A model generated the notes under the pieces. The model had not been told where the DNA came from. It did not search any database and saw only the letters and a list, made by a program, of their open reading frames with translations. Made by a program: the position numbers and the translations under genes. This document shows, in pieces, positions 1-64,000 of a stretch of DNA of 64,000 nucleotides. This stretch comes from Planctomycetota bacterium (GTDB lineage Bacteria > Planctomycetota > Phycisphaerae > UBA1845): NCBI GenBank assembly GCA_024276605.1, contig JAJRWX010000009.1, positions 1 to 64,000 of the forward strand. The letters are read 5' to 3'. Each line of letters opens with the position of its first letter. Position 1 is the stretch's first letter.

Positions 1-462
1 ATCGCCCAAAAGACGATCCAATTCATGCTTGATACGGCGTTTGATTGTTTCCAATCCTGGTTCGTTCAGGTGCTTAGGATCAGCACTGCGAATCACGAAA
101 TTGATGCGATCGCGGATGCGTCCGCGTTTTGATTCCAACAAAGCTGCCACACTTTCCTGGTCGACCTCTGCTATCAGTGCTGAGGTACGCATTTGAAAGA
201 GAATCAACTTGCCAGACATCCTATTACTGGGTTTACAATCGGCAATGTCAATCTCTACGAACGCATCCGCAGGATTGTTATCCTCGTCTTCGGCATTTTC
301 AGCCTCCACGGCAAACCCCTGGATCGGACGTGGGCTCATAGCGTTAGCAATAAAGTAAACCGCCGCCCCTTCTCCCAGCATCAACAATGCGATGATGATG
401 AGTTGCATTTTCTTGCTCCCGCCTTGGGACGGTGGGGCTTGACTTTCAACTTCTTCAGCCAT
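1..462 (-). CDS. fliL: Flagellar basal body-associated protein FliL (partial, C-terminus off the window)
   Basis: FliL is an inner-membrane protein that surrounds the MotAB stator and supports torque generation. The ORF track misses this gene because it has no stop inside the window. Reading the minus strand from the ATG at 462 gives 154 open codons: a short polar N-terminus, one membrane helix at about residues 18-40 (MQLIIIALLMLGEGAAVYF), an acidic linker, then a periplasmic domain with the alternating FliL pattern and a C-terminal stretch ending KRRIKHELDRLL. The start overlaps the end of motB by 8 bases, so the two are translationally coupled. The motA-motB-fliL order agrees with the call. 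Roughly the last few residues lie left of base 1. Confidence is high from context and topology. Confidence 0.85.
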   Translation of the reverse strand, partial: MAEEVESQAPPSQGGSKKMQLIIIALLMLGEGAAVYFIANAMSPRPIQGFAVEAENAEDEDNNPADAFVEIDIADCKPSNRMSGKLILFQMRTSALIAEVDQESVAALLESKRGRIRDRINFVIRSADPKHLNEPGLETIKRRIKHELDRLLGD

Positions 463-1213
463 TAGGGGACTCCTTCAAATCATCTGCCAGTGATGAACCG
501 GCATATTCTTCAATGAGGTCCTCCGTAACCAAAATCTCAACACGACGATTCAACGCTCGCCGCTCCTCCGTGTAGGCCTGCCTGACCAAAGGTTCCATTT
601 CGCCGACCGCAACAATAGTCATCCTAATTCGTCTCACACCATTCTCTTCCAGCGCCCTAGCCACTGACCGAGCGCGGGCGTAGGAAAGATCGCGCGTGTC
701 GGCATAAATAGATGTCTGGGGCAACGGTTCGCGAGTGGTATGCCCGCGAATGAGTATTTTCGTATTATATCCTCGAAGGCGCTGTGCGGTTTCAGCAATT
801 AATTCCCTTGCCTCCTGTTTCAATGTCGCACTAAACCTTTCAAAGGTTATCTTTCCACCAATCACGACTTCAAGCCCATCGCGAACATTGGTTACCCTGA
901 ATTTTTTACCGTGTATCCCCTCTTCGTCCGAGTCGCCCTTCTCCTTTGACGACTGCACAACCTCAATTTCCATCAGGCGTTGGATAAGCCCATTGATCGG
1001 CAAATTTTCTATCGGTGCATCACCAATGGTCCCTACGTATCCACCAAACGCTTTGCGCAAGGATTCCATCACCTGTTGGAATCGTTGATCCTGTTTAAGC
1101 TCACTCATGGACACCAGGATGACGAAAAAACAAAGCAATAGCGTCATGGTGTCACCATAGGTGACCATCCATTCAGGAGCGCCGGCCGCGGGTTCTTCCT
1201 TTTTCTTTGCCAT
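455..1213 (-). CDS. motB: Flagellar motor stator protein MotB
   Basis: MotB pairs with MotA to form the proton- or sodium-driven stator and anchors it to peptidoglycan. The 252-residue product begins with a short lysine-rich cytoplasmic tail, then the signature PEWMVTYGDTMTLLLCFFVILVSMS. The ion-carrying aspartate is Asp21, at the mouth of the single membrane helix (about 22-38). The C-terminal half (about 115-235) is an OmpA-like peptidoglycan-binding domain, with the IRGHT segment and the NRRVEILV motif. It starts 14 bases after motA ends and overlaps fliL by 8 bases. Length and motifs are normal for the family. Whether the ion is H+ or Na+ cannot be told from the sequence. Confidence 0.95.
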   Translation of the reverse strand: MAKKKEEPAAGAPEWMVTYGDTMTLLLCFFVILVSMSELKQDQRFQQVMESLRKAFGGYVGTIGDAPIENLPINGLIQRLMEIEVVQSSKEKGDSDEEGIHGKKFRVTNVRDGLEVVIGGKITFERFSATLKQEARELIAETAQRLRGYNTKILIRGHTTREPLPQTSIYADTRDLSYARARSVARALEENGVRRIRMTIVAVGEMEPLVRQAYTEERRALNRRVEILVTEDLIEEYAGSSLADDLKESPNG

Positions 1214-1227
1214 GATGTAACTATAAA

Positions 1228-2004
1228 TCAGGCCGCGGCTTCTTCTTCACCCGTTGTGCGAAGTCGAGCCGGTAAGAAAGTTTTCAATTTTTGCTCGACG
1301 ATACGCGGATTATCCCCGGACTGGATAGCCATGACACCGCGTACGATAATCATTTTCAGCATAATCTCTTCTCGACTTCTCATCCCCAGCTTGTCCGCCA
1401 TAGGCAACGCCACCAGGTTAGCCACCACAGCGCCATACAGTGTCGTCAACAGCGCGACCGCCATAGCCGGGCCAATCGAGTTGGGGTCCGACATATTTCC
1501 AAGCATGATCACAAGCCCAACCAACGTACCGATCATACCAAAAGCCGGTGCATATCTGCCTATGTTGTCGAACAAGGCTTTGCCGTCGCTATGACGTCCT
1601 TCAATAGTTTCGACGTCGCTCATCATGATGTTTTCGATCAACTCGGGATCAGTACCATCAACAGCCATCTGTATACCTGCGACTAAGAATTCATCTTTGA
1701 CATCTGATATCGCATTTTCCAAAGCGAGGATACCATCTCGCCGCGCGACTTCCGCATACTTAACCAGCTCCGCAATAATTTCATTTGGGTCGCGTGCTTT
1801 TGCGAAAAAGCAATTCTTCACCACCTTGGCTATGCCAAGAATATTTTTAAGCGGAAAACTGATAAGCGCAGCGCTGATAGCCCCACCGACCACAATGGCC
1901 ACTGACCCGGCATCCGCAAAAGCGTTCAGGTCCGTCTTGGTAAGAATCGCCCATAGTAACAGACCGGCCCCCATGACCAGACCGATAACGGTTGCTATAT
2001 CCAT
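1228..2004 (-). CDS. motA: Flagellar motor stator protein MotA
   Basis: MotA is the four-helix stator subunit that couples ion flow to rotor movement through FliG. I chose the ATG at 2004 (MDIATVIGLVMGAGLLLWAI), which is the usual MotA beginning. The ORF track extends eight codons further to a TTG, without better signals. The 258-residue protein shows helices near the N-terminus (about 3-20 and 30-50), a long cytoplasmic loop that includes the ETIEGRHSDGKALFDN segment, then PAFGMIGTLVGLVIML and a fourth helix containing the LLTTLYGAVVANLVALPMADKL motif. The tail is charged. It precedes motB by 14 bases. Confidence 0.94.
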   Translation of the reverse strand: MDIATVIGLVMGAGLLLWAILTKTDLNAFADAGSVAIVVGGAISAALISFPLKNILGIAKVVKNCFFAKARDPNEIIAELVKYAEVARRDGILALENAISDVKDEFLVAGIQMAVDGTDPELIENIMMSDVETIEGRHSDGKALFDNIGRYAPAFGMIGTLVGLVIMLGNMSDPNSIGPAMAVALLTTLYGAVVANLVALPMADKLGMRSREEIMLKMIIVRGVMAIQSGDNPRIVEQKLKTFLPARLRTTGEEEAAA

Positions 2005-2179
2005 CGCTGTAATCCCAAATCCGCACAAAACGTGCGATAGTATCCTCTGCCATATCGACGTTAGATATGCGCTGCGTTAGAGAACCAACACGTTCCTTTT
2101 ATTTACGCACACATCCGAATCACCGAACATTGTTTGGACCGATAAATCAAGGCCATACGTCGAGTAATCGACACACACA

Positions 2180-2374
2180 TTATACGACGTTAAATGCGCG
2201 TATCTGTCGCTGATAATCGATCGCTCGACGTACCACTTCGTCCACGGATTCGCTTACCATCATCGTATCGCCGTTGATCAACGTGACGAGGGTATCCGGT
2301 GTCTCTTCCAACATTTTGATCAACTCCGCATTGATCACTACAACGCGTTTGTTTAAGCGAGTAAGCGTAATCAT
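2180..2374 (-). CDS. flbD: FlbD-family small flagellar protein
   Basis: This is a 64-residue protein starting MITLTRLNKRVVVINAELI and containing the family hallmark (I/V)ETPDT-(L/V)(I/V)TLINGD, here EETPDTLVTLINGDTMMV, followed by a helix. FlbD-type proteins (PF06289) sit in flagellar operons of spirochaetes, firmicutes and others, between flgE and motA exactly as here; their biochemical role is poorly defined. The ATG at 2374 is chosen because GGGAGG lies 5 bases upstream. An ATG one codon earlier is also possible, and the 79-residue version in the ORF track is too long. It should not be confused with the unrelated Caulobacter FlbD response regulator. Confidence 0.88.
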   Translation of the reverse strand: MITLTRLNKRVVVINAELIKMLEETPDTLVTLINGDTMMVSESVDEVVRRAIDYQRQIRAFNVV

Positions 2375-2424
2375 CATCGCCTCCCAATGCTCGAGCCATA
2401 AAGTGGCATTACAGCCCAACGGCC

Positions 2425-4122
2425 TTACCTCGCCAGCAGCAACAATTCCTGAAGTAGTTCGTCGGCTACTCGCACCACCCGACTAGCTGATGTAATACCC
2501 GTCTGCGACTGAATCAAATTCACAAACTCCCGCGCAATCTCAACATTGCTTTGCTCGAGCGCCCCTTCCAATACCGCACCTGATAAACCGGTTAAAGGTT
2601 CTGCGATGGTAGCGATGCCGGAATTCGGCCCTTCCACATACGTATTGTTTGACTGCGCAACTAGCCCTTCGTTGTTACGAAAAGTCGCCAACGCTACCTG
2701 ACCAAGGACTTGTGTTTGCTGATTGGAAAAGGCGGCTGTCACGATGCCACGTCTATCGACTGAAAATCCATTCATGATGCCAGTCGGTGCGCCGTCCTGG
2801 CTGGCCATGATAAGTTCGGAGCTTCCGTCGGTACTAGCCAAGCCCATAAGGCCACTAAAATCGAGCGAGAACGCGGCAGGCGTACCGGACCCGATACCAG
2901 CTCGGTCGATGGATAAGTCCGTACCCGTCGAACCGACAAATAGTCCGTTTGGATCAAAGGTGATCGTACCCGTCCCTAATACAGGTGAAACATCAGTATC
3001 GTCTACTGACTCTGCAAAAAATCGCCAGGTAATGCCGGTATCCGACTTTGATTCTACCGTCGCGCGGACACGCACGTTGACCAGATTGCCCAACGAATCG
3101 AAAACACCAAAGCTTGTGGTCACACCTTCGCCTACCGATGGCTCGACCGTACTAAAACTAAATGGTGAGACAATCGGCCCTGTCCGATTGACCACGGATG
3201 AAGCGTCCAACGAGATCGCGTTCACATCGCCTACGTTAGAACGCACCACCAACGACCCCGCAGGATAATCACTGCCATCGCCAATCGTCACCCCCGGCGC
3301 AGTGCCGGTCTGCGTATCCGTGTTGATTCCATAAACAGCCTGCATTCGTCCTGCTAAGTCCCCGAGCGTCGCCCCATCCTGCCCTACCACAAACGTCGTC
3401 TGTGCGACAGATACGCCACCCTTTTGGCCACCGAACGCAAGTGAGTCCCCATCTGCAAAAAGTGGAACACCGTTGCGATCAACAAGCGCTGTCAGCGCCG
3501 TACTCGCGGTCGCGGCGGCCCCTCCTGCCGTGGTGAGAGGCTGTGAAGTCACGACCGATCCAGCCGTTGAAACATTCGTCGCGCTATCCAACTGTCCGTC
3601 CATGATGACGCTATTCGTTGCAATAGCGGCACTTTCGCTACCCAGTGGTATCACAAGATCACTCAACGTACCTGTGTCGATCGTACCATCTGGGTTTGCG
3701 GCAAATACTTGCAAGGCATTTCCCGAGGCGGAAACAAGGGTTTGATTGGCATCCAACCGCAGTGCGCCATCGCGAGAATATAGCGGTTGTCCTTGAGCAC
3801 CACTAAGAATAAAAAACCCATCGCCATCGATCGCTAAGTCCGTCGGAAATCCAGTGTTGTCTATCCCCCCCTGTTGGAAATTTCGTTGTATGGAAGCCAC
3901 TTGAGAACCCGTACCTATTTGACGCGGGAGAGTACCGCCACTGGTAGCGTTCGGGCCTTCACCTTCCTCGATCGTACGATAAAGGAGTGTTTCAAAATTT
4001 GTACGCTGTCCTTTGAAAGCGGTGGTATTGAGGTTGGCTAAGTTGTCACCTACGACACCAACACCCACACTGTTGCTTTGAATCCCCGTGAACCCGACCA
4101 TCATAGACGAAGTTAATGACAT
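2425..4122 (-). CDS. flgE: Flagellar hook protein FlgE
   Basis: FlgE polymerises outside the cell to form the hook, the universal joint between rod and filament, after export by the flagellar type III system. The 565-residue product starts MSLTSSMMVGFTGIQSNSVG, with the rod/hook N-terminal motif VGDNLANLNTTAFKGQ (about 24-39). FlgE-type segments follow (TGFPTDLAIDGDGFFIL near residue 95, and GEGVTTSFGVFDSLGN), then the C-terminal coiled-coil signature ALEQSNVEIAREFVNLIQSQ. It is longer than enterobacterial FlgE (about 400), with the extra length in the surface-exposed middle, as is common in this protein. It lies between flgD and flbD in the operon. Confidence 0.94.
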   Translation of the reverse strand: MSLTSSMMVGFTGIQSNSVGVGVVGDNLANLNTTAFKGQRTNFETLLYRTIEEGEGPNATSGGTLPRQIGTGSQVASIQRNFQQGGIDNTGFPTDLAIDGDGFFILSGAQGQPLYSRDGALRLDANQTLVSASGNALQVFAANPDGTIDTGTLSDLVIPLGSESAAIATNSVIMDGQLDSATNVSTAGSVVTSQPLTTAGGAAATASTALTALVDRNGVPLFADGDSLAFGGQKGGVSVAQTTFVVGQDGATLGDLAGRMQAVYGINTDTQTGTAPGVTIGDGSDYPAGSLVVRSNVGDVNAISLDASSVVNRTGPIVSPFSFSTVEPSVGEGVTTSFGVFDSLGNLVNVRVRATVESKSDTGITWRFFAESVDDTDVSPVLGTGTITFDPNGLFVGSTGTDLSIDRAGIGSGTPAAFSLDFSGLMGLASTDGSSELIMASQDGAPTGIMNGFSVDRRGIVTAAFSNQQTQVLGQVALATFRNNEGLVAQSNNTYVEGPNSGIATIAEPLTGLSGAVLEGALEQSNVEIAREFVNLIQSQTGITSASRVVRVADELLQELLLLAR

Positions 4123-4220
4123 ACTGGTCTATCCCTTTGCTTTAGCCTGCCACATCCTCGGATGAGTGTTGTTGACAGGAAAACATGCAACAATCAAACG
4201 CTACATACATATGCGGCGCT

Positions 4221-4829
4221 TTACTCTTGTGACGGTACCACCCTCAAAATTCGTCGAAACGCAAGTATGGCGCCGGTATCCAATTCGAGCATAATTTGAC
4301 CGGATTCCTCGCGTATGGAAGTCACTACTCCTTCCACTAGTTCCGGCGGGCGCCCCTCTACGGCGCTCATCCCGACTACAGTTGATCCAACTAACGCTTC
4401 GGCTGCTTGCATTGGTGATTCAATGGATTGCACCTTCTCCAATGGAAATTCGCCACCACCGGAAAGCTGCAATACAGCCTTGCCTTCCTTGTCAAACCTC
4501 ACACCTTCCACCACTCCCGATATCGTATTCCCCGCTTCATCAGGTACTGACGAAACAAATTGTCCAATGAGCGCAGACCCGGCTGCGAAATACTGTTGAC
4601 CTGTCAGTGACTTAATCGTATCAGTCAACGAAGTTGATAATTCAATATCGCGGATCGAAGAAATCTGATTCAACAATTCCTGGTTGCCGACAGGTTCTAG
4701 TGGATCCTGCGTCGTGATTTGTGTAATCAAAAGCTGCAAAAAGTCCTCACTGGAAAGCACGCCCAAACTATTCGCGTTGGGATTGGGTGACACGGCATTT
4801 CCGGGTTGAATTTCACTTACTGCGTTCAC
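4221..4829 (-). CDS. flgD: Flagellar hook capping protein FlgD
   Basis: FlgD is the scaffold cap under which hook subunits assemble. I start it at GTG 4829 (VNAVSEIQPG), because a clear AGGAG lies 8 bases upstream. The ATG used in the ORF track (4871) adds 14 residues and lacks a ribosome site. The 202-residue product carries the diagnostic FlgD_N motif LSSEDFLQLLITQITTQDPLEPVGNQELLNQ, then an Ig/Tudor-like C-terminal region ending in ILAFRRILRVVPSQE. The gene lies 52 bases after fliK and 98 bases before flgE, the classical fliK-flgD-flgE order. Confidence 0.93.
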   Translation of the reverse strand: MNAVSEIQPGNAVSPNPNANSLGVLSSEDFLQLLITQITTQDPLEPVGNQELLNQISSIRDIELSTSLTDTIKSLTGQQYFAAGSALIGQFVSSVPDEAGNTISGVVEGVRFDKEGKAVLQLSGGGEFPLEKVQSIESPMQAAEALVGSTVVGMSAVEGRPPELVEGVVTSIREESGQIMLELDTGAILAFRRILRVVPSQE

Positions 4830-4837
4830 GATAAATA

Positions 4838-4842
4838 CTCCT
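4838..4842 (-). promoter_or_regulatory. Ribosome binding site deciding the flgD start
   Basis: On the minus strand AGGAG stands 8 bases before GTG 4829. The longer ORF start at 4871 has no comparable purine-rich site, so the GTG is preferred. Confidence 0.7.
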
Positions 4843-4881
4843 GTTTGACCAAACCTAAAAGCTTTCGCCACGTGGGGCCAA

Positions 4882-6168
4882 TTAAATCTTCAAATCCAGT
4901 TTTCCCGCCACCATTACGACACTATGAATATCTTGTGACGTCTCGGCAACACCTATCAACTGCGCGTTGGACACGTCGTGAGCCTGCCTGTTAGACGACG
5001 AACCGCGATCGGTTGTCGCTGGTTTTTCATCGTTAGCGCGGGCATCTTGCGAATCGGCATGAGGGTCATGCATGGACTCTACATCCGCATCCACACTTAA
5101 CTGATCCACTTGAACACCCACACTCTGTAAAGCATCCCGTAAATGAGCGACGCGATCCGCTAGCAATTGCTTGGCTTCCGATGTCTCTGTATGCACATCG
5201 ATACGGACCATATCCCCTTGCATCTCAACATTAACCACGATACGACCAAGTTCAGGAGGATTCAGTTGCAAATTCGCCGTGGATCGCCCAGCGCCGGCTC
5301 GCATACGTATCGACTGAACCAACTGGTCGAACGCCGCAGCCCCGGTACGTCGCGCATTCACCGTTCGCGCCGTATCTTCATAATTCGCTGCCCGGCCCGA
5401 ACCCTCACTTTTCGCATGGCGTGTGTTCACCGTTTCCTGCGCCAAAGTTGTAGTCGCATGACCTGACGTTGGCCGGATAACAGAAGAAGTTTGCGTTTGT
5501 CCCGTCGCAAGTACTTTCGCCACCTGCTGTGCGGTGTTGGACGTTGGAGACGACGACATGGCTGAGGTCTTTGATACAGCAGAAGGCGCAGCCAAGGATC
5601 GTTGTTCGGTTAGTGACGATTCATTGGGCAAAGGCTCAGATGCCACGGTATCCTTATTAGAGGATGTAGCCCCGGAACCACCTCTACGGTCGGACTGAAA
5701 GTTTCTCTCCATATCTGATGAAAAACGCTCCGCTGAAATGCGCCCCTGAGAGGTTAGCGATCGTTCCGCAAAGTTTGACGATGCAGGTTCACTATCGGGT
5801 GAACTCGATGTACTGCTCACCGTGGCTTTCAATTCAGTGTTGGTCTTGCGAGATTCCAGACTTGTGCGATTCAAACGCGCATCCTGTCGTAAATCGTTCG
5901 ATGAAAAACTATTATCGGAGTAAACACTCTTTTTCGTGGTACCTGGTTCACCCGGCGACTCGAACATAACCTCGCCTGAGTATATGTGCTGAATGCGATT
6001 AAACCCGGCCTGTGATTGCGCCAGAGCAGCTAGCAAGACATCAAAGGCCTGATCGGACGGCCTTACAATTTCATCATCGCTGGTTTGTAGACCCCGATCG
6101 CCACTCCCTCTCTGCGGCGGTGACGGCGAAGTCTTCGGATGTGCAATATAAGCTGGTTCAGTTTGCAT
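4882..6168 (-). CDS. fliK: Flagellar hook-length control protein FliK
   Basis: FliK is secreted during hook growth; it measures hook length and switches export specificity through FlhB. The first 270 residues are low-complexity, Ser/Thr/Gln-rich and poorly conserved, as expected of the ruler region. The C-terminal Flg_hook domain (about 285-370) is clear: a LQLNPPELGRIVVNVEMQ segment, then TSEAKQLLADRVAHLRDALQ and GVQVDQLSVD. The 428-residue length is normal. It sits 20 bases after the MotE-like gene and just before flgD. Identification rests on the C-terminal domain and gene order. Confidence 0.88.
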   Translation of the reverse strand: MQTEPAYIAHPKTSPSPPQRGSGDRGLQTSDDEIVRPSDQAFDVLLAALAQSQAGFNRIQHIYSGEVMFESPGEPGTTKKSVYSDNSFSSNDLRQDARLNRTSLESRKTNTELKATVSSTSSSPDSEPASSNFAERSLTSQGRISAERFSSDMERNFQSDRRGGSGATSSNKDTVASEPLPNESSLTEQRSLAAPSAVSKTSAMSSSPTSNTAQQVAKVLATGQTQTSSVIRPTSGHATTTLAQETVNTRHAKSEGSGRAANYEDTARTVNARRTGAAAFDQLVQSIRMRAGAGRSTANLQLNPPELGRIVVNVEMQGDMVRIDVHTETSEAKQLLADRVAHLRDALQSVGVQVDQLSVDADVESMHDPHADSQDARANDEKPATTDRGSSSNRQAHDVSNAQLIGVAETSQDIHSVVMVAGKLDLKI

Positions 6169-6188
6169 ACATCATCACTCTTGCGTTC

Positions 6189-6860
6189 TCATTTCTCACC
6201 CAATGCGTCCGCTCGCGCGGGTGCCACTTTTCGTACGCGACGTAATATGTCCATCATTTTCTGCAAGTCATCACCGCGCTTCGCGGCTTCTACGATCTTC
6301 TTTGCTTTTTTACTGGGGATTTGCAACAAAACATTGGCTGCATCGTCAGGATTTTTCATGGCGAGCATATGTTGCACAGCCACGCGCGGTGCTAGTTGGT
6401 TATATATATCCAGTTGTTTGCTGAAACCTACACCTTCGCGACGTTTCACCTCCTCTAAATCGCGTTTAGCCGCACTTTCCCGCTCCTTTCGAAAAGATTC
6501 GCGTTCAGTAGAAATGCGTAGCAGTATGCTATTATTCAGAGCCAGTCGCTGTTTCAACTCTTCCTTGTATCGCTGCGATTCGCGTTGCAAAATTTCTCTC
6601 TCAATTTGAGAAGCCGAAAAGGATAGAGGGCCAGTGCCAGGGTTTTCGACTTGCTCAACCAGCGATTCCTCTTTTTCGACCACTGCTTCCGGCTCGATAA
6701 CATCACCGCGAATCACAGCGGCTATAGCCTGCACTTTATCACCATCTATCACACCACCACCCACCAAGAACGCAACCATACCGATAAGCACCAATATGTT
6801 GAGCACTGAAAAAAGCGCAACGGCATCGTAGGTTTTTCGCAAGGATTCAGCCAAGGCCAT
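6189..6860 (-). CDS. MotE-like / MgtE-N domain flagellar protein
   Basis: The 223-residue product has one membrane helix near the N-terminus (about 17-37, ALFSVLNILVLIGMVAFLVGG), a long basic/acidic coiled coil (about 85-155), and a C-terminal MgtE-N-like helical domain (AMKNPDDAANVLLQIPSKKAKKIVEA). This architecture is found in proteins encoded between fliJ and fliK, annotated as MotE or MgtE N-terminal domain proteins; in some bacteria they act as chaperones or partners of stator proteins. The ATG at 6860 shares one base with the fliJ stop (TGATG), so translation is coupled; the ORF track adds one upstream TTG codon. The exact function here is inferred from position and architecture only. 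Confidence 0.72.
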   Translation of the reverse strand: MALAESLRKTYDAVALFSVLNILVLIGMVAFLVGGGVIDGDKVQAIAAVIRGDVIEPEAVVEKEESLVEQVENPGTGPLSFSASQIEREILQRESQRYKEELKQRLALNNSILLRISTERESFRKERESAAKRDLEEVKRREGVGFSKQLDIYNQLAPRVAVQHMLAMKNPDDAANVLLQIPSKKAKKIVEAAKRGDDLQKMMDILRRVRKVAPARADALGEK

Positions 6861-7339
6861 CAAACACCTTCTCTCCTGGTAATCAGCGGCCTTGACCGCT
6901 GATACATACTCAGCGCGGACTCGTCATGACGCGCCTGCTCTTGTCTGTTTTGTTCCAATTGAAATCGTGCATACTGACGTTCGCGAAGCTTGTCCAGCAC
7001 ACGAAGTTGTTGATTGGTACGAGCTAGATTTTCGCGTTCTCTCTCAACTTCATGACGCCGATCGCCCAACACTTGACCGGTTTCAAGTATGCACCGCTGC
7101 AACCATCCCTGGTGAAACTCACTCGCGCGTAGCGCTGCTATATCGATAGGACCGGTATCGCGGGCAAATCGCAATCTCGATACATTCCTATGCAATTGAT
7201 CGTTGAGTATTTGAACATGTTCCTGCGCCTTGGCAGCTTCAGCTATGACCTTAGCCAATACGCGGCGCTGCGCATCCCGCTCCTGCCTACGCAACCGGCG
7301 AATCGTTTCCAAGCGAAATGTAAATGGTTCCGCCATCAT
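6860..7339 (-). CDS. fliJ: Flagellar export chaperone FliJ
   Basis: FliJ is the coiled-coil stalk of the FliI ATPase ring and escorts export chaperones. The 159-residue protein is almost entirely helical and strongly charged. It begins EPFTFRLETIRRLRRQERDAQRR, matching the FliJ N-terminal pattern (F.L..(L/I)..LR), and keeps heptad-like spacing to about residue 145. It lies four bases after the fliI stop and overlaps the next gene by one base. Sequence identity in FliJ is always low, so the call relies on pattern, size and position. Confidence 0.85.
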   Translation of the reverse strand: MMAEPFTFRLETIRRLRRQERDAQRRVLAKVIAEAAKAQEHVQILNDQLHRNVSRLRFARDTGPIDIAALRASEFHQGWLQRCILETGQVLGDRRHEVERERENLARTNQQLRVLDKLRERQYARFQLEQNRQEQARHDESALSMYQRSRPLITRREGV

Positions 7340-7343
7340 CTAT

Positions 7344-8726
7344 CTACCCACTCACCCCAGCCATCGCGGACGCAGTAGCACTGGCCTTGGCACTCAACTT
7401 CGCCTGTAGTTGTTCAATGTCATTCGCTATTGCGCATAGCGACCGTTTACTCGTAGCAAAGTCCGCTCGTTCATCTACCGACTGACATAGAAAACGATCA
7501 ATGGCTGGTTTCATATGCACCGCGACGTCGAAATCGACATTGGTCCCCGGGGCATACGCACCCACGTTGACAAGGTCTTCAATGTCCAACCACGTCGCGA
7601 CTACACGTTTTACCATAGCAGCCGCGCTACGATGATCTTGATCTGTGACGTCCGGCATCACGCGGCTGATGCTCTCCAGCACGGCCATCGCGGGATATTG
7701 ACCGCGATTAGCTAAGTTGCGATCGAGCCATATGTGGCCATCCAAAATGCCTCGCACGGCATCGGAAATGGGTTCATTGATATCATCCCCCTCGACCAAC
7801 ACCGTATACAACCCGGTGATGCTCCCGTCCGCCGTACGCCCGCTACGCTCTAACAGTCGCGGAAGCATGGCGAAGACACTAGGAGGATACCCTTTGGTTG
7901 TAGGCGGTTCACCCGCGGATAAACCAATTTGCCGCTGCGCCATCGCGAATCTGGTAGTCGAATCCATCAGTAGTAACACATGGTTACCCAGATCACGAAA
8001 ATACTCGGCAATCGCAGTAGCCACAAAACCCGCCCGCACACGCAACACCGGAGACTGATCGGATGTGCTTACGACCAAGACACTTCGTTTTAATCCGGCC
8101 TCGTCGAGGTCTTTCCTGATGAAGTCGCCCACTTCGCGACCGCGCTCTCCGATTAATGCGATAACCGCAACGTCTGCAGCCGTATATCGCGCCACCATCC
8201 CCATCAACACGCTCTTACCCACACCCGTTCCTGCAAACACACCCATCCGCTGCCCACAACCCAGTGTAGTCATGGTGTCGATCGCCCGAATGCCGGTGCT
8301 TAACGGGTCAGACAATGACTTGCGCTGGAGAGGCTGCATCACCTCACGCATAATGGGATAATGAGACTCAATCGCAAACTGCGTGTTTCCGCCGATCGGA
8401 CACCCCATACCATCGAGAATGCTACCGAGCATCTGCCTTCCCACACCCACGTATTGTCCGCCGGGTACGCTGGTCACACGATCCCCCGAACTGATGCCGC
8501 GCGGTTCTTTAAGTGTCATCAAAACGGCACGTGTACCATCGATCCCAACAACTTGCGCCTGAATCGGTTCGTCATGGACTCGTTGAATACTACATAGCGT
8601 GCCCATGGCTACGGGAAAACCGACGGCGATAACCGTCAATCCCGTCACCCTTTCAACAGTGCCCGATACGCTGTGCCAACAAACGCTATCTATCATATGT
8701 CGATGTTGGGCAAATAGCTTAGGCAT
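7344..8726 (-). CDS. fliI: Flagellum-specific type III export ATPase FliI
   Basis: FliI is the F1-beta-like ATPase that energises early steps of flagellar protein export. I start it at ATG 8726 (MPKLFAQHRHM), which gives 460 residues and an 8-base overlap with fliH; the 508-residue ORF adds an unlikely N-terminus that overlaps fliH deeply. Visible motifs include Walker A GTGVGKS (about residue 168), the nearby IGERGREVGDF, the Walker B-like HVLLLMDSTTRFAMAQRQI, and the FliI-type ISGEPPTTKGYPPSVF region (here LSAGEPPTTKGYPPS). Length and motif order are standard. Its neighbours fliH and fliJ encode its physical partners. Confidence 0.95.
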   Translation of the reverse strand: MPKLFAQHRHMIDSVCWHSVSGTVERVTGLTVIAVGFPVAMGTLCSIQRVHDEPIQAQVVGIDGTRAVLMTLKEPRGISSGDRVTSVPGGQYVGVGRQMLGSILDGMGCPIGGNTQFAIESHYPIMREVMQPLQRKSLSDPLSTGIRAIDTMTTLGCGQRMGVFAGTGVGKSVLMGMVARYTAADVAVIALIGERGREVGDFIRKDLDEAGLKRSVLVVSTSDQSPVLRVRAGFVATAIAEYFRDLGNHVLLLMDSTTRFAMAQRQIGLSAGEPPTTKGYPPSVFAMLPRLLERSGRTADGSITGLYTVLVEGDDINEPISDAVRGILDGHIWLDRNLANRGQYPAMAVLESISRVMPDVTDQDHRSAAAMVKRVVATWLDIEDLVNVGAYAPGTNVDFDVAVHMKPAIDRFLCQSVDERADFATSKRSLCAIANDIEQLQAKLSAKASATASAMAGVSG

Positions 8727-9432
8727 CACCGGACTCCTCACCCAATAATAACTGAACCAAATGGTCCATTTGATGCTCCAGCGTGGCATCGACCTCAGTC
8801 TCAGCCGTGCGAACCAAACAACCGCCCGGTTGTATAGATTCATCCTCCGATACTTCGATATGGCGCGCATGCTCGATTTTGTTCAACATTTCGTCTGCAA
8901 AATTACGAATGGCACTGAGGTCTTTAGGATGCACATGTATACGCAAGTCCGTTTTCGAACCAACCAACCTTAGCGTGCGTTGCAGATTGGCTTGAGCTGC
9001 TTGCTCATCAAGCCGACCAATAGCGTAGGTTAGTTTGGATGCCAGCCCCACGGAAAAACGTAGAAGATCTCGCTCTGCGATGATAGCCAAATTGGTACGA
9101 AGCGCTTCGATGTCATCGATGGCCTTTTGAAAAGTAGTGACAATATTACTATGTTGTGCATCGAATCGTTGAGTAGCTTTCGTAAAGGCTTCCTCGCGCC
9201 CTGTCTCAAGGCCGTTTGCCAGGCCATTGTCATAACCTTCTTTGTAAGCATCTTCACGGATGCGTTGGAATAGGGCCTTACCCTCACGTTCAGCTTTAGA
9301 CCTACTATTCTCGGCCTCCTGGCGTGCTCGTTCAACGATAGCGCGTGCCTCAGCTACGTGGTCGTTTAGATTCACAGCACTAAGTGAACCGACCTTCGTT
9401 ACCGCCTCGCCTGCCTTAATAACCGTTGACAT
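8719..9432 (-). CDS. fliH: Flagellar assembly protein FliH
   Basis: FliH is the peripheral stalk-like regulator of FliI that tethers it to the C ring. The 237-residue protein has a charged N-terminal coiled coil (about 20-75, rich in Ala/Arg/Glu), a glycine-spaced stretch (YKEGYDNGLANGLETGREE), and a C-terminal domain with the VGLASKL, LRIHVHPKD and PGGCLVRTAETEVDATLEHQ motifs typical of FliH and V-type ATPase subunit E relatives. It follows fliG by 44 bases and overlaps fliI by 8 bases. Confidence 0.9.
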   Translation of the reverse strand: MSTVIKAGEAVTKVGSLSAVNLNDHVAEARAIVERARQEAENSRSKAEREGKALFQRIREDAYKEGYDNGLANGLETGREEAFTKATQRFDAQHSNIVTTFQKAIDDIEALRTNLAIIAERDLLRFSVGLASKLTYAIGRLDEQAAQANLQRTLRLVGSKTDLRIHVHPKDLSAIRNFADEMLNKIEHARHIEVSEDESIQPGGCLVRTAETEVDATLEHQMDHLVQLLLGEESGDA

Positions 9433-9476
9433 AAGTGTCCGCTACTACTTGGGATACAAATATTACACGACTTACT

Positions 9477-10508
9477 CTAGACAATCATTTCTTTCTCACC
9501 ACCACGACCGGAGATGATCAACTCACCCGAATCTTCCAACCTACGCACAACATCTACAATTTTTTGCTGTGCAGCTTCGACATCACTCACACGTACAGGC
9601 CCCATGAATTCCATATCTTCTTTTATCATCGCAGATGCACGATCCGACATGTTACGAAAGATTTTATCGGTGAGTTCCTGGCTTGCTGTTTTCAACGCCA
9701 ACGACAACTCTTCGTTATCCACTTCCTTGAGCACTTGCTGAATACCTTTGTCGTTTACTAATAACAAATCCTCAAAGATGAACATGAGACGACGAATCTG
9801 TTCGACCAAATCGGGATCCTGCGCTTCCAGCGCTTCAATGATACTTTTTTCAGTTCCACGATCTGCCAGGTTAAGCATCTCCGCCACCGTCTCCACGCCA
9901 CCCGCTTTTTGAAAAGTCTGTTGTACCAGACCGGATAGCCGCATCTCAAGCCCGTCTTCCACTTCCTGAATCACTTCGGGATTCGTGTTTTCCATGCGGG
10001 CTACCCGAGTCACAACTTCGATCTGTTTAGCGTGCACCAACCCAGCTAAAATCTCACTTGCCTTCGACGGCGACACGTATGACAAAATAAGCGCGATCGT
10101 CTGAGGGTGTTCATCTTGAATAAAGGTTGTCAGGTTTTCGGCATCGGTCTTGTGCAAGAAAGAAAACGGTTTTTGATGGACCTGATGCTCCACCATGCGG
10201 AGAATGCGCGCAGCCTGTTCGGGAGACAATACTTTATCAAGCAAGCTTCTCGCATACCCAAGACCGCCAAGCTTCACATAATCACTGGCCAGCGCAAGCG
10301 TATAAAATTCTTCTATCACCGAACCGCGATGATCAGACGCAATGACATCCAACCGTGCAATCTCTCGAGAAATATCTTCGATCATCCCCTGATCTAGTTG
10401 GCGCAAGATGGCCGCTGAATGCTCAGGCTGTAGTGAAATCAACAAGATCGCCGCTTTGCGCAACCCTGTCATATCATCTATAGATTGTTTTACCGCTTCG
10501 TCTACCAT
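9477..10508 (-). CDS. fliG: Flagellar motor switch protein FliG
   Basis: FliG forms the rotor ring that interacts with MotA and sets the direction of rotation. The 343-residue product has normal length. Recognisable segments are the N-terminal GLRKAAILLISL helix that docks on FliF, the middle-domain EHPQTIALILSYVSPSKASEIL motif (about 130-152, the EHPQ motif), the MFIFEDLLLVNDKGIQQVL segment of the C-terminal domain, and the conserved torque helix region with charged residues (FRNMSDRASAMIKEDMEFMGPVR). It follows fliF after a 179-base spacer. Confidence 0.95.
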   Translation of the reverse strand: MVDEAVKQSIDDMTGLRKAAILLISLQPEHSAAILRQLDQGMIEDISREIARLDVIASDHRGSVIEEFYTLALASDYVKLGGLGYARSLLDKVLSPEQAARILRMVEHQVHQKPFSFLHKTDAENLTTFIQDEHPQTIALILSYVSPSKASEILAGLVHAKQIEVVTRVARMENTNPEVIQEVEDGLEMRLSGLVQQTFQKAGGVETVAEMLNLADRGTEKSIIEALEAQDPDLVEQIRRLMFIFEDLLLVNDKGIQQVLKEVDNEELSLALKTASQELTDKIFRNMSDRASAMIKEDMEFMGPVRVSDVEAAQQKIVDVVRRLEDSGELIISGRGGEKEMIV

Positions 10509-10687
10509 TCGATAACGCTAATACCAACCAACCCGAGATGGATCATTATGTATGGTTTCAGCAACTGCTCCTTAGTCGCTTTTATGTCGTGCCGTCATCA
10601 CAATAAACATTGCGTCAATCCATTCTTAAAACCGTCTCATACCTATATTACTTGCGCCAAACCTGGCGCGATATGCCGCCCCATGTA

Positions 10688-12376
10688 TCATGAGGCAATC
10701 TCATCATTCTCAACCCAACGACGAATGAGCGCTGCTGCTCCTTTAGGATCATTTTCCACTAACCGTGAAACCTCATCGCCCAATTCCTGATAGCGAAGCG
10801 ATTCATCATCAACCTCACGCCCCATCAACAAGCTTTCCGATAGTGCCGCCTGCCCCACCGGATTTCCTTCACCAGCCAGATAAGGTTCATCGCCGGCTTC
10901 TATATTTATATCCATCGAGGCCTCATCGGATGCGGCGTCTTCCGACTTACGTGTCATACGCGACACCATGAACATGCTGACCATCGCCATGAGTGCCAAA
11001 CCAACCGACGGACCATACGTCCCTACTAGTGTCATAGTATCGTCACCCAATACATCAACCGCACCCGCTCCCGTCTCACCGGAAGCAATTTGCCAACCGT
11101 CGGAAGCGGCGGTCCATTGCATATCGGGGTAGATGCCAACACGAACGTCTTCAGGATTATCAGCCATGACGATCTTATCAACTTCCTCGCGAACTCGACT
11201 CACCTGACGATCCGTAATAGCCACAAACTCTGCATCGTCATCCTTCACATTTTCCTTATCCGGATAGGCTTTTTGCACTAAACCAACGATATAACTTCGC
11301 GGAATAGACACGGTAGCCGTCACGCGTTTGCGCGATAAAGGCATCTGATCGATCGTTTCGGTTTCGATGAGCAGGGGCGCAAAATTCTCAACGTCGCTAT
11401 CTTCAGTCGTGCTACTCTGTGCACCACCGGACGCTGTTACAGCCGTACCGGTATTCGCTTGCATACCGGATTCTGCAGGTTGGCTCGAAGAATTGGATTC
11501 CGATGATTTACGTTTTTCCACCTTTGGTTGTGGATCATCGTGCGAAAATTTTTCCGTACGACGTCGATTGGTATCTAAATCCACCGTAACCGATGCACGT
11601 ACACCCGGTATATCCGCCAGTTGAGCCATGATCTTCGACAATAAGTGTTGTTCATGCTTTTTTACGCTATCGAGGTAATCAAAACTCAATGAATCATCAG
11701 GGTGTGGCGGATTATACGATCGGCCACTGCGTGAATCACGAACGGTTACGTTGTAAGACTTAAGCCCGGGAACAGCGCCGGAGATCAGCCTAGCAACACC
11801 ATCAATCATGCTCGGTGTCATTTCGACGCCCGGCACCAACATAACATTGGCCGACGCCGTAGGCACATCACTCGCAAGCCCCAAACGCCTACGATGCTTC
11901 TGGTTAACAATCACGTTAGCACTTTGAATCGTAGGCGTTGTTGAAATGATCTTGGCCAGTTCATTCCCAAGCGCATAGTTTTGTGCATATATACGTGCAT
12001 CCGGCGATTGGAACGGATTGTTGTTGCCTACGACTGTGGCCATATCAAAAAGACTTCCATCGGGTAAACTCTGCGAAGCGTGCAACACACGAATGGCATT
12101 GTGTCGATCACTCGATCGAACGAAAATACGATTCCCATTGCCAATTCGATAATCTATATCGTTCGCGTTCAGCGCCACTTCTGCAGAATCCAACGACTCA
12201 AAAGAAAACTGCTCACTAACCACAGGCACCATTTCAGGCGTCGTTGACCACTGCAATAGCCAAAGCAGTGAGCCAACAATCAATGCCGCACACAACGCAA
12301 TAGCGATGCGCTGCGATACATTCAACTCACTCAACTGCGTTGAGATAGTGCTTAGGAATTGCCTGAACCGATCCAT
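10688..12376 (-). CDS. fliF: Flagellar MS-ring protein FliF
   Basis: FliF builds the MS ring in the inner membrane, the first structure of the flagellum. The ATG at 12376 (MDRFRQFLSTISTQL) is chosen over the upstream extension because it gives the usual 562 residues. Membrane helix 1 lies at about 23-41 and helix 2 at about 440-460 (SVGLALMAMVSMFMV). Between them are the ring-building motifs: YAQNYALGNELAKIISTTPTIQSANVIV-like, PTASANVMLVPG, and GAVPGLKSYNVTVRDS. The C-terminal tail, SRLVENDPKGAAALIRRWV, is the FliG-binding helix. It lies between fliE and fliG. Confidence 0.94.
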   Translation of the reverse strand: MDRFRQFLSTISTQLSELNVSQRIAIALCAALIVGSLLWLLQWSTTPEMVPVVSEQFSFESLDSAEVALNANDIDYRIGNGNRIFVRSSDRHNAIRVLHASQSLPDGSLFDMATVVGNNNPFQSPDARIYAQNYALGNELAKIISTTPTIQSANVIVNQKHRRRLGLASDVPTASANVMLVPGVEMTPSMIDGVARLISGAVPGLKSYNVTVRDSRSGRSYNPPHPDDSLSFDYLDSVKKHEQHLLSKIMAQLADIPGVRASVTVDLDTNRRRTEKFSHDDPQPKVEKRKSSESNSSSQPAESGMQANTGTAVTASGGAQSSTTEDSDVENFAPLLIETETIDQMPLSRKRVTATVSIPRSYIVGLVQKAYPDKENVKDDDAEFVAITDRQVSRVREEVDKIVMADNPEDVRVGIYPDMQWTAASDGWQIASGETGAGAVDVLGDDTMTLVGTYGPSVGLALMAMVSMFMVSRMTRKSEDAASDEASMDINIEAGDEPYLAGEGNPVGQAALSESLLMGREVDDESLRYQELGDEVSRLVENDPKGAAALIRRWVENDEIAS

Positions 12377-12553
12377 GGCATGGCTTTCTTCAATAATCAA
12401 CCCGTAGGCGACTCGGCTGGACCTCCATGTCCGACGAGTCATCCGATACTAAAATATCACGCTCCACAAAGTAAATGGTATGTGATCGTCAACCTCTTTC
12501 TCCTGGCAACAAGTAACAACCATTAGATAGCACGAACCCCGCGTTCGTTCGTG

Positions 12554-12865
12554 CTACACTCTCATCTGCTTGATTTCGTCATAGGCTTCCGTCAGCTTGT
12601 TGCGTACCTCCATGAGCAAATCAAACGCAATCCCCGCCTTATTCGCAGCCGCCAACACCTCAGCGACGTTGTTGGTCTCGCCCGTCAACAATCGCTGAAC
12701 ACCCACATCCGCCTCTTTTTGCAATCGATTCACTTCGTTCAGACTATCCAACAGGATCGACTTAAAATCCTTCCCTTCAACGGGCTGCTGACCTGGCGTC
12801 TGCAACAACGATCGAGCACCCGTCATCGACTGAACTTGGCTGGTGATATTGATGGGGTTGGTCAT
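12554..12865 (-). CDS. fliE: Flagellar hook-basal body complex protein FliE
   Basis: FliE links the MS ring to the proximal rod. The 103-residue product shows the FliE pattern: FKSILLDSLNEVNRLQKEAD, then VQRLLTGETNNVAEVLAAANKAGIAFDLLMEVRNKLTEAYDEI close to the C-terminus. The last segment is nearly invariant in the family. Length is normal. It follows flgC and precedes fliF, the common flgB-flgC-fliE-fliF order. Confidence 0.94.
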   Translation of the reverse strand: MTNPINITSQVQSMTGARSLLQTPGQQPVEGKDFKSILLDSLNEVNRLQKEADVGVQRLLTGETNNVAEVLAAANKAGIAFDLLMEVRNKLTEAYDEIKQMRV

Positions 12866-12977
12866 ACGTATTTATTCCGAAAAACTGATCGCTAATCGAC
12901 TATAGTCATTTTGTGTCGTGTGGTATTCATGAAATAACCATCGAGAAAATCCAAGTCTTATGACCGCCACACAAGAA

Positions 12978-12993
12978 ATAAAGCTTGCTTTAT
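12978..12993 (-). terminator. Palindrome overlapping the flgC stop codon
   Basis: The sequence ATAAAGCAAGCTTTAT on the minus strand forms a 7-bp stem with a 2-base loop and includes the flgC stop codon. The stem is AT-rich and the downstream T run is short, so it is at best a weak attenuator inside the operon. Confidence 0.25.
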
Positions 12994-13406
12994 GCCAGTA
13001 GACGTAAGGTACTAGCTGCCATCGCCTTACTGATTTCGATGACCGTCACATTCGCCTCGTACGCACGCGCTGCGGTTAAGGCATTGACCATTTCCGTGTG
13101 GTAATCCACGTTGGAAGTAGGCACATAACCTTTATGCTTGCCGCTCTTATAGGCATACTCACTCGTCGGATTAAATCTCAGATTAAATGGGGTGGGATCC
13201 TCGACGATGCCGGTCACCTGCACACCCGCTTGACCGGAATCTTTCGATTCACCCGGCGCAAACAAAGCCACTTTTCGTCGATAAGGAACCCATTCACCAT
13301 CAACCTTGCGCATCGAATCCTTCATCGCAATATTCCCTGCAATGACGTTCAGGTTTGTACGTTGCGCCACTAAGGCCGAGGTGCTAGTCTTCAGTATACC
13401 GTACAC
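12990..13406 (-). CDS. flgC: Flagellar proximal rod protein FlgC
   Basis: FlgC is one of the proximal rod subunits exported before hook formation. The 138-residue product starts MYGILKTSTSALVAQRTNLNV, with an N-terminal rod motif (NLNVIAGNIAM, a variant of the usual ANNIAN pattern), a mid-region YRRKVALFAP, and the C-terminal signature VDYHTEMVNALTAARAYEANVTVIE. Its length is standard. It lies 34 bases after flgB. Confidence 0.93.
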   Translation of the reverse strand: MYGILKTSTSALVAQRTNLNVIAGNIAMKDSMRKVDGEWVPYRRKVALFAPGESKDSGQAGVQVTGIVEDPTPFNLRFNPTSEYAYKSGKHKGYVPTSNVDYHTEMVNALTAARAYEANVTVIEISKAMAASTLRLLA

Positions 13407-13440
13407 AAATCACCCTTTCGACAATAACCACGAAGCCAAA

Positions 13441-13875
13441 TTAAACCGTACCGCGAATCGCTTTCCTCAAACCCGCGTATTTTCCTGACAACACCGTGGA
13501 AACAAACTCGTTGGACATAGCTGTTTCTGCTAGATCCGACATCTGCTTTTCAATGGACATATTCGTTCCGTCATGGAACAACACATTTTCCGCCGGCGCC
13601 ATACTCGGCGTCACATGCAACGATCCGAATTCATCCGTACGCAATTGCTGCCCATCATTCACAATGAACGGTTTCTGAGCTTCTTTGCCACGATTCTCGA
13701 ACGCTTGGCGTAAGGCCGACTGAAACGCATTGGTATCCAACTGCTTGGCGCGATACCCCGGCGTAGAACTATTCGCCACGTTTTCTGCAATGGTGCGCAG
13801 ACGTGCCTCGTTGAAGGTCATCGTCGCGACTAACGCCGGCGTGGTTGTACCGTCTGCTATTCTTGAAATAAACAT
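13441..13875 (-). CDS. flgB: Flagellar proximal rod protein FlgB
   Basis: FlgB is a proximal rod subunit at the base of the axial structure. The 144-residue protein carries the axial-protein motif RLRTIAENVANSSTPGYRAKQL (about 27-48), and a C-terminal segment MSNEFVSTVLSGKYAGLRKAI that matches the rod family. A short linker includes MSIEKQMSDLAETAM, the usual FlgB motif. It is the first gene of the structural flagellar block; the spacer upstream separates it from the regulatory genes and holds a possible sigma-54 promoter. Confidence 0.93.
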   Translation of the reverse strand: MFISRIADGTTTPALVATMTFNEARLRTIAENVANSSTPGYRAKQLDTNAFQSALRQAFENRGKEAQKPFIVNDGQQLRTDEFGSLHVTPSMAPAENVLFHDGTNMSIEKQMSDLAETAMSNEFVSTVLSGKYAGLRKAIRGTV

Positions 13876-13942
13876 GGCTACCTATTCTTCCACACATATA
13901 ACTTGCATAAAAAAAAATCTACAACCCGCCGGTGCCTCCAAG

Positions 13943-13958
13943 TACAGAAACCGTGCCA
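13943..13958 (-). promoter_or_regulatory. Possible sigma-54 (-24/-12) promoter of the flgB operon
   Basis: On the minus strand TGGCACGGTTTCTGTA lies 68-83 bases upstream of the flgB start. The -24 half TGGCAC is perfect and the spacing is right; the -12 half CTGTA differs from TTGCA at two of five positions. The neighbouring sigma-54 activator gene makes the site plausible, but sequence alone does not prove it. Confidence 0.3.
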
Positions 13959-14067
13959 AGTCCACCAACCGCGATCTCACCATCATGCAGGCACATGGCC
14001 CGATGAGCGGAGAGGCCATAATTGCGCATTCGGCAAAATTTGCGCGGCTCCAGAAGATCACGTCGGC

Positions 14068-15027
14068 CTACAAAACAGCCATCGCCGATTGCGTAGCGGC
14101 AGCCTCTTCCCGCCATTGTTTTATCTTCAAACCCAACGTCCGAACGCCCATCCCAAGTGCTTTAGCTGACTTCGCCCGATGCCCGTTATATCGCGTCAAT
14201 GTTTTTTCGATGAGCTGTCGTTCCATATCCTGCAACATTCTACCTTCGCGAAGTGGACCAAACTCTGTCAATGTCCGAGCCTCCGATCTCAACCAGGGTT
14301 CAATAACTTCCGCTGAGATGGTATTCCCCTCGCACAGCGTAAGCGCACGTTCACAAACATTCTCCAGCTCACGCACATTGCCGGGCCAATGATACTCACG
14401 CAACAATTTCATAGCCTGGGGTGAAAATTGCAGCGGCTTAGGGCCTTGACCAGCAACGGAACGACCAATGAAATAGGTCACCAACTCAGCTACATCTTCA
14501 ATCCGCTCTCTTAAAGGCGCCACTGACACCGGCAACACATTCAATCGATAGAATAGGTCTTCGCGAAACCGTCGCTTCGCAACCCACTCTTTCAGGTTTC
14601 GGTTGGTCGTAGCAATCGCACGAACATTAGCCCGCCGTGTCACACTACTCCCCACACGCTCAAACTCACCCTCTTGCAATACACGAAGTAATTTAGCCTG
14701 CAGCGGTAATGCCATTTCAGAAATTTCATCCAAGAGCAGCGTACCGCCGTCAGCCAATTCGAAACGGCCTTTGCGTGTTCTATCCGCCCCGGTAAACGCA
14801 CCGCGCTCATGCCCAAACAACTCACTCTCCAGCAGATTCGACGACAGCGCCGCACAGTTCAAACATAGCATAGGACGATCTGCTCGGGGTGAATGCGCAT
14901 GAATAAACAAGGCGACCAACTCCTTGCCCGTACCCGACTCACCGCTAACAAGCACGGTTGCGTGACTAGCTGCTATCTGTGACAACTCCTCCCGCAGTGA
15001 TTGCATAACTTGGGATTCCCCAATCAA
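14068..15027 (-). CDS. Sigma-54-dependent transcriptional activator (AAA+ and Fis-type HTH), FleR/FlrC-like
   Basis: This ORF encodes the AAA+ and DNA-binding halves of an NtrC-type activator. Motifs seen are Walker A GESGTGKE (about 29-36), the sigma-54 contact loop ESELFGHERGAFTGAD, Walker B GGTLLLDEIS, and the sensor/arginine segment FREDLFYRLNVLPV. The C-terminal HTH is AKSAKALGMGVRTLGLKIKQW. The start would be a TTG, and it overlaps the receiver ORF by 4 bases (TTGA). The same frame stays open upstream (FHKPRALIGES), so it looks like the rest of one protein separated from its receiver by a -1 frame change. Position suggests it controls the flagellar operon, as FleR or FlrC do. Confidence 0.85.
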   Translation of the reverse strand: MIGESQVMQSLREELSQIAASHATVLVSGESGTGKELVALFIHAHSPRADRPMLCLNCAALSSNLLESELFGHERGAFTGADRTRKGRFELADGGTLLLDEISEMALPLQAKLLRVLQEGEFERVGSSVTRRANVRAIATTNRNLKEWVAKRRFREDLFYRLNVLPVSVAPLRERIEDVAELVTYFIGRSVAGQGPKPLQFSPQAMKLLREYHWPGNVRELENVCERALTLCEGNTISAEVIEPWLRSEARTLTEFGPLREGRMLQDMERQLIEKTLTRYNGHRAKSAKALGMGVRTLGLKIKQWREEAAATQSAMAVL

Positions 15028-15449
15028 GGCACGCGGTTTGTGAAATCCTCAACAGACTTTCTCAACGCCTCATTCTCACGAGATAGTCGATCGTGCTCCA
15101 GCGCACGCTCAACCAAAACGGTCAACGCCGCCGTGTCAAACGGCTTCTGCAGATAATCGTAAGCACCAGCCTTCATCGCCTCCACAGCGGTGGATACCGT
15201 CGCAAACGCCGTCATCATAATAACCGGCGTCTCGCAGCCGCTCGCGCGCAACTCACGAACAAGTTGCACACCATCCATACGCGGCATCTTTAAGTCAGAC
15301 ACGATCAAATCGAAACCAACACGTTTAACTGAAGCCAACGCCTCAACGGGATCATCAAACATCGTCACACGATGATCTTCTCGCGTAAGTGATTCCGCGA
15401 CGGATTCCCGCAGAATATCACTATCATCCACTACACATATTCGAGCCAT
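15024..15449 (-). CDS. Response regulator receiver domain (N-terminal part of a split NtrC-type regulator)
   Basis: The 141-residue product is a complete receiver domain with all catalytic positions: the acidic pair Asp8/Asp9 (VVDDSD), phosphoacceptor Asp52 (IVSDLKMPRMDG), Thr80 (MMTAF) and Lys102 (YLQKPFD). It continues into the linker helix LSRENEALRKSVEDF that joins receiver and AAA+ domains in NtrC proteins, then stops at a TGA four bases into the next ORF. A stand-alone receiver with half of the NtrC linker is unusual. Either a frameshift has split the gene, or the two parts are made separately by coupled translation. The kinase gene lies 5 bases upstream. Confidence 0.85.
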   Translation of the reverse strand: MARICVVDDSDILRESVAESLTREDHRVTMFDDPVEALASVKRVGFDLIVSDLKMPRMDGVQLVRELRASGCETPVIMMTAFATVSTAVEAMKAGAYDYLQKPFDTAALTVLVERALEHDRLSRENEALRKSVEDFTNRVP

Positions 15450-15454
15450 CTATA

Positions 15455-16312
15455 CTATTCCTCCAATCCACATCGTTGGGCAACTTCACACGAAGTTGGT
15501 AGTACAACATGAAATGACGCACCACCGTGCTCGCGCGTACGTGCGGTGATCGACCCGCCATTGGACTCGATGATTCGATGTACAATAGCCAACCCAAGCC
15601 CGGTTCCTGTATGTTTGGTCGTGTAAAAGGGATCAAACACACGATGCAAAAACTCCCGTGGGATACCCGGACCGTCGTCTTCAACCACGATAGACACAAG
15701 CGATGAGTCCCCCGCTTCGTCACCTCGTCGTATCCATATGCGTCCATCCTGATTGACCGCATCTACCGCATTAAACACCAAGTTCATCAGCGCACGCTCC
15801 AATTGCGCCACATCGGCGTACACTTCCGCCTCATACAAATCCGAATCTATGTCAAGTACGGCACCTTTCGCTCGTAATTGCGGCGCCGCTTGCACGCTTA
15901 CACTATCCAACGCTTGAGCCAACCGGTGCAGCTGACGATCAGGTTCAGCGCCCCGCGCAAAAGCGAGAATATCAGTAACAAGCTTGTCTAAGTTACTCAC
16001 GCCCTCACCAATCGACCTGGCAATCCGCTGCTGTTTGGGACGATCAGCAAGGTCATTCTCCAACAACGACGAATACAACCCGATGCCACCGAGCGGATTA
16101 CGAATCTCATGCGCTAAACCAGCAGCCATCTGCCCCAATGCAGCCAATCGCTCGTGTCGCGCAAGTTCCCTATTTTTCTCGTGCAGCGCGTCACGTAGCC
16201 GATGTACTTCCCGGCCTAGCACTTCATGTGAACGCTTCAATCGCTCAGTCACGTCGTTGTAAGCTTCGATCACCGCGATGAGGTCACTCTCCTTGGATTT
16301 GATTATCGCCAT
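15455..16312 (-). CDS. Cytoplasmic sensor histidine kinase, NtrB/FleS-like
   Basis: The 285-residue kinase has no membrane segment. It opens with a coiled coil (about 15-58), then the HisKA box GLAHEIRNPLGG with phospho-accepting His68, and a full HATPase domain: N box LMNLVFNAVDAV, G1 EDDGPGIP, F box FDPFYTTK, G2 TGTGLGLAI. Soluble kinases of this form pair with sigma-54 activators in flagellar cascades (FleS, FlrB). Its start shares one base with the stop of the FlgN-like gene (TGATG), and the receiver gene follows 5 bases later, so the three form one transcription unit. The signal it senses is unknown. Confidence 0.88.
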   Translation of the reverse strand: MAIIKSKESDLIAVIEAYNDVTERLKRSHEVLGREVHRLRDALHEKNRELARHERLAALGQMAAGLAHEIRNPLGGIGLYSSLLENDLADRPKQQRIARSIGEGVSNLDKLVTDILAFARGAEPDRQLHRLAQALDSVSVQAAPQLRAKGAVLDIDSDLYEAEVYADVAQLERALMNLVFNAVDAVNQDGRIWIRRGDEAGDSSLVSIVVEDDGPGIPREFLHRVFDPFYTTKHTGTGLGLAIVHRIIESNGGSITARTREHGGASFHVVLPTSCEVAQRCGLEE

Positions 16313-16791
16313 CAGCTAGCCTCATCCAATCGCGTTGCAGTACGAGGCGGAGGTACGCGGCTCGCATACGCAGATACCGCATGCGCCATCGTATGCGTAG
16401 TACGCAAAGTATTACCTATCAATTGTTTCTTCGCAGCCAACATCCGTACATCCTGAGCATCCGCTGCTAAAATATCCTCAAATGACTTAGCGATCTCATC
16501 GAAATGTCGAGATGCCTGTGCTCGATCATGCGGAGAGAGTGACGCACGTTGACTTTCCCAATGCGCACGTACTCGCTTGATCTGGCCTCCCATCTCAGAC
16601 AACACTTCCATGACCGCTTGTCTTTGCTTCAATAAACTCAACAACGCCTCCGGGTCGTCTTGCACAACGGCCTGACGTTGTCGCTGTACCAACCGTTTCA
16701 TGCGTTGCAATACCTCGGCCTGATCACGAAACAACGTAAACAGCCCATCGCTGTGATCCAATGAATTAGATGTGGTTTGAGTATTACCCAC
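16312..16791 (-). CDS. FlgN-like helical protein (probable flagellar chaperone)
   Basis: The 159-residue product is predicted all-helical and charged, with Gln/Arg-rich heptads (FRDQAEVLQRMKRLVQRQRQAVVQDDPEALLSLLKQRQ). The pattern resembles FlgN, the export chaperone for hook-filament junction proteins: a first helix followed by D(D/A)xEALxxLLxxRQxxL. In many genomes with a FleS/FleR pair, a FlgN-like gene stands next to the kinase, as here. It shares one base with the kinase gene and lies 15 bases after the TPR gene. The family match is by pattern and context, so the call is moderate. Confidence 0.55.
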   Translation of the reverse strand: MGNTQTTSNSLDHSDGLFTLFRDQAEVLQRMKRLVQRQRQAVVQDDPEALLSLLKQRQAVMEVLSEMGGQIKRVRAHWESQRASLSPHDRAQASRHFDEIAKSFEDILAADAQDVRMLAAKKQLIGNTLRTTHTMAHAVSAYASRVPPPRTATRLDEAS

Positions 16792-16806
16792 TTAGATCGC
16801 GTTCCA

Positions 16807-19203
16807 TTAAAATAGTTCCGATTCACCCAGCCATTGAAAATACCGCCGCCAATCCGCTCGCTTCTCAGGAGACAATGATTCATCAAACGACGATTGTGGC
16901 ATGGCATCGACCAGAATCAGCGCTCGCGCAAGCGCCGCCCGTGCTTCGTTCGGTCGTCCAAGAAAAACATCGCAATTGATAATTTGCACATAAGCGGCTA
17001 ATGATGAAGTCGTATCCTGAAATGACCCTGCAGCATCTTCATACAGTTTGAGCGCGGCCTGATAGTCCAGCGTCTCAAAATAGCAATCCGCTTCATATAG
17101 ATACGCATGTCGCAAGTATAGCTTCTCTATAGGTGTCAGCGTTGTTGGGTCACGATTCTCAAACTCATCGATCAATTGTCGGTATAGCGTAGCCGCTCGT
17201 CCCAACCGATCTCCCGCTTCCGAACGTATCTGGAGTAACTCACCCGCAAAAGTCACCTCCGCCGCCTCTTCGCGTAAGGCCAACGCACTCCGACGATACG
17301 AATCCGCCAACAAGAACCGAGCGCGCGAAGTCGCGGCATCCACGTCATATCGATTTAGCGCCTCCTCCAGGGTGGAGATCGCTTCCTCAAAAGACTCGCG
17401 TCGATTGAGCACATCACCCAGCAAGAACATCGCCGACCGGAACTCCGGCGCTTCAGGTGTAAATACTTCCGAATCTTCAAGCACCAAACGCAAGGCCTTT
17501 TCCGCAAGCTCCTCCTGACCGGGTTTTTCGTTTAGATAGCATTGCGCCAAGGGTACCAGCGCACGTGCAGCATCGAGTGTACGTGGAAATTTCCGATAGC
17601 ACGTCTGAAATGACTCAATCGACTGCGCCCACAGACCCAATGATTGATACTGCTGACCGATGCGCAACAGTGCACGGGGAACAAGTGGATGCTCCGGACG
17701 CTCAATCGTAAACGTGCGATACACTTCAATAGCCCGCTCACGAAACCCACCCCTTGCATAATGATGCGCCGCTGACCATGCAGCCTCCGCCGCACGTTGT
17801 TCGGATAATGTATGAAGCCGTGCTAATTCATAGTAAGTATCCCCCGCCAACCCGAACATCACTCGCGCTTCTGACGAAGGTGACACCTCTATATAATCCA
17901 TACCCCCGCGACGCGCATTCGCATCATCCATAAGAGCCGCATCCAGCGCTTCCGCCTGCATGGATTGCAGATGAACCAGCTGCGTGAGCATCATGGACGC
18001 CGTATCCTCATCACTCCGATCTAACAATGACACCGCAAGTTGAGCATATTCGGTAGCAGCAGCTATATGTCCCGCGATGCGTTGCGTCTCAGCGAGTACA
18101 CCCAAAGATGTACGCACCACATCGCGATTCACCACACGCGTCGGCAATAATTCATCCATCGATTCGATCGCAATACGATATGTACTGATGGCGTCTTCAT
18201 GGCGTTCCAGCATGGCATACGCGCGGGCCATACCCACGCGACTGGCCACCGCATACGCACTCGTCGCATGGTGCGCAAGCACATCTTCAAAAAAGGACAG
18301 TGCCTCCATCGGGCGCTTCGGCGTTTTCACTCCCATAACAACCTGACCCAACAGCCAGCCGGTCTTCGCATAAGTTAGATCATCTTGCTCCAGATCATTG
18401 CGAATCGTGCGCAAATAAGTCTCAGCCTCATCTTCAAGACCTTGGCTATACAGTAGCCACGACTCCAAATACGCAAACGCATGCTTAAAATCGGATTGAT
18501 CGAATTGAGATTTATGCTTGACCAGCAACGTGCTGGCTTCACTTAACAGGTCAAGTTCGTCGAGTACATATAACTGCAACGCCAACGCCTTGATCTGCAA
18601 GTCTAGTCGATGGGCGGGAACCTCAGAAATAAAGGTATCCAGGTCACGTTTCAATTGCTCATTAGTCGGATCTAAATATCGATCTTCAAGCGTAATCCTA
18701 TACCATTGCACTTCAGCTTTTTGATCCAGGGGCTGTTTCTCGGCTCTTTTCAAATAATGAACCGCTGAGCTATAATCTTTCTTCCATTCTGAAGCCAACC
18801 CCAAATTCACAAAATCCTCACCACTTAGCGCTACGCCCCGTGTAGCTGCATAGCGATAGTGCCCGATAATCTGGTTACCAATCAATGCATTAAAAAGACG
18901 ATCACGACGAGACAAGCCCGACGCTGCCCTACCAAGCCGCAAATATAATTGGGCCATATCATTCTCTGATATGTTCTCGCGGGCTAATAACGCATGAACA
19001 ACGTCTACAGCCTCGTTGAACTGACGCCCGGCGATCATGGTATCGATGTGCGTGAAGGCACGATGCAACGGTAGCGCCGTCGGTGATGGTCGAATCCGCC
19101 ATACCGCTGCACCTAACAACACAAAGGAAACAACAGCCAGCGGGATTTGCCACTTACCCGCTACCCGTCGACCAATGCTCTGCCAACTTGATTCCTCGCT
19201 CAT
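16807..19203 (-). CDS. Large TPR-repeat membrane protein
   Basis: This 798-residue protein has a short cytoplasmic N-terminus, one membrane anchor at about 20-38 (IPLAVVSFVLLGAAVW), then almost only tetratricopeptide-type helical repeats. Examples are GRQFNEAVDVVHALLARENI, EDAISTYRIAIES, RERAIEVYRTFTIERPEHPLVPRALLRIGQQY, and ESFEEAISTLEEALNRYDVD. The C-terminal repeats include LYLRHAYLYEADCYFETLDYQAALKLYEDAA. Such proteins act as periplasmic protein-protein scaffolds. GAGGG stands 7 bases before the ATG. It is the first gene of the kinase-regulator unit, 15 bases ahead of the FlgN-like gene, so a link to motility or envelope assembly is possible but unproved. Confidence 0.7.
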   Translation of the reverse strand: MSEESSWQSIGRRVAGKWQIPLAVVSFVLLGAAVWRIRPSPTALPLHRAFTHIDTMIAGRQFNEAVDVVHALLARENISENDMAQLYLRLGRAASGLSRRDRLFNALIGNQIIGHYRYAATRGVALSGEDFVNLGLASEWKKDYSSAVHYLKRAEKQPLDQKAEVQWYRITLEDRYLDPTNEQLKRDLDTFISEVPAHRLDLQIKALALQLYVLDELDLLSEASTLLVKHKSQFDQSDFKHAFAYLESWLLYSQGLEDEAETYLRTIRNDLEQDDLTYAKTGWLLGQVVMGVKTPKRPMEALSFFEDVLAHHATSAYAVASRVGMARAYAMLERHEDAISTYRIAIESMDELLPTRVVNRDVVRTSLGVLAETQRIAGHIAAATEYAQLAVSLLDRSDEDTASMMLTQLVHLQSMQAEALDAALMDDANARRGGMDYIEVSPSSEARVMFGLAGDTYYELARLHTLSEQRAAEAAWSAAHHYARGGFRERAIEVYRTFTIERPEHPLVPRALLRIGQQYQSLGLWAQSIESFQTCYRKFPRTLDAARALVPLAQCYLNEKPGQEELAEKALRLVLEDSEVFTPEAPEFRSAMFLLGDVLNRRESFEEAISTLEEALNRYDVDAATSRARFLLADSYRRSALALREEAAEVTFAGELLQIRSEAGDRLGRAATLYRQLIDEFENRDPTTLTPIEKLYLRHAYLYEADCYFETLDYQAALKLYEDAAGSFQDTTSSLAAYVQIINCDVFLGRPNEARAALARALILVDAMPQSSFDESLSPEKRADWRRYFQWLGESELF

Positions 19204-19627
19204 CCGTGAGCCCTCGCTCGTGATAATTCACCACATCCTCCTGACGTGGTACCACTGTGTCGGCAGATATTGCCGATTTGCTCCACCCCACCCATGCAAA
19301 CATCACAGCCATCGTAGTCTGCAAAGAGCAATTCGAAACGCCATACATGCAAGGTAACCATTGATCTAAAATAAGGTTGTGTACAGGGCACCAAGCACCT
19401 GCAAATGCCGACACCCTACCGTAGAGTTTGCTCCCAGTACTAAAAGCACAACATCAGCATCTTCCGCTCATAGCGGACTATCCCCTCAAACGCTTCTAAG
19501 GTATCAGGGCTGACAGTATACATACCAAACCAACAGAGATATCAGCATCATGAGAATCTGAGGATGCGTAAGCCATCTTTTCGTACCTGGATATAATGAT
19601 ACGGAGCGTAATCTTGCGTAGTGATGC
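19204..19627. other. 424-base spacer between the TPR gene and the SAM hydroxide adenosyltransferase gene
   Basis: No convincing gene, RNA or repeat was seen. Short ORFs listed here lack ribosome sites and family features. The promoter of the flagellar regulatory unit presumably lies in this spacer, but no sigma-70 or sigma-54 match stood out. Confidence 0.5.
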
Positions 19628-20413
19628 CTACGCAGAGCGTACCTGTATATGAGCCGATCGAGAATAACGGCTATCTGCCCGACCGCGATTAATCGCAATC
19701 TCCAGGTAACCGGCACTGCCCACGTAGGACACAACCTCGCCCTGTGGCACGTCGGAAAAGGTATCAGCCACCGGCCCAATGTCTGTGCCATCAACGCTAA
19801 CCACCATATCACGCCCCAGCCCGGCAAGCTGGGATAGTTGAGATGCATGTAGATTAGAGACGAGAGTACCAAAATGATCGACAACAAGCACGCTACCGCA
19901 CAAAGTGTTTCCTTCATGCGCCGCCCGTAACGGTATCTTGAGTTTTACCATTCTATGACATTCGGAACCAAACGCTTCAGGCAAAATCCCGTTAGCCAGC
20001 TGGGCCGCAGTCGGAGCCATCACATCACGACCATGAAATGTTGATGACACCTCGTCGAGAAAATGGCGCGATGCCTCGACGTAATGCACCGCGTCGATTT
20101 GATATTCATGCGCAACAAAACTCATCAGCCCATTGTCCGGCGTCACAAAATATCGCCCCTCACAACGCCCGACAATCATCTTCCTTTCCGAGCCAACACC
20201 GGGATCAATCACTACAAGATGCACCGTGCCAACCGGAAACCTAGACCAAACCTGCCCAAGCACGAACGCGCCATGTACCTTATCATACGGACGTATCGAA
20301 TGAGAAATATCAACCAGTTGAGCATCGGGCGATAGGCTCTTGATAACGCCCTTCATAGCGCCAACATAATAATCCTGTGTGCCAAAATCCGTCATCAGCG
20401 TGATAATACTCAT
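19628..20413 (-). CDS. SAM hydroxide adenosyltransferase (DUF62 family)
   Basis: The 261-residue product matches the SAM-dependent chlorinase/fluorinase fold family, whose common members hydrolyse S-adenosylmethionine to adenosine and methionine. Motifs seen are TDFGTQDYYVGAMKG (8-22, SAM-binding Asp), DISHSI, HLVVIDPGVGSERK, YFVTPDNGLMS, FHGRDVMAPTAA and GSVLVVDHFGTLVSNL. The FHGRD motif carries the Arg-Asp-His type water-activating set expected of hydrolases; no halogenase-type insertion is visible. It is a cytosolic enzyme and is divergently placed from pcm. With metH nearby it may recycle SAM, but this is inference. Confidence 0.88.
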   Translation of the reverse strand: MSIITLMTDFGTQDYYVGAMKGVIKSLSPDAQLVDISHSIRPYDKVHGAFVLGQVWSRFPVGTVHLVVIDPGVGSERKMIVGRCEGRYFVTPDNGLMSFVAHEYQIDAVHYVEASRHFLDEVSSTFHGRDVMAPTAAQLANGILPEAFGSECHRMVKLKIPLRAAHEGNTLCGSVLVVDHFGTLVSNLHASQLSQLAGLGRDMVVSVDGTDIGPVADTFSDVPQGEVVSYVGSAGYLEIAINRGRADSRYSRSAHIQVRSA

Positions 20414-20644
20414 CGATCACTATCCATCAGAGCCTGGTCTAGCCATAACCACCAACTCGACACAAATGCATAATTCGCTACCCAATAAAAGGACAAAACA
20501 TAATCATCTGATACAATAACGACAAGGTCAATCTATGGTAGTGTTCGCGTATTTTGTGCATGGCTGTATCTAAACAATCTTCCATAAGAACCCTGATGGG
20601 AACCGATTCTGAAAAACGGTACTTGCTCAAAGTAACATGAAGGC

Positions 20645-21319
20645 ATGTCGAAATCGCTCAGCGATAACCTGTGGGCCAAGCAACGCCGCGATATGGTACG
20701 TCACCAACTCATGTCACGTGGCATCACCGACCAGCGTGTGATCGATGTCATGCGCATCATACCCAGAGAAATTTTCCTGCCGGACGAACATCGACACCTA
20801 GCCTATGAGGATCGCGCCGTACCGATTGGCCTGGATCAAACCATGAGCCAACCCTACATTGTCGCGCGCATGACCGAACTAATAGCTGTGGATTCCTCAC
20901 ATCGAATCCTCGAAATCGGTACCGGCTCAGGTTATCAAACAGCCATACTTGCCTCCCTCGCCGCGCAGGTCATCAGCATCGAAAGACACGAAAATCTTCT
21001 CGAATGCGCAAAAAAGAATTTGACTCGGTTACAACTGGATAACATCAAGTTTATCCTGAGTGATGGCAGCCTGGGTTTACCTACTCATGCCCCATTCCAC
21101 CGCATCCTCGTCACCGCAGCAGGACCAGCCATCCCCCATGCGCTCAGCGATCAACTAGCTGACGGCGGACGCTTGGTCATGCCCGTGGGCGATATGAAAG
21201 AGCAAACATTGCATTGCGTGCAACGACATGGTCAACAGCTTCACCACACCCGTTCAATCCGCTGTCGATTCGTTAAACTCATAGGTCAACAAGGCTGGCC
21301 TGAATCTACGATCGATTAG
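20645..21319 (+). CDS. pcm: Protein-L-isoaspartate O-methyltransferase
   Basis: PCM repairs isoaspartyl residues in aged proteins by SAM-dependent methylation. The 224-residue product shows the diagnostic DRAVPIGLDQTMSQPYIVARMTE motif, then the SAM-binding motif I ILEIGTGSGYQTAIL, followed by ISIERHENLLE and the late motifs FHRILVTAAGPAIPHAL and DGGRLVMPVGD. Length is normal for bacterial enzymes. The ATG at 20645 is preceded closely by GAAGG. It is one of the few plus-strand genes here, read away from the SAM hydroxide adenosyltransferase gene. Confidence 0.94.
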   Translation: MSKSLSDNLWAKQRRDMVRHQLMSRGITDQRVIDVMRIIPREIFLPDEHRHLAYEDRAVPIGLDQTMSQPYIVARMTELIAVDSSHRILEIGTGSGYQTAILASLAAQVISIERHENLLECAKKNLTRLQLDNIKFILSDGSLGLPTHAPFHRILVTAAGPAIPHALSDQLADGGRLVMPVGDMKEQTLHCVQRHGQQLHHTRSIRCRFVKLIGQQGWPESTID

Positions 21320-21370
21320 AGCTACAGTGCAAAGTGACTTGTAGTGTAGGCTTCCTGCCATCCCCATACG

Positions 21371-21397
21371 CATTTTTAGCCTGTAAATGTTTTTTTT
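21371..21397 (+). terminator. Possible Rho-independent terminator of pcm
   Basis: A short CATTT/AAATG stem with a 9-base loop is followed by eight T residues, 51 bases after the pcm stop. The stem is weak but the T run is good. Confidence 0.4.
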
Positions 21398-21765
21398 CTA
21401 CAACTTTAGGTCAGAGCTTTAGGTCAACAACGTTTTTGAGCCAATAAGAACGGTTTTAGCTCAAGCACTCAAATCGTCAAGTTCTTGGACTATTGTATCG
21501 GCTCACGTGGCAATATGCCATGTATGTGACACTTATGTTGTATAATTATTACAAAGGATAACAATTCAACTTGGTTGTAAGTTTATCTAGAGCAAATTGG
21601 CGCTACACTCAATTGACATGACGTATTTGTTGAGAATTCCGATAGACATGGGAATTCGTGAGCATGATCGGTCATCGCTTACGGCGGTCAATAGCCCACC
21701 CTACAATTTCTGAGCGATCTCCTGCTGACGGTCATTCACGTTCCTTCATGATGAGATGTCCCTGC

Positions 21766-21807
21766 GATCATTGTCTCCCCCACTTCGAAACGAGATGGGC
21801 TACCAAC
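21766..21807. repeat. Hairpin repeat, copy 1
   Basis: The sequence gatcattgtctccccca, then an imperfect stem CCCACTTCG/CGAGATGGG with an AAA loop, then ctacca. Its flanks match copy 2 at 22132 (gatcatcgtctccccca and ccaccca). Confidence 0.5.
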
Positions 21808-22131
21808 TCCACCGGGATAGTCGAATCAGAGCCGCACGGCGCAAGCCTGCGGACCAACACGTGACAACAGAGCCATCGTCATCAACATGTCACCAGGCTT
21901 AGAGCAAGCTCTTTCATTGTGTAGCGGTCAATACTCATCATTTCCCGGAAGATTGCTTCAAAAAAGCGATACGCTAAAACGAAGGATGCTGTATCCAGAT
22001 ATGCTCTGATAAGCCCATCACGCAACCACACATCGCAACACGAAGAAAAGTCGAGGCGTCATAGTAAAAGGCAGGTCAACGACCTACCCTACCGTGCTGC
22101 TCGATGGCATACACTCGTTGGTCTGAGCATG

Positions 22132-22177
22132 GATCATCGTCTCCCCCATGTCCAAAAGGAAGGACATGGGCCACCCA
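22132..22177. repeat. Hairpin repeat, copy 2
   Basis: The sequence gatcatcgtctccccca leads into a perfect 9-bp stem CCCATGTCC/GGACATGGG at 22145-22170 with an AAAAGGAA loop, then ccaccca. The stem arms differ from copy 1, while the flanks are nearly the same, which suggests that the fold matters. Confidence 0.5.
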
Positions 22178-22304
22178 GTCATAAATTCCTCCGTCCTTCT
22201 TTAAGTCATATATACATTATACAGTCGACAGAATCGCTAGACGCACCTACTAATCAAATCTTTTCATCGTGATCGTGCAGTAAATAATGCGAAGGAGTAT
22301 AAGT

Positions 22305-24443
<2,139 letters not shown>

Positions 24444-24480
24444 TTATACTCAGGGGCGATATCGGACGGGACGGGGAGCG

Positions 24481-24870
24481 ATGTTGGCACTTACCACATT
24501 CATGAGCAAAAACGATAAATTGAGTCAAGACATTAGCCGCGACTGGAAGACACTAGTCGAATTCATCAATGTGTATTGTTCCAACCGTCACATAGATTCC
24601 GACAAAAACCTCTTTGATTTGAAGACGCACAATATCCAAGAGATTTATGGCCAAGACGTCTTCCTCTGCCCCTCATGCAGCAAGCTACTAGCCCATGCAC
24701 TCACTAAACGCTCCTATTGCCCCATGCACCCTAAGCCGGCCTGCAGACGCTGCCCCGATCACTGCTACTCGCCCGCCTATCGAGAGGCCATCCGAGAAGT
24801 AATGCAGTATTCTGGTAAAAAACTCGTCCTCTCCGGACGTTTGGACTACTTATTCCGTCTTCTATTTTAG
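24481..24870 (+). CDS. ygbA: YgbA-family protein (nitrous oxide-stimulated promoter family, PF11756)
   Basis: The 129-residue product has the YgbA signature: an N-terminal helix with a LVEFINVYC segment, then paired cysteines LCPSCSKLLAHAL, RSYCPMHPKPACRRCPDHCYSPAYREAIREVMQYSG, and a hydrophobic tail ending LDYLFRLLF. The Cys pattern CxxC...C...CxxC...C suggests metal binding. In enterobacteria ygbA belongs to the NsrR nitric-oxide response, but its chemistry is unclear. GGGGAG precedes the ATG at 24481 closely; a second ATG at 24502 is possible. No NsrR-like operator was recognised. It is transcribed divergently from ligA and ends 22 bases from the metH stop. Confidence 0.82.
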   Translation: MLALTTFMSKNDKLSQDISRDWKTLVEFINVYCSNRHIDSDKNLFDLKTHNIQEIYGQDVFLCPSCSKLLAHALTKRSYCPMHPKPACRRCPDHCYSPAYREAIREVMQYSGKKLVLSGRLDYLFRLLF

Positions 24871-24891
24871 AAGATTCAACAGGTTTCACAC

Positions 24892-27800
24892 TTATCTTAC
24901 GTTGAAATATTTGGCTTGTTTATGGTGGACGATGAGCGCAGTCGTGCTCTGCTCCGGCTCCAGTTGAAACTCCTCACTTAGCGTCACCCCGATGCGCCCC
25001 GGCTTGAGTATGGGCCAAAGTTTGAGCTGGTCCTCTAGTCGTGGGCAGGCGGGATAGCCAAAGCTATAGCGACTCCCCTGATAGCGCTGCTTGAAAATGT
25101 CTTGCTTATCACGCGCGTCGTTATCAGCGATCCCCCATTCCATACGAATCTGTTTATGGATGTACTCTGCCAGCGCCTCAGCCATCTCCACGCCCAAACC
25201 GTGCATGTGCAGATAATCCTTATAGCGATCCTGCGCAAACCATTCTCGCGCAACTTCGCTCACGCGACGCCCCGCTGTGACCACGCTAAAGGCAGCCACA
25301 TCGTACACCCCCGATCCAACCGGCTTAAAAAAATCACTAATACACCAATACGGTGCTTTGCCCATCCGCGGGAACTCAAACCCGGCAATTTGTTGACTAC
25401 GATCGTCCGGATCGTAAATAATCAACTGATCGCCATCCGACTGCGCAGGCCAATATCCGTACACCGCCTGCAATTTCAAAATATCATCTTGCACGCAAGT
25501 GGCCAGCAAATCCCGAAGAACCGGACGTACTTCGTCGTTGATATACCGCGTAAATTCCTCGCGTGAGCGTTGTTGTTTACGATATTGCCACTGCACATGG
25601 AATAGCATATTCTCGTTCAGGTAAGCCGCCGCTGCTTTGGGATCAATATGTTCTATCACACGAGCGCCCCAAAACGGCGGCGTGGGCACCGGCTCTTCTC
25701 GTGAGATATTTGAAACCGGCGGCGCATATCCAAATCGCTCAGCCGCTTCGTCGTGTACGCTTGCGCCCGCAGTCTCACCCGTCCCTGATCCATCCGAGGA
25801 AGCGGCTGTCATCACGGACTGTCGATGTGATACGTCTGCTACAGTCGCGACACCTTCAATAATACGATCCATGAGGTCCAATCCCGCGAAGGCATCTTTC
25901 GCATAGAACAGAACACCCTTGTACTCCGGTCTTAAATCCTGCTCAACATACTTCCGGGTAAGCGCCGCACCACCCAGCACCACGGGTATGTCAATGTGAC
26001 GTTCGTTGAGCACGGCTAAATTTTCACGCATGACCACGGTGGACTTGACTAGCAATCCTGACATACCAATGGCATCGGCATGGAATTTTTCAGCCGCTTC
26101 GATGATACTATTGATCGGCTGCTTAATCCCTAAATTATGCACGGTATAACCGTTATTACTCAGAATGATATCTACCAGATTTTTACCGATATCATGCACA
26201 TCACCGCGCACCGTCGCCAACACCATGACCCCCTTGGTTGAGCCGTCGATCTTATCCATAAACGGTTCAAGATAGCGCACCGAGGCTTTCATGGTCTCGG
26301 CTGATTGCAAGACAAACGGCAACTGCATCTGTCCCGCCCCAAAAAGATCGCCCACCGTTTTCATGCCATCCAAAAGAATCTCATTGATGATGGCCAGCGG
26401 AGGATAGGTGAGCATAGCTTCATTGATATCATCCTCGAGGTCCACGCGGTCGCCGTTGATAATGCGCTGTTTTAGACGGTCTTCGACACGTTCCGGACGC
26501 TCTCGCTTAGTGTCGCTGGCTGTTTCTACATCTTCGAACGCCCGGAGTAATTCATGCAACGGATCGTAGCCATCATGGCGACGGTCATAGATCAAGTCCT
26601 CTGCCAGCTTGCGATGGGCATCGTCAATTTTATACAAGGGTAGGATACCGGTTGTGTGCAGGATAGCCGCATCCAACCCACGCTCACGGGCATGGTGCAA
26701 AAACACACTATTGAGCACCCGGCGGGCCGGGGATTTGATCCCGAAGCTGATATTGCTCAATCCAAGCAAAGTATGACTACCCAGGCACACCTCTTTGATG
26801 CGCTGTAGTGATTCGAGCGTTTCACAACCCAGCCTACGGTCCTCCTCAACACCTGTACAAATAGTAAAAGTTAACGAATCAAAAATCAGATCGCACGGAT
26901 GAATGCCATGTTGTGAAGCTAAATCGTAAATGCGCTTCGCGACAGCCACTTTCCGATCAGCCGTCTTCGCCATGCCTTCTTCGTCAATCGTCAGTGCCAC
27001 TAGCGCAGCACCATGTCGCCGGGCCAAGTGACAAAGATGATCAAGTTTTTCCTCGCCATCCTCAAGGTTGATCGAATTAATGATACATTTTCCACCCGCA
27101 AGCTTGAGCGACGCTTCAACCACCTCGACTTCCGTACTATCGATCACCAAAGGCACGGTGACATCCGTGACCATGCGTTTTAGCAAGGTGGTCATATCCT
27201 GCTTTTCGTCACGCCCCACATAAGCAGCACATACATCGAGTAGATGGCTACCATGTCGAACCTGCTCTCGCGCGACACGCACCATACCGTCGACATCCTC
27301 AGCCGCTAATAGCTCGCGGAATTTCTTAGACCCGTTGGCGTTGGTTCGCTCACCAATAGCCAGTACGGCATTTTCCTGATGCAAAGTGACCGACTGATAC
27401 ACGCTACTCACCGCAGGCTCAGTTTTCACATCACGCAACTTAGGCTTGCGACCCTCCATCGCATCAACCACCACCGCTAAATGCTCCGGCGTTGTCCCAC
27501 AACAACCACCAACCATGTTCACACCGTCAACGTCGACGAACTCAACAAGCCACTTGGTAAGTTCCTCCGGGGTCAATGCGTAATACGGTTTCCCATCCAC
27601 AAGTTGAGGCAGTCCTGCGTTGGGTTGAACAATCAATGCGCGATCGCAATGCGCGCTTAGATAGCGCACATGCTCGCTCATCTCTTGCGGGCCTGTCGCA
27701 CAGTTTAGCCCAATACCCTCGATCTCGTGATATACTTGTAGCGCAGTTAGCGCGGCTGCAATTTCCGTCCCCACCAACATAGTTCCGGTCGTTTCAATGG

Positions 27801-28365
27801 TGACGGTACATATAATGGGCACGCGTCGCTGCTTTTCTCGCATGACATCGATCGCAGCCACAACAGCTGACTTGGCTTGTAAAATGTCCTGACAGGTTTC
27901 GATGAGCAGTGCATCGACACCTCCATCCAGCAGCCCACGGACCTGTTCGGCATAACTATCGACTAGTTCATCCCAGCTCGTATGACCAAGCGTTGGTAAT
28001 TTAGTACCCGGACCCATCGATCCCAAGACGAATCTCGGACGATGAGGCTTACTAAATTCATCACAGGCACGACGGGCAATGTCCGCCGATTTTTTATTTA
28101 ACGCGTAGGTCTTTTCAGCAATGCCAAAATCAGCCAGGACAATTTTGTTCGCCCCGAAAGTATTGCTCAACACACCATCGCATCCGACAGCCAGGAAGGA
28201 CCGGTGAATCTCAAGAACCTTTTCCGGCACAGTCTCAACAATGACGTCCGTGCAGTTCTCATGGCCTAGATAATCATCAAGCGTCAGGTCCAACTGTTGC
28301 ACAGCTGTCCCCATCGCTCCATCCAACACCAGGATTCGTTCTCGACTATATTCAATGATGTTCAA
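24892..28365 (-). CDS. metH: Cobalamin-dependent methionine synthase MetH
   Basis: MetH transfers the methyl group of methyltetrahydrofolate to homocysteine through cobalamin. The 1157-residue product has all modules in order. The homocysteine-binding domain shows ILVLDGAMGTAVQQ and zinc ligands in GLNCATGP and MVGGCCGTTPEH. The folate domain shows AIGERTNANGSKKFRELL. The cobalamin domain has the base-off His motif VRGDVHDIGKNLVDIIL and GMSGLLVKST. The SAM-binding reactivation domain has RYSFGYPACPRLEDQ and RIGVTLSEEFQLEPEQST. It is slightly shorter than the E. coli enzyme (1227). No cobalamin or SAM riboswitch was recognised in the 350-base upstream spacer. Confidence 0.96.
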   Translation of the reverse strand: MNIIEYSRERILVLDGAMGTAVQQLDLTLDDYLGHENCTDVIVETVPEKVLEIHRSFLAVGCDGVLSNTFGANKIVLADFGIAEKTYALNKKSADIARRACDEFSKPHRPRFVLGSMGPGTKLPTLGHTSWDELVDSYAEQVRGLLDGGVDALLIETCQDILQAKSAVVAAIDVMREKQRRVPIICTVTIETTGTMLVGTEIAAALTALQVYHEIEGIGLNCATGPQEMSEHVRYLSAHCDRALIVQPNAGLPQLVDGKPYYALTPEELTKWLVEFVDVDGVNMVGGCCGTTPEHLAVVVDAMEGRKPKLRDVKTEPAVSSVYQSVTLHQENAVLAIGERTNANGSKKFRELLAAEDVDGMVRVAREQVRHGSHLLDVCAAYVGRDEKQDMTTLLKRMVTDVTVPLVIDSTEVEVVEASLKLAGGKCIINSINLEDGEEKLDHLCHLARRHGAALVALTIDEEGMAKTADRKVAVAKRIYDLASQHGIHPCDLIFDSLTFTICTGVEEDRRLGCETLESLQRIKEVCLGSHTLLGLSNISFGIKSPARRVLNSVFLHHARERGLDAAILHTTGILPLYKIDDAHRKLAEDLIYDRRHDGYDPLHELLRAFEDVETASDTKRERPERVEDRLKQRIINGDRVDLEDDINEAMLTYPPLAIINEILLDGMKTVGDLFGAGQMQLPFVLQSAETMKASVRYLEPFMDKIDGSTKGVMVLATVRGDVHDIGKNLVDIILSNNGYTVHNLGIKQPINSIIEAAEKFHADAIGMSGLLVKSTVVMRENLAVLNERHIDIPVVLGGAALTRKYVEQDLRPEYKGVLFYAKDAFAGLDLMDRIIEGVATVADVSHRQSVMTAASSDGSGTGETAGASVHDEAAERFGYAPPVSNISREEPVPTPPFWGARVIEHIDPKAAAAYLNENMLFHVQWQYRKQQRSREEFTRYINDEVRPVLRDLLATCVQDDILKLQAVYGYWPAQSDGDQLIIYDPDDRSQQIAGFEFPRMGKAPYWCISDFFKPVGSGVYDVAAFSVVTAGRRVSEVAREWFAQDRYKDYLHMHGLGVEMAEALAEYIHKQIRMEWGIADNDARDKQDIFKQRYQGSRYSFGYPACPRLEDQLKLWPILKPGRIGVTLSEEFQLEPEQSTTALIVHHKQAKYFNVR

Positions 28366-28715
28366 TGAATGACTCGCTCATATGGACCACTATACTCTCC
28401 GCACCTCGGCCAGTGATCTCAATCAGGTGGATCTTAATGTACAGTATCTTTCGTTTTTGCGTATCGCTTTTTCAACGCAATCTTCCGGGTAATGATGAGT
28501 ATGGCCCGCTCCACAATAAAAGAGCTTGCTTTAGCCCTCAATCCACCCATCATATGTATCGGCCATATAGCTAGCTATCATCGTAATTCAACGCTCAAAA
28601 CTATCGCTGCAACTACTATGCTACCACCACGACACTTCTTAGCTTATATATTGTATGCAGCAATTTGGCCAGAAAAAGAGGTGGGTAATCACCCTCGACC
28701 GGTTAGTAAAGGTAC
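28366..28715. other. 350-base spacer upstream of metH
   Basis: No gene is supported. I looked for SAM and cobalamin riboswitch landmarks on the minus strand and saw none. A fragment gagcttgctttagcc resembles half of the palindromic repeats found near 40.9 and 46.7 kb. Confidence 0.4.
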
Positions 28716-29663
28716 TTAGCCCACTTGATCCGAAAGCAACTCCTTGAAGTATTCCACGGTATGACGCAGACCATCGTCTAAGGATATTTTCGCTTGCCAA
28801 TCAAGCCGCTCCTTGGCCCGGGTAATATCAGGCTTGCGTCTCACAGGGTCATTTTGGGGAAGTGGTTGGTGCTCAACATCCATTTTTTTTCCTGTCACGT
28901 GTGCAATACACTCGACGAGATCGTTCATCGAACGCTCCTCTGTACTGCCAACGTTGACCGGCTCATGACATCCTTCTCCTTCGAACATCATCAGACGTAC
29001 CATACCCTCCACCATATCATCCACATAACAAAAACAACGGGTCTGTGTTCCATCACCGTAAACCGTCAACTTTTCACCGCGCAACGCCTGCACAATAAAG
29101 TTTGATGCCACACGTCCGTCACCAACAGCCATGCGCGGCCCATAGGTGTTAAAAATGCGTATGATGCGCGTATCAATATCATTTTGTTGATGATAATCCA
29201 TCATGAGCGTTTCCGCGACCCGTTTACCTTCGTCGTAACAACTGCGCGGACCAATCGGATTGACATGCCCCCAATACGACTCCGGCTGCGGATGCACCTG
29301 CGGATCACCATACACTTCACTCGTAGAAGCCTGCAAGATACGGGCCTTGACGCGCTTGGCCATCCCTAACAGGTTCAGCGTCCCCATGACCGAGGTCTTG
29401 ACCGTCTTAACAGGATTATACTGGTAATGAACCGGTGAGGCCGGACAAGCTAAGTTGAAAATCCAATCAACTTCCAACATGATCGGGTTTACCACATCGT
29501 GGCGAACAAACTCGAAATCATGTCGGTCCAACAGATGGGCGATGTTGCGTTTGAATCCGGTAAACAGATTATCCAACGCGATCACTTCATGCTCATCCTT
29601 AAGCAGGCGATCACACAGATGACTACCCAGAAAACCGGCTGCTCCTGTCACAAGAACACGCAT
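28716..29663 (-). CDS. UDP-glucuronate decarboxylase (UDP-xylose synthase) family
   Basis: The enzyme is an extended short-chain dehydrogenase that converts UDP-glucuronate to UDP-xylose for glycan synthesis. From ATG 29663 ([21 protein letters not shown]) it has 315 residues. The NAD-binding [10 protein letters not shown] motif, catalytic YDEGKR (YxxxK variant), and UXS-type motifs [33 protein letters not shown] and [17 protein letters not shown] are all present. The ORF extends eight residues further at the N-terminus without support. It is the most downstream gene of the exopolysaccharide unit on the minus strand, 55 bases after the aminotransferase gene. Confidence 0.93.
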
Positions 29664-29718
29664 CAACGAAACTCCAATGACAACCATCTAGTAAGCGGCG
29701 TATGTACGAAAAACATTT

Positions 29719-30867
29719 TCACACCTCCGTACATCCAGTAGACAAACGATCCTGTTGTTCACACGTCTGGTCCATCGTCAAGATCGAAGCAATGACATGT
29801 TTCACATCATCCTTACTTAGCATAGGATGACACGGCAATGACAATACTTCATTCACCAGACGCTCCGTGACCGGCAAACTCCCAGGCTTATAACCTAACG
29901 AAGCAAAGCAGGCCTGCAGATGGAGCGGAACTGGATAGTAAATGCCGGACCCCACACCCTGACGACTTAGATATTCTCGCAATTCGTCACGACGCGACGT
30001 CTTGATGGTATACTGATGATATACGTGCGAGCACTTATCCATGACTACAGGCGGCGTGACGAAACTCTCAGCCAGCGCAGCATCATAGGCCGCGGCATTG
30101 TCCCGGCGGCGCCGTGTAAAATCAGCCAAATTCTCCAGCTTTACCATGAGTATGGCCGCCTTCATGGTATCCAGTCGAAAATTCCCACCGACACGCTTGT
30201 GATGATATCTAGAAGATTCCCCATGATTACGAAGTTGACGCGTCACCTCAGCCAGACTTTCATCGTTTGTTAAAATCATACCACCCTCGCCAAACCCGCC
30301 GAGGTTTTTCGTGGGATAAAACGACAAACAAGCCATATCGCCAAGACTCCCGGCTGGCTCATCGCCATAACGCGCATCAATGGCCTGCGCAGCATCTTCC
30401 ACCACCTTGATATCACGCGCACCCGCGACGTTGTTGATAGCCGCCATATCCGCGCATTGTCCAAACAAATGTACCACTATAATCGCGCGCGTATGCGAAG
30501 TGATGGCCTTTTCAATCAACAATGGATCCATGTTAAATGTCGCTTCGTCAACATCCACGAATACCGGCGTCGCACCCAGGCGAGCAATAACCCCGGCGGT
30601 TGCAAAAAATGTAAAAGAGGGAAGAATCACTTCGTCGCCGGGGCTGATTTTTAGCGTCATCAAAGCACACAACAACGCATCCGTACCGCTACTCATCGCG
30701 ATGCCATGAGCCACGCCCACACGCTCGGCCAGCGCCTGCTCCAATTGCTTAACCGCAGGCCCATTGATAAACTGCTGACTCTCCAGCACGCCATCAACAG
30801 CGGCTCGTATCTTATCCCTGATTAGTTCATACTCACCCTGAAGATCGAGCATATTGACATTAGGCAT
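29719..30867 (-). CDS. DegT/DnrJ/EryC1/StrS-family sugar aminotransferase
   Basis: This PLP enzyme family transfers an amino group to keto-sugar nucleotides. The 382-residue product shows QQFINGPAVKQLEQALAE, the cofactor-binding SSGTDALLCAL, PSFTFFATAGVIARLGATPVFVDVD, VVEDAAQAIDARYGDEPAGSLGDMACLSFYPTKNLGG with PLP lysine Lys187, then YHHKRVGGNFRLDTMKAAIL and the C-terminal GIYYPVPLHLQACF segment. The last motif resembles WecE/ArnB/PglE-type enzymes. It stands between the kinase/co-polymerase and the UXS-type gene, so it probably makes an amino sugar for the exported polymer. The exact substrate cannot be read from sequence. Confidence 0.9.
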   Translation of the reverse strand: MPNVNMLDLQGEYELIRDKIRAAVDGVLESQQFINGPAVKQLEQALAERVGVAHGIAMSSGTDALLCALMTLKISPGDEVILPSFTFFATAGVIARLGATPVFVDVDEATFNMDPLLIEKAITSHTRAIIVVHLFGQCADMAAINNVAGARDIKVVEDAAQAIDARYGDEPAGSLGDMACLSFYPTKNLGGFGEGGMILTNDESLAEVTRQLRNHGESSRYHHKRVGGNFRLDTMKAAILMVKLENLADFTRRRRDNAAAYDAALAESFVTPPVVMDKCSHVYHQYTIKTSRRDELREYLSRQGVGSGIYYPVPLHLQACFASLGYKPGSLPVTERLVNEVLSLPCHPMLSKDDVKHVIASILTMDQTCEQQDRLSTGCTEV

Positions 30868-30897
30868 GAAAGTTATCCCGACATACGTGCGTGATAT

Positions 30898-33102
30898 TCA
30901 CACATCCTTTGGTAATTCCGATGGCGACGAACCCACATCAACCTGATAATCATAATAACTACGCAGTTGCTCACGGAAGTAACCTCCCCGTGTCACCTGT
31001 GCGGCATTAAGCACGGCCCCAAATATGTGTGCCCCAACATCAGACAGCAAACCCATGGCGCGTTTCGCCACACCACGAGAGTTAGCCTTTGCCCTGAGCA
31101 CCAAAATAACGCCATCAGCTGCAGATGCCAACACCGCCGCATCCGAAGCTAACAGCACTGGTGGCGTATCGATAATCAACTGGTCGTATCGCGTCCTCGC
31201 CTCCTTGAGTAACGCATGAAAGTAATTATTGCCCAGCAATTCTGCCGGATTAGGCGGCACGCGTCCAGCAAACAGTAGATCAAGATTCGGCACATCGCTA
31301 CGACTAATGGCACGATCTAGCTGCCCCTCTCCGATAAGCAGATTGCTCAATCCTTCTTCTGTTGTCTTTGAAAATATCTTATCGAGATGAGGTCGGCGAA
31401 AATTAGCGTCGATAAGCAACACACGACGACCGGACTGTGCGATGGTCATAGCCAGATTCACCGCTACCGTGGTACGCCCGTCATCAGGAAGAGGACTAGT
31501 CACCATCACCACACGTTGTCGATCGACAGGGCAACTAAACTGTAAATTAGCCCGCACGCGACGAAATGCCTCAGCCACCATCGATCGCGGGGCATCACGG
31601 ACAGCCGTCTCCACGCGCTCTATTGAAACCTCTTCGTCATCCGTGTCCGGTATAACGCCCAACAGCGCCACATCAAGATGTCTCGATATATCCAGCGGTG
31701 AACGCACCGACTTATCCAATAGCTCCAGGCCAATGGCAATAGCCATCGGCAAAATGAGCGCTAAAAATATCCCGAATGGCAACAGAAAAATGGAAGGACT
31801 ATTTTGCTCAAGTGGATCGGAAGCCGGTTGAACCACATTCACATTAACCGCAGCCTGTCTACGGACCACCCGACTACGACTCTTAATAAATTCTTCCAGT
31901 TGCACACGATACAAAAGATCCTGCTCAATATCCTGTTCGAGCGTACGATACTGACGCAATAAATCATCCTGATCCTGCATCTCAGCCTCGGCGCGGGCTA
32001 CATTTTCCTGGGCGAGCAACAGCGCGTGCTGCGTATTGGCATATGCGGCATTAGCTGCTTCACGAATGTCATTGCGGCGCTGCTGAAGAACTTCTTGACG
32101 TCTCGATGCTAACTTCTCAGACGTCGCAGTAATCTGTGCAACGATCTGCTTAATCACTTTATGTGCCGGTCCATACGTTTCCAAATCCGCTGTCTTTTGT
32201 TGCTCCAATAAAAACAGCGCCCGCGCAAGCTCCGCGATCTGTGGATCCTGCTCCACAATCGCACGATCCTCAGCTGTCACCGCCACTCCGGTAGGATCAT
32301 TATATACCTGGCGATACTGCGCCAACTGAGCCAGTTCCAGGCCAAGTTGAGCCACTTGCTGCGCATACTGCGATACATTCTGTGCTACTATATTATTGGC
32401 AGGATTGTCAACCGCACCGGCGGGTAAACGAGCGGCCAATTCCGCTAAGGACGCACGCTTACTCTCCACTTGTTTATCCAACAACGACTGCTGTTCCTGG
32501 GCATCCTGCAGTGCTTTGGAAGCAAAATTCTCAGCCGTGCGACGCTTCACGGAAGAAAGCCACTGATTCACCACTTCATTGACAATCACCGCAGGGTCAC
32601 GCGGGTCTTTGCACTCAATAGAAACCCTGATGAAGTTCGTACCACGTACCGGTGCAGCGCCTAATTGTTCGGTCAGCCTGAGTAAATGCTCATTCGCTTC
32701 AATGCTCTTAAACCAATTCGTTTCACGAACCGCACTGACCTTCAGAGTTTCCGAAAGAACCGTTGGACTTTTCGGTAACACCGCCTGCGACATGACAAAA
32801 CGCGCATGCTCTTCTTCACGCGGCACATCCTGCCCGGTAGACAATTCAGTCTCCGGTATATTCGATATACATTCGATCAGGCAATCGGAACGAAATCCCG
32901 GAAAATAAATCCAAGCGATAGCAAAACCGCCTATGGCCAATAGAGAAAAAAAGATGGTTAACAAAAAAATCAAAAGCGTTCTGCGGCGCAACATAGACAC
33001 CACATCGCCGGCTGTCAGCATTGGGACACGCCCACTACTTTCGCCTTCATAGTCCGGCGTCATATCCGATTGATCGTAAACTGTACCCGGTGCTAAACTC
33101 AT
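30898..33102 (-). CDS. Wzc-like polysaccharide co-polymerase / tyrosine-protein kinase
   Basis: The 734-residue protein joins a Wzz chain-length domain to a BY-kinase domain. Membrane helix 1 is at about 42-66 (TLLIFLLTIFFSLLAIGGFAIAW) and helix 2 near 425-450, with a long periplasmic coiled coil between them. The cytoplasmic part has MVTSPLPDDGRTTVAVNLA in place of the usual GxGKS P-loop, Walker A' VLLIDANFRRPHLD, Walker B DQLIIDTPPV, and a C-terminal tyrosine cluster (GYFREQLRSYYDY). The P-loop lysine is an arginine and the first glycine an aspartate, so kinase activity is uncertain. It lies between the aminotransferase and exosortase genes. Confidence 0.88.
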   Translation of the reverse strand: MSLAPGTVYDQSDMTPDYEGESSGRVPMLTAGDVVSMLRRRTLLIFLLTIFFSLLAIGGFAIAWIYFPGFRSDCLIECISNIPETELSTGQDVPREEEHARFVMSQAVLPKSPTVLSETLKVSAVRETNWFKSIEANEHLLRLTEQLGAAPVRGTNFIRVSIECKDPRDPAVIVNEVVNQWLSSVKRRTAENFASKALQDAQEQQSLLDKQVESKRASLAELAARLPAGAVDNPANNIVAQNVSQYAQQVAQLGLELAQLAQYRQVYNDPTGVAVTAEDRAIVEQDPQIAELARALFLLEQQKTADLETYGPAHKVIKQIVAQITATSEKLASRRQEVLQQRRNDIREAANAAYANTQHALLLAQENVARAEAEMQDQDDLLRQYRTLEQDIEQDLLYRVQLEEFIKSRSRVVRRQAAVNVNVVQPASDPLEQNSPSIFLLPFGIFLALILPMAIAIGLELLDKSVRSPLDISRHLDVALLGVIPDTDDEEVSIERVETAVRDAPRSMVAEAFRRVRANLQFSCPVDRQRVVMVTSPLPDDGRTTVAVNLAMTIAQSGRRVLLIDANFRRPHLDKIFSKTTEEGLSNLLIGEGQLDRAISRSDVPNLDLLFAGRVPPNPAELLGNNYFHALLKEARTRYDQLIIDTPPVLLASDAAVLASAADGVILVLRAKANSRGVAKRAMGLLSDVGAHIFGAVLNAAQVTRGGYFREQLRSYYDYQVDVGSSPSELPKDV

Positions 33103-33157
33103 ATTCTTGTTTCACGGCGCAAGACTAAGCGCATAATCTCACAGAATACCATCGGCA

Positions 33158-34102
33158 TCACATATGTACGTTCACGACGGTTGACGCTTCACCCTCCTCG
33201 ATAAACAGGTGACTTAGAATATATCCTACCATCGAGTAGATACCCAGTGCTAATGCTAACATCAACATGCCAAGTAGTTGGTGCGGCGTACCAGTCGCTA
33301 AATCTTCCCGACCATGCACAATAAGGAGGCCGGTCGTCGTCACGCGAATCACATTGCACAGCAAAGCCGTCGGCACACACACGGCTACCATAATCCCGCG
33401 ATGCCACCATGAACGCTCACCCAGATACGCCATAGCTACACCCAAGGTAACAAACGCCATCATCAAGCGCATACCACTACATGCTTCCTCGACGTTTAGC
33501 TGACCCGGTGCGCTACCCGGCATGATATAATCAATCACGACGGCTTGCGCCTCTGTGTGCAATCCATCAACAAACAATGGCATCAGCACCGCTGCTGCCT
33601 GAGAAGCAAACGCACGCATAGGAAACGTCAACTGATAATATAGTTGCCCCGGGAGTGGAATCGCCAGCAATAAAAACAGAATCGGAAACCACACAATACG
33701 CATGACCGACCAACCACCTAGCAGCAATACCACACCGGCAATAGAGCCAACCACAGACACCGCCTGCACATAAGTCGCACGCATCCCCCAGGCACCCACA
33801 AAATACATCACCAACGACAATAGCAGCACCAACGCCCCCCAATAGCTAGGCTTGGCGACAACTTTTGCCAATCGCTCGCGCTGGGTATTCAAAAAATACA
33901 AACTAAAAGCAGGGATCAACCATCCATGCGACCAATTGCCGTCATGAATCCATCGATTCACCATACCACGCTCGATAATACTCCAATAAAACGCACTTAG
34001 CAGTAATATCACGATGGCTATCTGCATACGTGCTGCCGACGGAACAATGTCAGCCCAAGGGGTCTCAGCTTGTTGTGGTTGCGTAGCCAAACGAAATTCC
34101 AC
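33158..34102 (-). CDS. Exosortase
   Basis: Exosortases are multi-pass membrane cysteine transpeptidases that process proteins with C-terminal PEP-CTERM-like signals. The 314-residue product has about eight hydrophobic helices, and the triad is visible: Cys208 in NVEEACSGMRLMMAF, Arg253 in PTALLCNVIRV, His274 in GTPHQLLGML. The WSHGWLIP segment near residue 57 and the FLLLAIPLPGQL segment are typical. It starts at GTG, 8 bases after the Wza-like gene; an internal ATG at codon 26 is less likely. Exosortases sit beside EPS genes in many Gram-negative genomes, as here. A possible substrate tail occurs at 59.9 kb. Confidence 0.93.
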   Translation of the reverse strand: MEFRLATQPQQAETPWADIVPSAARMQIAIVILLLSAFYWSIIERGMVNRWIHDGNWSHGWLIPAFSLYFLNTQRERLAKVVAKPSYWGALVLLLSLVMYFVGAWGMRATYVQAVSVVGSIAGVVLLLGGWSVMRIVWFPILFLLLAIPLPGQLYYQLTFPMRAFASQAAAVLMPLFVDGLHTEAQAVVIDYIMPGSAPGQLNVEEACSGMRLMMAFVTLGVAMAYLGERSWWHRGIMVAVCVPTALLCNVIRVTTTGLLIVHGREDLATGTPHQLLGMLMLALALGIYSMVGYILSHLFIEEGEASTVVNVHM

Positions 34103-34110
34103 ATAAGCGA

Positions 34111-35742
34111 CTAAGGAAACAGTTGCTGAAAACGACTCGGTCGATTATTGGGATTATTTTGCACGGAGAACGAGTCGATATCCGCAAAATTCCGCGAATA
34201 TACGAACCCGTAACCAATATTAGAAGTTATATTAGGTAGCGTTAGCGCACGAAGCCGCTGTAAAAAAGGTGCCAACGGATGCGTGCCGACATTAATGATG
34301 TCACCGCGACGCACTTCAAAATCCGCATCCTTGCCGGAGAAAATTCGATCCAGGTCAACTTGCACCATTTGCTCCCGGCTACCCAGGCGGCGATATATCG
34401 TACATCGATCGGGCCAGGCCAGCGCGGAAAGCCCTCCAGCCGATGCAATGGCTGCCTTAAGCGTAATCGACTCCGCATTAAATCGAAAACGCCCCGGCTG
34501 ATTCACCTGACCCATCACATAGTACTGGCCGATTTCACCGCTTACAATGCGAATAACATCTCCCGCGCGAATCACAATGTTCACTTCCGGATCACCTCGA
34601 CGTAGCTGCTCAGCATCGATAAGAATCGTTCGGTAAGGAGAATTCCCAGCCAGTCGCGCCCAATTCACCGCCGGCATGACCGTATCCACAAACACCGACG
34701 TAACATCATCCCCTTCTCCCGATACTGCCCGTCCTTGAAAATCCGGATTACGCACGAACGCACCATCCACAAACAGAAACGGCGTCGTAGTATCAGCGTC
34801 CGTAGATGTCATAATATCGCGCTGCGCTTGACTCTCTCGCACGGGTAGTGTCTCGACCGGCTTATCAATAGGCTGCGTATCTTGATCCAGAATCGCACTA
34901 ATAAGTTCCTGCTTATCCCGCTGGTGATTATCCTCTCCAACAACTACTTCATCAGAATCCGGCATCACCATCTCAGTAGGCTTGGGCGATTCCATTATAT
35001 CCGCCGACTTTTCCGCATCACCGCGCGTGCCATAGGCCGACGGATCGTCCTTTCGAAAAACGTATATTTCAGTCACAAACTCATTTAGACCACCCACCTG
35101 ATTGATGGCCTCTAAAATCCGCAGGTCCGGATGGCGAATGGGAAACACACCTGCGCGCAGCGGTGCATTGTTTGAAGCGCTGACACCAATACCAAAAATG
35201 GAATATGTGGCCTTCTGAAGAAACAACGGATTCACCGTCACTTCCGGATTTCTCAAAATCCCCTCTTCTTGCAGCGTTGCAACCAAAGCCTCTTCAAACC
35301 CCTGCACCGTTTTCCCTGCCGCGAGAATACGCCCTACGACCGGAATGTTCACCTGACCTGTGGAATCTACCTGCGACTGTGTTTGATATATCGTACCACG
35401 CGCACGAAGCTCGTTGATCTCCACTTGAAGCGTATCACCAGCCGATATGGAGAAATCCTTTATAACAGCATCGAGATCACCACGCGTTGGTCTTGTCGCC
35501 CCAGCCACCCCTCGTGGAATATCGTCCAGCGAAAGCGAAGCACGAATCTGCGTCGTTCTAGTTGCTTCAAAATCACCGACCACGGTGGGGTCCAACCAAC
35601 TGTTATACATCGACTGCATGGCACAGCCGCTACTTATTATGCCCAAAGCAAGGGCAACCGCCCAGCTAAGCCCTCCCGCGCAATGCAGTACACACCTCCG
35701 CTTGGAACGATGACTACGACTTATCATACGCTTGCGATTCAA
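34111..35742 (-). CDS. Wza-like polysaccharide export lipoprotein
   Basis: The 543-residue product starts with a basic signal sequence and a lipobox ISSGC (Cys40), so it is an outer-membrane lipoprotein. A poly_export domain follows (DLDAVIKDFSISAGDTLQVEINELR to about residue 180), then two SLBB-type beta-grasp segments (GVSASNNAPLRAGVFPI and VMGQVNQPGRFRFNAESITLKAAIASAGGLSALAWPD). Between them lies an acidic, family-specific insertion of about 110 residues. It would form the export channel partnering the Wzc-like protein. The ORF starts at TTG 35742; an ATG at 35727 is also possible, and neither has a strong ribosome site. Confidence 0.88.
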   Translation of the reverse strand: MNRKRMISRSHRSKRRCVLHCAGGLSWAVALALGIISSGCAMQSMYNSWLDPTVVGDFEATRTTQIRASLSLDDIPRGVAGATRPTRGDLDAVIKDFSISAGDTLQVEINELRARGTIYQTQSQVDSTGQVNIPVVGRILAAGKTVQGFEEALVATLQEEGILRNPEVTVNPLFLQKATYSIFGIGVSASNNAPLRAGVFPIRHPDLRILEAINQVGGLNEFVTEIYVFRKDDPSAYGTRGDAEKSADIMESPKPTEMVMPDSDEVVVGEDNHQRDKQELISAILDQDTQPIDKPVETLPVRESQAQRDIMTSTDADTTTPFLFVDGAFVRNPDFQGRAVSGEGDDVTSVFVDTVMPAVNWARLAGNSPYRTILIDAEQLRRGDPEVNIVIRAGDVIRIVSGEIGQYYVMGQVNQPGRFRFNAESITLKAAIASAGGLSALAWPDRCTIYRRLGSREQMVQVDLDRIFSGKDADFEVRRGDIINVGTHPLAPFLQRLRALTLPNITSNIGYGFVYSRNFADIDSFSVQNNPNNRPSRFQQLFP

Positions 35743-36236
35743 TCCTTCACTACCACGTTCGGCAATCTAGTTTGACAAAAAAATGTTCGTAACCCGTTTT
35801 CTAATAAGAACTTTCGTGCCCTCACGTCTGAGAGTTATCGGCTGTGCGCGATCATGCAGATTAGATTCCCCATTTCATATCATGCCATTCACATCCGTAA
35901 TCACCAAAACTGTCACGGATTGTAGACCGTCAACATCATCATACAACCCATTGGACTATTCAAATCACTAATAACTGTCACATCCAAGCGTGATTCAACC
36001 CTATCAATACTGATACGTGCCATCTAAGAAGCAAGATCGACCAACAAGACGTTTTCACTAATGATCCCCATAAATGGGTGGTTCGGACAGACAAGTGTTT
36101 GCCTGTGTCTTCCAGGACTTCGACCCATCGGGCCGGTCAGTGAACCATCCCCCCCATTGAGTATATCAACCAAGACCACTACAATAAATCTTAACCGAGC
36201 TTGTGATATGAATATTTTTCGGAGGTAATTGATAAG
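35743..36236. other. 494-base spacer between the EPS operon and the DUF3179 gene
   Basis: No gene is supported. The right half holds a nested inverted repeat (36074-36128). A GGAGG ribosome site for the DUF3179 gene lies at 36221-36225. Promoters for both divergent genes must lie here, but none was clear. Confidence 0.5.
36074..36128. repeat. Nested hairpin upstream of the DUF3179 gene
   Basis: The outer arms ATGGGT/ACCCAT enclose an inner imperfect stem GACAGACAA...TTGCCTGTGTC. The inner part resembles the stronger hairpin at 37106-37135 on the other side of the gene. Confidence 0.4.
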
Positions 36237-37067
36237 ATGAACAAGAAAAACATTCGTGTAGTCAGCTCGGTCACATCATGCTACGGATGGGGCACCACCA
36301 TGACAGGCCTGCTGATATTGTGCACATCACTCCCAACCATGGCAGATGGCGACACGGGTAAGAAACAATTTCGTGGTCTGATCGGGCCTCATAGCAAGAA
36401 AGTCAAAACCGACAACGGCAAAACTATGCTCTATGGCGGCAAGCGCGGCAGCGACCCCACAAAACCGGGTGGATTCTGGTATGACTACACCGGTTCTCCC
36501 ATCCCAGCCGCCGAGCTTCAATTCGGCATCGGCAAGGACGCTATACCAAGCATTGACGACCCCATGTTCGTCTCACCTGACGATCCGCGACTTCTCAAAT
36601 ACATTCCACCCAGCCCCTACCGCAAGAACCAACGTCCAAAATCAAATGACGAAATACACGTCATCGGCTATACCCACGGCAGCGTCGCGCGGGCTTATCC
36701 CGTCTCCTTGCTCGATCGACACGAGTTGGTCAACGACAACATTGACGGCAAACCGGTCACAGTCGGTTGGTGACCACTTGCTCAACTGTCCGTAGTTCAC
36801 GGACGCGAACATAACGGTTCCACCGACGAATTTGGTGTTAGTGGCTATGTTTATAAGAACGTATTCATCATATTCGACCGCAAAACAGAAAGCCTGTGGT
36901 ATCCACTAGACGACACAAAATGGACGGCCATCTCCGGACCGCGCAAGGGCGAAACTATCCCCTTCATCGAAGAACCACCGGTTATACCGCTGGGACAATG
37001 GCGCAAAAAACACCCCAACACAACCGTATTAATCGGCTCCAAAAAACGAATCGAACAACACGATTAG
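36237..37067 (+). CDS. DUF3179 secreted protein with in-frame TGA, candidate selenoprotein
   Basis: Read through the TGA at 36771-36773, the frame gives 276 residues. An N-terminal signal sequence ends near residue 36. Then come the DUF3179 (PF11376) landmarks: KDAIPSIDDPMFVSPDDPRLL, VIGYTHGSVARAYPVSLLDRHELVNDNIDGKPVTVGW, TGA, PLAQLSVVHGRE, FGVSGYVYKNVFIIFDRKTESLW. In the family, as I recall it, the site reads VTYCPLCGS, so the TGA (codon 179) stands exactly where the first cysteine is. The following 97 codons stay open and conserved to a TAG. GGAGG lies 11 bases before the ATG. A 5-6 bp stem-loop begins 13 bases after the TGA. The alternatives are a Cys-to-stop mutation or a sequencing error. 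The biochemical role of DUF3179 is unknown. Confidence 0.7.
36787..36805 (+). promoter_or_regulatory. Candidate bacterial SECIS stem-loop
   Basis: TGTCCGTAGTTCACGGACG folds as UGUCC/GGACG (one G-U pair) with the loop GUAGUUCAC starting with G, or with one more G-C pair and a 7-base loop. The loop begins 18 bases after the TGA, within the usual window for bacterial SECIS elements. The stem is short, so the evidence is suggestive. Confidence 0.45.
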
Positions 37068-37105
37068 CATACTTTTTATCAAGTGATGATTCTGTCATAC
37101 CGGGT

Positions 37106-37135
37106 GACATGGGCAAGCAACAGCTTGCCCGTGTC
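37106..37135. terminator. Strong hairpin between convergent genes
   Basis: GACATGGGCAAGC/GCTTGCCCGTGTC forms a 13-bp stem (one G-U pair) around an AACA loop, 38 bases after the DUF3179 stop and 141 bases from the methyltransferase stop. It lacks a T run, so it may be a repeat element rather than a classical terminator. Confidence 0.5.
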
Positions 37136-37194
37136 TCTCGAAATCCAAGACAGGCAATTCCACAGCACATCCCCACGGCAAATCGAACCACATG

Positions 37195-37211
37195 ATTTTA
37201 GCTTGCGCAGC
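37195..37211. repeat. Half copy of a dispersed palindromic repeat
   Basis: The sequence ttttagcttgcgcagcg matches the right arm of the elements at 40852 and 46687. The left arm is missing. Confidence 0.35.
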
Positions 37212-37276
37212 GTAACCAAGTGTATGCAACGTACAATGACATGATACAGACAAATTCTTTGGCTAACACAACAAAA

Positions 37277-38059
37277 CTATACCATGCGCGTGGCCGTAAC
37301 AATCAAATCTACAGAATGGCTAAGTTCAAATGGTTCCCGCTGATAATTCCCCCAAACATCATCTATATGCAAATCGCCGGCCTCACACCAATCTTGCATC
37401 TGCTTCAAGCTAACCGGATATAACCGACCCGCATGGCTGTGCTGTTTCCAACCCCCTTCATGCCAAAGCGTCGTATTTGTCACCGTTGTCCCATCATCAT
37501 GAAAATGAAACTGCCGCGTTGAGATGTATTCTACACCATCAACTTCAGACACTCTTGGCCCACGTACGCATGGCTGTTCACGACGCATCGGTTCAAAGTT
37601 CAGCACCTGCACAAAAATGCGCCCACCAGGTCGTAGGCATTTTGAGAATTGTCCTAGCGCCTCGCGCACCGCATCAGCACTACCTGCCGCAGCCAAAGCA
37701 TTCCCTAAACAATATACGCCATCAAACCCACCGCCCATGTGCTCATACATGTCAGCATAATCGCTGGTATGAAAGGCGGCATCAATCGACGATTCCAAGG
37801 CTCGCTTTTTAGCCAGTGCCAACATATCGGCACTCTCATCCACTCCGACCATGTGATACCCCTGCGCAGCCAAAACACACAATTGCCGACCAGTACCGCA
37901 TCCCGCATCAATCAAACCTCCGTCACCGGGCGCACCAAAAACCTCAACCAGTAGCGGAATCTCCCTGGTCAGTCGAGCCTGCCAATTGATACCCTTATCG
38001 TACCAAATCGGATCAAGAAAAATGTTACGCGTTTCGGGCACGCCTCCCCTCTCATCCAC
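37277..38059 (-). CDS. Class I SAM-dependent methyltransferase
   Basis: The 260-residue product has the Rossmann methyltransferase motifs: motif I LIDAGCGTGRQLCVLA (about 48-63), the acidic end of strand 2 MVGVDESADML, YADMYEHMGGGFDGVYCLGNAL as motif II, and LRPGGRIFVQVLNF. The C-terminal half has a beta-rich substrate region with Trp-Gly and His residues (LWHEGGWKQHSHAGRLYPVSLKQMQDWCEAG). The substrate is unknown. It overlaps by one base or abuts the SR/Tyr-rich protein gene upstream, so the two are probably cotranscribed. It faces the DUF3179 gene. Confidence 0.82.
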   Translation of the reverse strand: MDERGGVPETRNIFLDPIWYDKGINWQARLTREIPLLVEVFGAPGDGGLIDAGCGTGRQLCVLAAQGYHMVGVDESADMLALAKKRALESSIDAAFHTSDYADMYEHMGGGFDGVYCLGNALAAAGSADAVREALGQFSKCLRPGGRIFVQVLNFEPMRREQPCVRGPRVSEVDGVEYISTRQFHFHDDGTTVTNTTLWHEGGWKQHSHAGRLYPVSLKQMQDWCEAGDLHIDDVWGNYQREPFELSHSVDLIVTATRMV

Positions 38060-39891
38060 TAAGGCTGATCCTGCGGACGTGAGATAACCGCACTCACTGC
38101 ATCGCGTAGTTCCTTCATGGTCGCATCTTTCTCATACGCGCTACCGTCCACCAACATCAACACGCGCTGCGCGTCATCAGCTTGACCCATCGAATAGTAG
38201 AAGTACGCCAATAAAAATTGCGCATCGATGTCATCATCATGGGAAGATGAATAGACCGTTAATGCATTCAAATCCTTAGTAGCTTGATCCGCATCGTTAT
38301 AGAACTGGCGTAAATCGATCGGCTCAGTAACTAATTCCGAGGCTTGCCTGAGTGCACCACGTAGTGCCAGAGAAGCGACATCATACTTCTTCGCCGAGAC
38401 ACTGGCCATAGCATAGAACAGCTTCGCATAGCCATCCTCATTATTAGTCAATACCGCAGTCAAATATTCATGCTGCGCCTTGTCGACATCGCCCCTGGCA
38501 AATGCTTGATGACCATCTACTACGGATTGTGGTATTTGAACTTGCTCCACTGGTGGCAACGATTGGTTAGCTCCGGCCTGAGGTACAACTAACGGAGCAC
38601 TCGGCACTGGGACTATACCACCACTTGGGGCCGGTGGAAGAGAGGCGGCATCTGAAGGTGATACTGAAACCACATCCTCATAAATCTGCTCAATAACTGG
38701 ATCTACCTCATAATAGGGTTGCGTATACACATCCACATTGATCGATGAACTTGTGAATGGATACGTTGACCGATAGCTATACGGATAGCCATAGCCATAG
38801 CCGTAATATCCGTAAGTAGGATAATATACGGCATCATAATAGCCATCATGGCGACGACCATAGTAATGCGAGCCGAAATAATAGTCATCATCAGCATGCG
38901 GTAGATTGACATACCCCTGACGATAGCCGGTATGCCCATAGTTATTACCATGACCACGACTCCGTCCGTCATGAGAACCGTTAGATTCAGAAGGATGCAA
39001 CCTCACCGATCGGCTATTGGAACCGTCACGAAAACCACTATTCCTATCATGCGCCCGACCGTATCGGCTCACATTCTCGCTAATGAACATCGATCCCGCA
39101 AAAGGTGCTCCTACCGCGCCGTGCCCCGAGTAAAATCGGCGACCACCGCTCCGACCTGCCGTAGACCTATCACGATATGTGTTCGTAGTATTGTCCAGCA
39201 CGATAGCACCGGAAGTGGATGTTCCTCGACCCTCGTTGTGCCTACCGGAAGTTCGTCTCGGATTGTTGGCATTCGACCGCGTACGGCCACCACCACCAAT
39301 GACGACCACACGCGAACCGCTGCGACGAGTTTCCGTCACCGTAGAATGTGCATCACGCGCCACCGCCGTATTGTGCGAACCACGGTTTGTGGAACGAGAC
39401 GGACGACTGGTTGATCTACCTTGTGTGTTGCGAACTACACGTCGCGGCGTGATCTGCCTGCGCTGTCCACGAGAAGAGGATGACGGCGCACGAACGCTCG
39501 TCGACGATGCATGAGACGCTGGACGACGCGCGACATTTCGCGAAGGTGAGCTTCGGTTCGCCGATGACTTTCGAGATCGACTGGATTGCCCGGCATTGGT
39601 ACGATTCGTCCGCGCTGAGGACCGACCCGAGTTGGCTCGACGACTTTTTGGTGACGCCACCGACCGGCGACTGCTCGTGCGTCGTTGTGAAGTAGCATGA
39701 CGAGCTGATGCCGTATGACGACGTGATGTCGTACGTTTGGGGCTGGCGGAACGACTGCGACCGGACTTCGCCGATACCTTGCTCGATTTTCCTCGACCGG
39801 CCTGCTTCGCATCCACAACTACGGGAAAACTCAAACTCACCACGACAAATAAAGCCAATGCCCTCAAGGTTAATAGACGAATATGTGCCAT
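38059..39891 (-). CDS. Secreted Ser/Arg-rich, Tyr/Gly-rich protein with TPR-like C-terminus
   Basis: The product (610 residues from ATG 39891, chosen for GGAGG 7 bases upstream) has a signal sequence of about 28 residues, then about 220 residues very rich in Ser, Arg and Thr with RS and SR dipeptides. A Gly/Asn/His linker follows, then a Tyr/Gly-rich block (SHYYGRRHDGYYDAVYYPTYG and on), a Pro-rich linker, and a helical C-terminal domain with TPR-like repeats (DGHQAFARGDVDKAQHEYLTAVL, DAQFLLAYFYYSMGQADDAQRVL). I do not recognise a family for the whole. It may be an envelope or matrix protein that binds polyanions; this is inference. Opposite-strand ORFs here are shadows of the biased composition. 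Confidence 0.72.
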   Translation of the reverse strand: MAHIRLLTLRALALFVVVSLSFPVVVDAKQAGRGKSSKVSAKSGRSRSASPKRTTSRRHTASARHATSQRRTSSRRSVASPKSRRANSGRSSARTNRTNAGQSSRSRKSSANRSSPSRNVARRPASHASSTSVRAPSSSSRGQRRQITPRRVVRNTQGRSTSRPSRSTNRGSHNTAVARDAHSTVTETRRSGSRVVVIGGGGRTRSNANNPRRTSGRHNEGRGTSTSGAIVLDNTTNTYRDRSTAGRSGGRRFYSGHGAVGAPFAGSMFISENVSRYGRAHDRNSGFRDGSNSRSVRLHPSESNGSHDGRSRGHGNNYGHTGYRQGYVNLPHADDDYYFGSHYYGRRHDGYYDAVYYPTYGYYGYGYGYPYSYRSTYPFTSSSINVDVYTQPYYEVDPVIEQIYEDVVSVSPSDAASLPPAPSGGIVPVPSAPLVVPQAGANQSLPPVEQVQIPQSVVDGHQAFARGDVDKAQHEYLTAVLTNNEDGYAKLFYAMASVSAKKYDVASLALRGALRQASELVTEPIDLRQFYNDADQATKDLNALTVYSSSHDDDIDAQFLLAYFYYSMGQADDAQRVLMLVDGSAYEKDATMKELRDAVSAVISRPQDQP

Positions 39892-39964
39892 GGTCAAACC
39901 TCCATTTCCGAATTAGTTCCCGCATCGGTCCTTTTACATGCGCTAACTGTTTCCATATGTTAAA

Positions 39965-39993
39965 TAATATCACGCAGCCTCCAAAAAGGCAAC
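39965..39993 (-). promoter_or_regulatory. Sigma-70-type promoter of the SR/Tyr-rich protein gene
   Basis: On the minus strand TTGCCT and TATTAT are separated by 17 bases, about 75 bases upstream of the ATG at 39891. Matches to TTGACA and TATAAT are 4/6 and 5/6. A transcript start near 39958 is expected. Confidence 0.6.
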
Positions 39994-40161
39994 CAAAATC
40001 TTAACTGATCCCACGTCAATCCACGTCTTTCTACCGCTTAAAAGCCTCTCCACAGTCCATCAGGGCGTATTGGTGGGATAATTGTACAACCGGAAGGGGG
40101 TGAGATTAGATACATTCAGACAAGATTATCACAACCTATATCGACGTAGAAGCGTGTCACA

Positions 40162-40848
40162 TCAGGAATCAAGTAGTTGCGACAGTTCAGTTAGCAGAGA
40201 AATCGAATGATCGGGTCGAGCGTTGCCAATGTCATAGATGCGACTCGTTCGACTCAACCACACTGCCTGAATACCTCGCTGCCGTGCACCACCAATGTCG
40301 CTATGCAACGAATCACCGATATGCACCACCTGATCGGCTGACACATTCAAGGCCGCTAGCGCGCGGTCAAAGATGCCTGCACCCGGTTTATAACAACGGG
40401 CATCCTCCGATGAAACCACCGCATCAAACGTAAACCCATGTCGCTCAATCGCACTAAGCAGCGGCGCAGTATCAGCATTGGATACACAACAGATAGGCCG
40501 AGATACACGAGCAAGAAAATCCAGCGCATCCGCATACACCGGCGGATCAGCCCAATAAGCCTCTAAATCCACCACATAGGGGGCGGGATCAATCTTTCGA
40601 TCGAAAGTACCAAGCACTTGTCGCAAACTCGCCAGTTCGCATTCATGCAGCGTACGAAAACCATCACGATTACAGGTCTCTAACATGGCAAAAAATAGTT
40701 CCCCCCAACGCATAGCAAACTCGGGAGCCGATACTGCCAGGCTACAGTCCTCAACCACGCGGGCGCATACCTGCTCGACAATCTCGCGATCCCCGGCTGA
40801 GATTGTGCCGTAAAAGTCAATAAAAATCGCGTCAACTGATTTTAACAT
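40162..40848 (-). CDS. HAD-superfamily hydrolase
   Basis: This is a cytosolic phosphatase-type hydrolase of 228 residues from ATG 40848 (MLKSVDAIFIDFYGTI). Motif I is DFYGTI, with Asp nucleophile and a Tyr in the variable position. Motif II is ICCVSNAD (Ser/Asn). Motif III is the KPGAGIFDRAL lysine, and motif IV is VHIGDSLHSDIGGARQRGIQAVWL. The helical cap insertion at about 20-100 is of the class I type seen in haloacid dehalogenases and phosphoglycolate phosphatases. The substrate cannot be deduced. A palindromic repeat lies directly upstream of the start. Confidence 0.88.
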   Translation of the reverse strand: MLKSVDAIFIDFYGTISAGDREIVEQVCARVVEDCSLAVSAPEFAMRWGELFFAMLETCNRDGFRTLHECELASLRQVLGTFDRKIDPAPYVVDLEAYWADPPVYADALDFLARVSRPICCVSNADTAPLLSAIERHGFTFDAVVSSEDARCYKPGAGIFDRALAALNVSADQVVHIGDSLHSDIGGARQRGIQAVWLSRTSRIYDIGNARPDHSISLLTELSQLLDS

Positions 40849-40851
40849 GAT

Positions 40852-40877
40852 GAGCCGCAAGCTTTAGCCTGCGCAGT
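40852..40877. repeat. REP-like palindrome
   Basis: gagccgcaagctttagcctgcgcag contains CGCAAGCT/AGCCTGCG, a stem with one internal mismatch and a TT loop. The same layout recurs at 46687-46713. Confidence 0.5.
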
Positions 40878-40981
40878 ACCAAGAACCCCACAACAGTATG
40901 CTCGTATTTATGGCGCATCGTCATGAAGATGAATGCCAAAACTATCCGAACGTTGAATCAATAAAATCACTTGTGCCCACA

Positions 40982-41920
40982 CTAAAATTTCACCTTAAAC
41001 ACAGGTGCCAATACCAAGGCGACAAGCATCGAAATCACAAAAAAAGTCAGCACCCAATAGTTGCTACCATAAAACCATGATTCTCGATCCGGATATTTAA
41101 TCTCAATTCGACTCACAGGACTCGAAGACGGCAGCAGAGGTTCAATCGGGTGAAACAATTGCGTTACCCAATTCGCCCCGGCCCGCTCCACACTCACTCG
41201 CTCAAGCTTATCACCAACCACAAGCTCCTTCTCAATCATCTCTGAGTCTACAAGAAACTTCAGCGCAAAACGACCTGACTCCGTCGCACGGATGCGCCAT
41301 GCGTAGTCCTGCTCACCGGCCATCGCCGGCACTTCCACCGACACCCCTTGCACAGGCTCCAACGCCACCTCATGTGACAATGGTTCATCCAAATACATAT
41401 GCACATAGGCCTGTTCTCCGCTACGGAGGGCACGCCACTGATAACGAATACCCATCTGCGATAAGCCTACGAGCATTGGGAATATCACGATCGCCACAGG
41501 CTTAAACATATGCCACTGCAATCGCGCAATGGCCAACAACAACCGCCATTGCGACAAAAAGGTCACTCGCAACTCATCTTTGTACAATTTGAGTGCCAAT
41601 AGATTGGCCTTAATGGCATCCTTAGACGCCACGATCGCTGTTTGATTGGACGTATACTTAAACAGAAACAACATCACCACACCGGTGATCGCTGAAATGA
41701 TGACAAGCCCCCAAGCAGGTGATAGCACCGACACCATACCATACACCACATCACCAGCTATATTGGCTATCGGATTCAACACGCGCAGCACCGTCGACAA
41801 CACCGGATCCAACACGACATTCAGCGCACTAAACCCGGCCATCAGCACCGCGATGATAGCCTCATATAGCCACCACGCCGCCAGCGCTCCGTCAACAAGA
41901 ATCTTACCAAGTGTATCCAT
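40982..41920 (-). CDS. Multi-pass membrane protein, possible Oxa1/YidC/EMC3-like insertase relative
   Basis: The 312-residue product has four hydrophobic segments (about 13-37, 67-87, 140-160, 285-307). Between segments 2 and 3 lies a charged helical hairpin (ASKDAIKANLLALKLYKDELRVTFLSQWRLLLAIARLQ) like the cytosolic coiled coil of YidC/EMC3-type insertases. Between segments 3 and 4 is a beta-rich extracytoplasmic domain of about 120 residues. Fold assignment is by pattern only, so it is tentative. It is encoded ahead of the HAD gene and after the phosphodiesterase pair on the same strand, a neighbourhood that may be functional. Confidence 0.5.
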   Translation of the reverse strand: MDTLGKILVDGALAAWWLYEAIIAVLMAGFSALNVVLDPVLSTVLRVLNPIANIAGDVVYGMVSVLSPAWGLVIISAITGVVMLFLFKYTSNQTAIVASKDAIKANLLALKLYKDELRVTFLSQWRLLLAIARLQWHMFKPVAIVIFPMLVGLSQMGIRYQWRALRSGEQAYVHMYLDEPLSHEVALEPVQGVSVEVPAMAGEQDYAWRIRATESGRFALKFLVDSEMIEKELVVGDKLERVSVERAGANWVTQLFHPIEPLLPSSSPVSRIEIKYPDRESWFYGSNYWVLTFFVISMLVALVLAPVFKVKF

Positions 41921-42077
41921 ACTAATCGTGAGACCGTATCACCTATACTCAACCGCAAACATGATTAGATGTCAGCGCGTCGTCGAAGATCATAGCGACA
42001 ACATGCCACATGAAAATTTGCATACGAACCAACTCGATATAACCACGATCAAAGTAGTTGTGTTGGTCATACGGCGT

Positions 42078-42266
42078 TTATTCGAGATATCCCAAACCGC
42101 GCAGCCGTTCCATCACCGCGGCCTCATCATCACCACCGGCTTCCAGTTGCTTGAGTTCCTTTTCGATCACATGAACGATAAATTCGTCCGCAGACCCATA
42201 CCCCGCAACCTCAGCCACCTTCTTAACCCGATCGTACAAATTCGCATCCAGTTTGATCTTAGCCAT
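42078..42266 (-). CDS. Small ribbon-helix-helix-like protein
   Basis: The 62-residue product (ATG 42266, AGGAG 9 bases upstream) reads MAKIKLDANLYDRVKKVAEVAGYGSADEFIVHVIEKELKQLE, the strand-helix-helix pattern of CopG/Arc-type DNA-binding proteins. An acidic tail follows, ending ERLRGLGYLE. That tail resembles the (R/K)LRxLGY(I/L) ending I recall from sulfatase- and phosphodiesterase-type proteins of planctomycetes. It lies 44 bases downstream of a phosphodiesterase gene, so it may be cotranscribed. A DNA-binding role is inferred, not shown. Confidence 0.65.
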   Translation of the reverse strand: MAKIKLDANLYDRVKKVAEVAGYGSADEFIVHVIEKELKQLEAGGDDEAAVMERLRGLGYLE

Positions 42267-42310
42267 CACTACTATCTCCTACTGACCATCCGTCACATGC
42301 ACGGTTTGTG

Positions 42311-44314
42311 TCATTTCAAATATATTTTTCCCTTCATCAACGCCGGTGGGGATACTTGTAGTGCCTGCAATATCGTCGGCGCTAAATCAATCAACTGTGG
42401 CGCTGCCGACAGTATAGGCTTATTGCTGAACACCACACCGGGCACTTCATCCGCCGCCATACAATGATCCGCGCTCCATGCCTCCGTATTGTCACTGACC
42501 ATCACATCACTGATATCACCCAACGAAGTAGACCACGACGCACGATATTCACGGTAATAACCTACAATCAAATCTGGCGCATCTCCCGTCATGGGACCGT
42601 GATAAACCTCATCCGTACGATACACTTCTTTCACAATAAGATGACCATCCTCCGGGTCACGCACTTTGAGCAACTTCTCACGAATCTCCTCCAGCATCGC
42701 ATCTCGCTTACGCCTGGTGACAATGCCAAATTTTTCCCGCCCCTGCAAATTGATATACAAGCCGTTAAGGCCCAGTCCATAAGCAGTTGTGCGAGACCAA
42801 TCCACACTTCCCTTGCCGCTCACCCGCAAAATCGACTTGCAATCCGCCGGTAGAATATACCCCTCCTGCCTCAACCAGGTATTCAAATTAAACTGCCGGC
42901 GAAAGGTTGAAAAACCATGATCCGACATCACCAATACGGTTGCCGTTTCACCGTATTCTTCCAACACTTGACCAACCACACCGTCCATCCGCTGATATAA
43001 ATCCTCAACCACTTGATGATACTTCTTGGCCATCTCCGGCGAGCGAATCGGATGCTTCTTATCACTATCCCACCAGAACATGTGCGCTTGCAAGTCCGTA
43101 CTCGAAAAGTAAAAAAACAGCAGCCCATCGTCATACGTTTGCTTTGCGTAATCGAACAAAGTTAGCCGTTCTTCCAACACATAATCCGCTTGCTCGTGAT
43201 ATTCATGATCGGCAAATATCTTATTGCTCAGCGCCTTGTGGTCTTCTTGAAAACCCGTCGTATAAAACAAACCAAGCGCATCTGAAATATCCGTGATAAA
43301 ATCTTCCGGTTCGGAAATCACCTGCCCCGCCGGGTCGGAAGGGTCAATGTTGATCGGCGTCACATACAAGCGAAATCGATCGCTGACCTGTTGTAAATAA
43401 AACCGACAAATACCCTTCGCATGAGATGCCGGCATAAACGGGGGCATGCGCAATTCATAATCCAAACGGCACCAATCGCTCCACTCCCCCTCCTTGAGTA
43501 GAATCGTCTGCCCCTGCCATTCCAATCGCGCAGACTTTTGCTTGATATCACGATAGACCGTGACATCAATGGTCACCCGCTCAGGTAGTTGTAAGAATGT
43601 GTGCTCAGGGCCTAACAATCGAATCTTGGCCTTATCGCCCGAAAAAGTAATCGGTTCAATATAACCGCCGGCCACGGTCCGCGACCTTTCACCCTCGCCA
43701 AAAAACTGAGAGTCACCGCCTAACGACCCGAGTAAATCCGGCGTACCCATACCGCTCAAACAACACATATGGCCATGCTTGGATTTACTCGGTGGATAGT
43801 TCGCCGGTATGTCATAAATATGAACATTCACGCCGGCCTCATCCAAGTAATCCCAGAACGGCGTCCCCTCACGACGAAGCAATGTCTGCGTCGGTTGATG
43901 GTTAAAAGGCCAAAAATTCAGTGGGACATTAAAATCTTCCACTTCCCATCCTAAATCACCCTCGACCGTTTCCGCAGCCGAGTAATACGGCGCACACTGC
44001 CGTGAAGGATCACGATGGACAAAATCAAAAATACCGTGCACACCGGGATTTGCCCCGGTAATAAAATTAGACCACGCCACCGGACTCTGCGGCGGAATAC
44101 TGGTTCCCAAAGGCTTAAATCCCCCCGCGTCCCTCATCTTGGCCAAGTTGGGCAATTTTCCCTCATCCATGAGTCGAACGCAAAGACGGGGGTCCATCCC
44201 ATCAAAGCCGACCACCACTACACGAGGCCCCAAAGAAGAAGACGTATGCGCCTCCCGGCAAGACACGGCAACCGTCATCAATAATGCCATAATTGCGACA
44301 TTAAATAATTTCAT
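42311..44314 (-). CDS. Type I phosphodiesterase / alkaline phosphatase-superfamily lipoprotein
   Basis: The ATG at 44314 (MKLFNVAIMALLMTVAVSC) is chosen because it gives a lipoprotein signal with Cys19; the track start adds 42 unlikely residues. The 667-residue product has alkaline phosphatase-fold metal motifs: VVVVGFDGMDPRL (metal Asp), PQSPVAWSNFITGANPGVHGIFDF (nucleophile region with Ser/Thr), DLQAHMFWW with Asp and His, VMSDHGF (Asp-His) and SADHCM (late His). Members hydrolyse phosphodiesters or transfer phospho-groups on lipids and glycans. It is a paralogue of the adjacent upstream gene and probably works at the outer face of the inner membrane or in the outer membrane. The substrate is unknown. 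Confidence 0.85.
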   Translation of the reverse strand: MKLFNVAIMALLMTVAVSCREAHTSSSLGPRVVVVGFDGMDPRLCVRLMDEGKLPNLAKMRDAGGFKPLGTSIPPQSPVAWSNFITGANPGVHGIFDFVHRDPSRQCAPYYSAAETVEGDLGWEVEDFNVPLNFWPFNHQPTQTLLRREGTPFWDYLDEAGVNVHIYDIPANYPPSKSKHGHMCCLSGMGTPDLLGSLGGDSQFFGEGERSRTVAGGYIEPITFSGDKAKIRLLGPEHTFLQLPERVTIDVTVYRDIKQKSARLEWQGQTILLKEGEWSDWCRLDYELRMPPFMPASHAKGICRFYLQQVSDRFRLYVTPINIDPSDPAGQVISEPEDFITDISDALGLFYTTGFQEDHKALSNKIFADHEYHEQADYVLEERLTLFDYAKQTYDDGLLFFYFSSTDLQAHMFWWDSDKKHPIRSPEMAKKYHQVVEDLYQRMDGVVGQVLEEYGETATVLVMSDHGFSTFRRQFNLNTWLRQEGYILPADCKSILRVSGKGSVDWSRTTAYGLGLNGLYINLQGREKFGIVTRRKRDAMLEEIREKLLKVRDPEDGHLIVKEVYRTDEVYHGPMTGDAPDLIVGYYREYRASWSTSLGDISDVMVSDNTEAWSADHCMAADEVPGVVFSNKPILSAAPQLIDLAPTILQALQVSPPALMKGKIYLK

Positions 44315-44341
44315 CTTAAACGAGCCGAGGGCGAAATGTAA

Positions 44342-44357
44342 TCCCGACTTGTCGGGA
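44342..44357. repeat. Short palindrome between the phosphodiesterase genes
   Basis: TCCCGACTTGTCGGGA is a perfect 7-bp stem with a TT loop, followed by GCCTGCGCGG, which echoes the right arm of the dispersed palindromes. Confidence 0.45.
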
Positions 44358-44436
44358 GCCTGCGCGGTGTCTCGACACGCATGTAAACCTCGTACGCGCA
44401 TAGAACTCACCGTGGCATGAATGAAAATCATCAATT

Positions 44437-46611
44437 TCACGAAACGGTCACCGCCTTCTGCTTTAGCTTCCCGTTACCATCGGCGTGACCATTCGTCGGA
44501 AATGTCCCATCAAGATCAGCTACCGTCAGCGGCCTGCCATCCATATGCCCCGGTACATCCACCCCAAACATATCCAACACCGTCGGACCAAGGTCCATCA
44601 AACGCGGATGCTGCGTATCAATCTTTCGGTTGCAATACAACACCCCGGGGATTAACTTGGGGTCAATACAATGATCGCCGCTCCAGGCCTTATCATTATC
44701 ATGAAAAAGCTTGTCTGTCGGCTGACCAATCGCAGCCTCCCAACTCACGCGATAACCCCGGTTGTATCCAATGATCAAATCAGGGCTTTCAGTTTTGTAA
44801 GGACCGGCATAAATTTTATGTGCATCGAACGCACGACTAATCGCCAGTTCATCCTTCTCCTCATCACGAAACCCTGTCAACTTCTCACACAATTCCTCAC
44901 GCAGCGCATCCGCATCCGCTGGATCGACAATACCCTGCGATTCGCGCCCTTTTATATTAAGCCAAATCCCCGCTAGGCCCAGGCAATACGCTTTCGTCTT
45001 GGACCAATCCACACCGGCTAGATACTTTTGCCCGCGTCCCTCCGGCTTCAATACCAAATAACCTTGCTGCTCCAGCCACACATTCAAATCCACCCCACGC
45101 CGAAACGAATTAAAACCATGATCCGAAATCACCATCAGCACCGTGTTATCATCATCACAGGCCTTCATCGTCTTTCCGACTAACTCGTCCATACGTTTAT
45201 ATAATTCTTCTATCGCATCACGATGTTGCACCTTCGCCTGCCCCTTATGAGCCGGATGGTCCTTATCGATATACCGCCAGAACATATGCTGAATTCGATC
45301 CACCCCATCAAACACACACACGCACAAACCGTTGCGAACTTTCTCTAAACCATCGAAGAACATCTTCTCGCGCTCTTCATCTGCCTCCAGACATTGATGC
45401 AAAAAATCGTCATCACCAAGCAAAACGGCATTAAGCCCCCAGGTATCCTCTGCCAATCCCAACGTCGCATATCGACCCTGATTTTTAGCCAGATAATTTG
45501 AAAACACCGACGGATAAGAAATTGGCATCGCCGGCTTCGCCGGATCAATCTGAATGGGCGTCACATATAAACGAAATTCCGGTTCAATCGCTTGCAACAA
45601 AAACTCGCAAATACCATCAACCTTGATACCAAGCCCAGCCTTGAACTTCACATTAACCCAAGGGCTATACTTCCCGCATGTAAGTTCCACACGCTCACCA
45701 TTAACCGTCAACACCGCAGAATCCTTACCCGTTATTTCAACCTCAAACGGGCACTGCATTGCCCCAGCTCCTTCACGCAATCCGTTGTCCGGCCCGACCA
45801 AATACGACCGCACTAGATTGCCTTCGCGTTTCACACGGATCTGCTCACCCCCGATATGTTCCTCCTGAGTCGATTCACCGCTGCTATAAAACGAAAACGT
45901 ACCTTGGCTACCACGCAGGTCCGGCACGCACATCGCAGAAAGAAGCACACCACGAAAAGGCTCAGCCGGAAACGTAATCGGGACGCGAATGATGTTGCCG
46001 AAAATACCATGCTCGCCGAGTGTATTCCAAAACGGCTTCCCCTTACGCATCAGGCGAATATCAGACTTGCCCAGCGGAATGGAATACTTACCAAGCTTCA
46101 AAACTCGACGCGGGCCGTGAATACTGACCGACGAAAGCTCGGGTAAATAATTGCGCGTATTACGCGTCAGAAAATCAAAAATGTTATGCTTTCCGGGATT
46201 GCACCCCGTCAAAAAACTTGACCAAGCCACAGGCGATAACGGCGGCGCAGTCGTACCCAGCCGCGTGAACGTACCCTTCCGTTTCAACTTTGACAGGTTG
46301 GGCATCTTACCTTCAGCCATATACTTCTCAGCCAACGTAGGCTCCATGCCATCCAAGCCCAAAATCACAAACCGCTTGGTGCGTGCTCGCGCCATCGCAT
46401 GACGGCCACGAAGAAAACGAAACAACCAACGTGTAGGCCAAAGAACAATCGCAGCCGCCCCGGATAGAAACGCCAGGAAAAAAGCCACCAATGACGAACC
46501 CACCGCAAACCCCGCACCCGGTCCGATGTACGCCTGGGCAGTTGGTGCATCGCACAGCACGAACGCACCCGTCAATAAGATAACGCTCAACCCTGTCTTG
46601 TATCTTCGCAT
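44437..46611 (-). CDS. Type I phosphodiesterase / alkaline phosphatase-superfamily membrane protein
   Basis: The product (724 residues from ATG 46611) has a signal-like helix (LSVILLTGAFVLCDAPTAQA), then a YIGPGAGFAVGSSLVAFFLAFLSGAAAIVLWP membrane hairpin, and a large catalytic domain. Metal motifs are VILGLDGMEPTLAEKY, PLSPVAWSSFLTGCNPGKHNIFDF, DGVDRIQHMFWRY, VISDHGFNSFRRG and SGDHCIDPK. It matches its downstream neighbour motif for motif, so a tandem duplication followed by divergence is likely. The extra membrane hairpin separates the two in location: this one stays in the inner membrane while the neighbour is a lipoprotein. The substrate is unknown. Confidence 0.85.
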   Translation of the reverse strand: MRRYKTGLSVILLTGAFVLCDAPTAQAYIGPGAGFAVGSSLVAFFLAFLSGAAAIVLWPTRWLFRFLRGRHAMARARTKRFVILGLDGMEPTLAEKYMAEGKMPNLSKLKRKGTFTRLGTTAPPLSPVAWSSFLTGCNPGKHNIFDFLTRNTRNYLPELSSVSIHGPRRVLKLGKYSIPLGKSDIRLMRKGKPFWNTLGEHGIFGNIIRVPITFPAEPFRGVLLSAMCVPDLRGSQGTFSFYSSGESTQEEHIGGEQIRVKREGNLVRSYLVGPDNGLREGAGAMQCPFEVEITGKDSAVLTVNGERVELTCGKYSPWVNVKFKAGLGIKVDGICEFLLQAIEPEFRLYVTPIQIDPAKPAMPISYPSVFSNYLAKNQGRYATLGLAEDTWGLNAVLLGDDDFLHQCLEADEEREKMFFDGLEKVRNGLCVCVFDGVDRIQHMFWRYIDKDHPAHKGQAKVQHRDAIEELYKRMDELVGKTMKACDDDNTVLMVISDHGFNSFRRGVDLNVWLEQQGYLVLKPEGRGQKYLAGVDWSKTKAYCLGLAGIWLNIKGRESQGIVDPADADALREELCEKLTGFRDEEKDELAISRAFDAHKIYAGPYKTESPDLIIGYNRGYRVSWEAAIGQPTDKLFHDNDKAWSGDHCIDPKLIPGVLYCNRKIDTQHPRLMDLGPTVLDMFGVDVPGHMDGRPLTVADLDGTFPTNGHADGNGKLKQKAVTVS

Positions 46612-47154
46612 GTTAGTTATTCGAGTCACTTCCACTTTATCATACCTGCGGTTATGTCTTTAGGACATGCAGCAATCTACCATACCGAGCCGCACGCTTC
46701 AGCTTGCGCGGAGCTTCAATATTCAAGCAAGCTATGGGAAACACAACGCACACCTAACTTCCAGCCGGTTACACCTCCGAAGTTTCACCACGGCTCTTCA
46801 AATACTCGCGCACATACAGTTATACATCGGTAATAGCCAACGTCACGCCAAGCCCGCCGCTACCCACCATTATCGCTCCAAACTTCAACCGTGCAGCCTC
46901 AGACCGTAGCATACTCAATAATTCAATAAACAACGTTGTATCGTCAATTGACACAATAAGAATCATATTCCCGGACGCTATAGTAGGATAGAGCTTACCC
47001 TAGCTCAGTCATGTAACATTAGATGTATACTGTCACCGATCACTTCAAAACCAACCATCGATCGATAATAGAACAAATCTCCCGTCCAACAGTGAGCCGG
47101 ACATCTCGATAGCCTTTCAAAGGGTGTGATTCGGTTGCTGGAGATGGGCGGTTA
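46612..47154. other. 543-base spacer with one palindromic repeat
   Basis: No gene is supported. A REP-like element lies at 46687-46713. The small plus-strand ORF 46667-46909 has no ribosome site or family features. Confidence 0.5.
46687..46713. repeat. REP-like palindrome
   Basis: gagccgcacgcttcagcttgcgcgg contains CGCACGCT/AGCTTGCG, with one internal mismatch at the same place as the copy at 40852. Confidence 0.5.
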
Positions 47155-48978
47155 TTACGATTGCCTGTCCAGTTCTTGTTGGTAGCTGTGCATGACGGCA
47201 CGGCGCGTGATGAGACCTAAGACGGGGCCGGATTACAAATCCTCGACAACGGGTAGCGACTCGACATCGCTGCGAGCGAATTTATCCAGTACGACGTCCA
47301 ATGTTTCGTTGGGCGTAACCGGCGATATACCGGAGCGCATGAGTTCTTGCACGATGAGCAGGGACACCGCCTCGGGTTGTAATAGTGCGGTACGTACGTC
47401 ACGTCCGGTGACGATGCCGAGTAAGGCATCTTGATCGTCCACAACGACAAAATCGGTGGCTTCAGTCTTAGCTGCTAAGTCCAAGAGTTGCTGCAAAGGG
47501 TCTGCGGGGTGGACGAATGCCGTATCCATCCGGCGAACATCCGAGACGGTAATTCTTCGCAGGATGGTCAAATCGGTGATTGATCCAACGCGCACACCAC
47601 GACGTCGTAGTTTTAGCGTATATATACTATCGCGCAACATCGTTTGTGCGCCCGCTGTAGCGATAATTGCAGCGAACATGACGGGGAGAATGACTTTAGG
47701 TTCGCGCGTGATTTCATAAAGCATGACGATGGCGGTAAGTGGCGCATGGGTTGTCCCGGCGATTAGGGCGGCCATACCGACCAGCGCATAAGCACTGACG
47801 TGTGAAGGGTCTATCCATCCTATCCCGGCCAAGGCCATACCGAAAGCAGCACCGAGTGTGGCACCGAGTAATAATGATCGCGCAAAGACACCACCGGAAC
47901 CTCCACTACCGAGCGTAAAACAGGTAGCCAAAGTTTTCAGACCGAACAACAAAAGCAGCCAACCCACCGAAGATGTTAATACATCTTGACTAAGTAAAAA
48001 GTTAATCGCGGGATAACCGTTACCAAAAAAGGCCGGAACGGAGGCATCTTGAGACATGGTGACGAAGATCGCGCCGCTGGTACCAAGTAGGGCTGCGCCG
48101 ATGGCGGGCTTCATAAATTCGGGTATGCGAAGCCAATCGGAAAAGTCTTCGGTAAGGTACAACGCGCGAATGAAAAGGACCGCGGCTATAGCGGCTAACA
48201 GCCCGAGTATCAGGAAAAACGGCAATTCATACCCCGAAAATAGATAACCGGCATCACGCAAGGCGCTCACTTCGAAAATGGCTGTGTCATCCAAACGAAG
48301 TGCATGCATGACTGAACAACTGATGACACTACTGAAGACGATGGGCGAGAACGTTTTGAAGGAGAAATCACGAAGAAAAATTTCCAGGGCAAACATGACG
48401 CCGGCGATGGGTGCATTAAAGATAGCGGCGATACCTGCAGAAACACCACAAGCCACGACGATACCCATTTGTCGTGGATGAATTTGTAAAAATTGGCCCG
48501 TACGACTACCCAAAGCTGCACCAATTTGCACGATCGGCCCCTCGGTTCCGGCAGAACCGCCTGATCCGATAGTTAACGCACTGGCGACGGCCTTAGCGGC
48601 GGCCACGCGACCTCTGATAATGCCGGATTTTCTTGTCATGGCATCCATGACTTCGGGGACGCCGTGCCCTTTGGCTTCTTTGGCGAAAGCACTGGTGATG
48701 ATGCCCACGGCTAAACCGCCGACTGCCGGTATAAGAATCAGCATCCAGACCCGGCCATGATAGAGCCCCGTGCTGTCACCGTGACCGTAAGCAAAAACAT
48801 GGGCTGACTCGATCAGATTAAAAAATAAATGCGCGAAGACGCCGGTCATGCCACCAATAAAGATGGACACAAGAATGAGAAAATACTCATCACCGAAACC
48901 AACCCGGGCAATCAAACGCGCCAGGCGATTGCGTGTTCGCTGGCCACGCACGGCTAATCGTTTAATTTTAGTAGTCAA
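47155..48978 (-). CDS. ClC-type chloride channel/transporter with C-terminal CBS pair, interrupted by TAA
   Basis: The annotated ORF (48978 to 47233, 581 residues) has a full ClC core. It contains KGHGVPEVM in place of GSGIP, GSGGSAGTEGP with the gating Glu, GSGGSGGVFARSLLLG, and TTHAPLTAIVMLYEITRE. Two CBS domains follow from about residue 450. The frame hits a TAA right after LPVVEDL, in the middle of the second CBS domain, yet it continues in register for 25 more codons (SGPVLGLITRRAVMHSYQQELDRQS) to a second TAA at 47155. That continuation matches normal CBS ends, so the gene probably carried a sense codon (perhaps Gln) at 47233-47235. The channel core is intact, and the product may be merely shortened. 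Confidence 0.85.
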
Positions 48979-49204
48979 CAGGGAACCTCTACGTAATCGC
49001 TATTAATCGTACCATACCATATAAAGGCGGCGTGCTGACAAACATGCGGGTGTTAAACATGAGGGTTCGAGAGTAAATAAGTTTCCCGGTTTCACGCAGC
49101 GACCGACGAGTCGGAATGATAGTCCGACTAGAAGTCGTTTGTTCATGGTAACACCACACGTGCGGAAGACCACTTCCTTGACGCGCGGTTCGACTGGTAG
49201 CACC

Positions 49205-49226
49205 GCACGGGCAAAAAAACCCGTGG
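49205..49226. other. Hairpin with A/T run in its loop
   Basis: CACGGG/CCCGTG arms enclose CAAAAAAA (plus strand) 35 bases after the tatC stop. The homopolymer is in the loop rather than after the stem, so it is not a standard terminator. The surrounding 48979-49260 spacer has no supported gene. Confidence 0.35.
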
Positions 49227-49260
49227 CTCAGTTCGTATTGAATAATCCAGCGCCGTCATA

Positions 49261-50280
49261 CTATCGGCGTAGTGTTAGTTTGGAAACAAGTAGCCCTGTT
49301 TCAAATAAGAGATACATTGGCCCGGCAAGCAATAGCTGGCTAACGACGTCCGGGGGGGTAAGCATAGCTGACAATACCACCATAGCTAATAGTACGTAGC
49401 GACGACCTTTTTTCATGGTCTCTACGGGGACGATGCCCGACCAGGCCAGGAAAAAGACAGCGATGGGAGTCTCGAAGGCAATACCAAAAGCCAGGGCTAA
49501 GGTGAGCACGAAAGAGATATACGAATCTAGGGCGAATTGGCTTTTCATGGGTGCATCACGAGCACCTAGTTGCAGGGGGACGGAGAAAATATCCGTCGTG
49601 GTTTTGAACATGAGGCGCCGGGTGGTGGTATTGATCCACCAATCGCCGGGTTTGGGGGATGGTGGATCTTCGGCCAAAGCAGACATTGTGGTTGATGTGG
49701 TAATATCACCGACTGGTGGCGTATCGGCATGCTCAGGGAGAACCATTTGCTCGAAACGAGAGGGCTGTAAATCCGGCAAATCAAAGCCGGCGTTAAAGGT
49801 GATGAAAAATTGTAGGACGATCGGCAATACGATGTAATATAGAAACAACACCCCTATGACAAAAAGAGCTAATGACGATGGAGCGAGTGTTCGAACGAAT
49901 CGTTTTTCGTGTGTGTGTAATCCCGATTGGATGAAAGACCAGAATTGATAGATCATCCAAGGCATCGCAATTATCAAACCTGATAGGAATGAAATTTTCA
50001 GATAAGCCACAAAACCACCCATGGGGGATAAGACCATCAAAGATGGTTGTAGTCCGTTGGCGTATTGCACGGTGAGCAGTGGGTTGCAAACGATTTCAAG
50101 AATATATTTCCCTATCGAAAAGGATAGGATGGCGGCTAAGACAACGCCCAAGAGTGCACGTATAAGATAATTTCGCAACTCGTCGAGATGGTCGCCGAAC
50201 GACATACGCGAATGGGCAAAGGGGTCTTGAACGCTATCGGTCGAAGCGTTTGAACCTGGTTCTGAGTTATTTTGCGTCAT
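49261..50280 (-). CDS. tatC: Twin-arginine translocase subunit TatC
   Basis: TatC is the receptor of the Tat pathway that exports folded proteins. The 339-residue product shows the N-terminal MSFGDHLDELRNYLIRALLGV (HLDELR signature near residue 30), the LVLSPMGGFVAYLKISFLSG segment with the usual FxxxxK region, PWMIYQFWSFIQSGL, and later helices ending in LTPPDVVSQLLLAGPMYLLFETGL. TatC is usually about 250 residues; the extra length comes from a 35-residue tail before HLDELR and a periplasmic insertion of about 75 residues (about 170-245) containing GDWWINTTTRRLMF. No tatA or tatB gene is next to it. Confidence 0.93.
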   Translation of the reverse strand: MTQNNSEPGSNASTDSVQDPFAHSRMSFGDHLDELRNYLIRALLGVVLAAILSFSIGKYILEIVCNPLLTVQYANGLQPSLMVLSPMGGFVAYLKISFLSGLIIAMPWMIYQFWSFIQSGLHTHEKRFVRTLAPSSLALFVIGVLFLYYIVLPIVLQFFITFNAGFDLPDLQPSRFEQMVLPEHADTPPVGDITTSTTMSALAEDPPSPKPGDWWINTTTRRLMFKTTTDIFSVPLQLGARDAPMKSQFALDSYISFVLTLALAFGIAFETPIAVFFLAWSGIVPVETMKKGRRYVLLAMVVLSAMLTPPDVVSQLLLAGPMYLLFETGLLVSKLTLRR

Positions 50281-50360
50281 ACGTCTGACATTCTATCAAC
50301 AAAAATTACAGGCGCACAAAGGATCAATCCATAGACGATACGCCCTAGATAATTTCGATT

Positions 50361-51668
50361 TTACTGTTTCGTCTCCGTCAGGGAAATCGCCTGGCTGGCA
50401 TGCCTGGCTGATAGGATGCGCCGAGGCAATTCTACATCGGAAAAAGTTGACTTAGCCCCGTCCTTCGTCCTACGAATCTGTTCGCGTATCTGCCACGCAC
50501 GGTTGCACCAATTAGCATAGGTGCAGCGTATCGTAGCGCCTGGTTCATCCAGAGAAGCCTGGTACCCGTTCAACCAATCACGCAACTGGTGAACCGATAT
50601 CCGGGCAAGTTCCAACGATTCACCGACACCAATTTTTTCAATGCGGTTGGGGGTAAAACTTATTGGATCAGGCGACACGGGAATATTAATCACTCTATCG
50701 TGCGTACTATACTCCCAGCGAACTTGCGCAAAAGGTAGTCGTGGTCCGAAATTCTTGTTGATGTAAATAGGCTTGTCGGATGCGCAATGTGCTCTTGCGA
50801 TCACGAATTCATTTTCCAAGGAAACGCTGATCGTGCCCATGATCTGATGGCGCGACACCGTAGGCGGCGCTGCTTGGGAAATGTTGATCTGCACTTCGTT
50901 GCTAACGACTCGTCCTACCTTGTCGGCTAATAGCGCAGCGTCGGTCCATTGCGGTGTGTAGTCGAAGATAATGCGATAGGCCCCTTTTTCGTAAAGAGGG
51001 TAGCGTGCCCAACCGCGATTAAACCCTCGTAATGTAATCCGCACTTGGTCTCCCGGTGCCAAGGTATTGACTGTACCGCCTTCGACCCGTTGCTCGACCA
51101 CATGGGATACGTCGGGATATTCTGATATGTCGTCGATGATGATATTGACTTCTGATCCGTCGGGGGCAATGATGCGCAGATATTCCGCGGCGTCTAACAT
51201 GTTGCCAACCTGACGTCCTTCTTTGGTCTTCGCGACTAATGGCGGAACCAGCTCAAATGGAACGCGGGCCGGCAAGTGCGTGAGATTGACAAAAGTCAAT
51301 GTCAGGTCCATAGGCTCATGCCAACGCACGCTTGACGACGAGATAGCCAGGGAGACTTCCACGCCGCTGAACATGAGTGCATCCAGTGTTGTAAGCAGAT
51401 GCTTAGCCCGCAAAGAGATTTCCGCCTGACCTTTTTCGGCAGCTTCTTTGAGAAGTTCATAGGCTTCATTGCCCAAGTTACAAATACGCCGCGATGCTTG
51501 TGCACGTACCTCGTAACTCGTGTTGCCTAGTTGTTCGATCAGTTGACGTATAGCTGATGCGTTAGTGGGAGCATCATCTTCTGTTTTGTTATCCTGGGCT
51601 TTCGACCAGGAGGATCCCATGGCCAATAGGATAGTGAAGGCTACAAGGTTTTTTTGTCTACGTTGCAT
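50361..51668 (-). CDS. Secreted hypothetical protein with HEAT-like N-terminal helices
   Basis: I start it at ATG 51668 (MQRRQKNLVAFTILLAMGSSW), where GGAAG lies 6 bases upstream and a signal peptide begins; the ORF track start would overlap the gene behind it. The 435-residue product has a HEAT-like module (IRQLIEQLGNTSYEVRAQASRRICNLGNEAYELLKEAAEKG), common in secreted planctomycete proteins, and then a beta-rich domain of unknown family (VSLAISSSSVRWHEPMDLTLTFVNLT and on) resembling Ig-like folds. It lies 49 bases downstream of the PhnD-like gene, probably in the same transcript. Function is unknown. Confidence 0.68.
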   Translation of the reverse strand: MQRRQKNLVAFTILLAMGSSWSKAQDNKTEDDAPTNASAIRQLIEQLGNTSYEVRAQASRRICNLGNEAYELLKEAAEKGQAEISLRAKHLLTTLDALMFSGVEVSLAISSSSVRWHEPMDLTLTFVNLTHLPARVPFELVPPLVAKTKEGRQVGNMLDAAEYLRIIAPDGSEVNIIIDDISEYPDVSHVVEQRVEGGTVNTLAPGDQVRITLRGFNRGWARYPLYEKGAYRIIFDYTPQWTDAALLADKVGRVVSNEVQINISQAAPPTVSRHQIMGTISVSLENEFVIARAHCASDKPIYINKNFGPRLPFAQVRWEYSTHDRVINIPVSPDPISFTPNRIEKIGVGESLELARISVHQLRDWLNGYQASLDEPGATIRCTYANWCNRAWQIREQIRRTKDGAKSTFSDVELPRRILSARHASQAISLTETKQ

Positions 51669-51717
51669 GATGATCTTCCATGATCGTAAGATCGAACACA
51701 CCCTGAAAAGTAGCGGC

Positions 51718-52662
51718 TTATTCATTTTGTAAAGATTCAAACCTGGCAAAACCCAGCGCGTGAACGGCATCCACGTTACGGTTGTGGAGCGAAAGTAAAA
51801 GACGACGCACCTTCTCTGTGACACGTTTTTTCGCCGAAGCACAAGCGACAAACACGGCGTCCGGGATACTCTCCGATTCTATCACATCCGTGCGACCAAG
51901 CTCCACGAACTGGTTCTTACTAAACGTATACAGCAGAGGCAACCAGATACCGCCGGTGTCAGGATAGGCATCATACTCCGATGCTTCGATGATACCAGCC
52001 GGGGTACCGAGTCGATAGACAATTTCTTTGGCCGCTTCACGCGAGGAGATATGATTCTGTAAGGCGCCCTCGAAACCAGTGATCGCAAATTCCTGCTGAA
52101 TATCCGATGGCGAGACCCCGGCTTCATCTAATTTTTTGAGTGCGGCGAAAAAGAGAACCGGATCGCGGCGCGGGCCGAATGCAAACTGCTTGCCTTTTAT
52201 ATCCGCCAGTGAGGTAATGCCGGTTCGGGCACCAGCGACTAAGACACCCTGCCTGCGCAAGACTTTTCCTCGGGCAAGCACAGTCAATTCAAGTCCATCG
52301 GCTTGGAACTTGGCGACATCCGCTTGACTGATGATGGCATATTGACATCTTCCGGACTTTAACATGGCTGCAATTTGAAATGGTTTGAGCGGCTCAATTT
52401 TTACGGGGCGAAGCAGCCCAACCGAAATGTCACGCTGCAGCGCGCCCCAGGGTGATTCGCGTTTTATAAACGCCCATTGATTGGTATCGAAAACGCCGGT
52501 GTCGGCATCAGCGATCGCGATGCGAATAGGTTTACCTGTGAATGGCAAAAGGGATTCAAGCTCGAACGGATTCCAAATCAAATCCGTCGTACCGCACCCG
52601 CTGCAATATATGACAAACAAGGAGATGAGTCGCAATAGGTGGCATCTGGTCATCGGCAACAT
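51718..52662 (-). CDS. PhnD-like phosphate/phosphonate-type substrate-binding lipoprotein
   Basis: The 314-residue product has a signal with lipobox-like IYCSGC, then a type II periplasmic-binding fold: RIAIADADTGVF, VKIEPLKPFQIAAMLKSGRCQYAIISQAD, VLVAGARTGITSLADIKGKQFAFGPRRDPVLFFAALKKL, GFEGALQNHISSREAAKEI. The last two segments match the PhnD/TctC-like family (SLADLKGKxxAFxxPxS...). No ABC permease or ATPase gene lies next to it, so it may act as an orphan sensor or work with a transporter elsewhere. The ATG at 52662 has AGG only one base upstream, while an in-frame ATG at 52653 has better spacing. Confidence 0.72.
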   Translation of the reverse strand: MLPMTRCHLLRLISLFVIYCSGCGTTDLIWNPFELESLLPFTGKPIRIAIADADTGVFDTNQWAFIKRESPWGALQRDISVGLLRPVKIEPLKPFQIAAMLKSGRCQYAIISQADVAKFQADGLELTVLARGKVLRRQGVLVAGARTGITSLADIKGKQFAFGPRRDPVLFFAALKKLDEAGVSPSDIQQEFAITGFEGALQNHISSREAAKEIVYRLGTPAGIIEASEYDAYPDTGGIWLPLLYTFSKNQFVELGRTDVIESESIPDAVFVACASAKKRVTEKVRRLLLSLHNRNVDAVHALGFARFESLQNE

Positions 52663-53033
52663 ACCTGGTCAGGGCTACAACTCCGTACATCCTTATACAC
52701 AATAGCGCTGTCACACATCAATTGGTAGTTACTCCAAGCTGATCTAAATATCATCCCAGCGTACGGGAAATGCTTCCTGACGGGCATAGCTAGGTTTTTG
52801 TCCAACCCATCACCACCAACCATGCCCCAGCGCTAGATGCCACAAAAAAAGTGAGCTTGTTATACACACTCCCGGAGTATAAGTCGGCAAAGATGCACCC
52901 ACAACTTTGATCCTGGCGGTTGGCTACTTATCCGGGAGAGTACGACACATCGTAAATACTCATGCCATATTCACATGATGATTAGCTGTGTGATTGGGGT
53001 GACTAACGTATTCATCCGCCATATCATGTACTT
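52663..53033. other. 371-base spacer between divergent genes
   Basis: No gene or clear repeat was seen. It must hold the promoters of the PhnD-like and TMTC-like genes. A TTGTTA/TATAAG pair near 52857-52883 has a spacer of 15 bases, too short to call. Confidence 0.4.
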
Positions 53034-55082
53034 GTGAGAGACGCCGAACCGATAGATTCACCCGATTGCACGCTAACGAACCCCCTGCTTTCGCGTAGCG
53101 GCTCTATAAAAACGTTTCGCTTGGAGAACCGAGAGGATCGTTCGTCTTGGTGGAGATATGTAGTACCAGTGGTCTTGGTGCTGGTTATCATCATGGCCTA
53201 TCTGCCGGCGCTGTTGGCTGGCTATGTCAATTGGGACGACGACAAACTCGTATCCTACAATGTGCATATCACCACATTGTCGTGGGATCATGTGAAGTGG
53301 ATGTGGACAACGTCTTTCGGTGGGCACTTTCAGCCGTTGACCTGGTGGAGTTATGCCATTGATTATGCGCTGTGGGGGCCTGATGCGTTTATTTATCATC
53401 TAACGAATATTCAATGGCATGTCCTGACGGCGCTGGCTTTTTACTTTGTAGCCAGACGGCTGATGTGGGAGGCGACGGGGCGTGCGATGAAGCTCACGGA
53501 CCGTCGTATGGTTTTCGCCGCCGGGGTAGCGACGTTATTGTTCGCGGTACATCCACTGCGCGTCGAGTCAGTAGCCTGGATTGCTGAACGTAGGGATGTA
53601 CTGAGCGGTTTCTTCTATATGGCATCTCTTTCGTGCTATTTGCGGTACACCGCATTACGCGATGAGCCTGACCACTTTGTGGCTGGTAGTACAGCTGTAG
53701 GTGTGCGCACTTGGTTTGTTTTAGCTGTGGCAAGCTGTTTTATATCGCTATTGGCCAAGGCCTCTGCGATGACTTTACCGTTTGTACTATTTGTGATCGA
53801 TCGATATCCACTCAGGCGCCATGTAGAGCATGCGTATCATCAACGCGTGTCGGTGCGACAGATGATGTTGGAAAAAATACCCTTTCTGTTGCTTGCAATA
53901 ACCGCGGCGGGGCGTGCGATTATCGCACAGGAAAAAGGTGGAGCGCTATATACCCTGGGCAGTCACGATGCAATCGCCAGATTGGGCCAAGCGTGCTATG
54001 GGATTGTGTTTTATTTATACAAGACCTTGCTTCCCCTAAACCTTGGACCTTTATATCCGATTCCACCGAGGGAATTACTATTAGGCTCAATGCTTTGGTG
54101 TAGTGGTATGACTTTGGTTTCGATTGTCATTCTCGCATTTTTCTTGCGCAAAAAAATACCCGGCCTGGTGGCAGCATTGATAGTGTATGTCATTGTCGTT
54201 GCACCGATATTGGGTTTTGTACAGAGTGGACCGCAATTGGTGGCGGATCGTTATAGCTATCTTTCGTGCATGAGCTTTGCGGTGCTTGCCAGTGCGGGCG
54301 TACTTCGCATTTTTTCTTCTTCCTGGTGGCAAAATAAAAGCCAACTTCGTTATCTTTCCTTGCTGCTGTTAGTAGGTATCCTAACCTCATCCACACAGGC
54401 TACCATCGCTCAGTGTTACTACTGGACGTCGGATTTTTCCCTTTGGTGGCGCGGGGTATCGATTAGCCCTGATAGTGCGATCGCGCATACCAATTATGCG
54501 GACGCATTGGCTGATCGGTTTAATCCACGGCAGGCAGCATTGCATTATCAACGAGCGTTAGACCTTAACCCTGACGATGCCGTCGCGCTTCATCATTACG
54601 GTGATTTGCAGCGTGATTCCGGACATACTGATGCGGCTATCCGTTTATATTTTGCTGCGCTACGCATAGACCCGAATCGGGGTCGAGCATCATTTTCACT
54701 GGCTCAGTTGCTGCTAGGGAAAAATCGTGCGAAAGACGCTGTCGCCATTTTACATGACACGATTCGTCGTCATCCAAACTTCATCGCAGCGAAAACGTAT
54801 TTAGCTAAAGTCTTATCCATGCACCCTGATGATACCATTCGTGATGGTGAAGAGGCAATGATACTGGCGTCATCGGTTCGTCAGTTATCCCCGGACAATC
54901 CTGCTGCATGGATGACGCTGGCGACAGCACAGGCTGAGGCGCGGCAATTCGATCGAGCGATCACTACGATGACACATGCTATGCTGCTCGCAGAAAAGCA
55001 GGAGGCGGACCGGCTTTTGCTTGAGCTGAAACGCCGTTTGGAACATTTTCAACGTGGTGAACCGATCCGTGTTGGTCCATAG
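53034..55082 (+). CDS. GT-C-fold membrane protein with C-terminal TPR repeats, TMTC-like
   Basis: The 682-residue product starts at GTG. After a 40-residue tail, it has about ten membrane helices (first at about 42-64), with the acidic GT-C-type motif GYVNWDDDKLVSYNVH in the first periplasmic loop, and HPLRVESVAWIAERRDVLSGFFYMAS, a segment I know from bacterial and animal TMTC proteins. The last third (about 480-680) is TPR: ALHYQRALDLNPDDAVALHHYGDLQRDSG, AAIRLYFAALRIDPNRGRASFSLAQLL, DAVAILHDTIRRHPN. Such proteins are proposed O-mannosyltransferases in animals; bacterial members are uncharacterised. It converges on secA. Confidence 0.75.
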   Translation: MRDAEPIDSPDCTLTNPLLSRSGSIKTFRLENREDRSSWWRYVVPVVLVLVIIMAYLPALLAGYVNWDDDKLVSYNVHITTLSWDHVKWMWTTSFGGHFQPLTWWSYAIDYALWGPDAFIYHLTNIQWHVLTALAFYFVARRLMWEATGRAMKLTDRRMVFAAGVATLLFAVHPLRVESVAWIAERRDVLSGFFYMASLSCYLRYTALRDEPDHFVAGSTAVGVRTWFVLAVASCFISLLAKASAMTLPFVLFVIDRYPLRRHVEHAYHQRVSVRQMMLEKIPFLLLAITAAGRAIIAQEKGGALYTLGSHDAIARLGQACYGIVFYLYKTLLPLNLGPLYPIPPRELLLGSMLWCSGMTLVSIVILAFFLRKKIPGLVAALIVYVIVVAPILGFVQSGPQLVADRYSYLSCMSFAVLASAGVLRIFSSSWWQNKSQLRYLSLLLLVGILTSSTQATIAQCYYWTSDFSLWWRGVSISPDSAIAHTNYADALADRFNPRQAALHYQRALDLNPDDAVALHHYGDLQRDSGHTDAAIRLYFAALRIDPNRGRASFSLAQLLLGKNRAKDAVAILHDTIRRHPNFIAAKTYLAKVLSMHPDDTIRDGEEAMILASSVRQLSPDNPAAWMTLATAQAEARQFDRAITTMTHAMLLAEKQEADRLLLELKRRLEHFQRGEPIRVGP

Positions 55083-55099
55083 GTGTATGACATCGAGAC

Positions 55100-55123
55100 G
55101 CCGCGCGGGTTACTAACCGCGGC
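55100..55123. terminator. Hairpin between convergent TMTC-like and secA genes
   Basis: GCCGCG plus GTTA pairs with TAACCGCGGC around a C loop, with a small bulge. It lies between the two stop codons. No T run follows, so it is only terminator-like. Confidence 0.4.
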
Positions 55124-55161
55124 TTGTAAAGATGAAATACCATGCCGTTGAAATATCTGAC

Positions 55162-58100
55162 TCAGGGGTTTCGACCGTGGCATTGTTTGTATTTTTTTCC
55201 GCTACCACATGGGCAGGGATCATTCCGCTTTACTTTGGGTTTATCACGACGAATAGGCTCGGTTTTAACGGCAGCACCTTGGGCTTTCATCGCTGCAGCT
55301 TCGTCGCGCGATGCACCGGTAAAGCCTGCCCCTGTTGAATCTGCATGGCCAAATGTCATGGGTTGGGCATCAGAGCTGGTCTGCGTAGTTTCCTGCGCAG
55401 TCGTAGTAGCGTGCACTTTGAAGATTACATCCGTCACACGATTAGCGATGCGAACCCACATCTGGCGAAACAGACCGCGACCTTCGATGGAGTATTGACT
55501 TTGCGGGTGAGTTTGGTCGCCGCCTAGCGGTCGTTGCATGATCGAGCTTTTGAGGTGATCCATCTCGAGTAGGTGATCTTTCCACGCTTGATCGTAAATA
55601 CGCAGCAGGACAAATTGTTCTAATCGAGTTAGCTCCCAACGAAGCATGACATGCCCTTGCTTTAGAAGCGCCTCTGACAGATCGGACGAATCAGCTTCGA
55701 ATTGCGCTTGATTCCAAGCTACACCGAAGCGCTGCTTTGCCCATTCGATCACCGACGCTTCATCACCCTTAGCTATTTGTTGATCAATATGTTGGGCCAA
55801 TCCTGTGTCACGATATGCTTTGGCTATTTCCAAAAGCTTATCATGTATGTCTTGCGGTTTGCAGTCCTGCACATCTTCGATTTGCCAATTCGCATCATAC
55901 TTTGCATTAACCCAATCCACGATGAGCGCTGCGGCGATCATAGGGTCTTGGTTGGCATCGCCTAGTGCTCGATCCAAACACCATTCGATGGGATAGGAAA
56001 GCTGACGATGGTCGTAGGCCTGTTGAACACGGGACTCAACTAGCGTGCTGATTTCTTGAAGAGGTATATCGATTAATTCGTCTTCGTCGAGTTTGACATC
56101 AAACTTGCTGCGTGCCCACTCCGTCAGTGCGTGATAGGGATAGTGGGTATCTAAGAAGATAGCCATACCGCTCAGGTCGAGTTCTTCAAAATGTCGCTGG
56201 GCGGCTTCGCACAGCGCATCTTCAATATCGCGAGGCTCCATCTTACGCAGTTGATTTTGCGATAATGAAACTTTGTACGAACGCTGCGCCCAATGCAATA
56301 ACCCACCGACATCCCAGTTGTTCGGTGGTTCATCCGGATCAACATATTCACCGAGGGATGTGCGTATTTCGTCCATCGCATCATCCAACGCCTTAGTACG
56401 AACACTTTTTTGAGCGGATTCAAGATCACCGTCATCGATGCGATCCTCCTCAATTACGATATTGAACTGTGATCGACACCACTCCGCTATGCACATGCGT
56501 ACATACCCACCACCAAGGAATTGTTCAAGCGTGGCACTGATGGACTCTTGCGTGGTATTGAAAATCAATCCGGGAAGATCACGCATTTCGAGAATACGCT
56601 GTCGTGCGGAATAAAACTCCTTGCGTTGGAAATCCATCGGCTCATCCCATTCGAGCAGATGCTTTCGCATGGAAAAGTTGCGCTCTTCTACTTTACGTTG
56701 CGCACGTTCGATCCCTTTGGTAAGGCGTTTGTCCTCAAGGCTAGACCCATCGGTAAATCCCAGACGCTCCATCATCTTGAGCATCCAATCAGACATGAAC
56801 AGCTTGAGTAACTCGTCGGCTAAAGAGAGAGAAAAGCGAGACGAGCCGGGATCACCTTGGCGCCCCGAACGACCTCGGAGCTGGTTGTCAATGCGACGCG
56901 ATTCATGGCGCTCGGTGGCGATAATGTGCAGACCGCATGGCACATTGAGCGAACAAACCTTGCGACCTAACTCCGGAAAACGGGGATCAAGCTTGGGCTT
57001 GTAACAGTGGGCGCAGTTTGTCGCGGGATCGTACTCCTCACAGTTGATGCAACACTTAGTCGTAAGAGCAGGATATAAGGTACTCGCAGACACACCTTCG
57101 GGTAGATTCTCGGGAACCTTACACGTCTTGTAGACCACATCAGGACCAAGTTTGATATCCGTACCACGTCCAGCCATGTTGGTGGCAATTGTCACATTAC
57201 CGAGTGGTGTGCGATCAGCACCTTTGTCGGGAACAGTTGAGAAACCGGCCTTGGCTACAATGTCCGCTTCACGGGAATGATTTTTCGCATTGAGCACTTC
57301 GTGGTCAATGCCGTAGCGTTGCGTCAACAAATTGGACAGTTTTTCCGAATTTTCAACGCTGGTCGTACCCACGAGCACGGGTCGGCCTCGGGCTAGATCG
57401 CCCATACAATCGTCATACGTCTGAACCATAAACTGAATTACTTTTCGATCGCCCAACTCAGCCGCATTAAACTGCCTCAAGGCTTCGTCGAGCTTACTGG
57501 TATCTTGATCCAACCGCTGCATGATCGGCTTTAACGCGGTCAGCACATCTGCGATGAGAAAAGGATCCGCCGGGCGACCACGTCGATGAATCTCACGAAT
57601 TTCTTCGACAATCGCGTTATATTTTTCTTCGACGTCACGGTACATTTTGTCGTTATGGTCGACGCGATTGACCGGCCTATTGGTAGGAATTTCAATCACT
57701 TCAAGCTGGTAAATCTTGTCAAACTCTGAAGCCTCGGTCAACGCCGTTCCAGTCATACCGGCCTTGGTTTTGTATAGTTTGATAAAGTTTTGGATGGTGA
57801 TCGTCGCGAGTGTTTGCGTTTCCTCTTTGACCTGAACATGTTCACGAGCCTCCACTGCCTGGTGCAATCCATCCGACCACTGACGACCGTGCATAAGCCT
57901 GCCGGTGAACTGATCGACGATGATGATTTCGCCCTCTTGCACGACGTAATCGGTATCTCGTTGATACACTTTGTGGGCACGCAAGGCATTTTCGATCAAA
58001 TGCGGCCATTCCATGTTCGCACCGCTGTAGAGACTACCCATATCCAACAGTTCTTGTGCGATAGTCACACCTTCGTGCGTCAGGCCGACTTGCTTTCGCT

Positions 58101-59400
58101 CTTGCTGGGTAATGAAATAGCGTCGGTACTGCTCTGCTGGCGGGATTTTCAATATATCGTTTTCGTATATTTGAATAGCTTCGACTTGATCGTCCGTAAG
58201 AAAGTCCGGACCTAAAAGGAGCTTTACTTGGGCCGAGTCAGCGCTAGCCTGATTATCATCCCCCTCACCCTCTTCTTGACCGGATGGGGACTGGCGCTGT
58301 TTATAACCAAGAATGTTCATCGCATCGACTAATTTGGGGATACTACGCGCGTTGCCATCAAACTTATTGACTGTGGCACGTACTTTGCGATCCCACGTAG
58401 CCTGACGGCGGACAAGATCCTCAGCTACGCGATCCGCCCTGCCATAACGTGTGACATCATCATCGGCGGGGCCTGAAATAATGAGCGGTGTTCTTGCTTC
58501 GTCAATAAGAATAGAGTCAACTTCATCGACGATGACAAAGTCAAGCGTTCCCTGGACCTGGTCCTCATAGCGCGTTTTCATATTATCGCGTAAATAATCG
58601 AAACCAAACTCGCTATTGGTCCCATAGGTGAGATCGCAGCCATAGGCATGTTGACGCATTCCCTCACGCCCGGAGGGATCGAGTTGCGACTGAATATAAC
58701 CCACGGTAATGCCTAAAAGTTCAAATATGGGCGCAGCGAACTTAGCATCTCGCTCTACGAGATAATCGTTAACCGTAACGACATGAACTTTGTGTCCACA
58801 AAGCACATGAACAAAAGCTGCAAGGTGGCAGACGATGGTCTTACCCTCGCCGGTTTTCATTTCGGCGATTTTTCCTTCAAATAGAACGCGACCACCGATG
58901 AGTTGACAATCAAAATGCCGATGCTGTTGCGCTCGTCGAGAAGCTTCACGCAGTACGGCAAAGGCTTCCCCAATTAGGTCATCACGATCCAATGATTCAA
59001 GAAAAGTAGCGAAGCGTTTACGATAATCTTCTTTGTAATATTTATCCTGATGTTTTTCTTCTGGTACCGAGTTCCACCAATCATCGAACGTGCGCAGGTG
59101 TGGTGCAATACGATCGCAAAGAATGTCACAACGCTGACGAAGGTCCGCGCTCGCCTCTACACGCAGGCGCTGCTGCAAGTCGATTATCTGTTCATCCGAC
59201 AAATCGTCCGTCGGTTCATCAGCCAATAATGAAGCGAAACGATCCTCGTAATCTCCGGTTATTGGCTGTTCATAATCGTTGATCGATGGAATGCGTCGTT
59301 GATAAACTTTAAGAAGCCTATCGTTTCTCGTACCGAATAATTTTCTTGGAAGCGATTTCACCGATTTCACCATCGATGAAGTAAGTGCGCCAATTGACAT
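55162..59400 (-). CDS. secA: Preprotein translocase ATPase SecA, enlarged
   Basis: SecA drives export through SecYEG. At 1412 residues it is far longer than E. coli SecA (901). Motifs present are Walker A MKTGEGKT (about residue 180), [24 protein letters not shown]-type [35 protein letters not shown] and [21 protein letters not shown]. Between the last two lies an extra segment of about 60 residues with [18 protein letters not shown]. After the scaffold region, a helical module is repeated about five times (residues about 970-1250). The C-terminal SEC-C zinc motif [14 protein letters not shown] is intact. It starts [21 protein letters not shown] and faces the TMTC-like gene. Confidence 0.95.
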
Positions 59401-59493
59401 ACGACTACCCTATCTTGCTAAGTGCGACCTTAATCCCAAACCTACGTGAATGATATGGAAATAACAAAACGAACCTTACGACGGATGATCGTA

Positions 59494-59841
59494 TTACGGA
59501 CCGTAAAGCCCGCCGATATGCGAGAGGAAAATTCGGTGGGAGGCAGCCGCAACGATTGATCCCGGACTGCGATCACTTGGCCGGGGCAACACGTTGAGCA
59601 CGATCATTAAATCTTCGACGCATTCGCAAGTCGCAGCGCAGGCCAGCATGGGAGATACTGCTGTCCAGGACATAGCCCGATGTTGCGCCCCGCTCGAAAA
59701 TACATGACAGCATCGCTGAGGTTGATCATAGACAAAAAGTACGAATGACGCAGCCAAGGCCAGCATGGGCGCAAGCCACACTTTCAACCTGCGGCGGCAG
59801 GTACTGGGTAGCGATTGCGATGTCGGGTTCTTCGTATGCAC
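59494..59841 (-). CDS. Hypothetical small protein, doubtful
   Basis: The 115-residue ORF would begin at GTG, with a basic N-terminus, one hydrophobic helix (VWLAPMLALAASFVLFV) and several cysteines (QRCCHVF, CAATCECVED). I recognise no family. It stands between the terminator of the M6 protease gene and the secA start, on the same strand as both, with no clear ribosome site. It may be a real small secreted protein or a chance ORF in the secA leader region. Confidence 0.3.
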   Translation of the reverse strand: MHTKNPTSQSLPSTCRRRLKVWLAPMLALAASFVLFVYDQPQRCCHVFSSGAQHRAMSWTAVSPMLACAATCECVEDLMIVLNVLPRPSDRSPGSIVAAASHRIFLSHIGGLYGP

Positions 59842-59870
59842 GACGCGAATTATAGCCTGATTGGCGGAAA

Positions 59871-59911
59871 AGAAAACGCCCCGGCCTAATCAACAAAGAT
59901 CAGACCAGGGC
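59871..59911 (-). terminator. Rho-independent terminator of the M6 protease gene
   Basis: On the minus strand a 14-bp stem (GCCCTGGTCTGATC with GATTAGGCCGGGGC, three G-U pairs) with a TTTGTT loop is followed by GTTTTCT, 33 bases after the stop codon. It is the best terminator in the window. Confidence 0.8.
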
Positions 59912-59943
59912 AAGGGGGTTTTATTTAACTATCGATGGCAGAT

Positions 59944-62900
59944 TTACAGCCAAAATCTTCGGCGCGAGACTATCATACCCAGCAAACCGATGAGTGAGCC
60001 GAACATGCTGGTCACCATACCTAGACCACAAATGCCTGGTCTAGGGGTGCTAGTTGGTTCAGTCGTCGGCTGACCGGGGGTGGAACCGTCAGTACTAGGT
60101 GCACCGACTCTGGGGTCCACCTGAATAATCACCGCCGGGTCACTAATGCCCAGCCCACCACGTCCATCACTGACCAACAACGTCACAGTGTACGTACCTG
60201 CCAACTCAAAGGTTTCCGTCACGATAGGCCCGGTTAAGACATCTACCAGTGTATCACCAAACTCGAACTGCCAGGTAAACTCAAGCGGGTCACCATCAGG
60301 ATCGAAAGAGTTCAACCCATTAAACTCTATGGTTAAAGGCACACTACCTGAACGTGGGCCTGTACCGATTCTAGCTACAGGATCGCGGTTGTCGGAATCT
60401 TCTTCATCACCGGCCGCCACGGAAACAATTTGCGTGCTACTGTTCACATTCCCATCAACATCCGTCACCGTGAGTGTAATGGGGAATCGACCGGGATTGC
60501 TATACGTATGTTTTGCGATTTCGCCGGCGCCACTGGTATTGTCACCCCAATTCCAAGAATAGCTTACTAAATCAATATCCGGGTCCGGGCTATCGAAAGA
60601 CGCCGAAGCATCAGCCGTAAATTCTTCATCGAGGAGAGGTGGGTTGGGCGTAATCGTAAAGCGTGCCCGGGGTTGACCGGCCCCAAACGGCGCTTCATTG
60701 ATGACGATAGAAAAGCTCTTTTTCACCGACGCCCCTTTAGAATCCGTAAGTACAGCCGTGGTTGTAAAGGTGGCAGACGATTGTCCTGAAGGTACGCGAT
60801 AGGTGTGTTTAACTGAACCATCCGTACCGGCGGGTATGGCGGATAAATCCTGGGTGCAGTCATCCACACCATTGCAAGCCCCCGTGTTGTCGGCGGAAGG
60901 ATTGTTTACGTCAAAAGTCCAGACAACCGTAAGATCATCACCATCAGCATCTGTTGAATTCGTTGCATCAAACGTAACCGTATGAGGGTCCGTACCTGAA
61001 AGTTGTGTCGTGGTGATGACAGCTACGGGTCTGGTATTGCCCACAAGGATATTTAGCGTGACGGTATCGCGTTTTCCGCCTGGATCGGTGACTGAAAGTG
61101 CCGCTGTAAAGTTCCCTTCGTCGAAATAAATATGATCGACAGAGGTGAACTCACCTGGAACTCCCGTCCCGGCCGTAGTGCCGTCACCAAAATCCCACTC
61201 AAACACGAGGTCGGAGGTATCAGACTCATTATCAGAGGTACCAACCGAACTGAAACTCACGGTCAGCGGCGTAGGACCATCCAACGGAGATGCCGACATC
61301 TCCGCATTCGGTGAGTTGTTGGCCAATATAATATCAACACTAGCTTCGCCTGTACGAGCGTTTTGCTTATTGGTAACCGTTAGTGTTGCAGTAAAAGTTT
61401 GTGCCCCCGAGTAAGTGTGGGTCACAACAGACGATCCATCTACCAATGGGCTCCCATCACCGAAATCCCATTGAAACTCCAATCCCTGATTAGCACTAGG
61501 ATCATTCGATCGACGACCATCAAACGAAACGGTCAACGGTGATGGGCCAGTTAGCGGGGTAGCATCGATGATCGCGATGGGATCATCTGAGATTATTCCG
61601 CTGATAATCGTCACGGGTGCACTGGTTGCTGTGATACCTGTCGTACTAAAGGTGATTGTATCGCCAATCGTGAAAGGTATGGAACCTGCGTTGATAGTAA
61701 ACGTGACTTCACTATTATCTGATGTATAGGGTGTACCGGTAGTCGCATGTGAAAAACGATCGGTATTACATACACCACTATCACAGTCTGTATTCAAATC
61801 ACACACCCTGCCATCATCGTTACCGCCGGCACATAGACCCACATCAGGCTGTGACAACGAGCTATTGACAACCCAATCAGTTCCGGCGGCATCCGTTGCC
61901 CGTACGACCCAAGTTTCAAATCGTGCCGTACCACTAACGCTTATATTACTATCAAGAATCGATCCGCTGCCCTTGTTGTTACGACCGTTGCGGGGGTTGG
62001 TATGCGCTCTCTCTTTACGACTGTCAGCACCAGTACCTGGAATCAACTTCGCAAACAGGAAATACTGACCATCTGACAGTCCGGAAACATTCCAATCGAC
62101 ATCAAAATCATTGGCACCGGGCGTAATCGTCGTAAATTGTCCTATGAAATTACTCCCGATGGTTACATCTACTTTATCGTTCGTATAGTACAACTGAACT
62201 GTAGTACCACCAAAAGAATCCGCAACCCTAACTTTAATTGTGTAAACGGATGCACTATCCGTATCGCCGCCGGGTGGTTGGATAAATCGTAAGCTAGGTA
62301 TGCTTGTAGGTACCAAGTTAAAGATAGCCGACACGGAACCGTTCCCATCTTCTTTGATATCCGTTACCGACAATCCAATACAGGTGTTGAAAGTGTACCA
62401 CTTACTGCCCGGATTCGTTTCACAAGTAAATGTTGTATTGTTGGTAGACCCGGGGAATGGATCACCAGCGTCACCAAACGGCACTATGCCATCTTCTAAC
62501 TGTCGTAATCCGTCGGCTTGGACATTCAGATATTGGAACCGTGTTGCATTCTGTTGACCTGAAGGTAGCGCCTCCGGGTTTCCGCCTACATCCGTGTGTT
62601 GGATGAGCATGCCCGTACCTGGCATGTTCATATTAATACCGTTGCCTGCTGACCAGAAATAATATCGCTCACCAAGAACATCTTCATTCTCCAGGAAAAA
62701 GTGACTTTCATCACGAACAAATTCAGAAGGTGGAAGAGTTAATCGCGTATCCACGCCGGGCGTCAGAACCGTGGTTAAATCTATAGGTTCAATCCATTGA
62801 CTACAACGACTCGCTTTAAGTATGGGTGATGGATGAACCAAACCACCACCAACGTTGACGGCACCAGAACCCGCCATGATATCCCATGCACCAACTGGCG

Positions 62901-64000
62901 TATTGATCTTAGCGCCAAATGCAGATGGTAGGAACACTTCATAGTCATACAGGTCTGGGTATCTCTCCCAGGAATGCAGATATTCATGAGCTGTAAAAGT
63001 AACGTTCAAATCATTTGCTGCGCCACCAGGGGGTAGTTGTTGTACGAGATCGTGAAAAACCAAATTCCAATTCAATTTATTAGAGAGTTTGGTACCAGGA
63101 TTACTCGCATCATCATCATGTATGGGATAGAACCATGGGGCAAGCAAAAAATCAGGAGATGGTCCATGTGAGCCGTTTGGCAATAAGACAATGCCGGAAA
63201 CCGCCCCATCGGGCGACAGCGAAGAGACACTGAACTGTGCAGGTGGGATCACCGGGGGTACTGTACCCGCACATCTAGCCGCACCTAACGCATTACTATC
63301 ACGGTATTCATCAAAGTCGATGATGCTATCAAGCGCCTCTACGCAATCCTCAATCAGTCGTTGACGATTCCACGGATACGCTGTTTGGGTACCGGGAATT
63401 CGGGGCAATTGAGGATCAGCATCGTTTAGATAGTTCTCGGAGCCAACAGGTCGCACCTCTCCCTGGTCGATGAGTCCATCCAGGTTGTAATCGCGGAAAC
63501 CCAAAGCTTCGCCATTGAGGCCGGCATAAGGATGCGTTGTACCTGGTCTGAGATAGAGCTTCTGAGCTTGGCTATCCCAGGCTTCCCCATCGTTAAAGGG
63601 CGGTTCCCATCGCCATGTTAAAATTTCCATAGAAAGAACATTGCCCGCATCAGTATTCAAATTGCCATGAACCTTGACAGCATAAGGCCCTGATGCACCT
63701 ATTGCCCCATCTCCACCGTCTAGCACAGGCGCAATATCCTGCCCCCAAATCTCAGTACCGATTGGAGAGGTCACCTCACCCAAGCGTTGATCGCCACCCT
63801 GGTGATATTTGGAGGATGGAAGATCATCGTGCTCCACATAACCGTCGAAAAGTACTAGTGGAGCATTCGGCACAGCAACAGTAATATTTAATTCCTCTGG
63901 GAGAACCCTGGAAAGAACAGTTTCCCCACCGACAGTCCCCCTGCCATTACCGAATAACCCACCTCGGTTGGGCGTGAATCCGCGTCGTCTAGTATCATCA
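59944..64000 (-). CDS. Secreted M6-family metalloprotease with five PKD domains (N-terminus off the window)
   Basis: The frame stays open past the track start (a GTG at 63873) to the window edge, so the N-terminus is missing. The protease part has the zinc site HEYLHSWERYPDLYDYE, an HExxH variant of the M6 pattern HExxHxxGxPDLYD, then PVGAWDIMAGSG, also typical of M6. A middle part has a jelly-roll-like region. Five PKD domains follow (about residues 765-1260 of the track ORF), each with WDFGDG-like or HTY/TVTLTV motifs. The C-terminus is GICGLGMVTSMF, a hydrophobic helix, then SRRRFWL, the tripartite layout of exosortase-type sorting signals. EF-hand-like DYNLDGLIDQGE suggests Ca or a dockerin-like motif. 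Confidence 0.85.
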   Translation of the reverse strand, partial: DDTRRRGFTPNRGGLFGNGRGTVGGETVLSRVLPEELNITVAVPNAPLVLFDGYVEHDDLPSSKYHQGGDQRLGEVTSPIGTEIWGQDIAPVLDGGDGAIGASGPYAVKVHGNLNTDAGNVLSMEILTWRWEPPFNDGEAWDSQAQKLYLRPGTTHPYAGLNGEALGFRDYNLDGLIDQGEVRPVGSENYLNDADPQLPRIPGTQTAYPWNRQRLIEDCVEALDSIIDFDEYRDSNALGAARCAGTVPPVIPPAQFSVSSLSPDGAVSGIVLLPNGSHGPSPDFLLAPWFYPIHDDDASNPGTKLSNKLNWNLVFHDLVQQLPPGGAANDLNVTFTAHEYLHSWERYPDLYDYEVFLPSAFGAKINTPVGAWDIMAGSGAVNVGGGLVHPSPILKASRCSQWIEPIDLTTVLTPGVDTRLTLPPSEFVRDESHFFLENEDVLGERYYFWSAGNGINMNMPGTGMLIQHTDVGGNPEALPSGQQNATRFQYLNVQADGLRQLEDGIVPFGDAGDPFPGSTNNTTFTCETNPGSKWYTFNTCIGLSVTDIKEDGNGSVSAIFNLVPTSIPSLRFIQPPGGDTDSASVYTIKVRVADSFGGTTVQLYYTNDKVDVTIGSNFIGQFTTITPGANDFDVDWNVSGLSDGQYFLFAKLIPGTGADSRKERAHTNPRNGRNNKGSGSILDSNISVSGTARFETWVVRATDAAGTDWVVNSSLSQPDVGLCAGGNDDGRVCDLNTDCDSGVCNTDRFSHATTGTPYTSDNSEVTFTINAGSIPFTIGDTITFSTTGITATSAPVTIISGIISDDPIAIIDATPLTGPSPLTVSFDGRRSNDPSANQGLEFQWDFGDGSPLVDGSSVVTHTYSGAQTFTATLTVTNKQNARTGEASVDIILANNSPNAEMSASPLDGPTPLTVSFSSVGTSDNESDTSDLVFEWDFGDGTTAGTGVPGEFTSVDHIYFDEGNFTAALSVTDPGGKRDTVTLNILVGNTRPVAVITTTQLSGTDPHTVTFDATNSTDADGDDLTVVWTFDVNNPSADNTGACNGVDDCTQDLSAIPAGTDGSVKHTYRVPSGQSSATFTTTAVLTDSKGASVKKSFSIVINEAPFGAGQPRARFTITPNPPLLDEEFTADASASFDSPDPDIDLVSYSWNWGDNTSGAGEIAKHTYSNPGRFPITLTVTDVDGNVNSSTQIVSVAAGDEEDSDNRDPVARIGTGPRSGSVPLTIEFNGLNSFDPDGDPLEFTWQFEFGDTLVDVLTGPIVTETFELAGTYTVTLLVSDGRGGLGISDPAVIIQVDPRVGAPSTDGSTPGQPTTEPTSTPRPGICGLGMVTSMFGSLIGLLGMIVSRRRFWL

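Follow-up and report, generated by a model that had tools for sequence, protein, structure and literature searches.

In a window of 64,000 nt from the genome of a Planctomycetota bacterium, which is the whole stretch of DNA analysed here, we identified a complete gene (36237..37067, + strand) that, on comparison with its homologues, very probably encodes a selenoprotein, a 276-aa exported protein of the DUF3179 family with a decoded in-frame TGA codon (Sec179) and a terminal TAG. For codon 179 itself, decoding as selenocysteine is next to certain, as the first-pass annotation of the window had proposed; it is supported by the conservation of TGA at this column, the exchange with Cys in near relatives, a hairpin behind the TGA and the presence of the Sec machinery. 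SelB together with Sec-tRNA-Sec would bind the hairpin 13 nt past the UGA, and selenocysteine would be inserted at residue 179 in place of termination. With standard gene calling, this gene and dozens of similar ones would be broken in two at the TGA.

The interrupted frame and its product

The ORF at 36237-36773 comprises 178 codons and is terminated by TGA (36771-36773), beyond which 97 further codons are open in the same frame up to a TAG at 37065-37067; this was exactly the arrangement described in the first-pass annotation. An open run of 97 codons is expected by chance with P ~0.014 at the composition of the window, which is weak evidence taken alone. The read-through protein matches the DUF3179 domain (PF11376) over residues 100-270 (36534..37046, + strand; E 1e-32) with a score of 114 bits against a gathering cut-off of 27, and each half, also above the cut-off, matches PF11376 separately (E 4e-11 and 1.5e-12). 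Because the homology to PF11376 is found on both sides of the TGA, and not because of the length of the open run, we concluded that this is a genuine interrupted frame. None of the NCBIfam models matches the protein.

Direct reading of the sequence revealed an RBS-like GGAGG (36221..36225, + strand) 11 nt upstream of the ATG, and the translation begins with a putative signal peptide (36237..36344, + strand) consisting of a basic start, a hydrophobic core and an ending ...LPTMA/DG. The TGA codon (36771..36773, + strand), predicted to be selenocysteine 179, lies in the motif GW-U-PLA, and residue 179 is the sole Cys/Sec of the protein outside the signal-peptide-like segment, where two Cys are located. 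The AlphaFold2 model is confident (mean pLDDT 95.8, pTM 0.91); a search of the PDB by fold gave nothing better than E 1.0, whether for the thioredoxin fold or for any other solved fold, and a search by sequence gave no solved relative.

Short palindrome-like elements (CAAG...TTGCC..TGTC) occur at 36092-36109 and 37106-37135, one on each side of the gene; the window contains no other match to them, against 0.03 expected. In the genus of the window the neighbouring genes are syntenic and, judging by their translations, belong to an exopolysaccharide/exosortase-like locus, and no neighbour gene or operon partner is conserved across the order.

Conservation of the TGA codon and of the hairpin behind it

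A total of 114 genomes of the order were searched, and DUF3179 matches were obtained in 55 of them; all 43 matches in the order scoring above 180 bits contain an internal TGA. Gene-by-gene reading placed a TGA exactly at the codon column of the window gene in 67 planctomycete homologues (GW-U-PL or a close variant), which come from dozens of genera and have intact frames on both sides of the TGA. TGA-bearing DUF3179 genes were found in 55 of the 392 genomes of the phylum. Two separately assembled relatives from the same genus carry the identical TGA, and in the close relatives there are no random stops at other positions of the gene. Viral relatives were not found by pattern search, and the plasmid collection contained only distant (<60%) homologues, mostly haloarchaeal.

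One internal stop in one assembled genome is what a pseudogene or a sequencing error would also give, the TGA having then arisen by nonsense mutation or from a miscalled base. Against this, 67 genes representing dozens of genera have the TGA at one and the same column, with intact frames on both sides and the conserved hairpin behind it, and a second DUF3179 copy on another contig of the same genome (C86) carries the TGA as well, though it is itself truncated. The chance that the TGA is such an artefact is negligible, and we regard this explanation as ruled out by the comparative data. The second copy (L010, G000:C86:1-1949) reads GW-U-PLAGLSVVYGR and has an intact hairpin; shortly past the TGA its frame enters IstB-type transposase-like sequence at the contig end.

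It had also been suggested that the TGA takes the place of a Cys of the family, and the homologues bear this out. TGA stands at the column in all close relatives, and Cys in the near relatives L115, L114 and L119; the exchange can be seen directly between L117, TW[U]PLANLAVVYSRKI, and L115, TW[C]PLANLAVVYNREI (context TWUPLANLAVV and TWCPLANLAVV, respectively). In a tree of 83 rows, a fully supported branch (100/100) separates 45 TGA rows, which include the window gene, from the remaining rows, and L117, a TGA gene, adjoins three Cys rows with a support of 100/97. The window-like members of the 45-row all-TGA clade have the motif GWUPL[A/V/D/S].

The stem-loop that had been noticed 13 nt after the TGA is real and is longer than originally described. 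The candidate bacterial SECIS hairpin (36787..36805, + strand) consists of 7 pairs, formed by the arms 36787-36793 (UGUCCGU) and 36799-36805 (ACGGACG), and a 5-nt loop at 36794-36798 (AGUUC). Folding of the window sequence alone gave an unexceptional hairpin (z -1.05), so that a SECIS is not proved by single-sequence folding; its support, which is strong, comes from conservation across the 67 homologues. The hairpin lies at a constant spacing behind the TGA in nearly all of them. In these genes 98.1% of the stem cells are paired, and compensatory double changes occur in 6 of the 7 stem pairs, with 52 doubly changed cells against 10.5 in shuffles. The pairing signal was destroyed when the arms were slid, and RNAalifold, run unguided, recovered the identical stem. 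The mean number of stem pairs is 6.87 of 7 in the TGA genes compared with 3.1 of 7 in 31 non-TGA homologues, among which only L114, a Cys form, has at least 6 pairs (7, including G-U); its hairpin is perhaps a SECIS relic. Constraint is also visible at synonymous sites: in 40 of 42 cases the 3'-arm Gly is encoded by GGA (background 0.28, P 5e-20). No Rfam family matches the hairpin. Hairpins of related apex (GGUU) are located past the TGA of the SelD gene of this genome (further downstream) and past those of its two deiodinase-like genes.

Sec decoding machinery in the genome

The first-pass annotation had pointed to selA, selB, selD and tRNA-Sec as the genes to be looked for, and all four are present in the genome of the window (4.5 Mb, 96% complete). 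tRNA-Sec scored 64.8 bits, above its cut-off, in agreement with ARAGORN, which reported the anticodon TCA; SelA scored 569 bits, and SelB and SelD were above their cut-offs, SelD having an in-frame TGA of its own in the motif CAGUAGK. In the phylum sample, SelA was detected in 50 of the 55 genomes with TGA-DUF3179, five having none detected, versus 42 of the 75 with non-TGA forms only (Fisher 1e-5, a value that ignores shared ancestry). Within the order such co-occurrence is uninformative, because SelA is near-universal there (93 of 114 genomes over the cut-off); the few TGA genomes of the order without detected SelA are incomplete assemblies.

A frame that is conserved through a UGA does not by itself reveal which residue is inserted, and the codon might be read through by a reassigned code or by near-cognate suppression, giving a residue other than Sec. 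We consider this very improbable, since TGA is an ordinary stop for 8 of the 25 long frames in the window, the Sec pathway of the genome is complete, the hairpin occupies the position of a bacterial SECIS and near relatives have Cys at the column. On the same grounds code reassignment was rejected.

Possible role and relation to known selenoproteins

Every one of the 98 homologues examined carries a Sec or Cys in the (U/C)xxC site, either at position 0 or at +3. Where position 0 is S, N or D, Cys occupies +3 without exception, and the +3 Cys is missing from most of the Sec forms in this set; over the 67 TGA genes the +3 residue is A in 29, C in 15, V in 11, D in 6, E in 4 and S in 2, and in the window protein it is Ala. 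In the two subclades of the window gene (42 sequences) no Cys/Sec column other than 179 is common to at least two proteins. Conserved polar residues include H162, E163, N166, D167, R190, D214 and W221. In a group of long non-Sec Phycisphaerae paralogues (L074-L093), the Sec column is occupied by C, S, N or D and the +3 Cys is invariant, as if the chalcogen could occupy either end of the motif.

The Cys/Sec position of DUF3179 may be a redox or a metal-binding site, as had been proposed, and the conservation pattern favours a single-selenol site. With Sec179 as the only conserved chalcogen of the mature exported protein, a single-selenol redox enzyme seems most likely. Its selenolate, aided by the conserved His162/Glu163/Asn166/Asp167 and Arg190/Asp214, would attack an oxidised or halogenated substrate and, with no resolving Cys inside the protein, would be regenerated by an outside thiol or a partner protein. 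We lean towards redox catalysis rather than metal binding. Sec179 might instead be a metal or metalloid ligand in, for example, a protein that binds or carries soft metals (Hg, As, Cu); a chalcogen at 0 or +3 in every homologue, with C, S, N or D tolerated at 0, fits a ligand loop, and in at least three genomes at least one gene of an arsenosugar-type cluster (TIGR04167, TIGR04282, TIGR04283) is nearby. This alternative is rather unlikely, given that a second conserved Cys is missing from the clade of the window gene and that the domain found fused to Sec-DUF3179 is deiodinase-like and also matches redoxin/AhpC-TSA profiles. The arsenosugar-type genes, encoding radical SAM ArsS (TIGR04167) and glycosyltransferases (TIGR04282/TIGR04283), are at most a few kb away from Sec-DUF3179 at L129, L136 and L140.

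The fusions occur in three genomes that represent two families (f8, f2) within the order; in these, a deiodinase-like domain (GSYTUPPF; PF00837 E ~1e-30) and a C-terminal Sec-DUF3179 domain form a single chain of 855, 686 or 1083 residues (L131:4967-7531, + strand; L041:56-2113, - strand; and L153:3579-6827, - strand, respectively). Each has two TGA and no other stop, so two Sec per chain are predicted; the fusion suggests that both selenium sites serve one pathway. The genome of the window has two separate deiodinase-like TGA genes (GSYTUPPF), L154 (G000:C16:2506-2997) and L161 (G000:C6:31837-32331), one of which adjoins selB. Across the order, presence of the one selenoprotein family (deiodinase-like) is associated with that of the other (Sec-DUF3179), with 23 genomes in common out of 35 and 37 (P 9e-7, uncorrected for ancestry); within the family of the window the association is weak (P 0.026, likewise uncorrected). 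A deiodinase-like protein is a possible, still tentative, partner of Sec-DUF3179. It is rather doubtful that Sec-DUF3179 is a new exported selenoenzyme working with deiodinase-like selenoproteins and that, in Planctomycetota, the two Sec sites, sometimes on one polypeptide, make up a periplasmic relay for redox reactions or dehalogenation. For a domain whose fold is unmatched, the three two-Sec fusions are a concrete lead on its role, and Sec as the only conserved chalcogen makes this role directly testable.

The first-pass annotation knew of no described DUF3179 selenoprotein, but this hint of novelty did not hold: DUF3179 (PF11376) is tabulated in two reviews (PMC9312934, PMC13188914) as a predicted bacterial selenoprotein family with the motif UxxC/T, with credit to Zhang and Gladyshev 2007 for an Olavius algarvensis symbiont, and the plasmid collection includes a public record naming a 'DUF3179 domain-containing (seleno)protein'. 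The selenoprotein family itself is therefore not new, and it is the branch that appears to be new. In the open-licence literature, as screened by titles, the beginnings of abstracts and term matches, we found no description of the branch with UxxA/V/D, of its single-selenol character, of its wide occurrence in Planctomycetota or of the double-Sec fusions. The present set is a predicted selenoprotein family that is widespread in Planctomycetota and departs from the published motif.

Of the known systems, the bacterial deiodinase-like selenoprotein (PF00837; NF038285 'deiodinase family protein') also contains TGA and is fused to the DUF3179 branch in three genomes, but it is an unrelated domain with the motif GSYTUPPF and is a separate gene in the genome of the window. 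In one genome (L032/L129) DUF547 (PF04784) precedes the Sec-DUF3179 domain in a fusion, yet it too is an unrelated domain, and no Sec was seen there. With the published DUF3179 selenoproteins the window protein shares the Pfam domain and a Sec within a UxxC-type motif, here as the first residue of (C/U)PL(C); compared by the published motif UxxC/T, it differs in having UxxA (with V, D, S or E also occurring at +3 in the planctomycete set), in having no second Cys and in belonging to a clade in which, among the genomes sampled, only TGA forms occur.
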